Below, piece by piece: positions 1 to 64,000 of a stretch of DNA of 64,000 nucleotides (position 1 is its first letter; every line of letters starts with the position of its first letter). Both the position numbers and the translations under genes were made by a program. Origin of the DNA: Zarea fungicola. Lineage: Eukaryota > Ascomycota > Sordariomycetes > Hypocreales > Cordycipitaceae. Where the stretch lies: assembly GCA_900169235.1 (NCBI GenBank), contig FWCC01000135.1, positions 1-64,000 on the forward strand, given 5' to 3'. The notes below the pieces were generated by a model. That model saw only the letters and a program-made list of their open reading frames with translations. It searched no databases and had not been told where the DNA came from.

Positions 1-22
1 CGACACTCCCGCGTATCCAACA
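1..22 (+). repeat. 3' end of the 5' LTR of the copia element
   Basis: The bases ACACTCCCGCGTATCCAACA end at position 22 and match the terminal bases of the downstream LTR (ending at 5334) with one substitution over these 20. Only the tail of this LTR is in the window. Confidence 0.8.
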
Positions 23-76
23 ATTAAGAGTCTCAATACGCTGACAAGCCGACTGCTTTCCAACGAAAGATAAGCG

Positions 77-1363
77 ATGTCAAGTAATAACCCCGCCCAG
101 AAGGTGCTGTTGCAGACCTTTGAGGACTGGGGACGATGGGATGAAGAATTCCAGACCAAAGCCATGGGTCTCCATCTATGGGATTGCGTTAATCCAGAAA
201 GTGACATGTTGATGATGGAACGACCCGAGAAACCCGACATAAGTGCCTTTTACAGAAGGATTCCGGCAAGGATGTCGGATCAAGAACCACAAGCCCAATC
301 GGGAAGGCAGACTCGTTATAGTGGGCAGTCAACCCAAACCATCAGACAGTCATCACCAGAAGAACCTGTCTTTCTCATCCCCGAGACGACCGACCATCAT
401 CATCGTGCTCGCAACATTTCCGAATTGACCGCCGACGATAAAGCGTCATACACGTTCGAATGGAAGATGTACGAACAGAACTACAAAGAATACAAAGAGC
501 AAGAAAACAATTGCGAAAGGCTGAAAGCATGGGTCACAGATACAGTGGACTATGGTCTGAGGCAGAGCTCCTGCCGACCCATGTGGGACCTCCGTACCTG
601 GTACAGCAACCTGAAGGCTAGCGTTGGCGCTACCGACAGAGAGCAACAAGCCACAGCCAGAAGGAAATACCAGACGGCAATTACTACGCTCAACAAAGTC
701 CCAAAAGATTTTGCAAGCTGGATTACCACTTGGGAAATGGCTGCCAACCATGCCCTGGTGAGACAGACTGGAGGCATGGAGGACCCGAATGTCTGGTTCG
801 AGGACCTAACGAAAGCCGTTCAACCCATCTTAGGTAGTTAGATTGCCATTTATACAGGAATATATAAAGAAAAACTCGAAGAAAAGACGTTGACAATCAG
901 AGAAGTCGCAAAGGACCTTCAGAAGGAGGCTGACCAGAGGAATATACTGTCTACTCAAGAAAAGGCTCCAAGAGCTACCAGAGGCGCCTTTGGCCCGACC
1001 TTCGCTGGAGAACCTGCCTCAGCACCAACCCACGGAGTGGAACCAGAAGAGCAAGGTACAACAAGCCAGAAAAGGCAAGGCAGTGGCAGTAGCAGTGGCC
1101 AGAAGCGCAAGGCAACCCAATCTGGACCAGCTCGAAGGAAGAAAGCCGCCACTGTGAATGAATCCGAGCAAATGTGCAAAGCCTACGATGGCAACCACTC
1201 CTTGGCCAACTGTTATTACGTTTTCCCCGACAACGCACTGGAATACTTCAAGGAAAGAAAAGTGATTCGCAATGCCGTGGAACATCGTCTAAGAACCAAC
1301 CAATCACTAAAAGATGAAATCAACCAAATCAAGAAGGATGCTCAATTTGAAGAGTCAGCCTGA
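77..1363 (+). pseudogene. gag: copia gag, with an internal stop and a lost zinc-knuckle Cys
   Basis: The capsid-like part (77-841) and the zinc-knuckle part (to 1363) are in one frame, separated by a TAG at 839-841. Gag would form the virus-like particle and bind element RNA. The C-x2-C-x4-H-x4-C knuckle is visible at 1174-1206, but its second Cys is now Tyr (TAC at 1184-1186, expected TGC). That is a G to A change in a TpG context, as RIP makes on the opposite strand. The ATG at 77 lies 54 bases after the LTR end. Copia gag is the clear call from its position and from the protease that follows in frame. Confidence 0.8.
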
Positions 1364-1393
1364 CTCAGAAGAGGGATTAGAAAGATTAACACA

Positions 1394-4300
1394 GTGTTTG
1401 TTATGGCAGCGCTACATACAACACAATCATCTACCCGATACCCACTAAAGAGATCAGCGCTTCTTGACTTAGGAGCGACCATCCATGTATTCAACAATAT
1501 CGAGCGCTTCCAGAACTATTGCCCAGCAGAGCCTGGTGACTATATTCAGGCAGGACAACATCGCGTGCCTATCCGAGGCTACAATAATGTAATCATAAAC
1601 ACACTATATCGGGCAATATACCGACCTATATAGCTCTTTGATGTTGCGTTTTGCGAAAATTTCCTATGCAATCTGGTGTCCCTTCGTCAACTCCAAAAGC
1701 GTAGATATTGGTGGGATAACCGGCCAACACAGAACTACATCCAGACAAAAGACAATTTAGCAGTCTGCGACATTATGGATCAATACGACCAATTCATTAT
1801 TGAACACATACTAGATAAAAGCCTAAAAGAGGTATTTGTCACACGACGACAAAACTTTAACTCCTAGACCAAAAGGAGTCCCGCAAAGGCTGTTGCGCGG
1901 TTATGGCACCTACAATTAGGCCACCCTGGACCACAGGCTCTCAAACACTTTATTAGCTCATCAAGAGGTGCAAAGATAAAAGGTCCAACCACCACTTAAT
2001 GTAACGACTATGCTATATCCAAAATTAAACGTTAAATACATAGAACACCGCGCAATACCGGGAATGGTCCCACAGAACGACTGGCAGTGGATTTCCACGA
2101 CCTACCCAAAGACCCGCAGGGCAGAAATAGTGTGATGTTCATCACTGACCGTTGGTCTGGCTATATTTGGGACTACTACCTGATTGAGAGGGGAGGTACT
2201 GCCATTGTCGAAGTCTTCAAGGACTTATTTGGACTCCTGGCACGACAATACCAGTTGTATCCTCGAGTTGTAGAGGGTGATAACGAAATCCAAAGCAAAA
2301 GAAACGTGGCAGCTACTTTTCTGCACACCATGCACGTCTTTCTAGAGCCATCAGCCCTATACATGCAAGCACAAAACGGTGGTGCAGAGGCATCCGGTCG
2401 CATCATAAAAGAGAAAGCACGAGCTATGCGTACTAGAGCATGACTGCCGCAGCATTTATAGGTTGAAATCTTCAAAGCGGCTATATACCTATACAATCGA
2501 ACACTAAGATATATCTATAATTGGCGTTCACTGTATAAGAGGTTGCATACTTTCCTAGCCAACTATGACAGAATTATCGTGGAGAATTAGAGACCACACT
2601 AAGCGCATTTGCGTGCTTATAGATGTAAAGCTTTTACCATAACAAAGCAAGCTCAGCTACACACAAAAACGCAATAAAAATTGAACCTAAGAGCATGGAT
2701 TGGATATCTAGTTAGATACTAATCCACCAACATCTATCGAGTTTAGAATCCCCTTACCGGTCGCATTGTGCTCACGCACAATGTTCTTTTTAATAAGGAG
2801 GAACATTTTAATGGAAATATTAAACAATTAAAAGATAATATACTCTACGTAGAACGTAATGAGCTAATGATTCTACTTAATCAAGTAGAAATACTAGAAA
2901 CCAATCGAAACAGCGTGACAGAAGAAGACCAAAGTGCCTCTATACCCCAAACAAATTAGGAGGGCGTTCATAGAGAAGATAAGGATGTCGACAACCAACT
3001 AAGTTGGGAAGACCCCACACTCTATGAAGTGGCAGGCGACACGGGAGCTGAACAACTAGAGGTTGGACTTGATCACCCAACTAGTACCGGTGAAGGCTCT
3101 GGTAATTCCAGGGTTGCGGAGGCTGATGGGCGATTACCAGAAGGCGGCACGGAAGACCAGCCAGAAGGCGGCACCAATGACCAAGCCAAGAATTCTAAGG
3201 TCCTATCTAGACCATACCCGACCCCTGTGTCAATTCCACCGACGGCACTTCTGGCCATGGCAATTCGTGAAGGATCAGGTAATATACAAGAAGAATGTTT
3301 TAAGCACTGGACCACGTAAGAGCCTATTGAGGTCTGGAAGGCTGCCTTTGTAGTAGGTCATCAAGCTTCACCACTGGGTACACTAAGTGGAAAAGTCATT
3401 AACAAGGCTAAATTTCACAGGCTACTGAAGAGACCCAGCACCTTACACAGACGAGATATGCCTTCTCTCCCGCGAAGTCACAATAGACTGGCTGACCACC
3501 CCATGGGCAACTTGTTCAAAGAAGCAGAAGCGGAACATCTTCAAAGCCACAAAGAAATAAGATCATAGATTGAACTTAATCGACATAACCCACAGACCAA
3601 GGACAAGCAGATTCTTGACTGCATGTAGGTATATGTCTATAAGTTTAATAAGCATGGACGTTTTTAGAAATGCAAGGCACGCCTTGTTGTGAGAGGCGAC
3701 CAGCAGATCAAAACGATATATGAAGAGACCTATGCCGCTACCTTGGCAGGACGGTCCTTCTGGACATTAATGGCAATTACTGCACGGTTTGACTTGGAAT
3801 TAATCCAATATAATGCAGTCAATGCATTTATCAATATAAGACTGGAAAACGATGTATTTATGTACATGCCTCCTGGCTATCAGAAACCAGGAACTATCCT
3901 AAAGCTCTAGAAAGCGCTTTACGGCTTAAGAGAGTCGCCATTACTATGGCAAAGAGACCTCAAGGCTACACTTCAAGAGCTTAGATTTGATACCGTTCCC
4001 CATGAGCCCTGCTACATAACCAAAAAAGGGATTATTATCTTTTACTATGTAGATAATATTGTCCTAGCATACAAAAAGGGTAGAGAGAGCGAGATCTAAA
4101 GACTCATAAATAATTTACAAAAACAATACAAATTAACCGGAGGAAAACCATTGCAATGGTTCCTTGGCATTGAAATCATAAGAGACAAAGAGAAGAAACT
4201 CCTCTAGCTATCCTAATCCGATTATGTTGATAAGATCGCTAACCTTGCTAATCAAATAGACTATCGACATAACATTCCAATGCAACGAGAAGAGCTAATG

Positions 4301-5134
4301 CCCTACGAAAACCGAGCAAGTCTGTCGTCCATTCGAAGCTATCAGAGAAAAATCGGATCAATATTATATACTGCTATCATCACACGACTAGATGTGGCGT
4401 TTGTATCTGCAAGGCTGTCTAGATTCAACGCCAACCCTGGACCGGAGCACCATGTTGCGGCAGACCAAGTGCTCCTATATCTAAGAGACACAAAAGCACT
4501 AGCGCTGCAATTCGGTGGCTATGACCATTTTATGGTGGCAAGCGATGCCTCTTTTGCAGACAACTCCATTAATAGGAAAAGCTCCTAAGCATATGTTATG
4601 CAGCTATTTAGTGGCACGATTAGATGGAGAGCAAACAAGCAATCCACCATTACTACCTCTACCATGGAAGCAGAGCTACTCGCACTTACTCAGGCAGCTA
4701 AGGAATTAATGTTTATCTCTTAACTAATTTTAGAATTAGGAATCCAATTAGACAAGCAAAAGATACGCATACTTTGCAATAATCAACAAACAATATAATT
4801 AGTAAACAAAGATATTCACAAGCTATAAACAAAGCTCAGACACGTCGACATTCACAATCACTGGTTAAGGCAGGAAGTACAGCGTAACACAATTAAGATT
4901 GAATATATACCGACTAGGGACATGATCGCTGATGGGCTCACAAAAGCGTTGAACAAGCCGGCTTTCCATCAATTCATACGCCAAATAGGACTATTTGACA
5001 TCTCTAGCCATCTAGAAACAAGGAGGCTAGATGAATTTAACGAGGAAACAATTTTAGACGAAATGGCTAAGCTAGAAATACTCAACGACTGGCTAGTTTC
5101 CGCCTCCATGGCCTCAACTAAAGGGGCGTGTTAG
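1394..5134 (+). pseudogene. pol: copia pol: protease, integrase, RT, RNase H, many stops
   Basis: Protease: the D-S-G-A motif reads D-L-G-A (TTA at 1469-1471, expected TCA, a CpA to TpA change). Integrase: H residues near 1907-1950, then a C-x2-C pair whose second Cys is Tyr, then the core with Asp (near 2091), Asp (GDNE, near 2278) and Glu (near 2390). Reverse transcriptase: KARLVVRGDQQ near 3680, A-L-Y-G-L near 3915, and the YVDD box now Y-V-D-N at about 4050. RNase H: S-D-A-S-F-A-D near 4540, M-E-A-E-L near 4665, and I-A-D-G-L-T-K near 4923. Several stops sit where the family has Gln (for example L-S-stop-S near 4215). The final TAG at 5132 overlaps the start of the 3' LTR. Confidence 0.9.
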
Positions 5135-5334
5135 AGTGACTGCAACCTGCAAGGTGATTTGACGGGAAATCGGTTACAGTGATATCCGGCTACAGTGATT
5201 AGGCGTGTAGGGTAGGGATACTCCCCCGCTCTAGAGCAAGAAGCAACAACAAGCAATAAGAATCATCAGTTCTGGCTTAATAATTGGTTATCAAGACCCC
5301 ATCGTGATTTATATACACTCCCGCGTCTCCAACA
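5129..5334 (+). repeat. 3' LTR of the copia element (206 bp)
   Basis: It begins TGTTAGAGTGAC and ends CTCCAACA, with the TG...CA termini of LTRs. It overlaps the pol stop codon by a few bases, as is common for compact copia elements. The target-site duplication cannot be checked because the left flank is outside the window. Confidence 0.85.
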
Positions 5335-5598
5335 AGGCTCTGCCTAGGCTGAAGCCCTTGAAGAGTCGATAATCACACCCCGCGCAACAAGTACTTTCCA
5401 CTGAATATGGGGTAGAAGCTCGTATCTCGACTTGAGATTAGCACACCTCTGGCTTGAGACTACGCGTCCAAAGATTAATAGTGGGTTTCTTTTAGTAATA
5501 GGACCTGCAGTTGCATAAAAGGCAAACATTGGCCCAGACTTTGCCATCCGAACCAATCCTTTCCAAGACACCAGGCAAACAAGTGCTCCTCTGTAATA

Positions 5599-6638
5599 AT
5601 GCAAGCCACACCAGAAGAAAGGAGCGGTCCCGTCTACGACTCAAACGAGAGTCATACCACACGCAACCTGGCATCTCGTTTGGCTCTATCTAATGAGCTA
5701 CGGCGCTCTATTGCTGATACAGGGCGGACTGAAGGGAACGACAATCAGCTCTGGCAATCTGCCAGCTCGCTAGCAAGCATCCACCACCAGTATACGTATT
5801 CTGGAAAACCAGGGAGTGACCTTGAGATTGACCTGCATGATCTTTGGTTCACTTACTACCATGCTGCTAAAAACACTGTCGCCAATAATCCTATGCTAGA
5901 CCGCCTCATTGTTCAAATCCTTCAAGCTCGAGAATTAGGTCCACTGCACCAAACATTTTCTGCCAACACTACTAGGGTCACAACCGCTGCAAGCACTTCT
6001 GATGGGGTAATCTGGACCGATTTGCCGTTTTTGGCCCCGGACATGACCGAATTTTGGCTTAGGGACTGGTCAACAATGAGCTCTAGCAATCTCCTTGGTT
6101 TTTCTACGTTCTTGGCCAAGCTAGCGTCTATCGGAGTTTGTAATAACAGGCTAAGCAGCATCGGCCTCATACTCTTTCGCGATACACTCGAGACCCCACG
6201 CCCGCTGGGAGCATTTGGAGAAGAGCATGCCATGGACATAGCTCGGCCCTCACAAGACGTCACCATTTCTGCGCTTTTGCCAGTTGTCAATTCTTGGCTC
6301 TTCCATGCGGGTACAAGATTATCCAGCTGGCTGATATGCGGTGGAGCAATGACAGAGACGGCTTCGGGGAGCTCTTTCGCACCGATCCGTTGTGCAGCGC
6401 CGCCACGCCAGGCGGGTTCAGCCCAGAGAGGTGGATATTCTGGTTAAAGAGGCTAGAACAGATCGCCGAACAGGCCGAGACCGCTGGCGATGCGCGTCTT
6501 GGCGAAAATACCCGTAGATTCATGGATAACATGCTCTTTATTCTTGATGAGAGGGATTCCGCGGTCAAGCAAATGTTGAAAGAATTACCTGATGTCATTC
6601 GGCATCAGCCCATGATGCAGGTATTCGGACCGAAATAG
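5599..6638 (+). pseudogene. DUF3632 family protein, frameshifted
   Basis: Two overlapping frames (5599-6447 and 6294-6638) together cover the DUF3632 fungal family, whose function is unknown. The first carries the D-L-W-F-T-Y-Y-H-A-A-K and Q-A-R-E-L-G-P-L segments, W-x-D-L-P-F-L-x-x-D-M-T-x-F-W, and R-D-T-L-E-x-P-R-P-L-G. The second carries Y-K-I-I-Q-L-A-D, F-S-P-E-R-W-x-F-W-L-K-R-L and M-D-N-M-L. The family motif passes from one frame to the other at about 6311-6315 (after N-S-W-L-F-H-A-G), which fits a single-base deletion, with no GT-AG intron that could join them. The remaining frame is otherwise open, so the lesion is recent or a sequence error. Start chosen at the first in-frame ATG. 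Confidence 0.8.
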
Positions 6639-7186
6639 GCTGTTGAATGCGGGTAGATATGTGAGCGTGACTCACGGTTGAAGCCTCTCATGCATATTAT
6701 TGTTATCTATTTATAAATTCTGCCAGCCTGATCCTAGTATTCTACTGTTGTTATTGCTACAGGGTGTGAGTTGAACAGGTTTTACCCTAATCCAATTAAG
6801 TTCCACCTTTCGGGCCGTCGCGTGTGGCAAGCTGCATCTGCATTGTCCCTCCACTTGAACATTTCTCGCCCGCCACCAACATGCCGTCAATTCCGTTCGA
6901 TAATTATGAGTTTGATCATTTACCTTACCTTCCCTCTGGATTGCTAAAGTCCTGCACTCTTGATAGACCAAGTATCTGACATTCGGCAGTTGCAGCCGAC
7001 GGTAATGACACTATCCACATCACGTCGCACGATCAAATACATTTTCTCAACTACAAGACCATATTAGCCTACCGTCTAGTAAAAGTGTTGTGGAGCACAT
7101 AGAAATCTAGGTATAAATCACAAAGTGCTCTACCAGCGTGACTCGCCGTTGTCATCTAACCACTATCAACTGTCTACACCACGATA
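6639..7186. other. intergenic, nothing recognised
   Basis: About 550 bases with no convincing coding region. The last 100 bases are the likely promoter and 5' leader of the secreted-protein gene that starts at 7187. Confidence 0.6.
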
Positions 7187-7692
7187 ATGAAGTCCGCCAT
7201 CTTTTATAGCATTTACCTTGGACTTGCCTCCGTCGCTACTGCTGTTGCAGTAGCTGTGAATTCTGAGTCACAGGAGCTTGTCAAACGTCAACAGGGCAAG
7301 TACTGTTATAAAGACTACGATGGTGTCGAAATAGTCGAAGAAATAATAGATGATGAGGCTAGCAAGAGTGGCAAGTTTACTGAATTTGCGAGCCCTGGTT
7401 ACCCTGGAGTAAGTATTCAATACTCTATTATACTTTATGATATTTTTTGTCTACTATGAGCACTTATTAACAAATGCCCGTTAGGAGTGTCAGACCGGCA
7501 ATCAGATTTGCCAGTTCTTCTGGAGAGATGGTATTTTTGTCTGTAGAGCAATTTGCCACTGCCCAGTTACTTCTTATGTGAGTTAGCCTCTTCCTTAAAC
7601 GACAAAAATTGTAACTAATTGGCGGATAGTGCTCTCTAAGCGGCAACTATTGTTTCTATCAGCCAGATAACGGATTTTGCTACTGTACGTAA
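7187..7692 (+). CDS. small secreted 10-Cys protein, three exons
   Basis: Predicted exons are 7187-7408, 7485-7577 and 7630-7692, with introns of 76 nt (GTAAGT...TTAG) and 52 nt (GTGAGT...ATAG), both phase 0. The joined product is about 125 aa. It has a hydrophobic signal peptide (about residues 1-24), a Kex2-type Lys-Arg at 33-34, and ten cysteines, all after the Kex2 site. Nine of these fall in the two downstream exons, and the chain ends C-Y-C-T. That frame and Cys content persist across both splices strongly supports the model. An effector-like or defensive secreted protein is inferred from architecture only; I do not recognise the family. Confidence 0.7.
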
Positions 7693-8339
7693 TTTTTGCC
7701 GCTTTGGGCTTGCATGGCCACAAGAGCTATCGCACACAATTTAATAAAATATGTTTATCAAAATTTGAGAAAATGCCGTGAGTACTGTTAGTCTTAATTC
7801 TAGATAATGCAAGAGACTGTCCTCTCTGGTAGTCAATATAGTTATTATATGCAATATATAACTCTATTGTAGCTATCTTTCTGCTATCTCTCCCATTACC
7901 TTTGTAGTAGCTATAACGTTCCTGGCACTCTGATGTAAAGTAAGCTGCAATGTAATAACGAATGTAAATGATTGTCTCCAGCGCTAGCTAGGGTGCAGAC
8001 CGCCTTCACATCGGGTAGGGAGGAAAGAACAACAGGAAAGGAAAAAAAAAGAACCGGTTTGCAGTTTCTATGGTCGTTGATGTAAAGATCTGTGCTACCG
8101 TTTTGATCTCTCTGCGTTTTACAATTCTACTGTATGCAAGAGGTATGACACCACCTCCGTCACACTGGATTTGATTTAATTTCAGTTTAAATTCCATTCT
8201 GCGGTGCAAGAAATTGCTAGTCCTATAATAAAAAGCAAATGAAGTACTGAGAAAGCTAATAGAACTCACAAGCCCGCAGGTCTTACCAGCGATCCACTGA
8301 TCATTTTCAGCCAGTATCGTCACCTAAGCTACGTGAGTA
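7693..8339. other. intergenic, nothing recognised
   Basis: AT-rich 3' flanks of two converging genes. An open frame on the minus strand (8006-8323) has no homology I recognise and a lysine/phenylalanine low-complexity end. Confidence 0.5.
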
Positions 8340-9753
8340 TCAACTGGTATAATGTTTAGTGAAGTCATACTCGATGCTAGACACTTTCTATGCGAAAATT
8401 AGTTCCGTTGAAGGAGCCGTGCGTTTAATACAGGAGCTTTATAACATACCATCAAGAAGTCCTTCATAGATTTTTCATCCTTCTGCAGATTTGCAAGCAG
8501 GCAGAAGAACGTATCCTTCTCAAGAGCAGTCTTGGGGTTGGTACGGGCGACACGATCCAAGTTCTTCTGTGATCGTGTATCCACGTACCTCAAGAAGATA
8601 TCCCTGCGAACCTCAGCATATATGTCCAGTATTTCTGGCCCGGCTTTATTATTATAGTATCCAATGAAGCAGTCTGCGAGGCCTTCAACGTCGAGTATGG
8701 CGCTCATGGCACCATATCCGCCCATGGGGTTGCAGATATGCGCTGCATCACCTGCCAAAATGACTCTTCCCACCTTGAACTTTTCTGCGCAACGATTGTG
8801 GATTTTGTAGAGATTTGTCGACTCGATCGTGTATTGGCCGGGGTCTGGATGTCCTGGCAACATAGCTTTCAAGTGTGCTGGGCGACGCTGGAGGTATTCT
8901 TCGTCAGTTAAGCCGGTGACACTATCTCCATACGTGACACGCCATAGCCCTCCATTTCCGCGCCGAGCAATCAGGCCCCAGTGATCTGGGTCGATCATGT
9001 AATTTCCACCATCCCAGTCATGTTTCTCGAAGCCGTCATAAAATAGCTAGGCCGATGGATTGTTAGCGTGGAGACTCTTGCAAAAGAGTCACTGGACCTT
9101 ACCTGCTGAACAACGAACTTGTACGGGAACGTTTCCCCCGGCCAGTTCCTTCCAAAGAGGGCCCGTCTGACGGCGCTCGATGCACCGTCACAGCCGACGA
9201 CGTAAGGAGCAAGTATTCTTTCTGTACTTTTATCTTCAAGTTCAACATCAACCCAAGCTGTTGACTCGTTTTGGCCAACATCTGTCACTTTATGATTAAA
9301 CTTGACCTCAATCAGACCATTCGCATGGTCAAGGCAATGCCGGTACAAGATTTTAATAATTTCACCCAACGGCAGAACTGTCATCCTGTCCACCTCACTT
9401 TCTGCAAGCGACAAGTCGATTTCAATGATTTTTTCATGGTCCGCGACGCTCCTCCAACAGATGGAGGGAAACTTTGGACTGCTGACTCGTCGGATGTCTT
9501 GGAGCACTTTTGCGCGTCGAAAGACCCTGGTAGCCGGTACGCCGTACTGAACAGCCCGCAGGCGAGTATCAAGGCATGGCCATGATTCCAAGACAACGGA
9601 GGGTATATTTTGCTGCGAGAGGAGTAGCGCAAGGAGCAAGCCCGCCGGTCCGGCTCCCACAATCAGAACCTTGGCCAGTTAGCAACATGGCACAATGTAC
9701 AAGGTCAAGCTAGTTACTTTCTCAAAAGGCGACGATGGTTGAGGAGCATCCAT
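8340..9753 (-). CDS. FAD-dependent monooxygenase (PheA/TfdB-like), four exons
   Basis: Exons on the minus strand: 9670-9753 contains M-D-A-P... (coding 9718-9753), then 9103-9669, 8450-9046 and 8340-8387. Introns are 9670-9717 (48 nt, GCTAAC branch), 9047-9102 (56 nt) and 8388-8449 (62 nt). The product is about 415 aa, normal for single-component aromatic or terpenoid hydroxylases. It has the N-terminal dinucleotide-binding motif G-A-G-P-A-G, the D-G motif in V-G-C-D-G-A-S-S-A-V-R, and the second FAD motif in G-D-A-A-H-I-C-N-P-x-G-G-Y-G. The last short exon restores a plausible C-terminus (S-S-I-E-Y-D-F); without it the frame stops at 8399. The enzyme would use NAD(P)H and O2 to hydroxylate a small substrate; the substrate is unknown and no other biosynthetic genes are adjacent. 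Confidence 0.85.
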
Positions 9754-10999
9754 GACTTTGCGTTTTTCGACCGAAGTTTTTCGACGTTTTGCTGGCGATG
9801 AACAAGCTACTTGGACGAACAAGCTACATACGTGCCTTTTATTAATCTCGGTCCTTGTGTCCGGCTAGGTATGGGTGGTAAGACAGCCTCGCATACTACC
9901 CACTAGCTGGGGCAGTGCATAACTACCACTGTGGTTACCGTTCATACTCTCGGTAATGAAGATCGGCAATTTGAGCGAGTGAATTGCGCTTACAGCTGTG
10001 AAATGTGTTTTCTGAGATTTCGAAAAGGATACCATTCAGATTGATACTGGTAAATCCTATATGCGCACGGCGTCCGTTCGGGGCTTATGGAATTTCGGGT
10101 TTATATCGCTATTTCGTACTTCATCAATCCAATAGTTCTACCTCAACCCCGCAAGTATACATGTCTCAGAATCTTCCCCACCAGCACTTGGTACCAGCCA
10201 AAACCGGCAAATGGCATCGGCAGTGCATGCACGGGTATCAATTCCCTTTAAAAGAAGGCTCAAGATCAATTACAACTGCCTGCATGCCTACATATAAGGA
10301 ACATTAACCACATCTCATGCAACATATATAGAGAAAAAAAAAGAATTTAATAGGGGTACCCTATGACTTATAATATACCTACAGGTGGTTGTCCCATCGA
10401 TCATCTTCCTGTAGTATGTTTGTAGTAGGCGGATTGGACTGCCTTTCCAGACCGTTTACACTAGTTATCTGTAGCGCTGTGTCAATGTAGACAAAGTCTG
10501 AGGCAAACAGGGAGAAGAGGCTGGAATAAAAGCGAGGATCGTCATATTTCCACAACAGACACCAACCCCACAAGCATGAATCATGTGGTAGTCAGCATAA
10601 TGATGAAGCGTAGGCCTCTTGTCAGACCTTTTAGCTCACTGCTTAGCACCGCTCTGCTGTCATTTGTTGGGTAAATCTAGTTCATTTTGCACTAATCTAA
10701 GCCACGATTCATGAGCCAACTTATGTGCAGATTTGGGAACATTCCTACTCCTTTATTGCCGAAAACTCAACGTACTAGTTAATAATATTTAGCTTGCTTG
10801 CTACCAGTACCCCACACTCCACAGATTGGCCTGTTCTGCCAAGAAATTCAGCTTAATTAGTCCATGAATCTGCCTCTCTTCAATGAAGCACCAGGGTCTA
10901 GTGCTTGGTTGCAACACAGCTCCGTCTACTGCTGTTAAACAGGCTGAACGCCACCTATGCGGTAGGCCTGGTTCTGCTCCATGCTCTTAATAGCACCCA
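9754..10999. other. intergenic, nothing recognised
   Basis: About 1.2 kb. The first 100 bases are the likely promoter of the monooxygenase and contain a short direct repeat (GAACAAGCTAC near 9808 and 9822). The rest shows only short unsupported frames. Confidence 0.5.
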
Positions 11000-11410
11000 T
11001 TAACAATGAATCCCTTTGCAGGACGTGTAGTCCATAACATTGACTGTCAGCTCTCCTTCCCAGACGTCATTATTATAGAATGGAGCGCTGCCGCATAAGC
11101 CACATCCATGGCCAACAAGTGCCTGAATGGCTGATTTAATGGAATGACCAGGGGCGCCATTGGATGTGTTTTGTAGAATCGCGCAGACAGAGTATTGCTG
11201 GGCGTTATCGTCATTGCAGTCAGTGCAGCAGATTTGCTGGCCGTTTTGGTAGAAGGTATTGTCATCAATATAGCTGCATTCTTGCTGTAGCTCCTTCAAA
11301 CTGGTCTGGGCGTGGCAAAATGCACATTCGCCACTTCCATAGCAGTTGATGCCAAGCGACAGCACGTTTGCCGCGTAGGAAACGAGGAGACCGAGATGAT
11401 AGTATTTCAT
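11000..11410 (-). CDS. KP4-like (killer-toxin fold) secreted protein
   Basis: Single exon, 136 aa, with a signal peptide (about residues 1-19) and twelve cysteines. The L-G-I-N-C start of the mature chain, the Y-x-N-G-x-Q-I segment, C-A-I-L-Q-N-T, and the C-terminal H-G-C-x-x-C-G-S-x-P and G-E-L-T-V-N segments follow the KP4 family. That family is known from Ustilago virus KP4 and from nuclear KP4-like genes in many ascomycetes; characterised members act extracellularly on calcium channels and inhibit growth. Activity here is inference. The gene stands alone, with neighbouring secreted proteins but no linked immunity gene evident. Confidence 0.85.
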   Translation of the reverse strand: MKYYHLGLLVSYAANVLSLGINCYGSGECAFCHAQTSLKELQQECSYIDDNTFYQNGQQICCTDCNDDNAQQYSVCAILQNTSNGAPGHSIKSAIQALVGHGCGLCGSAPFYNNDVWEGELTVNVMDYTSCKGIHC

Positions 11411-13066
11411 CGTGTGGCGTAAGACGTGGGACGAAAAAAGATTCTTTGAACACAGTCCAGAATTGGTTGGATTCCAAAGTTGAAATGGAATTGGCGAAGC
11501 AGGAGGAAGATCTCATTTGAAACCGCGGGAATGAGACTTCATTTATACCTTTTCCCCTCCGCCCTGGTCCCGACATATTACTTGTCCATAATGTGCATAA
11601 AGCCACGGAAGTAAACTAACCTGTGATCGCTTTTCCGAACTTCTGGGGCAAGAGTTCCATGACAGGCGGCAGTTGACATGATACTTAGTTGTCCATGCGT
11701 CATACTGTTTTACTTTTACAAGGATTGAAAAGAACAAGATGGGGCGTAAGAAAATTGATAACGGGTCGCATGCTCATATCTGCAGCCTTCTGCGGTCAGC
11801 GGCCTTCTCCTCCCTAAAGTCTCGGGGACCACCGACCGTCCTTACAGTGCTCAGGGCCAACAAAGTAATAGAGTAGAAGCCCAAGCTTGGTAACTTCAAC
11901 TCAAACCTGGTTATTACCGCTAAAAAAAAACGATAATTTACGCTCCTTTAATTACAGTCTTGTTTGATTCTTGCCGAGCAAAAGAAGGTGTCCAACCTCT
12001 TGACAACAGGTCAAACCCCTCAAAAAGAATATATGTTATTCGAAGCGATGTCTTGTCCAACAAGTTACACCTATATACACACAGCTAACTAGGACGAAGG
12101 ATAGGACACCGCTGCAAATTTGCAAGTTACTTCACTATGGTATGGCTGGCACCACCACCAGGGCTACTGCCAGGTCGCTAACGCAGCGAGCTGCCTAGGA
12201 GAGAATTGTAGCTACTTATTCAGACCGTCTTACTGCCGAGGCATCATAATGGCCTGGGGCCAGCCCCAGTAATAAGCCAGAACTGGTCCCGCTGCATGCA
12301 GCAGATCATGCAGGGCTGGGAAGGTTGGTGTGAACTGCCGAAAGAGCCGGACTAGTTCATAATTCTAACCATTATCCTAATTAGGAAATCGCTCAGGAAC
12401 TCGGCCCGCATACTTAATCGGGGCCATTTACAAATTTTGCTGCTCCTGCTAGATCGGAGCTTGATCTAAACGGCGAAATTACAAATTACCGGTGGCCTAG
12501 AACCTATTGGGTGTAGAGAGACTAGGTGCGTTCTATCAGCCCCAAAAAGCGGCTCTTCTGTTCGACCATGCTCGTCCTGTCACCAATCGCGGTCAGTGTC
12601 TAGTTGCTTACGTCAATCTTAGAGTGTTTTATTGCTGGAATAATTTGCTTTATTATCTTAGCTCATTCAAATTCGAGTTCCTGAAAACTGTTCTTAGTAA
12701 TCTACTTGATGAAAATAAAATAGCAGCTTAGGGGCGGACATTTGGTTGAAAACTATACCTGTAGTTTACTATAGCGAACGAGTCGGGAAGCTGATATATT
12801 CAAATTGTAAACTTCGAGACTAATGGAATTGTTTTTAGACCTTTAGTTTCACATATTAGACTTAAGCTATGAGGTTCAATGAAAGAGAGTGCCTGCATTC
12901 ACAAATGTACGGGGTACCTAGTGGAAAGGAAATATCGCTGGCTGGTCGAAGGTAACTCCCAGCCAGTGGAATTATTAGAGTAGAGAGTTGGACACATAAG
13001 TAGGAATAGGTTATTAAATATGTACGCAGTAAATTATTATTGACAAGACGCACGCTGCTAGGACCA
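11411..13066. other. intergenic, nothing recognised
   Basis: About 1.65 kb between the KP4-like gene and the GH55 gene, AT-rich in parts. Small frames (for example 12507-12731) have no support. Confidence 0.5.
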
Positions 13067-15334
13067 CTAAGACTGACTAGCAACATCCGCGACCAAGCTA
13101 CCCCACGACCCGCCAAAGCCATCATTGCCGCCGTTTCCAAACTCTGTGCCATCAGGCAAGCGGACTGTCTGTTGGACGTTGGGCCCAGCGCAGAAGCCGT
13201 GCAGCTGTCCGCTGGAGACGTTGTCGTGGATCACGTTCATGACGCCCTGGTCGACGTGGGTCAAGCCATTAAAGTTCCACGAGCCGGCGGCATAATGGAA
13301 TATATTATTGTTGTTGCCCTTGAAAAACTGCGCAACGCCCATTCGACACACAGTGTCGCCGCCTCCGCACCAGGCAAAGTCGGGGTCTGCGTCGCCAGCG
13401 CTGAAGGGGGCAGTGGGAATGCTGGCGCCGTTGTTGCCCTGGTTGTAGTTTGTCTCGCTTTGGAACAGGGAAACGAAGACGTTGGCCGCGTTGTGATATG
13501 TCATCTGGTACAGCCAGTTGTGCTCAGATCCAACGCCGGACAGCCAGGTACCAGCGGTGCTTTCAAGGAGAATGCCGCCCTTGACCGCGGTTCTGGTGCC
13601 TTTGCCGCTGTTATCGCTGGCATGGTCGGCCACCCAGCTCCAGAAGTTGTCAATGTAGATGGAGGCTCCTGGCGCGACGTGGACTCCGACGTACGCAGCG
13701 AGGCAATTGGACTCGTCGTCGCAGCTGAGGGAGGTATCGCGGGTGCCACCGATGGTGTTTAGGGAATTAAAGATGGCTACATCACCAGGGCTATTACCAG
13801 CCATATTAACACGGAAGAGAATGGCGCCGGGCAGTGCTTCATTGACGGTGAAGCGGATGTCCTGGATGTGGGCTGTGCCTCTTTGGCCAGCGGTGCTACC
13901 GATCTGCACAATAGGCGTGGGGTTGTTGCTGTCCGCAAAGGCACTGCCGGAGCCGGAGATGGTGGACCAGGCCTCACCATATAGCTCGGTGCCAGATGGA
14001 ATCGTAATGGTACTGGTAACCTTGTAGATACCGAAGGGTAGGTAGGCAATCTTGCCCTGCTGAGCGGCCGTATTAATGGCACCTTGGAGGGCAGCGGTGT
14101 CGTCGGCGCTGCCATCACCGTGGAGCTGGAAGTTGCCATTTTGTGACGAGTCCTTAAGATTAATAACATCATTGATTCCCTTGTCTGCATATTGAGGAGC
14201 ATTAAAGACGGGATACTTTCCGCCTGGGGCGAGGACAGCAGGGCGATTGGGAGGCGTTGAGGTGGGGTCGGTCTGGTAGACAGGACTTTTGCCATACGAG
14301 TTGCCATAAATGTAAGTGTCCAGGTGGTTAACTCCGCCAACCTTGACGTTGCCTCCCACGGTTACCATGTTGGAGTTGGTAGAATCCATGTCAATAGACT
14401 CTAGCATGAAGTTAGGGTACTGCTGATTGGAGGTAAAGAAGTCGCCACTGTTGACGCTGCTGCCATCGATAACTGCAACCCAAGGATTGCCGGAATTAAG
14501 GACAATACAATTTCCAACAGAGGTGCAAGCAGGAGCGACAATACTGATGGTAAAACCAGAGTCAATGAAGATACCAGTCGTACAACCTTTAAAGGACATG
14601 CCCTTAAGTTGACCCTGCTGGGAGCCTTGCCAGTGAGCACCAATGTTTCCATTGGTAAAGTGAGTATCAGCAATAGAAATAGTAGAGCCTCCTCCAACTG
14701 AGAGACCAGTGTGAGCACCTTGGGGCATGTTGACTTGGACATTGACGAGAGCGCAGTTTTGCGCAACGGCCCAGTCTAGGGCGATAAAGTCGCCATTTCC
14801 AGCATTGGCAGTAGTGTCAAGAACAACATTTTTAATCATTACGCTGAAATGGAGTTCTCCTCCTGATCCGCCACAGGTATCCGGTCCGCCACCCTTGCCG
14901 CCGACAATCAGGGCTGGGCCGTTAAAGCCAGCCGAAGCTTGGATGACTGGCGGGCTGGATGCGTCCCCGATAATGACAGTATCGGTGTTCAGGTAGATGG
15001 TGGACGAGATGGAGTAAGTTCCAGGAGCCAAGTAAACAACTCTGGGCTGTCCTGAAAGCCAGCAGTTGTCTCGCTGGCCATTGGGTCCGTCCGAGGTCAG
15101 GGCGTTGACGAAGCCTTGGCTGTCACCAGCTGCGACGGCCTTGTATACGGGGTAATTGTCATCTCCGAGATTCGGAACGTAACCACGCACAGCATCAGAC
15201 GTGTGGTCAAGATTGGCCAAGAACCAAGACGAGGCGCGCTTCTCAATGCCAGCATCTGAGGGCTGGGTTGGGAAAGCAGCAATGGGGGCCACGAGGGCGG
15301 CTAGGACGCCGACGGCAAAGGCGAATCTGGCCAT
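13067..15334 (-). CDS. GH55 beta-1,3-glucanase, secreted
   Basis: Single exon, 755 aa from the ATG at 15334. A further in-frame ATG exists at 15442, but only the inner one gives a signal peptide (about residues 1-20) followed by a Glu-Lys-Arg Kex2 site at 31-33. The chain contains two right-handed beta-helix (pectate-lyase-like) halves, as in GH55. The N-terminal half shows Y-P-V-Y-K-A-V and V-V-Y-L-A-P-G-T-Y. The second half restarts at G-D-G-S-A-D-D-T-A-A-L-Q and I-A-Y-L-P-F-G-I-Y. The likely catalytic Glu is in G-V-G-S-E-H-N-W-L-Y-Q (Glu604, codon 13523-13525). GH55 enzymes release glucose or oligomers from beta-1,3-glucan, in fungal-wall remodelling or mycoparasitism. It is the first of four adjacent secreted hydrolases. 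Confidence 0.92.
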   Translation of the reverse strand: MARFAFAVGVLAALVAPIAAFPTQPSDAGIEKRASSWFLANLDHTSDAVRGYVPNLGDDNYPVYKAVAAGDSQGFVNALTSDGPNGQRDNCWLSGQPRVVYLAPGTYSISSTIYLNTDTVIIGDASSPPVIQASAGFNGPALIVGGKGGGPDTCGGSGGELHFSVMIKNVVLDTTANAGNGDFIALDWAVAQNCALVNVQVNMPQGAHTGLSVGGGSTISIADTHFTNGNIGAHWQGSQQGQLKGMSFKGCTTGIFIDSGFTISIVAPACTSVGNCIVLNSGNPWVAVIDGSSVNSGDFFTSNQQYPNFMLESIDMDSTNSNMVTVGGNVKVGGVNHLDTYIYGNSYGKSPVYQTDPTSTPPNRPAVLAPGGKYPVFNAPQYADKGINDVINLKDSSQNGNFQLHGDGSADDTAALQGAINTAAQQGKIAYLPFGIYKVTSTITIPSGTELYGEAWSTISGSGSAFADSNNPTPIVQIGSTAGQRGTAHIQDIRFTVNEALPGAILFRVNMAGNSPGDVAIFNSLNTIGGTRDTSLSCDDESNCLAAYVGVHVAPGASIYIDNFWSWVADHASDNSGKGTRTAVKGGILLESTAGTWLSGVGSEHNWLYQMTYHNAANVFVSLFQSETNYNQGNNGASIPTAPFSAGDADPDFAWCGGGDTVCRMGVAQFFKGNNNNIFHYAAGSWNFNGLTHVDQGVMNVIHDNVSSGQLHGFCAGPNVQQTVRLPDGTEFGNGGNDGFGGSWGSLVADVASQS

Positions 15335-16313
15335 GAGGACGTCTTCTGTTACTGAATAAAAATGAAGCTGACGGATCCAAGATTCATAGACAACTTTTGA
15401 GACGAATTGCCGCCTTATTTTACAATCTTTTGTTGCAGACACTCACGGATCACTTTTGCCGTCTCAATGGATTCAACCGAATGATTGCCCGGGCCTATAC
15501 TGCACTGGCTCCAAACGCGATAATGTCCCAGGCCACCAGCGGAAACCTCGGAAGTGATCTCCGCATGTTTTTTTAGTTCTTACCCTCTCGTTGAAGCTAA
15601 ATCCAGCTGCACCCAACGTGGGTGATACGTTACCATATTGTGACCCGCTGTAAGGCAAGGATATATGACCTGGGGAAACTGTCAAAATACGAAAGACATG
15701 GCAGCACCAGAGAAGAAAAATTCATAGAAAACGGCTAGCATGGCGTGACGCCTTGCACTGGTCAATGCGGTTCAAAGAAATAAATGGTCGCGGAATCTCG
15801 GCAATGTTCGGATGACATCACCTGCCGATGGGTGTAGATCCACGGCCGAACAATCCTCATAGGGCAGTAGATTCGCCCTAATCGGCCCTACTACTCCGTG
15901 CTAACATCTCTAGATATTAGGAGTGTCAGCCCTATTTTGCGGAAAATGCGCGCTAATACATTAGCCCCTTTCTGGGATGCCGATCGCACACATGGCGGCG
16001 CTCAGCAGGTGGCCAGTATCGTGGGGTGCAGCCACGTTATAATGCAGTAGGTATCAGAGGCAATCTACGATGCTGTCGCCGACTCCGCCACCGGCAAGTC
16101 TACATGGAAGGGCTGGACGACAAACCAGCGCCAGTAACGTGACATGGCTGGATGCTAACTACCATGAATGAATTGTCAATGTCCTATAGTTAATTTGTTT
16201 GGGATAGATTAACCGATATTAAATGCTAAGAAAAAGTAGCTGTACATTCCTATTTGCATTATGATCTACTCTATGTTCCGAACGGTGTATCAACAAAGAC
16301 GTTAACCTAGAGC
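15335..16313. other. intergenic; promoter side of the GH55 gene
   Basis: About 980 bases. The 5' flank of GH55 contains a cAMP-response-like TGACATCA at about 15813, otherwise nothing recognised. Confidence 0.45.
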
Positions 16314-17420
16314 TCAACACTTGCGCGGTCTAAAGTTGGGAATAATGTATCCACCATTGGGATCGACAATGTCGAACTCGCCCTCGCCCTTAAACGTGTG
16401 CAAGAACCAGCCGACATTGACCTCTTTGAACCACTCGCAGTTGTCGTCAAAGGCTCTCCAGTACGTGGCATACTGGTCCCGGCCGAGATCCGCATGGCCA
16501 TTACTGTGGGAGCCAGGGCCGCCATCGTACGACGCCCACTGTGTCTCGCTGATCATCGTGGGCAGGTTGACGTGATCTTTTACCCACTGCGTCTGCTGCT
16601 TGATGTATGCCCAGCCGTCGGCGGCCTTGCCGTTCCAGAAGTGGTAGAAGGGCATAGGGTGGATGTGCGCCACGTCGGAGTTTTCCTTGACACGCTGACC
16701 CATATCGCCAAGCCCGCTGCCGTCGCCGTTGCTCATAATGTTCGGGCGGTCCCAGTCTTCACTGATTCCCACAGGGATACCAAAGCTGGCGAGCCCGCTG
16801 CGCAGTTTGCCCAGGTCGGTAGGCAGGTTGTCACCGTCCATACCGTCACCGACAGGCTCAGAGCCAAACTCGACAGAGTGCACGACATACGATGCAATGG
16901 TGGAGCTACCGACAGCATCGTAGAGTGCCTGTTGGGAGTCCCTCCATTGGTCCTGTGAATAATTTTTAGCACTGAAGAGTATGACGTGCAGCTAAAGTGG
17001 ACGGCTTACGGCACCGAAGAAAGTGTTGACTTGTAGAATAATGCCCATATTGTTGCGAGCAGCAGCCTCCATAGCGTTGACAAAGACCGAGGCCTGTGTG
17101 CAGCCAGGGTAGTACATGCGAACAATGGTAGCCCCAAAATCCTGCTTCATGCGCTGAAAGTCTTGGCCCATGGCGTCGACTGAGTTCTCCCAGGCGTTGC
17201 AGTCGCCATTTTCAAGAGGGTACGAGAAACCTTGGAAGCCGTAGGCCATAGACTGGGGGCACCACCAGTCAGACCGGCTCATATTAGGGGCAGACAGATC
17301 TTGGGGGAACTGAGCGCCGTTGTATGGAAAGCAGGTGGGAGCATCATCGCGAGCAACCGGGGAGGCAGAGACAGCGACGGGAAGGGCCAGAGAGGCTAGC
17401 GACAAGACGTTGAGGATCAT
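16314..17420 (-). CDS. GH17-like glucanase, secreted, two exons
   Basis: Exons 17010-17420 and 16314-16952, with a 57-nt intron (GTAAGC...GTGCTAAA...CACAG, phase 0). The product is 349 aa with a signal peptide (about residues 1-19). The motif V-E-F-G-S-E-P at Glu169 fits the acid/base site, and M-I-S-E-T-Q-W-A-S at Glu273 matches the GH17 nucleophile signature (T-E-x-G-W-P-S in classical members). Spacing and length fit a single TIM barrel. It would act outside the cell on beta-1,3-glucan. The Gln and Ala in the nucleophile motif differ from plant GH17, so a fungal subfamily or related clan GH-A family is possible. Confidence 0.75.
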
Positions 17421-18860
17421 GGTGTCAGTGAGACGCCTCTTTATTGATGCTCAGTGCTTAGTCTGATATTGTCAAAGAAAATGCAAACACCAAGTAGACG
17501 CAAACTTGGCAGTCCTACACACCGAACCGCGGTTATATATCTCTTTCTCGGCAAATATTGCACGAACCGATTCGCTTCTCGTATTCATTCCTACCAAGAA
17601 ACTTTCGGGCGCAAGCTTGCACTGGGCAGGCTCTCCTGCGCCACTTTCCGACTAATGACAATGTTACCTTAAGCCGTAAGCTCACTGCAAGAAACCGGGC
17701 CGATTTAATAACGCGGGGGATGACTGGAGCCATGGCGGGCACGGCTGTGGCAGACCCAGTCCGTCCGAGCGATATCCTTCTATTGAGAGGAAGGGCATGG
17801 GAAAGATGAACATGCCCTAGCAGGGGGCCCGGCACTGTCCGTCCGCAAAATGTCCAAATCGGTTGTCATATTCGCGTGCCCACCCCCACTAGCTTCGGGG
17901 TTCGGAGCAAATTAGGGTAAGATGCACGGTCTCTGAGCTACCAACAAGCAATGTAACAGAATAGTTTAGCTCTAGCCTGTTTCTAATTGCTACTAGCTAA
18001 ACTAGAAACAAGGGTATAATATCTCCCAATCTATAGGACAGGGATTATCGTTTCATTTAAAGACCAGATGAATCAAAACTATACTCCCAGTATTCGTGTG
18101 TTTGGACCGGAATTGACTAAATTTGGCTGGATTTGCTGCGCCTTCCATGACCCATCTTAGAAGAATGTGAGTCATTTTAACGCTAAAATATGATAGTCAA
18201 ATATACCATAGAATTGCAATGACTACTCATTCTACCGAGAGGTGAAATGACGGTTTAAGAGTGCTACAAATTACACCACCGATCTGCTGCCCCATGCATC
18301 GTGGTACCAGCCTGGTGTTACACACTCTTAGATTGCTTTTTTATATCACTTCACCTGTTATACCAGAATTGGCGCATGGTAACATGTTACGTAGTATGGA
18401 GTATAGGCCGATCTTTCTGTATCAAAAGAGAGAAATCTGTTCCTCGGATCTAGCAAGGGTAAGCTAAAGACAGGAAACACAATGGTGCATACAACTACGT
18501 TGCAGTTCGTTCTATCAACCGGGATCGATAGTCCACCACGAGGAATTGGAGAGGATGCAGGAGATGAAACCGATGAAAGAGGCTCTGGTTACAATTGAGC
18601 CATTAAAAAAAACGGGTACGACTTCACAGTCTTGTTACATGGGTATTTTAGCAGATATCCCCGACATGTACAGATTAAATTTGAGAGTATATAGTGGTGA
18701 TACCTTCATGCGTCAGGTTTCATCTCGTCTTCTTCAGAACAAGAACGAGAGCTGTCCTACGACCGCCGCCTCCATTGTCTTTTATACATAACCGGCGTTT
18801 TAACAATACTATAATACTTTATATCTTGTACGCTATCGCAATATCGAATACCTCGTCAAA
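17421..18860. other. divergent intergenic region, nothing recognised
   Basis: About 1.4 kb between the 5' ends of the GH17-like gene (minus) and the SLT-like gene (plus), so it holds both promoters. TATA-like stretches lie at 18782-18786 and 18818-18826. No gene is supported. Confidence 0.5.
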
Positions 18861-19562
18861 ATGATTTCCAAGACGATCGTGGCAGCCATTGTTTTGGCAG
18901 GCTCCAATTCGGGGTCTTCTGCCAAGCTCGTCGCACGCTTCGCCGATCAATACAACCCCTACCAAGGAGACGGCAGCGTTGCCGCAGGATGGCCCGATCA
19001 GTCTGAATGGGGATCATATGAACAACTATGGGATGCAAACGTGCCGTCGATGCAACAGTCGTGTGGTTGGAACAACTGGGGACCTAACAATTCCGATGAC
19101 GAGATCAGCGCCATCAACACTGCTATTCAACAGGTTTCTGGTCAAGCAGGCGTTGATGCTAGGTTCATTCTTGCCATTGTTATGCAGGAGAGCAATGGTT
19201 GTGTCCGCGTACCAACCACAAACAACGGCGTTAGAAACCCTGGCCTTATGCAGTCTCATAATGGCTCAGGTGACTGCGCCGGAGTGAGTCCGTGTCCGTC
19301 CTCAGAGATCGTGCAGATGATACAAGATGGCGTCATTGGCACCGCCGATGGACCGGGCCTGCAGGGTACCATTCAACAAGCAGCTAGCGACACTGGAGAT
19401 TCTAGCGTACGCGAGTTCTATGCTGGTGCCCGCATTTATAATAGTGGTTCTGCTGATTATTCTAACCTCGATGATGGGCTTGGCAGTACTGCTTGCTATG
19501 CTGAGGACGTTGCCAATCGTCTGACTGGATGGACCCTTGCAGGGTCCAATTGCATTGCCTAA
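18861..19562 (+). CDS. secreted lysozyme/SLT-like (GH23-type fold) protein
   Basis: Single exon, 233 aa, with ATG in a favourable TCAAAATG context and a signal peptide (about residues 1-21). The core F-I-L-A-I-V-M-Q-E-S-N-G (catalytic-type Glu110), N-P-G-L-M-Q-S-H-N-G, a Cys-linked loop, and Y-A-G-A-R-I-Y-N-S-G follow the lysozyme-like superfamily found in secreted fungal proteins and distantly in lytic transglycosylases. Bacterial SLTs cleave peptidoglycan; fungal members are poorly characterised, so the substrate (peptidoglycan, chitin or other) is open. It lies between two glucanase genes, which suggests a role in degrading competitor or host walls. Confidence 0.75.
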   Translation: MISKTIVAAIVLAGSNSGSSAKLVARFADQYNPYQGDGSVAAGWPDQSEWGSYEQLWDANVPSMQQSCGWNNWGPNNSDDEISAINTAIQQVSGQAGVDARFILAIVMQESNGCVRVPTTNNGVRNPGLMQSHNGSGDCAGVSPCPSSEIVQMIQDGVIGTADGPGLQGTIQQAASDTGDSSVREFYAGARIYNSGSADYSNLDDGLGSTACYAEDVANRLTGWTLAGSNCIA

Positions 19563-20402
19563 TCTGGGCATTGTATTTCAGCAAATGGCGACCATTCCTG
19601 ACTTTCAGTTTTAGCTTTTATACAACCAAATTGAATATTGTTAAAAAAGATTTGGGAATCTGAGAGCTTTGTATATAAGTGCTCCTGTATCAGTCTCAGC
19701 GGGGTATATTGACGACTAAATAGGTATCGAGTACCTGGAGATGGAGAAGAGTACTAGACTGTATCACCCATGCTGAGCTTCATTTAACATTATGCTACCA
19801 AGAGCGGGGCTGGAGAATTCAATGTGAAGAATTCAAAGGGTTCAAACATGTCTCACCCCATTAACAAGGATTACTTAAAAGGAAAATACTCTTTATCAGT
19901 AACAAATGATCATGGCAGTCATTATGTAGCATAGCTAGCTAGGCTTAAGCCACTACCTCTTATACTTATAATAATTCTGATATAAAGATAAGTAAATGCA
20001 AGGCCAAGGGTGCTATGTAACCACTCGACCACAGTGACTAAAAAGATCAAGTAATGCCAGACCATAGTCGGGCATGCCCAGCATCCAATATATAGCTAGC
20101 TTCTTGGTCCCTGACAGTAAGCTATTTAGAAATACGCTAAAAGTAATAAATTTAATTATATAGATTAATTTAACCATATTGAACCCTTATTTCATTTGAT
20201 ATTTGTTAAGACTTAGCGTTGAATGAATTAACTGTTTCAATCGACCATTCGCAAGATGTCTAACCGGAACGAATATAGTTTGATCAATACCAAAACTTCA
20301 TTTTCAGTGGGCACGTATTCGCAAGATAAATTTTGACTTGCTGGCCTGCTAACCAAGGATACAAAGGTTGTGGGACGTACAGCCTGACGCCGCCGATACA
20401 GT
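19563..20402. other. intergenic between convergent genes, AT-rich
   Basis: About 840 bases holding the 3' ends of the SLT-like and GH16 genes. AT-rich, with no coding signal. Confidence 0.5.
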
Positions 20403-21324
20403 TCAAGTAGAATACTGTGCTACATAACGTACTTCCATCATGCTTCCTGGTCCGTCTTCTGTACTATCGTCGGGATTACCGGGCTAAAAAAGATTGGTCA
20501 GCAATTTCAATTCAGCAGTTACTCAAAGTCGATGAAGAGCTTACCCAGGCACCACCAACAGCGACGTTCAAGATGAAGTAGACTGGACTATAGCATACTG
20601 ACGACCAAACATCATAGTCGCTTATTCTTGAACCGCTAATTTGGTTGAAAAGTTGCCCGTCCATGTACCAAGAGATAGTCTGCGATTGCCAATCGCTATT
20701 CGTGCGATCCCATTCGATCCGCCAAGTGTGCCAATCCTGGTCAGGCATACCAATCGAGCCGCCAATACCATATCCTTCGTTGCATATGCCGCCAGGGTAA
20801 ACATCGCAGTGTAAGGTGCCATATCCTGTCAACTGGCCGTTGACAGTTTCAAGCACATCAAGCTCACCACACGCTGGCCATTGAACGCCATTGCGAATTG
20901 AAGCACCTAGTAGCCAAAATGCTGGCCAGATTCCTTGCTTGTTGCTGGTTGGATTTGAGCCAAAGCGGATCTGGGCCTCGGCTCTGGCAACTTTGCCGTC
21001 ATTTGGCGTGAAAACATAGCTGCTTTCAATCCTGCCGGAAGTCCATCCCTGGGACGCGGAATTATCTCGCCGTGGAACAAGCTGCAACGTGCCTCCGCCA
21101 CTGAGCTGAACATTGTTCGTGCTGGCGCTGTAGTCCTCGAGTTCATTGTTGACACCAAGATTACCAGTAATGATATTCCAATTATTCTGATTGGGAGACG
21201 TAGCGGCTGGCCCAGCAAAGTTATCTTGCCAGATCAAACTGAACCCATCATAGCTTGGAGCGTCAGCGGCTTTTGTTAGCCTTACAAGGCAAAGCAGAGC
21301 TGCAAGTGCACGATGAGTGACCAT
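20403..21324 (-). CDS. GH16 beta-glucanase (laminarinase type), two exons
   Basis: Exons 20545-21324 and 20403-20483, with a 61-nt intron (GTAAGC...TTTTAG, phase 0). The product is 286 aa with a signal peptide (about residues 1-20). The catalytic E-x-D-x-x-E motif is G-E-L-D-V-L-E (Glu154, Asp156, Glu159). The second exon restores the family's G-G-A-W-P-G-N-P-D segment and the C-terminal M-E-V-R-Y-V strand, which proves the splice. GH16 laminarinases hydrolyse beta-1,3 and mixed beta-1,3/1,4 glucans. It closes the run of four secreted wall-active hydrolases. Confidence 0.93.
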
Positions 21325-21970
21325 GGTTCACAGAAGTTATACTAGAAGTACAATGAACACAGCGTAGTTTTGGCTAGGTTCGATGGATTTGATGTTGGGA
21401 ACATTAAATGTGTGATACTATATTGGCCATTTTATCAAATTTGGAAGCAGAATAACCATTGCTAGTCCTCATCCTTGGTCCTAGTCTCTCTCATGCAAGT
21501 CATCGGTCCGATTTAAACAATGGAACAACCCTACTAATCTGGAGTGAAGATTGAAATTGTTGCCGGTAAGTTGGTTTTTTCTTACTAAAATACAACGTTG
21601 CGTGCGCCGCAATTGTCCGCAGATTGCCGTTCGTTCCACCTGTTCCGGTATAATCGCATAACCTACTTGCATGTAACTACTCTAGAGGTAACCAACCCTG
21701 AACACGAAATTGATTGCAGTATACAATGAAGTGTTGTCTACGAGTATTAGTGAGATTGTCTCGGGGGGTTAGCAGAGGATAAAATGAAACTATGATGACT
21801 GACGCTTAGACATGTGGCTTGCGACAAGGTGGTATGATGTGACCGGATCGGCTACAAATCTCAGTATTCGCCTGTTCCTTAAATTCGCATGCCCGCGCAT
21901 TATTCCGCGCACGGGTTTCTAAGCCGTTGATTTGTTCATCTATCAAATATTGAGCTAAGAAATATTTACA
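21325..21970. other. divergent promoter region, nothing recognised
   Basis: About 650 bases between the 5' ends of the GH16 gene and the small secreted-protein candidate at 21971. No element recognised. Confidence 0.45.
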
Positions 21971-22249
21971 ATGAAGCTTTTTCTCACTTTAGCTATCGCC
22001 GTCGGTTTGACTATTGCCATACCAGCTCCTACGAATATGTTGGTACGCACTTCTAATCTCATTCTTACGGGCACCAAGACTACACCAGGCGAGGTTAACC
22101 GTTACCGTCACTATATTAACAATTTCCTTGTGTCACCACAGCCTAAGGGTACAAACTATATGGACACCGGCGTCAAACTTAGTGTTTCGATACCTTTTCA
22201 TGATAACCGCAAGCTTCATTACTCCGATGGCATTCCTATTGCCGTATAG
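21971..22249 (+). CDS. candidate small secreted protein, possibly truncated
   Basis: 92 aa without cysteines. Residues 1-20 form a good signal peptide ending in Ile-Pro-Ala-Pro. The TAG stop at 22247-22249 is followed three bases later by a GTAAGT donor-like site, and an open frame resumes at about 22292 (A-V-N-N-G-N-Y-E-E-Q-I-R) before a further TAG. This could be a gene shortened by a nonsense change. I do not recognise the protein; the call rests on the signal peptide alone. Confidence 0.35.
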   Translation: MKLFLTLAIAVGLTIAIPAPTNMLVRTSNLILTGTKTTPGEVNRYRHYINNFLVSPQPKGTNYMDTGVKLSVSIPFHDNRKLHYSDGIPIAV

Positions 22250-23747
22250 AATGTAAGTCCCTTCTAATGAAGGAAACTTGGGCAAGAGATAGCGGTTAAC
22301 AATGGAAACTACGAGGAGCAGATTCGCAGCTTGCTGTAGCGCTTGTTCACGACGAATGGTGCATATTGTTGAGACCAGTATATTTATATTCCAACCTATT
22401 CGCGGGTGAAGATGGTACTGTAAGTAAACGATGATAAATAACCTCATGTACATTGACACGTCGAATACAGATCGCTCGTTCCTAGCTCCGTTGCAAATAT
22501 ATCATTAAGGTAGAGAAGAAAAGCGAGACTTGACTCTATAATCCAGGAGTGTCTGCTGAAATGTAACTTTATTTGAGTTTATTTGTTGCTTGCAAGACGA
22601 AAGCAAGTCTGGAAAGACTGGATGAAAAGCCAAGGAAGACCAGGACCATCTGATCGCTGGTGCAGAAGGCGTAGTGTTACCAGCGCCATCGACTACCGAT
22701 CAAGGCATATTTAGTATTTGCAGGCATTAGAAGTATCGTGTCAGGGCTGTCGGCATGGAATATAGTACTATCTTACCTGCTAGGATGATAACCAAAGCCA
22801 TTTTCTCACTGTACTAAAGTCCTCTCATAATACCTCTCTCCGGCGGTGGTCTAATACGTTGCATTGACTATTTTAGCGCGTATCTTCGGCGAAATAGGCG
22901 GAGACACCGCCGAACGGTGCACTGATCGGCGGCCCAAATCAATCTTTTTGCGACAGATCAGCGTCTGGCTTGGCTAGACTAGCTTAGCGTACGGCCACCC
23001 TCAGGATTCGGAACTTCGGCTCCAACTAGCACGCCCAGCTTTTGATTTATAATTTCGCATAATTTGTCTTTTGTCTCTTTTACTAATGCAAGACAAATCA
23101 ATGTCATAAATGGGACGCAGTATTCTCAACTGCAGGCTTGTGTACTGTGCTGGTTTGTTGGGCATCGCAGCCCGCCATTCGACGACCCATCCCGCCAGTT
23201 CATCTGTTTTTTGCAGTGGGCCGCATCTACAATAGCACTCACTGGTCGTGGCAATTCCACTCATCTAGTGGCGCTCCTTGTCCGCTATGAATCTGTCCAC
23301 CCATGCCGATGCTAACCAAAGTAGTTTGCGGGCAAAACATGGTCATGGCGGTGGACCTCCAACTAACTAGTACATATACGCACTTTGTATTTTCCGTGGC
23401 TAAACTGCTCTTAAAAACGTCATGCCAGTTTTGTAGATTGCTATATGCAATAGCTACACTGCGAGAGCTTAACAAACCCGCGCGACTTTGGCAAAGGTTA
23501 CGGGTAATATTAAGAATTGAAAGATAGAACTGTGGTATTAAAGAGGGTAACCCTAAGTGGGTTACTGACGGGAATAAACGGGGCCAGATGTAGGTTTGTT
23601 AAATATTTATTTGGCAGTTCCAGTACCTACACTGCACACGCATAATCATGCGATGGCCTCTCTGGAGCAAGAACACCAAATCACACATTTACTTCCATTA
23701 CCGACTCTTCACGGTGAATACACCATATTAAATAGACGAAACACAGA
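22250..23747. other. intergenic, nothing recognised
   Basis: About 1.5 kb with several short frames on both strands, none with recognisable motifs. A GC-rich stretch lies near 22870-22935. Confidence 0.5.
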
Positions 23748-25432
23748 ATGTCACCAGACCTCGGCACAGATGAAAATTGTTTTTTAAGCAAGATTCCAAG
23801 GGAGCTGCTGGACGCGATCGCGTCACGTCTGCCAAACAGCGGCGTCAAGAGCCTCCGAGCAACAAACAATTTTTTTCACAGGCGGGTGCCTCTTCGTATT
23901 GAACGAGTTTTTCTTTCGGCCAATTCGTTAAACATACAAGTGTTTCGGGCTATTGCAGATCATGAGCAGTTTCGCCGAGGCGTATCTGACATTGTCTGGG
24001 ATGATGCACGGCTCATTGACTGTGACTCCTATATCGATCCTTGGCGGGGACGTCACGGCCAGGGGCTCATTCCGATCAAAAACGTACCTCATGACTGCCC
24101 TGAATGGTTCCAGGAAGGCCGAAGAGATTCTCTGTACCATCGCTTTAATGTTATTGACAGTGACAAGGAAGACAGGATACCAGACAGTGTAATGAGTCTC
24201 AAAGACTGCTGGCAATACTACAAAACGATGCTGCAAGATCAAAATACGGTGCTAGACTCTGGATTGGACATTGAGGCGCTCAAATATGGACTTTTACGCT
24301 TCCCGTCACTGAGGCGAATTACTCTCACACCAGCCGCGCATGGCATTTGCATTGGAAGTCCGGTATATTAGACGCCCATGTTGCGAGCATTTCCAGACAC
24401 TTTTGCATACCCCATTCCGCGCGGATGGCCCGGTGATGAATCTACCACAACTACCCCGGAAGCCTGGCCATGGAACGACGACAGTCTTGAGCACCGGGAG
24501 GTGCATGCCAGTGATTCTACCATTAAAGAGTACAAGAACATATGGCGTGGTTTTCGCGTTGTATTGAGAACACTGGCTGAGACCGAGCACAATGTGTCAG
24601 AATTCGTCATGGATATGCATCATCGAAGCACGGGTATGAATTGCCATATTTTTGATCAACCATGTCAAGAATATCAGGACTTTGCGGCACTTCTGTTACG
24701 GCCAGGTTTTCAGCGCCTTGATCTTGCACTTTGCACCGCATTTCTCGAGCTACATGAGTGGTACTCGTTTCGCAGCGGGCTATTGAGAAACGCACTGGCT
24801 GCCGCGACAGATCTTGAGCACGTTAGCATATCGACTAACATGGACATTGATTCATGCGGCGTTGCATCACAAAGTTATGCCAATGACTTGACGCCAGAAG
24901 AGGAGGCCCTACCTCTACCCATTGTCTTCCCTGTGGAAAAGTGACCGCATCTGGAGCATTTTGGCATCTCCCGATTTGTCGTGTTTCAATCTGACCTTGT
25001 GAGGCTTCTCCAGTCCCTACCGGAATCGCTCTCCTCCGTAGAGCTAAGTGACATGTCGTTTGCGGAATTGGGTCGCAACTACGTCACCCTTCTCAAGGAG
25101 ATGCGCCAGAGACTCCGCTGGCAGGAACGGCAACCAATTAAAAGGCCCAAGGTGCAAATAAAGCCGCACAGAGAATACAATCAGCTCCCTGGATCTTATA
25201 TATGCGTGGACAAAGCCGCCGACAGATTTCTCTACATACGGAGCCGGGGTGCAACCCAAACCCATTCGGAGAGGCAGATGGAATTGGTTATATTCCGGTC
25301 GAAGGCCGCGGAGCGGTAGATCGAAACTATCTTGATTTGGATTTTGAGAGACCATATGATCTTAACGGTAACGGCCTGGTGAGAGAATATCTTCTGTCGC
25401 TTTCAGCGCTCTCCTCGTCATTGAGGCACTGA
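23748..25432 (+). pseudogene. F-box family protein, two stops and a frameshift
   Basis: An F-box-like N-terminus (I-P-R-E-L-L-D-A-I-A-S-R-L, then S-L-R-A-T-N-x-F-F-H-R-R-V-P-L-R-I-E-R-V-F) is followed by the body of a fungal F-box family. The body includes R-R-I-T-L-T-P-A-A-H-G, T-P-M-L-R-A-F-P and Y-P-I-P-R-G-W-P. In-frame TAG (24369-24371) and TGA (24942-24944) interrupt it. The family's C-terminal part (N-P-F-G, then F-E-R-P-Y) appears in a different frame after about 25235, so one indel is also present. F-box proteins recruit substrates to SCF ubiquitin ligases. The clean reading between lesions suggests recent loss. Confidence 0.75.
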
Positions 25433-25478
25433 ATGCAGAGCTTTGATCCGCTGATTCATAAGGTTTGCAGACAAGGCA

Positions 25479-25763
25479 ATGGATGAGACACTGAGAAACG
25501 TATTCCGGGGCTGGGACATTCTACCTGGGGCGGCCATCAACCCGAACGATTTTGCCGGAAACAATCGCAAGGGCGTTTTCGATGATGGGTTCTCGAAGCT
25601 CCTCTGGTTGGATTGTATGGAATGGGAAGCTGAGGATGGAGAAAAGTCTGAAAGATGCTGTATCTGCGTCAACATGGCATGGAAATGGGGTCAGCGTGGC
25701 GATGTGCCGGAATGTGACGAGTGTGATGACGGAAACCCGAGCGATCGGCCTTGGACAGACTAA
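25479..25763 (+). other. open frame, possible C-terminal remnant of the F-box gene
   Basis: 94 codons starting M-D-E-T-L-R-N-V-F-R-G-W-D and ending in an acidic, Cys-containing tail (C-C-I-C and C-D-E-C-D). It is in the same frame as the first part of the F-box pseudogene, so it may be its decayed C-terminus or a separate small gene. No family recognised. Confidence 0.3.
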
Positions 25764-26716
25764 CTCAAGCTCCTTAGCACCGGTATAACAGATCGTGAAC
25801 TGGAGAGTCGTGCAACTCGCCCGGTATATACCTACTCCAAAAATGTCTCAGTGTTGTGACTGCTGAGTCAGGTCAAGCATCTATTCCTGAGAGGCCTGAC
25901 TCCTGCATGCATTCTAGGCTTTAGCCCTATGCCCATCGGGGTAAAAAATCCCGGGTTATTCACACAGAGAATCAGGGACGCAGGAGTATCTACATTGGTA
26001 GATGAGTACGTGAAAACATTCTTTCAAAGTCCAAACTCATAGGCGAAAACAGTGGCTCGCTCATGGCACACGGATTCAGCAGACGACAAATTCCCGAGTT
26101 GGTCAAGATATAGTTCAGGAGAGGGGACGCTTGCCAGAACATTAGTGCTCGAAATTGTACCAGATAATTTAGTAAAGTTAAATAAATTACATTCGGCGAT
26201 GAGAAGGGCTTGCGGTTGGGCTCGAAATACGGGTATTGCTCGGGGAGTACATACCCAAACTAGCCTCGCTGACATTATTTCTTGCCTCGAGCCCAGCGAG
26301 CCACAAGGGTACGCACCGGTGCTAGGTTGGAATCGAGCAGAAATTTCCTTTTCAATACAGACCTTGTTTTACATCGCCCCATTTTCTTTATTACACCCGG
26401 TGGCTACAGCTAATCAGAGGCAGGTACTAGAATGAGTCCAGGCGCTGTTATATTCGAATCATCTAAACTATCTAGACTAGCTATGAGAATATTTTTCAGT
26501 TGCAGAGATCTCTGCCACTCAAGTGATCAATAGTTATCATCATTGATTACCACCATCTGTCTTTCGGCTACTTTCTTACTATATATCCCTTGACCTTCGT
26601 CGTGCTAGCCAAATCGTTCTTGACATTTCTCACCTCTCCAGCCGATATTTGGACACTGTCTCGCGCGCAGACCTCATCATATCCAATGCTCCTCCAATTT
26701 ATTCCAATTAACACTC
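25764..26716. other. intergenic with an LTR-like fragment
   Basis: About 950 bases. Only the repeat at 25852-25906 is recognisable. An open frame at 26052-26435 has no support. Confidence 0.45.
25852..25906 (+). repeat. LTR-like fragment, copy A
   Basis: 55 bases that match 30362-30416 at 47 positions without gaps, both starting TGTTGTGAC. The unit contains the inverted pair GAGTCAGG and CCTGACTC. Similarity stops after the 55 bases, so this copy is truncated. Confidence 0.6.
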
Positions 26717-27271
26717 TTAGCAGCGAGGAGAGTAAGTGGGGGGAGCGTACTCAGACGGCTCGATAATGTAAATGAGTTTGCTGGTAATAGAGCTGCCAAG
26801 ATAACCCCACCCGCTGCATTGCGTAAGGCTGGGGCATGAGCTAAGTGTATCCTCTGCATACCTTCCAGCATCCGTCTCGAAGAAGATATGGGCGTTGCAA
26901 TTGCTTTCGTTGCGCACAATGATCTTGCAACGATTCGCAGCGGTTACGAACTTCACGCTTCCGCCACGTTGAAGTAGATGGCTTCTTGCTGAACGTTTCA
27001 GGCCATAGACCAAACCGTCGCAGTCATCTTCGTAAGCTTGTTGATTTTGCACAGTATAAAGTCCATTGCCCCAACACTCATGGTGCTCTCTCTTCTCAAG
27101 ATGCTCAGTTTCATTCCCAATGGAGAAGCTAGTGTCAACTTCCATCTCTCCAGCTGCATATTCTTGAACAAAAATTTCTACCGGGTCGGTTTCCGTTGGG
27201 GCAGGAGCGCCAGATGCGACAACGCTGGTGATGGCAAGTGCCAGGGGAAGAGTGCTTTCAATGAAACGCAT
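26717..27271 (-). CDS. small secreted protein, Kex2-processed, 7 Cys
   Basis: Single exon, 184 aa. It has a signal peptide (about residues 1-20), a pro-region containing N-E-T, then a Glu-Lys-Arg Kex2 site at 59-61, and a mature chain of about 123 aa with seven cysteines ending in Cys. The spacing C-W-G-N...D-D-C...R-C-K-I-I-V is loosely like Ecp2/Hce2-type secreted effectors, but I cannot confirm the family. Likely an extracellular effector or antimicrobial protein by architecture (inference). Confidence 0.65.
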   Translation of the reverse strand: MRFIESTLPLALAITSVVASGAPAPTETDPVEIFVQEYAAGEMEVDTSFSIGNETEHLEKREHHECWGNGLYTVQNQQAYEDDCDGLVYGLKRSARSHLLQRGGSVKFVTAANRCKIIVRNESNCNAHIFFETDAGRYAEDTLSSCPSLTQCSGWGYLGSSITSKLIYIIEPSEYAPPTYSPRC

Positions 27272-27730
27272 GATGGAGCGTACTGTAGGTGCTTGAGATT
27301 GAAAAACGGGTAGTTGGAATGTTTGAAGAAGGTAGCTGCTGAAAAAGGGTTTCCAAGCAGAAAACTCTTGCTTTTATATTCAGATTGGCACACTGATAAA
27401 ACCGAACTAGCCGTGTTTATTTGCGCTATTTAGAACGTCAATTATATCAGGAACAGTGCGTCAATGTTGCCCCACTGCGAGTATTTTGCTTTGTGTGAAA
27501 TCGGCCGACCTTGTGAGCGCAAATGGGGCTAATACGAGTGTATGTTGTGGGTGTGTTTGCATAAATGGTCCACGGCACCTGGTTTGCGGCCATAGCGCAT
27601 AACAGCGTCAGCAGTAGGTCGGCTGTTTCGGTGGCAAGCTGAGATGAGTGGCGCGGACATTCAAGTAAAACACCGACTTGCCGGTCAGCCCAACTTCTCG
27701 ATCAACATTTAGCTCTCACTTGCATACTTG

Positions 27731-28053
27731 AACTATTCCATTTTAGTGCCAAGCTGGTTTTTAAAGTTACACTGGAAGCTACCGGTCGTTCTGCTTAAAG
27801 CAATAGAGTGAAGAACGCTGACCCACTGACCCATTGTAGACGCAAGTATGGCAGACTAATCAACAATTACTGATATACTGACTAGTTAGTATAAACGAAT
27901 AGGTGGGCTCGAAAACAAAAATAACCTAATTGGGCGTTGCAGTTTTGTTAGATGACGTGGGCGGTTGCGTCGGCAGTTCGGGTCGAGGTCACCAACACGG
28001 ACAGACGTAACCGCTCTCGGCCAGCGGTCAGAATCTCGTGTGTTACTCTGGGA
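27731..28053 (+). repeat. diverged direct duplication, unit 1
   Basis: Shares ordered blocks with 28085-28383: TTTAGTGCCA, TTTTTAAAG, GGAAGCTA, TTCTGCTTAAA, CGCTGACCCACT, TAGACGCAAG, CAGTTTTGTTAGAT, GTTGCGTCGG, TCGGGTCGAGGTCA and CTCGTGTGT. The blocks are in the same order and orientation, with indels between them. Confidence 0.75.
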
Positions 28054-28084
28054 AATACCCACTTTCTAGTGTAGAAAGGTAATT

Positions 28085-28383
28085 ATACTATTCAGGTTTA
28101 GTGCCAGGCTTATTTTTAAAGCTACACCGGAAGCTAGTTCTATGGAAACAAGGGGATGGCTTGTAAGCATAATAAAACCTCTACAAGATGTCGGCTCCAG
28201 CTCTTTGTATATCGTCCAACAAGTTCTGCTTAAAACAGCGGAGTAAAGACCGCTGACCCACTATAGACGCAAGACTACAACAGTTTTGTTAGATCATGTG
28301 GGCAGTTGCGTCGGGTCGAGGTCATCATGCGGATATTCATAACGCTTTCGGCCAAAGCGGGTCGGAACTCGTGTGTCTTTCGG
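28085..28383 (+). repeat. diverged direct duplication, unit 2
   Basis: Second copy of the segment at 27731-28053, with an extra stretch of about 95 bases (28140-28235) and a shortened middle. No reading frame is preserved between the copies, so this is non-coding or a decayed element. Confidence 0.75.
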
Positions 28384-29153
28384 AACGATGTCATGGTCGG
28401 ACATGCCGAAGGTCTACTCTTAGTCAACTATATCGCTAGCGGCTAATTACGTTTCTAAGCTATGTATTTGGCTGCCGGTTGACTTGCTGCCTCCCCGGTT
28501 GATTGTCAAGCAACTACAGTGTATAATAAGTAACTAAAAGGCATCTCAGCACAATAACTTTAAATCACATATACCGCCTCAAATGCCAGAAATAACTGCT
28601 AGACAGTTGCGCAAAATTCTCAATGCCGCTAACACATCTTGAACTAGGTTTTACCTTTGCTTGGTGACCGCTGTATAGTCAAATAGTTTGTTTATACCGT
28701 ACTTTTCTAACTCTAACGCAGCGCCACTAACAACGTCTCATAACTAAGTTAAGAACATAAAGAAAGCTACTAAGCCATTTATACTAATCAGTTAAATTAA
28801 GGTAAGCAATACAACCCCGCAGTAGGAATGGCCGATTAGGGGTGGTAGTTTGATTGCCAAGGGGTGATGCTATTGTTCGTTTCTCCGTTTGCATCGGGCA
28901 ACGTCCGAGAGACATGGGAAGCTCTGGCTATTATACCAAATCGCAAGAGGGTTACCAAATAATAACCATCCCGGCATTCTGCGCGCTGAAAACACTAGTA
29001 CCATATCAAACTCTATATAAAGCGGCTATAACCCGTGGCCGTTGAAGTTAACCTACTCCCATCCCTACACGATACCGGAGAGCTATCGACGAAACTTATC
29101 ATTTCTAATACAATTTTTTATTTACCCCACCAATTCTAAGCATCTACAAGAAA

Positions 29154-29786
29154 ATGAAGCTGTTTTCGAAGGCATTGGCTGCACTTGCCGCAGCAGCTTC
29201 TCTGTCGCAGGCGCATCCGACAGAGGTTCTCACCGAATCCAAGCAAATTGACGAGAGAGCTGATGTCCAAATCGTAGGCACTAGGGTGGCAGTTGTTACT
29301 GGCATCGTTTTGACGCAGACGCTTATCGATTGCTTCGGCCGTGATGGAATGGCAATGGCAAAAGGCTGGGCAGGAGCCCTCTATGATCAGTGGTACTACT
29401 CTGGAGTCATTGTGGTGGATATTATGGCCCTTGTTTCGGACAGAAACATCAATGGCAAATATTGCATTACTGTCGACGCTGTATTCCAATTTGTTAACGG
29501 AAGAGACGCTCAGAAATTTGCAACTTTTATATCGTCTGTTGTTGGTAAAGCCAGGCTTGATGCAGCATCTGTCGCTATTGAAGGCATTGACTTGCCTTTT
29601 GGTCACGACTACTTCGGTGCCAACCTCTCTAATATCACGAGAACAAATCCTATACATCCTACGACTGAGCTATCTAAGCGTGGGTGGAGTGGATGCCAAA
29701 ATTCATGTGGTTTTTCCTTTACAAAGGACCAAACACGATCCTGCCGAGCGGCTGGCTTTCCAAAGGAAAATGCATCATACTGTTAA
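29154..29786 (+). CDS. secreted precursor with a C-terminal Cys-rich peptide
   Basis: Single exon, 210 aa. It has a signal peptide (about residues 1-20), a middle domain of about 150 aa with two cysteines, and a Lys-Arg Kex2 site at 175-176. The last 34 residues would be released as a separate peptide with four cysteines (181, 185, 197 and 210, the last being the final residue). I do not recognise the family. A second basic site (Asp-Glu-Arg, 33-35) lies near the N-terminus. The layout is that of a propeptide-plus-peptide precursor, as in killer-type or defensin-type secreted peptides (inference). Confidence 0.65.
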   Translation: MKLFSKALAALAAAASLSQAHPTEVLTESKQIDERADVQIVGTRVAVVTGIVLTQTLIDCFGRDGMAMAKGWAGALYDQWYYSGVIVVDIMALVSDRNINGKYCITVDAVFQFVNGRDAQKFATFISSVVGKARLDAASVAIEGIDLPFGHDYFGANLSNITRTNPIHPTTELSKRGWSGCQNSCGFSFTKDQTRSCRAAGFPKENASYC

Positions 29787-29839
29787 GGGTTGATCCGATT
29801 TGGTCGCGGTTATCAAAGAGAACAAGGCAGATGGCCATG

Positions 29840-29927
29840 AGGGGAAGAATGGAGGGGGAGAGCAGTGGGGAAGAGGAGAGGGGAAGAAGGGAATGGGAAG
29901 AATAAAGGGGAAAAAAGGAAGGGGATG
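29840..29927 (+). repeat. polypurine (G/A) low-complexity tract
   Basis: About 88 bases almost entirely G and A, just 3' of the secreted precursor gene. Such tracts can form triplex structures; no function is evident. Confidence 0.8.
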
Positions 29928-30361
29928 GCCAATGTGCCAGTTAACATATTGCAGAATAGCAGCTAGAGCTTCTACTCCTTTGCGACAGCTAGAGAGGCAT
30001 TTCGCAGTTGCATTCTACAATTGATTAGCTGACTTTTGGCTGTATGAGAGTGCCCACTCAACTATGAAGAAAATGCCCTAAAATGGATTGTTAAATACCA
30101 GATGCCAATAATCTCACTTCAATTAACTTCCGTAAGGATGTCCAGGGAGATGAATGGCTGCTAACAAAAACCGAAATGAGGTGGCTGGCTGGTGGGCGTC
30201 TCAATGAAGCTATTGAGATTATCAACGACCGGGGACAAATTGTTGCGACTTGTCAGCAGTTATGTGCCATGTTGCCATCAAAGGAGTCATTGACGGCCAG
30301 AAAACCCCGCGGCCGGCTATAAGTATGCCGCAGAAGCACGGCAGGGTCATGATACACTTAC

Positions 30362-30555
30362 TGTTGTGACCACTGAGTCAAGCCAAGCAGCTCTCCCTGC
30401 GAGGCCTGACTCCTGCCGCTGAGACGAGGCCACCACGGCAGCTAGGGAGGAAAGAGGAATCTATCTTGTTTGTTGTTTGCTTTTCCTGTTTTTAACTTTT
30501 TGTATATAGAAGAGGAATTCCGTCTTTATCTGTGGCTAGATTTCTTCAATCACAA
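30362..30555 (+). mobile_element. probable solo LTR, copy B
   Basis: Begins TGTTGTGACC and runs to AATCACAAC near 30555, giving an inverted terminal pair (TTGTGA and TCACAA). Its first 55 bases match 25852-25906 at 47 positions. No internal retroelement coding is adjacent. The exact 3' boundary is inferred. Confidence 0.5.
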
Positions 30556-30986
30556 CTAAGCTACAATAAGCATACATACGGGAGACGCCCCTCTCAGTAC
30601 CGTACCGTATAACTGCGTGTGCTTATACCAACACTTGCAAACATACTGCTTAAATCATCTATGCCACAGTACACTAAAAATACATGCGTCTGAGAATCGG
30701 AGGTGAAGAGGCAATACATAAATCGTTACAGTGCAGTTCAACCTATTGTGTCCCGTACGCTGCCGATAGGGACGTGGGCTCACGCCAGGAAGCAGAAACA
30801 AACAGTTACCGGCAAACTTATATTCCAATTAAGGATTATCGACAGAGTTTTTCTTAGCTATCCAAAAGAATCTCAAGCTGTTCATTAAATCGATTTCTTA
30901 ACCCAAAATTACAATTGTCCGTCTGCAAGTGGTTGTTCGAAGAGATAGGAATAGCCTGGAAGGCTGGTAGTGTGATTTTGTGATCT

Positions 30987-31949
30987 CTAATCTTCCAAAA
31001 ATGATACTACATCGCGTGTGAAGAGTTGGGCATGCTGGAAAAGGAATCCGTGCCCACTATCTGGGTAGATGATAAGCTTTGCGTTTGGCATCTTTCGTTG
31101 CATCAAGAAGCTGTTGAATGTCGGGACCATATAGTCATCCTTTCACGAGCTAGAAATTTAATAGCTTTTTTTCCGTTGTAATCAACTCACATGCCCATCA
31201 GCTACTAAAACAGGAATTTTCACCTGTGACAGCCTGCCATAGCTACCATCGCTCCCACTCGAGGTTTCTTCCCTCCCAAAGGCAGCCGCTTGATTAACTT
31301 CAGCCTTCAAACCCACCGCCCCATCCAGGTAACCATGGCTCAGATATTCTGCTTCTTGTTCCCCATGTGTGCGCATTGCCTTGTTTCTTTCGTGAATTCC
31401 GGCCCACAAATCTTCACTTGCTGCTATCCCTGACCTCGACTTTGGGAAGAATAATGTCTGGAATACTTCAACACCAGGCTCTTTGCTCCCGGCCAAGGCT
31501 GATACATCTGTATGCGGAGTTGGAACAGTATCAGGCCCTTTACTCGGAGCTGTCCCGGCCAACACCATCTTTCAAATCTTGATTTTCGCCGATTCAGCAT
31601 TCAAGACCATTAATTGCGCTACGAAGCCGCCAAGACTAAATCCGAGAATTTCAACTTCGTATTCCTTCAGAGCGTCCAGAAATTCATGCATCTGACTAGC
31701 AGACTGCGACGGTTGTCGATACTTGGCCGGATGAGAGACCAACGCCAGAATAGTCAACGAGTATAAATCTCCGCGAAGAAGCAAGGCAGTTAACAATTAG
31801 GGGGTCCCAGCGATCCATTATTCCTCGAAAGTGTGTCAACATAACCAATGGCGTGCCAGTGTCGGTGCCCAGCATCCGGTAAGCAAATTTGATGCTATTC
31901 CGTCCCCGTAACGTAGAGCGTTGTTGCTGTTTGGTGTGTAGACATCCAT
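30987..31949 (-). pseudogene. alpha/beta hydrolase, two frameshifts and a stop
   Basis: Pieces in transcription order: F-A-Y-R-M-L-G-T-D-T-G and H-F-R-G-I-M-D-R-W-D-P (the lid and oxyanion region), V-D-Y-S-G-V-G-L-S-S-G, then G-F-S-L-G-G-F (the G-x-S-x-G nucleophile elbow), V-L-A-G-T-A-P, and a last exon (30987-31139) with D-D-Y-M-V-P and the catalytic-type D-S-G-H. A 51-nt intron (31140-31190) precedes the last exon. Lesions are a frameshift near 31890, another near 31733, and a TGA at 31572-31574 just before the V-L-A-G strand. The last exon is intact, so decay is recent. The family resembles haloperoxidase-like or epoxide-hydrolase-like hydrolases. Confidence 0.75.
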
Positions 31950-34010
31950 ATAACTTGTAAGAATCAGCTGAAGGAAGTAGTTAAAGGTTAGAAAAGCTAC
32001 CATTCCGCTGAATGTTTTGCCAACACAGTCGTCGCCAATTATATAAAATATGGTTTGGATGCGTCCAGGTGGCTCTTGTGCCATCCTGTGTGGGCCACCC
32101 AGCATCAGCTGCACTCTCGGCTTAATTAAATTACCCCATTGAATCAGTTCCGTCACCTATGAAATTAGACCGCCCGACGGGGTGTCTTGTCAGCTTCGTC
32201 CACGTCTAGCTGACCAAGAAATTGGCGAGCCTATCGTGTCGGTCAAAGTTATTGATCCGGAATAGATTAACGCTAAGCCACTATGGAATTAGCATAGTAG
32301 GGGAAGGTGACATTTGCCAGTTAGGGTCAGTAAGGCTGGGTTATAGTGTACGGTGACTTATTTTGTGTGAAGAAGTCTGCCGTTTTACGATTATTCTTAC
32401 TATTACATGGTGAGTGAATAAACAATTAAACCGCCTGGTGAGGAGATCCAATAGTGTAACTATCAGACTGTGCTACATCACATTTAGTCCAGTGTTTGAC
32501 TCATACAAACCCTTTCAGCACCATAACATGACCAAGCAAGTATACTTGTTCCTTTATCTTCCTCCGAATCTAGTGCTTTAAATTATGTTTTGTCTCTCTG
32601 GTTGGCTTGGAGCTATCTATTTACCCAAGTGTCAGAATCCTATCTACTGCATCTAACGCAGCGCCAAGTATTCGATCATGGTGGAATCTACCAAGTGTGG
32701 CGGGGCCGACCAGTGGCCAACTCGAACAAATTGTTGATTGCACTGTCTTCGTGCGTGGCCTCCGGCTTAGTCTATCGGAGGACCATTCCCGCCAAGGTAA
32801 ATTAATTGGTTTTCTAGCTGTGTCTTCATGAATTGAAGCTTCACAGACCTTGTCCATCCGATGTATCGAAATAGAAAAGGAACGACTGTTTCCAGCTCCT
32901 GTGCATAAGAACACTTAACTAACATTATGAATTTAAATGAAGTGGATTTTTCCATCTTGCCATGTTTTGTGGCATCGTAGATGCAACACACATACTCTTA
33001 GACTCCGACCTCGAGCCTAGCTCCTTCAATGAATGCATGCTAGAAGTAGTATATTCTCTCCGGCGGCACACGCCGCTCACGTCCCAAGTTGTGGTACGCT
33101 TCGACCTAAACAAAACACCTTCCAGCACGGATACTGCTCCATTGTGGAACAGACAGGCACGATTATCGCTTGGAACTAGATGTTTAACATCATTTCACAT
33201 AACTAGTAATCCGGACCATACCTGGGAATACTGCCGCTATGGTGACGGCATGCTAAACGTTTTCGGTCGGCCATCGTTCTACCTTCAACTGAGGAATATG
33301 CCCCCAAAACCGTAGCAGGGTAAGCCGTGCTGGATAGAAGCATTTGTAATACCATCTGCATCAATAGTGACCAAAAGATACTACAGTAGAGCAAACGTTA
33401 CTCCAAATTCAGGGGATCCCTTGCGGACTAATTAGGTCTTTATTAAGCCGCATTCTACTAGGAGCTAAACCAATTATCACGCAAGTTTATAGTTTTACTA
33501 CGTGTGCAAATACCCACCACAATCTGTAGCGGGTGACTCACCAACACGGCGCTGCTACATCACCGCCGTGACGAGATGGAGGCCGACGTTGTGTTCCGGC
33601 CCATCTTTATCAAAGAACCCCTGTCTGCAGCGGCCAACATGACCGGCATATGAAGGAGTGGGGATTTTAGATTTCTAATATGGTGATCTCACAAAATAAA
33701 GTCGATTTTCAGCGGAAAATCCCTGGCCTAGGCGCTGTGGGACCCAGTTGATTGTATATGAGTAACGTATCTATTTCAGCCATGCGCCGCTAGAAGAGCA
33801 GTACATTATTAAGCTCCGTGACGAAACATCCCGACTGCGCGAAACGCTGATCAATCAAACAACACCTCAACAATCATATCAGCGGCCCTGATTACAGCTC
33901 CCTATATAAGGCTCTACTCTAACCCCCTTCCTAGAGTGTAGTCGAATTAGCAGCACCGCTTACGACATCACCTTTCACCTTACCGACAGAACTACGGATA
34001 TATCGGTAGC
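31950..34010. other. intergenic, possibly remnants only
   Basis: About 2 kb with short frames on both strands (for example 32962-33315 plus, 32925-33128 minus), none with known motifs. A 38-codon open stretch at 33781-33895 (reading L-E-E-Q-Y-I-I-K-L-R-D-E-T) looks like a protein remnant without a start. Confidence 0.4.
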
Positions 34011-34792
34011 ATGCCAGCTTCAAAGATACTTCTAGTTCTTGGGTCCGGCCACAATATTGGCCGCAGCCTAGCCAATGAGTTCAAGATTAAAAACTATAAA
34101 GTTGCGCTTGTTTCCCGTGGCGCGACGGATGGCCTAATTAGTCCCGAAGGCTTCTTGAACATTCAAGCGGATCTTAGTCAACCCAGCACTATCCCGTCTG
34201 TTTTTGAGGCCGTCAGACGCCAGTTCGGTGGTCCACCGAACGTGGTCGTGTATAACGCCGCAGCTTTAACGGTGCCGACAGATCCCGACAACTTATTCTC
34301 AGTCCCACTACCAAAGTTTGAGGCAGATCTGGCAGTATTAAATACAACTGCATATTACGCAGCTCAAGAAGCTGTAGCCGGTTTTGAAGAGATAGGCAAC
34401 AGCGGTCCGAGGGCATTTATATACACTGGAAATATACTTGCCGCGGTTACAACATCTATACCGCGGACTCTTACTCTCGGCACTGGAAAGAGCGCAGCAA
34501 GCTACTGGATAGGAGCTGCATCTGCCTTTTTCAAGGATAAAGGTCATAGGTTCGTGATACTCTAGACGCGGAGGTCGCTTTCATGTGCAATATTCTGATT
34601 GACTATTACAGGTTCTATTATGCAGATCAACGTACGCCAGCTGGTGGGTTTGTAACATTTGACCAACTTTCTGGATCAGCCGCAGCAGAGTTTTACTTCC
34701 AGTTATCTGAGGGAGATGCCGATATTCCGTGGTATGCAACTTTTGTAAATGGCAAAGGGTACACTGAATTTTTGGATTCCACTAGGCGATAA
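34011..34792 (+). CDS. atypical short-chain dehydrogenase/reductase, two exons
   Basis: Exons 34011-34549 and 34612-34792, with a 62-nt intron (GTTCGT...TTACAG) that splits an Arg codon. The product is 239 aa, a normal SDR length. The N-terminus has beta1, the glycine turn G-S-G-H-N-I-G, and a following basic S-R-G that suggests NADP. The N-A-A-A segment is present (V-V-Y-N-A-A-A), as is a Y-T-G-N strand in place of the usual Ser-containing strand. At the Y-x-x-x-K position the Lys is kept (G-T-G-K-S) but the Tyr is Leu. It is therefore either a non-classical reductase group or a catalytically altered member. The second exon gives the substrate-binding end. Confidence 0.75.
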
Positions 34793-35348
34793 GATAGTAC
34801 AGAAGTTATGGTTTGGTTTATAGGTCGCCTTGCGTTGCCGTTTGTCTTATATATATCTCAGGTATGCAATTGAGACCACACTGCAATTTGTCTTGGAAAC
34901 AGGATATTAGGGTTACTATAACGCGTTCAATAATAAACTAAAGCATTTTCTTGAGGATAATGGTACTGAAGTGGCTGCAATACTGGGCCAGGGAATTGAG
35001 GTGAGTGACAGGCTGGTGGATTATAGGGACCAGGAATGCCTGGAACTAGTTAGCAGGTCACGCAAAACATGATGGCGGATAGAAAGGGTAGGCACAAAAC
35101 GTAGAATAGAAGAGAAGGTATCTTGGTATTTATCTGTTCTTGAGACGAGAGATGGACTTTATTGGTGTAATAGATCTATATGCATAAATACACTAACAGC
35201 CTAAAAAATAACTTGGGAAAGCAATTGAGGGACTCGCAGTTGACTGTGGCGTCTTGCCTGCTGCAATTTGATGCATGTAACCAGGCCCTGCCCACAGACT
35301 CGCAGCCGTCGGCTGATTGTCAAAGTATGAGGTACTGTCTTAAATCTC
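34793..35348. other. intergenic, nothing recognised
   Basis: About 550 bases forming the 3' flanks of two converging genes. Confidence 0.5.
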
Positions 35349-35933
35349 TCAAGGTCTGCCAGTGATGAGTGGGCCGAAAATATCCCAAAAGAACTTGCCC
35401 GTCTTAAAGACAATCTGTGCATCAGAAAGATAATCGGCAGCACCAGGTGCGCCTTTGCAGGGATCCCCCGCCTTTCCGACTGTTGCAATGGCCTTTAAGC
35501 CTGTATCTCCCTTGACGGTGACCCATGGCTTGACGTTGCAAGTCTCCTTCAAGTTGTCGCGGCCGCCACAGCAGTTGTACATGGCCTGAGCAACGATGAG
35601 CGCAATATCGCTGCGGGCATAGTGGGCGTTGTCAAACAGGTACTGGTTCTGCACGCAAACCTGGACTGAACCAGCCTTGATGACAATGCCATGGCTGGCC
35701 TTGATGAGAATGGAGTCGGGGAGACTACCACTGGTGAGGGTGTTGGTCTGAATGGCGGTAGCAAGAGCTTGCATATCATTCGTCTTGATATCAAAGGCTG
35801 GCTCTCTCTCGCGCGGGCCAGGGCAGGACCAGCTAGGAATGATGCTTCGTTCAGTGGCGGGGATAGGCTCGGCATAAGCTGAGAGTGCAGGCATAAGAGC
35901 GAGCAGCATAAGTTTTACTTGAGTGAGAAGCAT
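35349..35933 (-). CDS. secreted hypothetical protein, 6 Cys
   Basis: Single exon, 194 aa. It has a signal peptide (about residues 1-22, ending S-A-Y-A), one early Cys, then V-Q-V-C-V-Q-N-Q, a C-C-G-G-R pair, E-T-C and D-P-C-K-G. The central region is beta-rich and the C-terminus ends in an aromatic helix-like segment. No family recognised. Likely an extracellular protein stabilised by three disulfides (inference). Confidence 0.65.
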   Translation of the reverse strand: MLLTQVKLMLLALMPALSAYAEPIPATERSIIPSWSCPGPREREPAFDIKTNDMQALATAIQTNTLTSGSLPDSILIKASHGIVIKAGSVQVCVQNQYLFDNAHYARSDIALIVAQAMYNCCGGRDNLKETCNVKPWVTVKGDTGLKAIATVGKAGDPCKGAPGAADYLSDAQIVFKTGKFFWDIFGPLITGRP

Positions 35934-38530
35934 GGTTGATTGCGATTGTGCTGTGTCTTACAGGCTTTCGTGATGTAGCAGAGTAGAATAGATTTCCAGG
36001 TGAGAAGGTTGTAGATTGAAGTGAGGATTGTTTCTGCAATGTTCAACAAGCGACGACACAGGCGGCATATATATAGAGAAATTGTGTGCAATCGTTGAGA
36101 TGGCGAAATGTAGTGCGGCCTGGTAATGATGGCTGCTGACAGCCGTGATACAATAATTACCACACTGACGAACAATGACAGAACTGCCAGACTGCTCAGC
36201 AGTCTCCAGATTCTAATAATAACACATTCTAAACAGTCCAGGCAAGCGCCATCGGCCTCTGATGAGGCTCAAAGACAAGTTCTCCATGTAAGCATGCTAA
36301 GCCACTCGGCAGTTTGCCTAGTGCTTGCTTTTAGAGACCTTGGCAGTGTGACCCATAAATTGGGCGTTTTGCATTTTAACTAGAGGAAACGATAAGATGG
36401 CTGAAGGTGGTGGCTGGCGTTCGCTGACGGGAAATTCAAACCACGCCGCGGCCTAATTAAAGAGCGTCCCACAGATTTTGCCAAGAACTCTAATTTCAAC
36501 TTTAACTTAATCAGGCAACACTAGCCAGGGTCTCACATAAGAAACTAATGGTCCTTGCTGCGCCTCATTGTTACATCCGTCGTTTTCCCAGCCATGTTGT
36601 GTATGTATTAATATTAATTATTGCAAGGCTGAGTATTGTAAGCGCATGGCTAAAAGGCTAGTGAACCGAACGCTAGAGCCGTGGACTGGATTATGCTGAG
36701 CTAGGAAGGTAAGCGCGTACAGTAGTGAGCGGGTAAGTGGTAAGCGGATAATCGGGTATTCGGGTCGATTCTGAATAGTGCAAGCTCTGGACTTGATAAT
36801 AACTCAAATAAAGCTCCTTTACTCTTGTTTACACATTAAGGCGGGCAGCACAGACAACCAACAGGTCGGTCGACTGGCTTCTTTAAAGGAGGTTTAGGTT
36901 AGAACTATGGCGAGCTGACTGTTAACGCCGTCGCTGGCAGCAGCTATAATGGAATCTGCTGAGGGTTATCTTGGTTGCTATGAGATTAGTCATGTAGGGA
37001 CGGTATCTGATGTTGTGTTATGAACTGGGCTGATCATGGTTGCATTATTTTGTTTTCAGGGATAAATATATAATATCTCTTGAATTTATTAAAGCTCAAG
37101 ACAATTAAATTTAGCCCCTCTTTCGTGTAGTACATTACATGTGAGATTCAAGTCTGCTCCATAGGTCTTGTCGGATCAGCGTGCGGGGAGTGGCAGCAAG
37201 TTGCCAACAGCACGATTCCACATCATTACAAACAAGATGGAACCAATTCAACCGTCACTATGGACCGGCCCCGATTCTTGGCGTGTGGATGGAAAGGCAT
37301 CCATCCACACCTTGGCAGGACTTTAATGACCAGGAAGTGGTCATCAATATGACACGAGCGGCACAGTTGCTGGTTGAACACAAATTTGTTCAGAGTCCGC
37401 AAATCCTTTATTCTCACTTTAGGATTAAGATTCGAGGATTCCTTTCCGGCTCGTGGCGCCGCTACACAGGAACCATTCGACGCCGGCCGTTTTGACTTGC
37501 CCTCGGGCAAGCCCGCGAGGAGGCAGACCAAGAACATTCACTGCATTATAGCCGAAAAGTATCAGAATACCCAGCCGGAGCTTTAGGCCTTCTTTTCCAA
37601 GCGTCTGGGTGCCAAAATACACACGCTCAAGGGGGCGAGCCACGCTGGTTTGGCCAGCAAGGTGAAAACGTGGCCAACAGTATTCTTGATGTGGCCAACA
37701 GTATTCTTGATGTGGCCAACAGTATTCTTGATGTGGCCAACAGTATTCTTGACGCGGCCAATGGTTGCTAAATACTTTAAAGACCTTTGTTCTTTTCAAT
37801 TTAATAGTGAATCATCTATTGTATAATTTTGCAATTCCGACTCAGTGACTATCTATTATAAACACATGCATCCTCGTCAATAGTTTGACCGTGACCATGT
37901 CTTGAGTGAAAAGCCAGCCACAGCTGAAGACTTGGTAGGAACCTTCTCCTGCTCATATAAATTTAGTACAAAAAGGAAATTATTTCGGAGAATGTGTTTA
38001 TTAGGGGTAGAAGTGTTTTGCAGGGCAGCTCTGTTTTGGGACAGACCTATGAGCGAGGATGCAGGCTTTATTATGTAAATGATGGTTCCGTCACTATTGG
38101 AATCTGCATCTTAATACTGCATCCTACTCTGCGTCTGTCTTGTTATGGTGGAAAATGCATTTTTAACATTGGGGAACTGTATTTGAATGAATGCACATCA
38201 TGAAGGTGTTTGATTATAGTAAGAAATATATATATATATTTAATTAGTCGGGAATAGCGAATTGATGTAGCTTTTATAGGAAATCAGAAATTCCCGAGTA
38301 GCGCTGAAAGCTGCTCAGTCGTCGGAGAACTCGCAAGTGTTCAATCCGACGCAAACTACCATATTACCAACACTAGGCAACCAGCCAGCCTTGCCCTTTT
38401 ATTAGGCCGTATAACTCTCGTATTTTAATCAAGGGTTGCATTATCCCCACATATAACGCGATACCTTGCGACTGTTTGTTTTAAACCGGCCATTTCCCAC
38501 TCATTCATTCCTCATTCATCTCATCACAAA
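35934..38530. other. gene-poor region with a minisatellite
   Basis: About 2.6 kb without a supported gene. It holds the 21-bp tandem repeat at 37670-37753 and a short AT microsatellite near 38228-38243. The last 100 bases are the promoter of the esterase gene. Confidence 0.5.
37670..37753 (+). repeat. 21-bp minisatellite, four copies
   Basis: Four head-to-tail units of GTGGCCAACAGTATTCTTGA plus one base; the copies are identical except for the last base of the fourth, and a partial fifth unit (GCGGCCAA) follows. The unit is a multiple of three and the plus frame reads V-A-N-S-I-L-D repeatedly within an open frame of about 90 codons (37496 to about 37770) that has no ATG. Confidence 0.9.
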
Positions 38531-39454
38531 ATGTCTGCATTTTTTTCATTCGTGCGCTACCTGCGCGTGAAGCTATTGGTGTCCCTCTTCCGACTCATCA
38601 CTAGACTGGTTCAGCCCCTTCCCAAGAGCACGCCCGACGCCATCCTCGCCATCCCCTCGCGAGACACCACGCGTACAATAAAAACCCACGTATACCTGCC
38701 ACCGCAGCCCAAAACCCCCGTAAACACACCTCAGCCAGTCCTCCTCAATTTTTTCGGTGGCGGCTTCGTCATGCCCTTTCACGGCGCTGACGACCTCTTC
38801 TGTCGTCGAATGGCCGCCGAGGCAGGACATATTGTCCTGGACGTCAGCTACCGTCTCGCGCCGGAGCATCCCTTCCCCGCGGCCCTGCACGACGCCGAGG
38901 ATGCGGTCCGCTACGTAGTAAACCACCCAGAAAAGTACAACACGTCCCAAATCTCCGTGTCTGGCTTCTCCTCTGGCGGGACCTGTGTTCTCGCGCTCCT
39001 CACCTCGTTCCCCCGCGACACGTTCCAGTCCGCCATTACGTTTTACCCATCCACAAACGCCGCGCAGGATCCGAGTCTACGGGTGGCGCCGGTGCCGGGT
39101 GGGAAGAAGGCGCCGGCGCTGTGGACGAGGGTCTTTCGGGAGGCGTACTTTGGGGAGGCGGACCCGAGGGATCCGCGCATCTCGCCGATTGATGCGGATA
39201 CATCTGTGTACCCGGGTAAAATGCTTGTGATTACGGCAGAGATGGATACGTCGGCCTTGGAGGCGGAGGCGCTGGCAGAGAAGGCTGCCGCCGAAGGAGG
39301 AGCAGATGAAGGGAGAAGCAGAGAAGTGGTGGTTCGGAGGGTGAAGCGTGTTGGACATGGTTTTGATAAGAAGAGTAGCAACGAGTGCGTGCTGGCGAGG
39401 GAGGAGAGTTATGCACTCGCCCTTCAGATGTTGAAATCCGTGACAAATGAGTAG
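38531..39454 (+). CDS. alpha/beta hydrolase-3 (HSL-type esterase/lipase)
   Basis: Single exon, 307 aa. Residues 1-30 are hydrophobic and may anchor or target the enzyme. The oxyanion motif is N-F-F-G-G-G-F (residues 73-79), with Phe in place of the usual His of H-G-G-G. The nucleophile elbow is G-F-S-S-G (Ser147), V-S-Y-R-L-A-P-E-H is present, the acid is likely the Asp of A-E-M-D-T, and the His is in V-G-H-G-F-D. It would hydrolyse acyl esters; the substrate is unknown. The sequence is GC-rich and codon usage is unlike the accessory genes to the left, marking the start of the core-like segment. Confidence 0.88.
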   Translation: MSAFFSFVRYLRVKLLVSLFRLITRLVQPLPKSTPDAILAIPSRDTTRTIKTHVYLPPQPKTPVNTPQPVLLNFFGGGFVMPFHGADDLFCRRMAAEAGHIVLDVSYRLAPEHPFPAALHDAEDAVRYVVNHPEKYNTSQISVSGFSSGGTCVLALLTSFPRDTFQSAITFYPSTNAAQDPSLRVAPVPGGKKAPALWTRVFREAYFGEADPRDPRISPIDADTSVYPGKMLVITAEMDTSALEAEALAEKAAAEGGADEGRSREVVVRRVKRVGHGFDKKSSNECVLAREESYALALQMLKSVTNE

Positions 39455-40166
39455 GAACTGCGCGTAGTGTTGCCGGCCACTTATACCGTGGTGCAGGCTG
39501 CGTTGGACGTCAAGAATGAGATACGATGAGACCATCAGAGCCGTAATCCAGAATGTGTTTTCGTGCTATGGAATTATCTTTTGGGGCTTTTTTTTTCCTT
39601 TTTTTCTTTTTCAATACCAAATTGTATACAGTTAGTTACTGTCAAGCCATCGGAGACAATTGTCGAGAGCCGAGACACCAGACTGTGAGACCAAGACACC
39701 AGACTGCAAGGTTTAGAATATCACAACCCGGTCATATAAAATGCTTGAAAATTTTATTCAGCTCATTTACCAGAAAGTACAACCTCAATTTTGTTCTCCA
39801 TTTTCTACCAGTGGTAAATTTGACGTCCTGCTTTTATTCGGCTGCCTAGTCGAGAATACGGGTGCCTAGCCTCTGATGCAGAAACCCCAAAACAGCATCC
39901 ATCGTATCAAGACTTTCTTCCCCTTTTCCAATAAGCTGAACAATATTTTGTTGCCTTTGGGTGGCATACTGCAGCCTGAATATGCCTTGCCTGCACTCAG
40001 CGTCGCCATCTCGCCAAGTTCAGGCTAGACGGACAGCCACAGGTACGTTACATAAAGCCCACGCTGGACAATCAACTTGCACGCTCTCATTTCATCATTA
40101 TTCTCGTGCCATTACATTAAGCCTATAAAATTTCTGACAAAAGGTCAACCCTTTGGAATAGTCAAA
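39455..40166. other. intergenic, nothing recognised
   Basis: About 700 bases containing a T-rich stretch near 39583-39612 downstream of the esterase and the promoter of the 2EXR gene. Confidence 0.5.
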
Positions 40167-41270
40167 ATGTCTACATCCGTTGACCCCCCAGACGCAGACG
40201 CAACGGCAGAGCCATCACCAACTCCACAGCCGCCTGCCGAATCATTGACATTTCCATTTGACCGTCTGCTGCCCGAGATCCAGCTCATGGTCTGGGAAGC
40301 GTCTCTCCCGCCACGGCGCATTTTTCACGTCCGCGACACCTACAAACTCAAAACCACTAGCACTGCCACCAACAGACCATCTTCCTCTTCTTCAGATGTG
40401 ATTATTGGTGGCGGCGGGGGCTTCCGCTTCCACATCCGCCATCCACCACCTCCCCTCCTCGCGATATGCCGCACCGCCCGCGCCCTCGCCCTCCGCCGGG
40501 GCATCTTCCTCGACGGGCCTCACGGCGCCTGGTTCGATCCTGAAACGGACATGCTGTACTTTGACCGAAACCAGCGTCACAGCTTCCGCTCCTCCGCTAC
40601 CGCCATCACCTCGCCTCCTCCTCCTCCTCCTACTACTACTACTTCTACTGCTACTTCGACAGATGTACCCTCATGCTGGTCGGAGATTAGGCACGTCGGC
40701 CTCGAGTGGCGCGCCTTCTTCTCGCGCACCCCGCGCCTCAGCCCAGGAGACGACATGGGTTCCATCTGGCGCGACGCCCTCGCCCCATTGCGTTCGCGCA
40801 TGCCGCGCCTTCGGACGGTCACGTACGTGCTCCCCATGGTGCGGCACGCGGGGGGGTTGACCTGGGGTCGGGAACCGTATGGTGCGTCGCGGTTTCAAGC
40901 GGAGCTCGTGGCGCTGCCGGACGAGACGCATGTGCCGTGGGGGGATTCCCTCATCCTGGATACCTTGCGGTCATCACCTGGTAACAACTCTGGGCGAAGA
41001 ATGGCCATGGCGGAGATTTTGGATGGGCGGCGGAGTTACCTCGTCCCGTGGGGGGATATACGGGCGGTGATTGATGGGTCGCTCAACATTGATGAGGAAG
41101 ACGAGGAAGACGAGGCTGGTGTCACTGAGGAAGTGGACTGGAGAGAGATGGAGGAAAAGAAAAGGCTGCAAGGGGAAAAGAAGAATCTACCAAAGTTGGA
41201 CCTTACGGGGTGTTGGCTGCTGAGGATGAATGCGCGCTATGATGAGGAAGTGAATTCCTTTCCTTCCTAG
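40167..41270 (+). CDS. 2EXR domain-containing protein
   Basis: The 2EXR domain of filamentous ascomycetes (function unknown) starts at F-P-F-D-R-L-L-P-E-I-Q-L-M-V-W-E-A-S and includes P-P-L-L-A-I-C-R-T-A-R-A-L-A and W-F-D-P-E-T-D-M-L-Y-F. I prefer the ATG at 40167 (367 aa) over the one at 40077 because it has a TCAAAATG context and the extra 30 residues look non-conserved. A Pro/Thr/Ser low-complexity stretch is encoded by a CTC/CTA microsatellite at about 40613-40660. The C-terminus is acidic, then Lys-rich. Confidence 0.85.
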   Translation: MSTSVDPPDADATAEPSPTPQPPAESLTFPFDRLLPEIQLMVWEASLPPRRIFHVRDTYKLKTTSTATNRPSSSSSDVIIGGGGGFRFHIRHPPPPLLAICRTARALALRRGIFLDGPHGAWFDPETDMLYFDRNQRHSFRSSATAITSPPPPPPTTTTSTATSTDVPSCWSEIRHVGLEWRAFFSRTPRLSPGDDMGSIWRDALAPLRSRMPRLRTVTYVLPMVRHAGGLTWGREPYGASRFQAELVALPDETHVPWGDSLILDTLRSSPGNNSGRRMAMAEILDGRRSYLVPWGDIRAVIDGSLNIDEEDEEDEAGVTEEVDWREMEEKKRLQGEKKNLPKLDLTGCWLLRMNARYDEEVNSFPS

Positions 41271-41407
41271 TTCACCAATAAAGTATACACGCATATAACA
41301 CACGCATATAAATACATAAATGACAAGAATCATCCGAGTGAAACGTGAAATCAAACAGGCTGTTATGTACAATTGGTATTTACAACTACATCTCCATCTC
41401 CGCTTCT

Positions 41408-44400
41408 CTACCTCTGCTTCGGCATCTTCTTCTCCTCCAGCTCCTCAATGTCCTTCTTCTTGTGAAAGTGCGGCGCCAGCTCAGCCAGCCACTTTGCCTC
41501 TATCGGCATCACGCTGCGCATGTACTCCTTGGTCGTCTGCACCAGCTCAAAATACACCACCATCCTCTCCGGCGGGTCAATCGCCATGAGCACGCTGCTC
41601 GGGTGCACCCACACCGTCGCATTGCTCTTGACCGTCCTGTAACTGTCGCCGCTCCTCTGCAGCCGGGCCGCGTTGGGGAAAAAACCAGCGGTTATGGCCC
41701 TCTTGATCGGACGCAGGTTGTTGGCGCCGCACGTCGACGCCGGGTCCACCTCGACGCGCTCGCACAGCTTGGCCAGCTGATCCCGCACGTCACGGGCGCG
41801 CGTGAGCGAGCGCTGCTGCAGGAAATTCTCCTTGGCCCAGATGGGCGAGAAGTCGCTGTCGACCCACTGGTTCCAGACGTTGAGCAGCGTCAGGTGGTCA
41901 CCACCATCCTTGACCGTGAAGCGGTTGCGCGCGCTGTCGGCGTGAATCTTTTTATCCTTGGGCCGGAAGAAGAGCGCCGACGCCTCGCCGAGCATCGACA
42001 CCACCGAGAGCACCTCCTCCACGCAGCCCTCTTTATCTGCCGCGATGACAGCCTTGGCGAGCATGGGGTCCGTGGGGAACTCGGCCATCTGGCGGCCCAG
42101 CTTGGTCAGCTCGCCCTTGTGATTCAGGCCCTGCAGCGCAAAGAGCTGGTTCAGGGCGCCGATGAGGGCCTCGGTCGGCGGGGGGTCCATAAACTCAAAG
42201 TCGAGCAGCTCGTTGATGCCGAGCGACTTGAGCTGCAGGACGACGCTGTTGAGGTTGGTGCGCTGGATCTCGGGCGTGGTGGACTCGTCCATCTCGTTCA
42301 TGTAGGCAAACTTGGTGTAGAGACGGAAGCACTTGCCCGGACCGACACGTCCGGCACGACCGCTGCGCTGGTTGGCCGAGGCACGGGAGCAGGGCACGAC
42401 GACAAGATTCGACATGCCCGTCGCCGGGTTGTACACGTTTTCCTTTACGTAGCCAGGGTCAATGACATAGACGATGCCGTCAATGGTCAGACTGGTTTCG
42501 GCAATGTTGGTGGCGAGAACGACTTTGCGAGCGCCTTCGGGCGTGGGCTCAAAGATTTTGGTCTGCAGCTCAGACGGCAGGTTGGCGTAGATGGGACAAA
42601 TGACGAGTTCCTTGATGCGGCTGCCGAGCTTCTTGGCTGTTTCGGCAATCTCCAGCTCGGCCGCCTCAATCTCGTCCTGACCAGTCAAGAAGATGAGAAT
42701 GTCGCCCTTGTCTTGTGTAGTGTGGATTTGGAAAACGGTGGTAATGGCCGCGGCGAGGTAGTTTGCCTCGGGTGCGGGCGTGTAGTAAATATCAACAGGG
42801 TACCGACGACCGGGGATGTTGAAGATGGGCGCGTCGTCAAAGTACGAGGCAAATTTCTCGGCATTCATGGTGGCAGAGGAAATGAGCAGCTTCAGGTCCC
42901 TGCGTTCTCGAGACAGGTCCTTGAGCAGGGCGAGGAGAATATCGGTGTGCACAGTACGTTCGTGGGCTTCGTCAATCATGAGGGCCGAGTAACCGGCCAA
43001 GTCGGGTTCCGTCATGAATTCTCGCAGAAGCATACCGTCAGTCATGTACTTGAGGACCGTCTTGTCGCTAGTGCTGTCCTCGAAACGGACCGAGTAACCA
43101 ACCTCGTTGCCAACCTTGACGCCGACTTCCTCGGCGACACGAGTCGCAACACTCATGGCGGCGACTCGACGGGGCTGGGTGCAGCCAACTTTGAGGCCGT
43201 TTTTTGTGTAGCCAGCCTCATGGAGGTACTGTGGAAGCTGTGTCGTCTTACCGCTACCGGTTTCACCAACAATGACGAGCACTTGGTATTGCTCGAGGGC
43301 GGCGATGAATTCGTCTCGGTATTGGTAAATGGGCAGACTCTTTCGGGTTTCTTGAATGGACAGTGCCTTTTTCTCGGCGGCGTCAAGCTGCTGCTCGAGG
43401 AACCGCTGCTCAGCATTCATGCGCTCACCGGGTAGGCGAGAGTCGAGATTCCAGTTGATGTACTGGGAATCATCCATGACATAGTCGTATTCGGTATTCT
43501 CCAGCTCTGGGCGGGAAATCTGGGCCTTGGCCTTGAGTGTCTGCTCCCTCTCCCACTCTTCGTGCTCGGTAACAAACTTTTCCTGGCCGAATTCGTCTTT
43601 TTCAATGTATCGTTTGTATAGGGCCTCCTCCTTTTTCTTCCTGTCCATTTTGCCCTTTTCGGTAATGTAGTCTTCTGGCATGACATAGCCATCGCGGTGG
43701 TCGTCAATTTTGAGGCGTTCCTCGGCAAGGCGCAGAATCTCTCTGTTTTTGGCAAAATCTGCCTTTTCCCTTTCGGAGAGTCGAATACCGCTCTGCATCT
43801 CGGCCGTCTCTTCGGCGACTTGCTTGCGCAGGAGTGCTAGTCGTTCTGCTTCTCGCTTCTTGAGGTATTCTTGTCGCGACCGCTCGCGCAAATCTGGCAG
43901 GGCGGCGTCTCGAGCGGCAGCATCGTCTCCAAGGCGTCGTCGTGCTATTGATTCGCCATCGCGGTGGTCCTTTTTAGAGCGGGAGTCGTCCTTTTCCTTT
44001 AATCGTTTGGAAAAGGCGTCTCGCTCTTCCTGGTCGCGCCGACGGTCGCGCTCCTCCCTGGCGCCATCTGAAAGGTCCTCATCAGCGGGTTCTTGGGGAG
44101 TCAGCTTGACCCGTTTGCTGGCAGATTCTTGAAATTCGGGCTCTTCTTCTTCTTCTTCTTGCTCGTCGGACGGAGGCTCCTCGTCGGCCCAGCGGTCGTC
44201 AAATGCGGTGTCGTCGCGTTTGCGATAACTTTTAGATGTGTGGGCGCGGCGGGGTGACCTGGAGCGGCTGCGGTGGCGATGCCTAGAGGATTTGGAAGAT
44301 TTTTCGTCTCGACTCTTGTCTCGACTCTTGTCTCGACTCTTGTCTCGATCGTGGTCTCTGCGGTGGCTGCGGTGCTTCTTGCCCTTGGATACTTTTTGAG

Positions 44401-44452
44401 GGCCGACCTCGCCGTCATCCATGGGGATGAAGGCATATTTTTGGGAGCTCAT
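41408..44452 (-). CDS. prp2: pre-mRNA-splicing DEAH-box RNA helicase Prp2/Cdc28
   Basis: Single exon, 1014 aa, as expected for Prp2/DHX16. The N-terminal 150 residues are an RS/RD-rich and acidic tail containing the repeated K-S-R-D. Walker A is G-E-T-G-S-G-K-T-T (residues 396-404), the D-E-A-H box is at 494-497, and S-A-T is at 526-528. The second RecA domain has T-N-I-A-E-T-S-L-T and Q-R-S-G-R-A-G-R. Winged-helix, ratchet and OB-fold regions follow (V-V-P-C-S-R-A...W-V-H-P-S-S-V-L). The helicase remodels the activated spliceosome before the first transesterification, in the nucleus. It shares a 1.6-kb divergent intergenic region with the Nem1-like gene. Prp22/Prp16 paralogs are less likely because of the N-terminal M-x-E-D-Y-I-T-E-K block and the length. 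Confidence 0.93.
44308..44345 (-). repeat. 12-bp coding tandem repeat in the prp2 N-terminus
   Basis: Three near-exact copies of TCTCGACTCTTG encode D-K-S-R repeated in the RS-like tail. The length of this tract is likely variable between strains. Confidence 0.75.
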
Positions 44453-46053
44453 GCCGGTGTGGCGGCTGACGCTATGTAGATGGAGCTTGAGCGCGGTCTC
44501 TTCGTTTCGCCGTCGTTTCGTCGGATTGAGGAGCTGGGAAGAATTGGGTTGCCAGTGATGTTGTACAGATGTGCGCTGCTGCCAGAACTTTTTGGATGGA
44601 GGTTGAAAAAGTAGCGGCTGAGCTGCCGCCTGGCGATGGCCCCACTGGTCTGGTGTACTTGGACAATGGTAGGACAGGGTGTATATGGTAGCACCACAGC
44701 AAGCGCTGCCGCAGTTTGAAAATATTGAAAATATTAGATAATTTAGAGTAAATTACTCGATTTTTATTGGATATAGTTTCCATTGATTGGATTTTTATTC
44801 TTGGTGAAGTGGCCATTGCAATACACAGTCACGCGTCCCGACTTGCCAGGAACATAATGCAGAGTAAAATAATACACAAGAAATATACAGAAAATTTGCA
44901 ATAATTTAGAATAATGTACCATGCATTTTTCGGCAATTGAAAGTCTTCCAGCAGAGTTGGGGTGGATGGACTAAATGCTGAAGTTGTAGGAATCTCGGAA
45001 GCGGCTAGGCGTGGACTTTAAGAGGCCGGACAACTGGCCGACTAGCCGGCTTTAAAATAAACTTTGTTCCATTCAAAACGGAACGGGAGATAATGTGGCT
45101 TGCCAGTTGGTATCCTTCCGTTTAACTACCGAGGCAAAGCGCCGCATGAAGGTATCTCTGTCCATGGGCCTCCACCATGGCATGGAGCGCTGCAAATAAT
45201 AAAAGCGTGTCGCAGTCCATGCCAATAGCGATGCCTGGGATAAACCAACGACTGATATATACGTGTATATATAGGTAGGTAGGTAGTATACGACTTTGTT
45301 ATTCTATCCGGAACAGGAATCAGAAATCCGGCGGGTGTTGAAGCCGTCTACAGCGGGGCTCACCCAATTCTAGCGCCCAACACCTTTTGGCGTACGGAGC
45401 AGTGGTGCCGGTAAGGCCCTGGAATGCCTGGAATGCCCTGAAGATGTACCTACAGCATGCCCTATCAAGACAAGCGGAGCCCCCAAAAGACAAAATCCAA
45501 CAGCCGTGCCGCGCATGACTTTGCTAGTGGATGACTTTTGCTGGACTATAGCCGGTGGCTAAGAATGCCCCATCACTGACGCTCCCTCAAAACTCAACCG
45601 CACCATTCCCGCTCCCCTCGCATCGCCACACCCAGTCTCTCCATTCCAGCATCCAGCATCAGCATCAGCACCAGCACCAGCACCAGCACCAGCATCCAAG
45701 CGAGCATCCACGATCCATCTCGCACCGTATATTCGCTCATAGACACATACACCCCCCGACATCCAACCACACTCCATCCCATTCATTGAATTGATTCACC
45801 GTACGCGACCACATTACTGCAAAATTAGCCCGCCCTGGCGTCATCGGCATAAACCGGTCCAAGGCATCCGCGCCTCCGCGACACGCCCGCCATAACTACC
45901 TGCCGCATTCTCTCGCCCATTCTGTCCAGCTCGTAGCCCTGCCATCTGTCCCTCGAATCGATACACCCGAGTTCCCGCTCACGCGACGCCAGCCATACAC
46001 TGTACTGTGCCCACGGTTCCCCCGGCCCGTGGCTGGTCGCCCTTGAAGCCAAC
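44453..46053. other. divergent promoter region of prp2 and nem1
   Basis: About 1.6 kb between two divergently transcribed core genes. It holds a CAGCAC microsatellite (45648-45695) close to the nem1 start, GTAG repeats near 45272, and a C-rich leader. Confidence 0.55.
45648..45695 (+). repeat. CAG/CAC-type microsatellite in the nem1 leader
   Basis: About 48 bases of CAGCATCAGCACCAGCAC-type trinucleotide repeat, roughly 360 bases upstream of the nem1 start codon, probably in its 5' leader. Confidence 0.8.
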
Positions 46054-47624
46054 ATGAACTCGCTCAACATCATCACCTCGCGCGTGTCGCCCGCATCCAG
46101 TGCCGCCCCTACTCGCTCCAATAGTCTCACCTCCATGAGTGCTGAGCTCCCCGGAATCGACGAGAAGCTACGGAGTGACGACCAAGAACAGCCCGACGCC
46201 GCCGACAGGGAGCCACATGCCGACACCTTTGACGACGCTTCTTTCCAAGAAAAGCAGAGGCCCTCAGAACACACACCGCTCTTGTCAGAGAGCAAGGATT
46301 GCTCAGAGTCTTGGCATTCGTCTCGTGGGCAATGGCTCCCCCGGCGCATGCTGTCCGGCCTGATCAACTCCATTCGCTGGTTCTTCTCCACCTTGGCCTC
46401 TCCTGGTGTCTATCTAATTGCCTGCTTCTACAACGAAGACGGTGTCTTTTCTCCAATGACACAGCTTAAAAAGCTCTTTGGAGTCTACCCCAGCTCGCGG
46501 CGGAAGCCCGAAGCCTTTGCCAGCGCCCAGCCAGAGACACCGCCCCACGACGACTCGTCCGGTCCATACCATCCTGGGTTCGGTAACATGCTCGCACCGC
46601 CCGCCAACATTCGTCCCGGCACCTCCTCCTCCATGTCCTCCGAATCCGACTCCGATCACTCGCAAACACTGTCCAGCAGCAGCAGCCGCCACAACCGCTC
46701 CAAGTCGCTACAGCCCTCCGACGAAGGCGGCCAGACGCGACGCTCCATACGAATCAAGCTCAACCAGGACGACGCTACCCTCCAACGCAAGCAACATCGT
46801 AAGACGCAGTCTGCAGCACCGCACACGAAGCCTAGCGAATACGGCCAAGAGCTCTCCGCCCATCTCAAGTCGCCCACCTCTCCGCACTCCGCCCTGACCA
46901 AGTATCCCAAGGCCCCCGCGCCGCCCCGACCACTCATTCCCCGCCGACAACCCTCCTACATTAATTATGAGCCTTCCCGCAAGCAGCAAAAGACTCTGAT
47001 TTTGGATCTCGACGAGACATTGATTCACAGCATGTCCAAAGGCGGCAGGCTGAACAGCGGCCACATGATCGAGGTCCGTCTTAACACGGCGTCTCTCGGC
47101 CTCGGCGGCGGCGGCAACGCAGGCATGGCCCAACACCCCATCCTGTACTGGGTCAACAAGCGACCCTACTGCGACGAGTTTCTGCGGCGCATCTGCAAGT
47201 GGTACAACCTGGTTGTATTCACCGCATCCGTCCAAGAGTACGCGGACCCCGTCATTGACTGGCTCGAGTCGGAGCGCAAGTTCTTTTCTGCCCGCTACTA
47301 CCGTCAACACTGCACATATCGGCAGGGAGCGTATATCAAGGACTTGAGTTCGGTGGAGCCTGATCTTAGCAAGGTTATGATTCTCGACAATAGCCCGCTG
47401 AGCTATCTGTTCCACGAGGGTGAGCAAAAAAACCAGTGTAGCTTGCGGTTTGCTGTATACTGACAGAAATAGACAATGCCATTCCGATCCAAGGCTGGAT
47501 CAACGATCCCACCGACAACGACCTGATGCATCTTGTGCCTCTGCTCGAGGGCCTGCAATATGTACACGATGTACGAGCCCTGCTGGCCCTGCGTGGAGGC
47601 GAGGACAGTCACTCCATGGGTTAG
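46054..47624 (+). CDS. nem1: Nem1-like protein phosphatase (NIF/FCP1 domain), two exons
   Basis: Exons 46054-47419 and 47473-47624, with a 53-nt intron (GTGAGC...AAATAG) that splits an Asp codon. The product is 505 aa. A hydrophobic segment (about residues 104-125) would anchor it in the ER/nuclear envelope, followed by a disordered Ser/Pro region and the HAD-type NIF domain. The catalytic D-L-D-E-T is at 318-322. The chain continues with N-K-R-P-Y-C-D-E-F-L, V-V-F-T-A-S, A-R-Y-Y-R-Q-H-C and I-L-D-N-S-P. The second exon completes the C-terminus (P-I-Q-G-W-x-N-D-P-x-D-N-D-L...L-L-x-L-L...D-V-R). In yeast Nem1-Spo7 dephosphorylates the lipin Pah1, controlling membrane versus triacylglycerol synthesis. 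Its C-terminal domain and length fit Nem1 better than Psr1 or Fcp1. Confidence 0.9.
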
Positions 47625-48800
47625 CAGCCCATCTAATGCACGCACATGCACATTTAGCTTGAGACGTATTGTACGAGACCGAGAATCATGGGAAAGCATG
47701 CTGATGAGCTCAACCGCGTCAGCCAAAACTGGGTGTGGACAGGAAAAGTGTACGCGGACCTGTTGATTTTGGAGGCTGGCTGGTTGATTCTCCATCGCTG
47801 GCTTTGGTTGCCCACTTTGTACACAAGGAGCCCCCTGGGCGTTGTTTATTCGTGCCAAAGACAATAATGCCACAAAAGTTTGGTACCTGTTTATATATTG
47901 CAACATTTGTCTTTTTGGTTGGTTTTTTTTACATGATTTTCTGCAGTTATTGATTTCTCTGGGGGCAGAAGAGAGGAGTTTTACGGACGAGGCATCATCA
48001 GCTTCTTTATCAGTTGATTTCTCTTGGTTGTTGAATTGACATCCATGCCCTGCTGGTATTCGGCGTGTTTTTATGCAGCCAGGTTCAACCAGCGACACTA
48101 AGTGATGACTGTAAACCAAACAGAGAAGGAATATGTTTCTATTCGATATGAAAGTTGACTGCACTACGAGACGGAAGCCAACGGGGGACGCAGGACAACG
48201 CTACACACCTGACGGACAATAATACCCTCAAAGTGAGCTGTAAGACATGATAAGACACATACCATGGCATCCTCCAGAGTTGGTTAATATTGCAGTATTT
48301 ACGCACCCGATGCGCCACTTGATTTATCAGGCAGAATTCAATTTGTTGACTATTATTCTACTCTACCAAGCGCATGTCCAGACTACATACAATTTATATT
48401 CTTTGCTTGATTCGCCTGAAAACGTGCGCGCTCAGCAGACTATCCTTCAAGCTCTATAACACGAATTGCCATTTCGTTTAATATGCCGCGATTAGCAATG
48501 CGATTGGTGGCGCCTAATAAGACACATCTCACCATGTCAACCACAAAAACTAATTATGGATCATCCCCTCTCACAAATAATACGGTACATTGTTGCACTT
48601 TGTGATACAAGTAAGACAATAAATGAGATGTTCAAAGCATTATGGCAGTTGCGGCGAGGTGTGTTTCGAATCTCCCGCAACATATAAACTCGGCTCCTGC
48701 ACGCGCAAGATGAAGCAGTGGGACAAGAAAAAAAAAATCTTGCTCTCTCAATTATTCTCACCTCTTCAAGTCTCTCTGCCAATTCATACAAACGAGCGAC
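47625..48800. other. intergenic, nothing recognised
   Basis: About 1.2 kb. An open minus-strand frame (47403-48164) overlaps the nem1 end and is antisense to it, without motifs. The last 150 bases are the promoter of the next secreted-protein gene. Confidence 0.5.
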
Positions 48801-49427
48801 ATGGCTGCGAAAATCCATCGCTTTATGCTCGCCGCGGCGGTTATGCTAGGAGCTTCCTTGGATGCGCTGCCCACCATCAGTAGGATCTTTAATCTCGCCG
48901 ATGCCGAGGCCGCATTCTACAACCCCGAGAATGCCGCGCTCGCTTGGGTCGTGGAACCTACAGATACCGGGGGCTTTGATATTGCGCACGGCTATTTGCA
49001 GCCCATTGAAAGCACTCCGCTGCGTACAACTCCACTCAACACCAACGCGGTTCCTTTTGCCATGGCAGGGACGGATGATGCTGCCTCAGGAGTGTGTCTG
49101 ACACGCCATCAAGCTGCTGCTTCAGTATGCAATACCGTAATTCAAGGCCTTCAAAGCGCTCAATCGACTGGTTTTCATATACAGCCCGGCCAAACACGCT
49201 CTGTTTGTTTCAATGATGGCCATGATAAGTGCTGTGTTAGCTGGAGCGCAAATGCGAGCCTTGACAGTGTGGATTTGGGCAATGCGGCAGCCGGCTGCTT
49301 TAATTCATGTGGAGGTGCCAGACGAAGCTGCCAGACTCAAGCTGCGCAGCCGGATGGGAAAGTTTTGGACGTTTGTGTATCAAATCAGGCAGGCGGGTGC
49401 GGCCCTGACTACAGGCTGAGGACCTAG
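48801..49427 (+). CDS. secreted Cys-rich protein (WD-like type?), 10 Cys
   Basis: Single exon, 208 aa, with a signal peptide (about residues 1-22). The second half carries ten cysteines, including C-F-N-D-G-H-D-K-C-C-V-S-W, then F-N-S-C-G-G-A, S-C and V-C-V-S-N. The pattern of an early isolated C-x-T-x-x-Q, an internal C-C-V-S-W and late paired Cys reminds me of the fungal secreted 'WD-like' domain family. I hold that family call weakly; the secreted nature is clear. Confidence 0.65.
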   Translation: MAAKIHRFMLAAAVMLGASLDALPTISRIFNLADAEAAFYNPENAALAWVVEPTDTGGFDIAHGYLQPIESTPLRTTPLNTNAVPFAMAGTDDAASGVCLTRHQAAASVCNTVIQGLQSAQSTGFHIQPGQTRSVCFNDGHDKCCVSWSANASLDSVDLGNAAAGCFNSCGGARRSCQTQAAQPDGKVLDVCVSNQAGGCGPDYRLRT

Positions 49428-50056
49428 GTGGCTTACCGGCCAGGATCCCAAGACTCACTTTCATGATGCCTATTGTCTGGACTTGTTTGGCAAGCATAAT
49501 ATTGGCCCGCTTCCAGCGGTACACCTGTTAATGGGGCTGAGCGGCTCCAGGCACTAGGTAGCGCGGACATGGGGGTTGCATCAGTCGCTTCGTTTTATTG
49601 GTTCTTTACTCTTAGCTGTTATAATGCAAGTCAAGGCGTGTTAGTACTGAGCGTGTAATTTATTAGAAATATGTTACATTATTAATAGAATTAAGTTATG
49701 ACTCTAAGCTACGTAACTATCCTTTTCCACTAGTACCTCTAGAGTAAGACCTTGTGAGTTTCGATGCTTTGTGATGTCTATTTTGAGCCATTACGACTTA
49801 AATACGCCATGGTTAGATTCGTAGAAGCGTAGAACGGGAATTGGACAAGTTTCTATTCAATAATGACAGTGTCGAGCGCACCTAGGCACTCGCCGTTGAC
49901 ACTTCACGGCGCTATCGATAGATTCTTACTTTGTCTCAACGTCCTAACCCATACAAACATATTCAATTAATCAAAATGCTAAAAGAACCACAGTCTTTAC
50001 CCATGTAAGACAGGCCGACCAACGGCATGCCCTTTCCACCGCCTCCCCCTCCAGAC
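49428..50056. other. intergenic, nothing recognised
   Basis: About 630 bases between the 3' ends of converging genes; AT-rich with no coding signal. Confidence 0.5.
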
Positions 50057-50947
50057 TTAGTTGACCCTGCCCCAGAGAGTGCCGCCATTGTTTCCATTCT
50101 GGCACTGTCTGCCGTCCGAGCCCTGACACCCACTGTCGCATCCCAGATTGCCCGCATTGACGGCTTTGGACCCTTCGTTGACGTTGGCAAAGGCCCAATT
50201 GTGGTCTCTGTACACATCCTCCGCGGGGAGGCCCTGTCCCGCCTGGCAGTGCACATGGGTCTGGTAGTTTGCGTACCCGTTGTGGTACGCCATGAGCGGC
50301 TGGTACCAGATGGCGTGGCATCCGTTGGTGGTGTGGCTCCAGTTGCACGTACGCGTGTCCGTGACACTGACCGTGTTGCCCCAGCTGAACTGGAACGCGA
50401 GGTGCAGGACCTTTTCAATGTCGGCCGTGAGCCCCACGGTCCACGTCTCCGTGACAGAGTACCCGACGGCAATGGCCTCGGAGCAGGTATCGCAGTAGAA
50501 GCAGTTGCCGACCTGCTTCCACGGCTGGTACCAGTAGCCCCATTCGTGCGTGTCGTACCAGTTTTGCCTCTCAGTGCGGCAGATGCGGACGTTGTCGCGC
50601 GCGGACACACCGCCAGCAGCAGCAGCAGAAGAAGAAGAAGAAGAAGCGGACGCTGCGCCGGGCTTATGCTCAATACTGGGCACAGAATGCCGCGCCCGGA
50701 TTGCAGCAAGCTCCTCGCGCGAGTACTTGTTCACATGGACTTCGGTGGTGCCGTTGGCGTGGGTGACTTCCGTGACGACGTCTGCGCTCGGTCGTCGCAG
50801 GGCTTTGCAAATCGGATCATGGCTGTTGTCGGAGCAGCTGACAAAGGTAGCATTTACTCCCAGACCAGGCTAGTCAGCACGGAGGATGAAGGGCGAGGCG
50901 GCGCTGATTGTGGCGGCCATGGAGAGGAGAGCAAAGCTTTGCAGCAT
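50057..50947 (-). pseudogene. secreted Trp/Cys-rich protein gene with an early nonsense codon
   Basis: From the ATG at 50947 the frame gives a signal peptide (M-L-Q-S-F-A-L-L-S...), then a TAG at codon 26 (50870-50872), and then stays open to a TAA at 50057. The full frame would be 296 codons. Beyond the stop lie S-C-S-D-N and C-K-A-L, a Ser/Ala low-complexity stretch encoded by trinucleotide repeats (about 50612-50650), and a domain rich in Trp, Cys and alternating Thr/Val (E-T-W-T-V-G-L, F-S-W-G-N-T-V-S-V-T-D-T). The pattern suggests a beta-rich secreted protein. No splice sites remove the TAG while keeping the frame. The rest is intact, so the loss is recent, or the stop is a sequencing error or polymorphism. 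Confidence 0.65.
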
Positions 50948-50968
50948 TTTGAGCGAGGTGGACAGCAA

Positions 50969-51069
50969 ATGTTGAAAGTATTGAAGTTGTGTTGATGTTG
51001 TGAATGAGCTAAACTCTGAAGAAACGAGCCGAGGAATCCGTGATATCTATCTTCTTCACTCCTCTCCTG
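50969..51069 (+). repeat. tandem duplication, unit 1 (promoter-proximal)
   Basis: Matches 51088-51187. The core of 54 bases starting CTGAAGAAACGAGCCGAGGA (51016-51069) is almost identical in the second copy (51134-51187); the 50 bases before it align with small differences. It lies directly upstream of the start at 50947 (minus strand). Confidence 0.85.
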
Positions 51070-51087
51070 TGAGGTGTACAGCGAACT

Positions 51088-51187
51088 TTGAAGTATTGGC
51101 AAGCAAGTGTGTTGGTGTTGGGAGTGAGCAACCCTGAAGAAACGAGCCGAGGAATCCGTGATATTTCTATTCTTCACTCCTCTCCTG
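51088..51187 (+). repeat. tandem duplication, unit 2
   Basis: Second copy of the segment at 50969-51069, offset by 118 bases. Confidence 0.85.
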
Positions 51188-53057
51188 CCTCGTGTAAGCA
51201 TTTTTACATCTTCTCCACGGGACGGAAAGATATTATCGAGTTTCGTTGGCAGAGTCAGCTTCGAGGAGCACAAACCCGTTCATCTTGGTCTAGAACAAAT
51301 CTCCTGTAAGATTCATCCTGCCTTATTCTTCATCAACCCACCAAGTGGTTTACGCCCGGCTTCTATTGATACCCCAGCATTTTATGAGCAAAAGGTTGGC
51401 GGTGGGTGAAGGTAACTCCAGAGCCAATCATCTAGATTCCCTGTCGTTCCTTATCTGTCATACCGGAGCGGGGCAGATCTAGATTCACCCTGGCATTGCG
51501 TTCTACTAACTATAAGCTTACGGAAAACAAATGATGTATCGCGTAGAGTGTGTGCCACATCAACCACCGCCAGCCACACACAACTGCCGTAAAAGCAATT
51601 CATTTCCCCTTACGGTTCTTCCTTCTGCTGTCTGCACAGTGGGCTTAGGCAACTACCAATTGTAAGCTCGAACCACTTTTAGTTACAACGTGACATGATT
51701 CCCCTCATTCCCTGACTCGCGGTATAGATCCCGCAGCCCTGTAGATTAAACCTGGTAGCTTGAAACATCCGAGACCCGCCCGTTGAAGGAAAGGAAACAG
51801 AACCCAATTTTGCCTTTCTACTTATTGGTAAACATAATATTGCACCCTGGTTTCTTCCAGCTGTACACCCGTTCGTGGAGCTGAGTCGCGCAAGGTGACT
51901 GGTAAACGCAGATGCGACATTAACAGACACATAACAAGTCCTAGAAAGGTTGTATAGAGAGACTGTGCCGTCCAAGAGTAGCCACCACGGGTCTGTCTGG
52001 GGCTCATGTCGAGGGAGTCTACATCTCCACTGCATGCGGAGAGCTCGTTGTCTACTCAGACTCTTGCGTAACAGGGAAGGACTAGCCTCAAAGCATCGTA
52101 CTGATCTTTCAGAACCTAGATTGAAATATGTACCGTAACTGATCCGTGTAGACGGAGTCTGGACAGCCATGGATGCTTATTAGCGACGGCAGTGCGCCAC
52201 CAGCTAAGACTTCTTAACTGCGCGGCGATTGGGCTTACCTGCGCGGGTGGACCTGACGACGCCCACTGAACATGACCCAATGCAGTAGTTGGTATGTCTG
52301 AGTCTGTAGTAGGAACAGAAATGAGAGTAAATTTAGTTGCACAAAAAAAAAAGATTAAAGTCATGTTTCTATAGGAGGATTGGGCTTGAGTGAGGTGGAT
52401 GGGTGTTCTATCAAAAGGCATCCCCATTGACAACCCTCGGACCAGACGTGGTACTCTGTAGGGCTGACGAAGAGAATTCCATAGCCAGATCATAAAGGAA
52501 GTTGGGATATAAGCTATGTTTACCGCTCAGAAGACCAGATTCGTGTAATGGAGTAAAGAATAATTCATTTACAAAGACCTTCTAAAAGCTTGCCGCTTAA
52601 TTCTCTATACAAGTGTAAAAGTTATATAACTATCAAGTTCTATTATTAAACTAGTAAAGATTTTCTACTCTAAGAGGGTTAAAAGTTGATACGTACTATT
52701 ATATTTAAAACAAAAAAAAAGGATGAGGGCTGTACATTAATGGGCCGCCGGAGCGCGCGGTGAAGTTAGTCAACACGGCCTCTATATTTGACCATCAAGC
52801 CTGGTGATGTTCGAGCCATCGTCTTCGCATTCACGGTCTGTCGGCTTGATTTGCTTCCCACAGCCCATGGGAATGACCTCCGCACCGCATCATTGCCACC
52901 AGCCGTCTCCCGGGGGTATCATCAGTTTCTCGTCCAGTCCACTTCTGGGAGAGCAGGAACGGGTTTCGTCTTAATCAAAGTTTAGTCAAGTTGCACTGAC
53001 TGAACCACAACACCGCTTTGCCTACCATCCTTGCTTATTGGATAGCAGGGAGCGTCA

Positions 53058-54052
53058 ATGAAAACAACATTCGAAAACAGACAGCGCAATGCCGTAATCC
53101 GCGTTGCCTTCTACCATCGTTTCGATTTCGAAGTCGCTCTGATTCAGCCATCCTCAAGCAATCATGCCTCGATTCGTTTGTCTCTTGCCGATCCTTTCCC
53201 TGCATCTGCTCGCGCACGAATTAGCATTTTAGAATGTCTTCCTATCGAGATGTACGGTCTTGCTTCAATTTGCGACAGACGAACCGACGGCTCCGAGAGA
53301 TTGTTTCCAGCTTGTATGAATATCGCATCCTAGTCAAGCACGGGATGGAAAGCCTTTGCGCTATTCTCCGAACAGGCATTTATCCCCACGTCAGGATATC
53401 TGATCTCTACCGGGCACTTTGTACTCGCCGATGCGACGTTTGTTGTGGCGAATTTGGCGGTTTCTTGTTTCTGCCATCTGCTACCCGCTGCTGTTACAAC
53501 TGCATCGTGGCATCAAATCAGCTGCGCGTAATCTCAGTTGCAGCTCTTGTCAAAGGTGCTGGTATCTCCCGCCACAAGTTTCGTGATCTCTTGCCGGTAT
53601 TGCGCACTTTGCCCGGATCATACACGATGGAGCAGAGAACGAGAAAGTCTAGAATTTCATTGGTGTCATATCAACACGCCCTTGGCGCGTTACGTAGGCT
53701 TGGCCTGTCTACTGAAACGGCAGCATCTGTCTTGTCCGGTATCAGCGAGACTCCGATGGGGAGGCTCATGACTTCAATACCGCTGCCAATATTTGATCCG
53801 ATAACAACTGAGACTCAACGTGGTGTTTGTTGCAAGGGCTGTCAAATTGCAGTCGAGGAGGAAGTGGATGATTGGCCTGCAGAATTGTACAGACGTCGCG
53901 ATCAGGTTTATTCGGAGGAAGGTTACATGAGCCATTTCCCAAACTGCCCGCAGTCTATGAGCCTGTGGAATAGTAGCAAAGAAGGGACTGTCAGCGTTGA
54001 TGAACCCGAGTTTACACGGAGATGTGGGCTCTGGTATCATTTACGGAAGTAA
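53058..54052 (+). pseudogene. F-box family protein, damaged F-box
   Basis: The main frame (53234-54052) reads F-N-L-R-Q-T-N-R-R-L-R-E, then C-D-V-C-C-G-E-F-G-G-F-L-F-L-P-S-A-T-R-C-C-Y-N-C, and a C-terminal C-C-K-G-C and F-P-N-C block, which is a common fungal F-box family. The start of the F-box (A-R-I-S-I-L-E-C-L-P-I-E) is in another frame just upstream (to about 53253). The roughly 20 residues that normally join the two are mostly missing, so the F-box carries a deletion with a frameshift. A shortened protein from the ATG at 53234 is possible, but it would lack a working F-box. Confidence 0.7.
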
Positions 54053-54753
54053 AATGATGAACATTGTTTCCCTCTCGAATACAAACATAATGAGATACTC
54101 CGACCTCGGGCCAATCCAGCCGTTCATCGCAGATTTGCACACAAATAAATCGGATCTAAATGAAATTAATCAAATCGCTTTAATCACTATCTGCTACAAA
54201 CATGTTCAGGCCTATCTATGGTTGAATAACCGGCTTTGTTCCTGAAGACACTTTTCCACACAACTCAGCTGGCTTGCCTCTGCTATAAATTGTTTTTATT
54301 TTGATATTCGTGCGTTTCTCTAGCTGTTCTGGGTCTCTTCCTTCCTTTCTTTCTTTTCTCTTTTGTTCTGTTTTCCCCCCTTTTTCCCCTTTTTCCCTGA
54401 TTCAATTGTGTCATGCATACACAGCATTGAAGGATTTTGGTGCAAGCATTCCGCTCAATTGGTTGGCTGGCTACGCGCTCAGCCGCACATGGCTGGCTGG
54501 GCAGCAATAGGCAGGTGGTTTTTTCGAAGCTCATGCAGCGCTCTCAACTCCTAACTGCATCTCATCCCTTTTGACTATTATTCTGGGAGAACTCTGGCGC
54601 CAAATAATATAAAAAGCGCATATCATATCTACTCTATTCCAATGCTACAGGGGTCATATCTGCAAGACTGGGACTCTTGAGTGGCGACACCCCGCACAAA
54701 ACCTCCGAATACCACCTAAATCGATACACCCACTCTTCCGGGCAGAAGGGGCA
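54053..54753. other. promoter region of the NACHT gene with a pyrimidine tract
   Basis: About 700 bases. A polypyrimidine tract lies at about 54335-54400 and a possible TATA box (ATAAAAAG) near 54609. Nothing else recognised. Confidence 0.5.
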
Positions 54754-57700
54754 ATGAGTTCAGCACTCCCAGTGGCCGGCGGCTCTCAGAATGAACGCCC
54801 CGGACCTTTTGCTCCAGAATTCTCCCGACAAGCAAGGGGCAGTAGACTCTGTCAAGTCTATCCTCCTCCTGGGAGCGATGTTGAGACAGAATTCGACATC
54901 ATTGCCATCCATGGCCTCGACACAAAGTCGCCGGACATGTGGATATGGAAATCCGGTGAATTAAGCGTTAACTGGCTTCAGGACTCCCACATGCTGCCCG
55001 AACGGTTTCCAAAGGCCCGAATCTTCACCTGTGACTGGCCGGCGGAGCTGTGGGAGGATCCAAACTTTGTCCAAAAGACATTCGTTGAGCTCGCTCGGCA
55101 CCTGCTCGCTGCCATTAAAAGCCGGCCTACCGTGGCAAATGACCCGGATAGAAAAATTGTCTTTATTGCGTCGTGCCTCGGCGGCATCATCTTGATGAAA
55201 GCCCTCGTGATGGCTGACAACGAGTATCTCTCTGTAAAGCAAGCGACAGGCGGCATCGTCTTTCTTGCCACGCCGTTCCAGGGTTCTTCATTCCAAGATG
55301 TGGCCAAGTGGGCCGAACCGGGTCTCAAGACTTGGGCTTTGCTGAAGAATAAAAAGGTGTCTAATCTGCTCCAATATGCGATATCAAATGACGATGTGGA
55401 TGAGCTTGTTCGCAGCTTTACGGGTTTCTATGGACTTAACAATGTCTCCAGAAATGTTGCTACTTTCTACGAGACCAAAACATCGAGTCTCCCACGCAAA
55501 TTATTCTCGCGTCTCCCGGCCTCGATGTCTCAACAGAAACTGGTGAGAGCCATCTAAGTGCTTTTTAACTGCTACACACTACTCAAAACGTAGATAATAG
55601 AAGCTAATATTCACTGGCTAGCTGGTCAATCAGCGTTCTGCCACCCTACAAATGGTCCAACATCCACTCTCTATTGATGAATCTCACGTCCGAATGAACA
55701 AGTTTCGTGGGTCCGACGACCCGGGGTACATTTCTGTTACTGGACGACTAGAGATTATCTTACGCAGCATTCTCGAGGACTCTCCACTCCAGAACGCGGA
55801 TAATTTGTTATGCAGGGATCGTTATTCTTTGAAAAATCTCGCAATTGAGCGACTTTCGGGCGACTCGCTTCCCATGAAGCACTGCTATATCAATCTAACC
55901 ATTATAGAGCAGCTTAGCGACAAGGCAAATCAATCAAAAGAGGGAGAAGAGGGAGAAGAGGCACAAAACCTTTCAGAGTTCTCGCTGCTTCGCCGATTAA
56001 AGGTTCAGATGTCGGCCGGGGACACTCACGTCCCTTTGCCGAACCTATTTGAATCCCGCAAGACACTCGACGGCCAGACAAGACCACCAAAACGAATCCT
56101 GATCCGTGGGCGCGCAGGCGTGGGTAAGACTACTCTATGCAAAAAGATTGTGTATGAATTTACCCAAAAAGGAATGTGGCGGGACTTATTCCGTCGCGTG
56201 CTTTGGCTGCCGTTACGGAACCTGAAAGGCAGGGGCCAGAGGGGCGGATACACCTTCGAAAATTTATTTGTTGACGAGTATTTTCCTCACCATCCGGAAC
56301 GCAACACACTTGCCAACGCATTGTGGGGTGCCATACACGATGGCAAGACACTGTTTATTCTCGATGGCCTGGACGAAGTGTCACGAGACTTGCATGATGG
56401 CATGCTCCAATTTCTAACCGTGCTTTTAAATCAGCACAATGTCATTATCACTTCCCGTCCAAATGCAGCACACCTGATTGAGTTGGATTCTGTTGATCTT
56501 GAGTTGGAAACCATTGGGTTCTACCCTACTCAAGTCACGGCATATATCACAAATGCGTATACCAACCGAGAAACAGACCAATGCGACCTGGAAACGGTTG
56601 GTGAAATTGAGAGGTTTCTCGAAAGTCATCCAATTATGCAAGGTCTGATGAGAATTCCAATCCAGCTGGATGCACTCTGCTACACATGGAATGGATCCGG
56701 TGACAAAGCCGTGCCGGAGACCATGACAGCTGTTTACTCAGACATCGAGGATAGATTATGGAGAAAAGATGACGTCAATCTTGGCAACCATCCCCGGTCC
56801 CGAGTACAGGGCCTTCGCGAGGGTGAAATCCTTAAATATGTTGAAGATGAGCTTCGTCGTCTTGAAGTCCTCGCCTTCACTGGAATGCACAACGACGTCA
56901 TAGACTTTACCCCAAAGCAGCGCAACGCTATCTTTTCGAAGTTCGACTGGCATTACAACAGGCGCTTCTTTGACGAGATACTGGAACGTGTTTCTTTCCT
57001 CCGGGCATCAGACCCATCGCTAGACCATGACGACCAAAACTATCACTTTTTGCACCTAACTTTTCAAGAGTATTTTGCGGCAAAGTATTTCGTACGGCAA
57101 TGGGAAGCTAGGAAACCGCTGAAGTGTCTTGAATTTGAGAAGGAAAATATAAACGACATCGAACCAGTTGCTTTTCTTCAAAAGCAAAAGTACAGTGCAC
57201 GTTACGATATCGTGTGGCGCTTTGTAGCCGGCTTGCTCAACGCCACAGAGACGCTCCGCTTCTTCGAGACGATTGAAGACGAGCCGCGTGACCTCTTGGG
57301 GCCTACACACGAACGGTTAGTAATGCACTGCTTGAGTGAGGTTAGCTCTTCAAGAGACTTGCCGATTCGATCAAAACTAGAAGCAAGGCTATCACACTGG
57401 CTTCTCCTTGAATATCGCTTAACAGGATCATTACTCTTGGCGAGAGAACTAGAGTGCCCTAAAAAAGCGCTGCTGATGGCCCTGAAGACAGATTCTCGCT
57501 ATGGAACAGATGAACTGGTGAAAAGGCTCCAGCGGTCTGGTAGACACCTATCCGAGGCGGTTGTGTCAGCCTTGACAGTACTGCTCAGAGACGATGACTA
57601 CCTTGTGAGGGCTTCTGCTGCCAACGCCTTAAAAGACCAATCGAACCTACCAGAGGAAACATTTGACGCGCTTGCAGTGATAATTAGGGATGAGGACGAG

Positions 57701-59800
57701 TACACGGTGTCTTATGCTACCATTGCCTTACGGAGACAACCAAGCCTACCACAGTCGACGGTTGATATACTCACAGCGCTGCTCAGCGGTACGGAACCAC
57801 ACGTGCAATCTAGAGCTGCCTGTGCTTTGGGGGGGCAATTGAATCTACTAGAGCCAACTACTGCGGCGCTAGCGGCCATACTTTGGACAGGGGATAGTTT
57901 TGTACATGCTTCTGCCGCCACGACCTTAAGTGTCCAATCAAGCCTGCCAAAGTCAATAACTGGCAGGTTACAATCGCGACTTGAGTCTCCATACTGGTTC
58001 ACGCGATCTTGCGCTGCTGTAGCCCTGGGAACTCGATCGAATCTACCAAAGACAACGATTGCTGCACTGGCAGAGGTAATTTTCTACAAGAACTGGTCTG
58101 ACCATGTTCGGGAAGAACGGCGCTCGTCTGCAGCGAGTCTACCAGAGACGACAATCATGGCACTGGCGTCTTTAATCACCGACAGCGATAACGAAATCAA
58201 GTCGGGCGCTCAACGTGTCTTGATGGACCAGTCGAGCATACCAGAGGCGGCTGTTACTATGCTGGTAACTATGCTAACAGACAAAGAGGAAAGTACACGG
58301 AGGATGGCAAATGACATCTTGACGGGCCTTCCCAACTTACCAGAGGCGGCGTTTTCTTTGCTCGTAGCCATGCTAAAAGACGAGAAAATTTCCACAAGGG
58401 TTTTGGCCACTCGACAGCTACGGCCCAACGCAAGCAAATCAAAGTTGCCTGAGCAGGTGGTTATAGCACTGGTACCAATGCTTAAAGACGAGGAAACAGT
58501 GGTAAATTTCAAGGCAGCTACAGCCCTACGTTCCCAGTCAGATCTGCCACGGGAAGCGGTTACTGCGCTTTTATCGATGATAAAAGACAAGGATATAAAT
58601 ACGCGGTCTTGGGCCACGGTAGCTCTACAAGGTCAACCGAACCAATCGCAGGCGATTAAAGCGCTAGTGGTGTTACTCAGGGAGAAGGAATCGCTCGCAC
58701 GATCCTGCGCCTTTGTGGCCGTAGAAGAGCATACGAACCTACCAATGGAAGTCATTGAGGAACTGGTGGCGCTGCTGAAATTCAAAGACGCAAAGCGGCA
58801 GTTTAGTGCCGCCAAGGCCTTAAGTTCCCAGTCAAACTTACCAAAGGCAGTTGTTACTACGCTTGCGGCCATGTTAAAAGAATCGGATAGAGATGTATGT
58901 GGTTGGGCCGCTCTAGCCTTGCAAAGCCAACCGGACCTACGAGAGGCAATAACTATACCACTAATATTGGCACTGGAGGTTAAAGACGAGAACAAGCGGT
59001 ATCTTGCAATGAATGTCTTACGCAGGCAACAAAACCTGCCGGACGAGGCAGTTTATTTGCTTCTAAGTATGTTTGGCGACGAGCGCTTTCGTCAATATGA
59101 CGCTGCCGAGCTGGTAGGGGCCCAATCCCACCTACCAGAGGCAGCAGTTACCTCGCTTGTCACAATGCTTGGATATGAAGAAATGCATTACAACGCCGCC
59201 AACGCTTTAGGTGGTCAATCAAAGCTACCAGATGCAGCGGTCACCTCGCTTGTGGCCCTGCTCGGAGATGGGAAAATAAATGACATGGCCGCCAAGGCTT
59301 TGCGAGGCCAATCGCAGCTGCCAGATGCAGCGGTCACCGCTCTTATTGCGATGTTCAGGAAGAAGGACAGATACCAAAACGAAGCTGCCAATACCTTGGA
59401 AGCCCAATCGAAACTATCAGACGCAGCAGCCATGGCACTTTTGGCGATACTGGAAGAAGATGGGGCCCTGCGCTCTCATGCCGCCGAATGCTTAGGCGAA
59501 CGTTCAATTTTACTAGACAAGGTTCTCGAGGCTATGGGGTTATTTCTGGAACCCGAAAGACAGGCTGAGTCTCCGAGCCGTACCGTGCGAAATCTTCAAC
59601 TCGTGGAACTTTTGTATGAGAGTCTATTACGCCGGAGTTTTAGGGAACAATTCAGTTGGTGTATTGATGAGAGCTCTCGGTTTTGCATAAACCAAAGCGA
59701 TGGGCGCCAGATATCTTGTTTCGATAGAGGCACGTTCCTAGCTGCCATCAGCAAAGGTCGCCAGCTGGAGACGGCCCATGGCCTTGACTTATGGAGATAG
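54754..59800 (+). CDS. NLR-type protein: hydrolase-like, NACHT, HEAT repeats
   Basis: Exons 54754-55542 and 55622-59800, with a 79-nt intron (GTGAGA...GCTAG, phase 0). The product is 1655 aa. Residues 40-250 are a serine-hydrolase-like domain (I-A-I-H-G-L; elbow I-A-S-C-L-G-G, with Cys141 where Ser is usual). A linker follows with L-V-N-Q-R-S-A-T-L and N-K-F-x-G. The NACHT NTPase has Walker A G-R-A-G-V-G-K-T-T at about 426 and Walker B L-F-I-L-D-G-L-D-E at about 507; F-L-H-L-T-F-Q-E-Y-F-A-A is near 738. Residues about 902-1576 hold about 20 HEAT-like repeats of 31-34 aa with an S-x-L-P-x-x-x-V-x-x-L signature. Such fungal NLRs mediate non-self recognition or heterokaryon incompatibility; the ligand and output of this one are unknown. 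No frame damage is seen. Confidence 0.88.
57538..59560 (+). repeat. about 20 coding HEAT-like repeats (about 99 bp each)
   Basis: Each unit encodes 31-34 residues with the motif Q-S-x-L-P, then A-L-x-x-x-L-x-D and A-A-x-A-L. Units near 59125-59400 (L-P-E/D-A-A-V-T-S/A-L) are the most alike. Overall divergence is moderate, not the near-identity seen in fast-evolving WD or ANK arrays. Confidence 0.85.
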
Positions 59801-60463
59801 TTTAGAGGGGGAGTGTACTTGGCAATAAATATTGGCGTACAGTATGGTACATATGGCATGGGAAGGGTGATAACATGCAGGTTCACCATCTTTTCTCTCG
59901 TTGTTAGCCTTGTAGGGATTGATAGCTCCAAGACAGCTGTGGAAAGGCGGCAGCCTATAATTCACACGGACCTTGGGCAGCTGCGCGTACCAGAGCAAGT
60001 ATTCAAGCAACGCCGAACAAGAGAATTATTGACACTCGCAAAAGCAGAACCAGCAGCTTAACAAGTGGCATGGCGACAAAGTTTAAAATTTTGGCAAAAG
60101 TGGTCTACTAATGCTCAGGAATAAAGAAGGATCAGTCAGAGTCGACAAATGAACAAGAATGCGCCAACCTCAGTATCAACTGCTGCCACACAGTGTTAAA
60201 TGTATAGCCATAAGATTTACACAAGCATGCAAAGTATAAAGGAATCCCATTGTAATAATACGCTTCAGTAAATCGAAACTCAATCTAATAGCTGACATGA
60301 AAGAATTGCGACCAATCTCACTGCTACTCCAATAGTTGTTGGAATGAGAGGACGTGGCGTCGTGCAACTCGGGTGCTAGGTAAACGGGCAGACCACAGAG
60401 ACTTGAAAACGTCTAGCAAAGGCCTGCCGTGGGCAGACATCGCTGGCATCCAGTGTGTACGTT
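59801..60463. other. intergenic between convergent genes, nothing recognised
   Basis: About 660 bases between the 3' ends of the NLR gene and the small spliced gene at 60464-60950. Confidence 0.5.
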
Positions 60464-60950
60464 CTAGGTCCCTGACATCTTGACATCGCCATCACCATCG
60501 GTAGGTGGGAAGGCAACTATATCATTCCCATTATGAATATTTAAAAGAGTGCGCAACTGATCCCCGCCGTTGACCGCCGTACTGTTATGAAGCCGACCAT
60601 AACGGTTGGCTTCCCTGCATTTAGAGTGTTAGCCAAGAAAATACACCCATGCCGGGGTCAATCAGGAACGCCAATCTGTACACTTACCGAAGCTTCAGGC
60701 AACGCTCCGAAATCTTCACATTTTCCAGCTTCTCATATATAAAACCCATTTGCTTCTGCAGGGAAATTTGACACACCAAAGCCTCTCCCCGAAGCGCTAG
60801 GGCCTCTAGTTGACAGAGTACGCGCAGTTCGCCTTCCATCATAATGGCCAGGCTATCAACTGCTGCATCGCTGAAAGTGGATGCCAGGTTCGCTAGCTGG
60901 TCCACTAGTTGGTCCACTAGTTGATGTATGTCTACCATGTTGTCTACCAT
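60464..60950 (-). CDS. small hypothetical protein, two exons
   Basis: Exons 60688-60950 and 60464-60614, with a 73-nt intron (GTAAGT...GGCTAACAC...ATGCAG) that splits an Arg codon. The product is 137 aa. It starts M-V-D-N-M-V-D, has a repeated L-V-D-Q-L-V-D-Q-L, and is mostly amphipathic helix (E-G-E-L-R-V-L-C-Q-L-E-A-L). At the splice it reads S-E-R-C-L-K-L-R-E-A-N-R, a continuous basic segment, and ends with N-I-H-N-G-N-D-I and an acidic tail. The perfect intron signals and the clean frame across the junction support it. I do not recognise the family; a coiled-coil-like or regulatory protein is a guess. Confidence 0.6.
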
Positions 60951-61483
60951 GTTGTCTACGTAGGTCTCGTCTGGATAAACACTCTCTCAGTCTTCAAAGA
61001 GCTACTTCCTTCAATGATAGTGTCTCCCTGAACAAGTAATCAAAGCACTTCACTTCTTTTCTAAAGAGATTTAGAAAAAAGTCTTGTCCGACCAGAGTCG
61101 CTTGGGAAAATCGCCGCATTATATACATGTAGTTTCCGAGCAGAAAGTGGATCGCCGCGCTTTTCTTGTAGTTCTTTTCCTCTTTAGCTCGAGCTTTTTT
61201 ATCGACTAACCGCATTCAGCCACTCTATTAATGAGTAGCAAATTTTGCCCTACGCGTTTTGAAAAACGTCCTACACGCTATACTGATTCTGTAATACTCA
61301 CTATAAAATTAGGTGGAGAAAGTATATAGTTGTTCTAAATTAAGTATAGCGTGTAGGGTATAATTCAAAATGCGCGGGGCAAAATTCGCCACTCCATTCA
61401 TCGACTAACCCGATTCATTACTACCTGTAGTTCAATGCACACCAGCAACGTGGTGGCCGTACGCACTCATGCCACATGCCACA
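60951..61483. other. intergenic with a MITE
   Basis: 5' flank of the small gene at 60464-60950 (an open minus frame 60994-61215 has no support), then the MITE at 61226-61402. Confidence 0.5.
61226..61402. mobile_element. MITE with terminal inverted repeats of about 52-60 bp
   Basis: The left arm (61233-61284) and right arm (61343-61394) are inverted repeats matching at 42 of 52 positions without gaps; both contain AATTTTGCC, TTTTGA and CCTACACGCTATACT. The spacer is only 58 bases. The similarity fades outward for about 8 more bases. A near-repeat ATCGACTAACC lies in both flanks (61201 and 61400). No transposase is encoded, so it is a non-autonomous element of unknown superfamily. Confidence 0.8.
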
Positions 61484-61867
61484 TCAACAAAGACTCTGGG
61501 AGACTTGCACCCAAAAGCTGGCTTCTGACACAAAGGAGCAAATTTTTGAACGCTGCAATATATGTATTAGTCATGCCGTAAATGTGTCAAGAAGAACAAA
61601 TGGATTGGATACAATTATGGTGCCACCATTGCAAATGCTATAACGGGGCACGTTGCCGCACGCTTCCATTTGAACAGCCATGGATGAAATCACCCATTCG
61701 CACCATTGATTGCTAGCTTTATTATTTTTAACAATCTTGCTCGTGCCATCTACGTCATTATAGACTGCACCATCTTCATTGACCACATGGATTGTTGTTA
61801 AAAAGAGGCTTCGGAAGGTGTCAACGTGTGTTTTTGGGCAGAAAGCCCAAGAGACTCCAAAATTGTA
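61484..61867 (-). other. candidate gene fragment (Cys-containing, no start found)
   Basis: A frame open from an acceptor-like TTTAG (61868-61872) reads N-F-G-V-S-W-A-F-C-P-K-T-H-V-D-T-F and later Q-W-C-E-W-V, M-E-A-C-G-N and S-I-C-N-G-G-T. It can be spliced over 61553-61612 (GTATCC...TGACTAATA...TTGCAG) to a short last exon ending Q-S-L-C and TGA at 61484. It totals about 107 codons. No upstream exon with an ATG or signal peptide was found. It may be the 3' part of a secreted-protein gene or a remnant. Confidence 0.35.
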
Positions 61868-62790
61868 CTAAAGCTGCTGCCGTTGAGAACAATTAAGCGT
61901 ATAGACGAAGCTAATGACTACACAGCGGACACGTGCGATTCTAAAATTCGAGATTTATTAGGGGAGGGGGTATAACAATGCATAACAACAACAAGGCAAT
62001 CGCAATCACAACCCCAGATGGAAGCTCTCCAGGTACCGAGAGGATCCAGGACTTCAGGCCCAGTACATTATATTTTGACGCACTTCAGCTCAATCGTTCG
62101 TGCCTCTTCAGACCAAAAAACGAGTGTGAAAAGAACAACAACCACAGCAGAGACGAATTGATCAGAACATATATCTCCAGATAGAATAACACATAATATC
62201 ATAAATAAACGAATTAATGCTCAAGCCCAATAAGCGAAAGTGAGCTGTCAAACTGTTTATACGTGGGTAGGCGCGTCGCTGGGCCGTGGTGGGGCTTACA
62301 TGCTTGTGAAGCAACGGTGGCGACATGCCATGTCCATTGCATTTATCCGCCCAGTGTGTGTAGAGTAATATTATCACGAAAATAGCTGAATCTCCATTTT
62401 AATCGATTTCTACACATTGATAGAAGCAAATGAGTGTCATACCCTCGAACAAGCTAGGAAAACAACGGCAGCAGTCCAGAAAGAAGCGTTTGCCAACCAC
62501 TTACCCTGGACCCTCTGAGGCAATGTAACGAGCATGGTTGGTCCTCCCACTCCTGTTATAAGAAGCAGTTGTTTCTGAATTAATGCTCTCTATAGTGTTA
62601 ATTTCTATATTTTTGCTAGAATTGGTGCAGCGGAACAAGGGATCGTTACAGCCAACATGGGAAAGTGCTGTCGCGCTCGCAGTGAGTGTCTATAATTGGC
62701 GTGCGGTAGCCTGAACGTGCGGGGACCACCGAGGTTGGGCTGAAGCTGTAAATAGAAGAATACCCACGCCTCTCACCATCGAAAATAATC
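61868..62790. other. intergenic, nothing recognised
   Basis: About 900 bases upstream of the tRNA gene. Short frames (61978-62184 and others) have no support. Confidence 0.45.
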
Positions 62791-62797
62791 GGTGAGA

Positions 62798-62809
62798 TGG
62801 CCGAGTTGG
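62798..62809 (+). promoter_or_regulatory. Pol III A box of the tRNA-Leu gene
   Basis: TGGCCGAGTTGG fits TRGYNNARNNGG exactly. It ends at the first base of the D-loop insertion, so the insertion leaves the box whole. Confidence 0.85.
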
Positions 62810-62865
62810 TAAGCAACCCTCAACAATCGTCGACTCATTCAACCAGTGTCTAACAACTTCAAAAG
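62809..62865 (+). other. spliceosomal-intron-like insertion in the tRNA D-loop
   Basis: Starts GTAAGC, contains GTCTAACAA (branch-site-like CTAAC at 62850-62854) and ends AAAAG, 11 bases after the branch C. Its 57-nt length lies in the 48-79-nt range of the protein-gene introns here. Excision at GT...AG rejoins GAGTTG to GTTATGGC, a regular D-loop with the conserved GG. The boundary may shift by one base because of a repeated G. Confidence 0.75.
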
Positions 62866-62922
62866 GTTATGGCGCCAGGTTAAGGTTACCTTAACATGTT
62901 TCCTGGTGGAGCAATCCTCGTG

Positions 62923-62933
62923 GGTTCAAATCC
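62923..62933 (+). promoter_or_regulatory. Pol III B box of the tRNA-Leu gene
   Basis: GGTTCAAATCC matches the B-box consensus GGTTCRANNCC. It lies about 113 bases after the A box, longer than in an uninterrupted tRNA but within the range tolerated by TFIIIC in general. Confidence 0.85.
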
Positions 62934-62950
62934 CACTCTCATCAGAGTTC

Positions 62951-62957
62951 TTTTTTT
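62951..62957 (+). terminator. Pol III terminator, T7
   Basis: Seven T residues start seven bases after the discriminator of the tRNA-Leu gene. Confidence 0.85.
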
Positions 62958-62988
62958 GGACGTTGAATCTGTCAAGTAAGATCAACCA

Positions 62989-63033
62989 GCCAGTATTAGT
63001 CTAGCGGTTGATACAGCGGGAAGGCTTTAATTG
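62989..63033 (+). other. tRNA-like 5' half followed by a T8 tract
   Basis: The segment reads like the 5' part of a tRNA, with a good A box (TAGTCTAGCGG at 62998-63008) and a D-arm-like GGTTGATAC, then an oligo-T tract at 63034-63041. No B box or acceptor 3' strand follows, so it is a fragment or a small Pol III-like unit. Confidence 0.3.
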
Positions 63034-63041
63034 TTTTTTTT

Positions 63042-64000
63042 GTGCAAAATCCACCATTTAAATTATGCTACGTGTAATTTCATCGTCCCTTTTTATTGAA
63101 AACAGAGGCAGAAATGTCTCGGATGGTACCGGTGAGCCACCTCCAATCAAGGAAGTGGAGATGGACCGCGTCAGCCACTTGTGGCGGTCTTGCGTGTTCT
63201 TATTCCGAAACAGAGGAGGGCGACATAGCCAAGGAAATACGCTTGCAAAAGTAGTCTATTTTACGTTTGTGAAATCAATATGCCCCGCCAACGCTACGTT
63301 TGAGCGGTAATTGTCGGCTCTGGAAGCGTCTGGCTGTGGCTCAGAGCTGGGTCGAAAACAGGTGTGGCGCGAACTAGGTCAGAGAGTGGTGACATCATCA
63401 ACATATTAGCTGCTTCCAGGTATGCAGCAGGTATGTAGCAGGCATGCAGCTAGGACACAATACAATGGAAGACGGCGGTAAAGCGGTAGGTGAAGCAACG
63501 CCAAAAAAATGAGGGTAAAATATTCTTTGAATTGTCGTGGTAATTATCAACATTATTTCCGCATTTCTTACTCTATTGATAGTCTATTGCGCCAGTATGA
63601 CAACACCCTCTCTTTGCTGGACGAGTGACAAGTACCCAGTACAAGACCCAGCTGGAACCTTGGCCCTCTTCGCCCCCGCAGTGGACATGCCGTTTTGGGC
63701 TCACGGCCACCGAAATACCTGGTTGCTGGATTTGCTGCGAGTGGGCCAAGCACTACGATCACGATCGTGGGACCTGCAATCCAGCTCCGTCACCGTGTTT
63801 GCAAATCTGCAACTGTCCAAGTACCCACTACCTTGGCACTGTCGCTTCTGGTACACATAGCAACCCCTTCTCCTCTCCGTTTCTGTTGGGTTAGACGACC
63901 TTTTCGGAAGCTAGTGAATAATCATGTAGTGAAATAAATCGTGTGCCCTCCCTTTCGTTCCCTTTTTCCTTGTCCCCCTCCTTCTCTCCCACACACCACC
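63042..64000. other. no supported gene to the window end
   Basis: About 960 bases. Open frames overlap at 63537-63937, one with several cysteines, but none starts with a signal peptide on an ATG or shows a known motif. A gene entering from the right cannot be excluded. Short repeats of TATGCAGCAGG type lie near 63420-63450. Confidence 0.4.

Follow-up and report, generated by a model that had tools for sequence, protein, structure and literature searches.

Can a nuclear tRNA gene carry an intron of the kind that the spliceosome removes? The question arises from a tRNA-Leu(AAG) gene of Zarea fungicola, interrupted at two sites, which lies in a stretch of 64,000 nucleotides of a draft contig (FWCC01000135.1, positions 1 to 64,000, hereafter the window). 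Introns of nuclear tRNAs are held to be the task of the tRNA splicing endonuclease, and the substrates of the spliceosome are mostly transcripts of RNA polymerase II (Pol II). An earlier note, made from the letters of the window, had reported that the gene is broken in its D-loop by 57 nt of the form GTAAGC...CTAAC...AG, which direct reading confirmed, and that a separate 15-nt intron sits in the anticodon loop, which is present as described and also appears in the ARAGORN call (Table 1).

The anatomy of the gene can be read directly from the DNA. With its intron option, ARAGORN assigned the unspliced gene to tRNA-Arg(cct) with a 76-nt intron; once the exact 57-nt GT-AG stretch was taken out, the call changed to tRNA-Leu(aag) with a 15-nt intron, so that the proposed restoration of the tRNA by exact GT-AG removal was borne out. 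The A box and the terminator, which the note had considered intact, hold up as well—both the A box and the B box are kept, a run of seven T residues (T7) follows the gene, and the final G of the A box TGGCCGAGTTGG is at the same time base 1 of the insertion. A leucine tRNA model scored the gene at 77.6 bits, a value that is partly circular given that the gene's own spliced form is among the model members. Neither Rfam, at the gathering threshold or with E values up to 1, nor ARAGORN in its bacterial setting returned any tRNA from the window. Elsewhere in the window, a match to MIR6140 was recorded on the minus strand (61236-61391; 44.6 bits, far below the gathering score of 140) at a long hairpin, which is perhaps an inverted-repeat element.

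Table 1. Features of the interrupted tRNA-Leu(AAG) gene, in window positions.
Feature	Position	Strand	Basis
tRNA-Leu(AAG) gene, unspliced	62791..62944	+	direct reading, ARAGORN, Leu-model score
Exon 1: acceptor 5' strand and 5' half of D-arm	62791..62808	+	direct reading; identical in 3/3 interrupted Leu(AAG) genes
A box TGGCCGAGTTGG	62798..62809	+	by the A-box consensus
57-nt spliceosomal-type intron in the D-loop	62809..62865	+	exon comparison, strict-motif scan
5' splice site GTAAGC	62809..62814	+	
Branch motif CTAAC, ending 11 nt upstream of the intron end	62850..62854	+	
3' splice site AAG (RAG type, uncommon)	62863..62865	+	
Exon 2; anticodon AAG at 62882-62884, then G37	62866..62885	+	
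Canonical anticodon-loop intron, 15 nt	62886..62900	+	direct reading, ARAGORN
Exon 3: anticodon 3' strand, variable arm, T arm, acceptor 3' strand, A73	62901..62944	+	
B box GGTTCAAATCC; distance to A-box start 125 nt	62923..62933	+	
T7 run, Pol III terminator-like	62951..62957	+	

How readily such an insertion would look like an intron by chance was gauged within the window itself. Under a strict definition, an intron has to start with GTAAG[CT], close with AG and contain CTRAY shortly before its 3' end. Of the 383,628 segments with a length of 57, 58 or 62 nt, taken from the two strands together, a single one qualified, and this segment is the D-loop insertion; a looser definition was satisfied by 29 segments of the same scan. 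Removal of the insertion in any of four registers yields one and the same product, with GT...AG being one of the four, so that the rate per segment has to be multiplied by about four to give the chance level.

We also examined the draft genome as a whole (43,144,919 bases in 456 contigs, with the window on contig C123). Among named proteins, its DEAH helicase has the nearest matches in Aphanocladium album, Akanthomyces lecanii, Cordyceps fumosorosea and Beauveria mimosiformis (90-92%), which are members of the Cordycipitaceae, as is Zarea. A BLAST search with the window gene recovered the gene itself, a second copy on contig C276 (C276a, 91%) and four partial matches on contig C450. Outside the D-loop insertion, all 97 of 97 letters of C276a are identical to the window gene—including the 15-nt intron—whereas the two insertions, each 57 nt long, agree at 46 of 57 positions (0/97 differences outside versus 11/57 inside; Fisher p = 9e-6). 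A third interrupted Leu(AAG) gene (L092) emerged from an exon-based motif search with eight matches, the other five of which were judged by eye not to be tRNAs; it lies on C276 near 28160 on the minus strand, 4 kb from C276a and in the opposite orientation. Its insertion occupies the same D-loop site and has the form GTAAGT...CTAAT...CAG, with a length of 62 nt and a very different body: the alignment score was 8.0 against the window insertion (500 shuffles: mean -3.0, maximum 9.5) and 12.0 against that of C276a (shuffle maximum 9.5). The 39 readable exon letters of this copy are all identical to the other two, while its 3' half is replaced by NN, probably an assembly gap, which also cuts its canonical intron. 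At the three interrupted loci, alignments of the 150-bp flanks score no higher than the top one of 200 shuffles, and T7 stands behind the tRNA end in each case.

Pattern searches with the individual exons led to the same set of genes. The exon-2 pattern, allowing up to three mismatches, was found at seven places, namely the three interrupted genes, three genes on C450 and one non-tRNA match (three mismatches, judged by eye); the exon-1 pattern was found at ten, with exact matches in the three interrupted genes and three mismatches in each of the other seven, which are non-tRNA by eye. On contig C335, tandem-like units near 18956 and 19246 on the minus strand (L081, L082) contain recurring TGGCACAG..GTAAGC and GTAAGTG motifs and were likewise judged by eye not to be tRNAs. 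The C450 matches belong to four tRNA-Leu genes arranged in tandem at intervals of about 200 nt (43300-44600; L070), three of which are Leu(AAG) according to ARAGORN and the fourth, called Stop(tta), is read here as Leu(CAG); the D-loop insertion is absent from all four. The earlier note had called for a search for uninterrupted copies and for the same insertion; of the six Leu(AAG) genes identified in this draft genome, three are uninterrupted and three interrupted. In two paralogues the exons and splice signals are retained beside an altered intron body, which helps to make the D-loop insertion of the window gene a well-supported spliceosomal-type intron, as judged from sequence comparison.

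A second, independent case was found in the gene for tRNA-Leu(UAA) on contig C98 (27449-27604, minus strand; L101), which has a long variable arm and A73. ARAGORN assigned the unspliced gene to Thr(tgt) and gave it a 75-nt intron. Its insertion of 58 nt (GTAAGC...AACTAAC...GCAG) lies between T34 and A35 and therefore splits the anticodon; without these 58 nt, the call becomes Leu(taa) with a 17-nt canonical intron, and the mature form folds into a cloverleaf. A single removal register works for this insertion, and in all four insertions GT...AG stands at boundaries that restore the mature RNA, although for the D-loop insertions three other registers would do the same. Runs of T4 and T5 occur inside the Leu(UAA) unit, at positions 31 and 49, and the three complete interrupted genes are directly followed by runs of T7, T7 and T11. 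Genome-wide BLAST gave one match, with no second copy of the gene. Contamination as its source is less likely, as a neighboring frame on C98 matches Zarea fungicola (76% over 64% of the query); this frame had two matches in all, the other with 100% over 24%. The gene was also sought in viral contigs, with 0 matches, and in prokaryote genomes, where three matches to an 18-mer were taken for chance. The reading of the window insertion is thereby supported by its sequence, by two paralogues with a changed intron body and by the independent Leu(UAA) gene, in which the same kind of insertion recurs at another position.

To place these genes among the leucine tRNAs of the fungus, a census was drawn from at least 63 tRNA matches in the genome, the letters of 57 of which were read (L001-L030 and L101-L127). 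GT-AG introns are present in four of the 11 nuclear tRNA-Leu genes identified in this still incomplete census: three of the six Leu(AAG) genes, all at one D-loop site, and the one Leu(UAA) gene found, between positions 34 and 35—another Leu(UAA) gene may have escaped if its D-arm is very different. After splicing, each of the three complete genes presents a class II cloverleaf, A73 and a leucine anticodon (ARAGORN: Leu(aag), Leu(aag) and Leu(taa)). Their short second introns lie directly 3' of nucleotide 37, and the GT-AG insertions lie elsewhere, in the D-loop or at 34/35. A D-arm pattern with at most one mismatch was found at 14 places, of which eight were exact: four Ser(GCT) genes (for two of these ARAGORN gave Thr(agt), read here as Ser), the Leu(UAA) gene, two Leu(CAA) genes and one Leu(UAG) gene. 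The Leu(CAA) and Leu(UAG) genes carry solely anticodon-loop introns (47, 35 and 41 nt). Nuclear Ser(NGA) genes were met neither with two D-arm patterns nor among the 57 matches read; these genes may have another D-arm or be interrupted. The pattern TGGCCGAGNGGT had 64 matches and led mainly to one dispersed repeat. Among 20 regions read, 17 (L134-L148, L151 and L152) have a repeat end in common, ...TGGCCGAGTGGTTACCTAGCACCCTCGTCCTTACA, with an A-box-like motif inside and a final CA, which may be a transposable-element terminus, and 36 other matches lie outside both the regions read and the loci already identified.

Among the four insertions, the donor is GTAAGC in three and GTAAGT in one, the branch motif is CTAAC in three and CTAAT in one (ending 11, 11, 10 and 11 nt upstream of the intron's 3' end), the acceptor is AAG in two and CAG in two, and the lengths are 57, 57, 62 and 58 nt. 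As a yardstick we used published introns of Fusarium, 2,022 of which have the donor consensus GTAAGT, CTRAY in 91%, YAG in 94% and RAG|R in 3.5%, with lengths of 42-529 nt and a median of 57 nt (PMC5677156). By this measure, all four insertions have a GTAAGT-like donor, a CTRAY motif and a length typical of the clade, and the two AAG acceptors are the weak point of the spliceosomal reading. An intron-like GTAAGC...CTAAC...TAG stretch was also noticed by eye in a zinc-knuckle-like frame elsewhere in the genome (L078).

From the gene sequences, we consider it quite probable that the four genes carry spliceosomal introns, are functional, probably transcribed by RNA polymerase III (Pol III), and depend on the spliceosome as well as on the tRNA endonuclease; the transcription, splicing, order of events and function of the interrupted genes are inferred as follows. 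Pol III would transcribe the genes from their internal A and B boxes. The spliceosome would then excise the GT-AG intron, restoring the D-arm in Leu-AAG or the anticodon in Leu-UAA, and the tRNA splicing endonuclease and ligase would next take out the short canonical intron after position 37. In Leu-UAA, the spliceosome would have to act first, since the usual endonuclease substrate forms only after the anticodon halves are joined; in Leu-AAG, the same order is a guess based on a contact of Sen54 with the D-arm, reported in a review on tRNA introns (PMC4090602). The earlier note had left a choice between double splicing, a Pol II origin and silencing. Of these, a transcript made by Pol III and spliced by both machineries fits best, given that the A box, B box and oligo-T runs are kept and that a single Leu(UAA) gene is not easily dispensable.

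It is nonetheless conceivable, if unlikely, that the Leu(AAG) genes with an insertion are pseudogenes or silent copies, with Leu(AAG) supplied by the three C450 genes. The presence of these three uninterrupted genes favors the idea, and because of them the interrupted ones may be dispensable; moreover, D-arm insertions are generally supposed to mark pseudogenes, according to the tRNA-intron review (PMC4090602). Against this stands the identity of 97 of 97 letters outside the insertion between loci with unalignable flanks—although gene conversion could also account for the likeness of the exons—and the retention of splice signals in the very different third insertion. Silencing would, in addition, leave the single Leu(UAA) gene unexplained, unless another gene was missed.

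Quite unlikely, in our estimation, is that the genes are spliceosomal substrates transcribed by Pol II, either alone or within a longer noncoding transcript. What is generally known of spliceosomal substrates, mostly products of Pol II, speaks in its favor, as do the T4 and T5 runs of the Leu(UAA) unit, which could stop Pol III, and the widened distance between the A and B boxes (125-127 nt in the interrupted genes versus 70-73 nt in the uninterrupted C450 genes). However, the two boxes are retained and runs of T7 to T11 lie behind the genes, and the three Leu(AAG) loci have no alignable 150-bp flanks in common. In addition, U6 is a Pol III product (PMC10484740) and bears mRNA-type introns in some fungi (PMC5832005).

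That the insertions are ectopic tRNA introns cut by the tRNA splicing endonuclease, with a merely coincidental GT-AG appearance, is highly improbable. Eukaryotic D-arm introns have been described for nucleomorphs and a red alga (PMC4090602), but a donor, branch motif and acceptor with intron-like spacing are present in all four insertions here, the strict motif occurs in 1 of 383,628 segments, and the third copy alters most of its insertion while keeping the splice motifs. A search for bulge-helix-bulge structures found none in the four interrupted genes under a strict rule, but also none in five canonical control introns, and a relaxed rule found them in two of four and two of five, respectively; the case against the endonuclease comes from the spliceosomal motifs and is independent of this search. 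Finally, origin from a transposon fragment, which the earlier note had named as a finding that would overturn its reading, is not supported, and origin from a dispersed element was rejected: BLAST of a 66-nt stretch that includes the insertion reached two places, both tRNA genes of this type, and the third copy came to light through its exons.

If the reading of spliceosomal introns in functional tRNA genes is correct, the spliceosome accepts tRNA precursors and a split anticodon is rejoined exactly—and the genes open a test of whether the spliceosome routinely splices Pol III transcripts. Gene finders for tRNAs can overlook or misname such genes, considering that the generic Rfam search found no tRNA in the window and that identities given by ARAGORN were wrong. 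The only Leu(UAA) gene found has its anticodon split by a spliceosomal-type intron, and on this basis there is perhaps an even chance that the reading of UUA codons in this fungal lineage depends on the spliceosome and then also on the tRNA endonuclease. Were this so, the supply of a tRNA would be tied to mRNA splicing, and splicing efficiency could tune the translation of genes containing UUA, given that five of six window frames counted are poor in this codon (0 or 1 TTA in each of the five, 29 in the sixth). The sixth frame, at 55622-59800 on the plus strand, accounts for 29 of the 32 TTA codons counted; it spans 1392 codons, with a P-loop-like GRAGVGKTT and many repeats, and looks NLR-like by eye.

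In the open-access literature searched, no tRNA gene was reported to contain a spliceosomal intron, and the string 'spliceosom' is absent from the tRNA-intron review, which lists eukaryotic D-arm introns in nucleomorphs and a red alga and supposes other D-arm insertions to be pseudogenes (PMC4090602). As far as that literature goes, the insertions would be introns of a known kind, so far undescribed in tRNA genes. The nearest counterparts are the mRNA-type introns reported in fungal U3 and U6 genes; among small structured RNAs, frequent interruption by spliceosomal introns is known for U3 and U6 alone, according to the same source (PMC5832005). The U6 snRNA and U3 snoRNA introns of fungi resemble those described here in being short GT-AG introns with a branch motif in small structured noncoding RNAs, and in that a single genome can hold both interrupted and intron-free paralogues (PMC5832005); here, however, the host is a tRNA that also bears a canonical endonuclease intron, and one insertion splits the anticodon. 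Canonical nuclear tRNA introns, located after position 37, are likewise represented in these genes (15 nt in the window gene and C276a, 17 nt in Leu-UAA), in contrast to the GT-AG introns, which lie in the D-loop or at 34/35, measure 57-62 nt and contain spliceosomal motifs. The ectopic introns of archaea, nucleomorphs and Cyanidioschyzon merolae share the D-arm site and the occurrence of several introns per tRNA gene, but they are tied to the splicing endonuclease and the bulge-helix-bulge (PMC4090602), whereas the insertions of Zarea fungicola display donor, branch and acceptor motifs.
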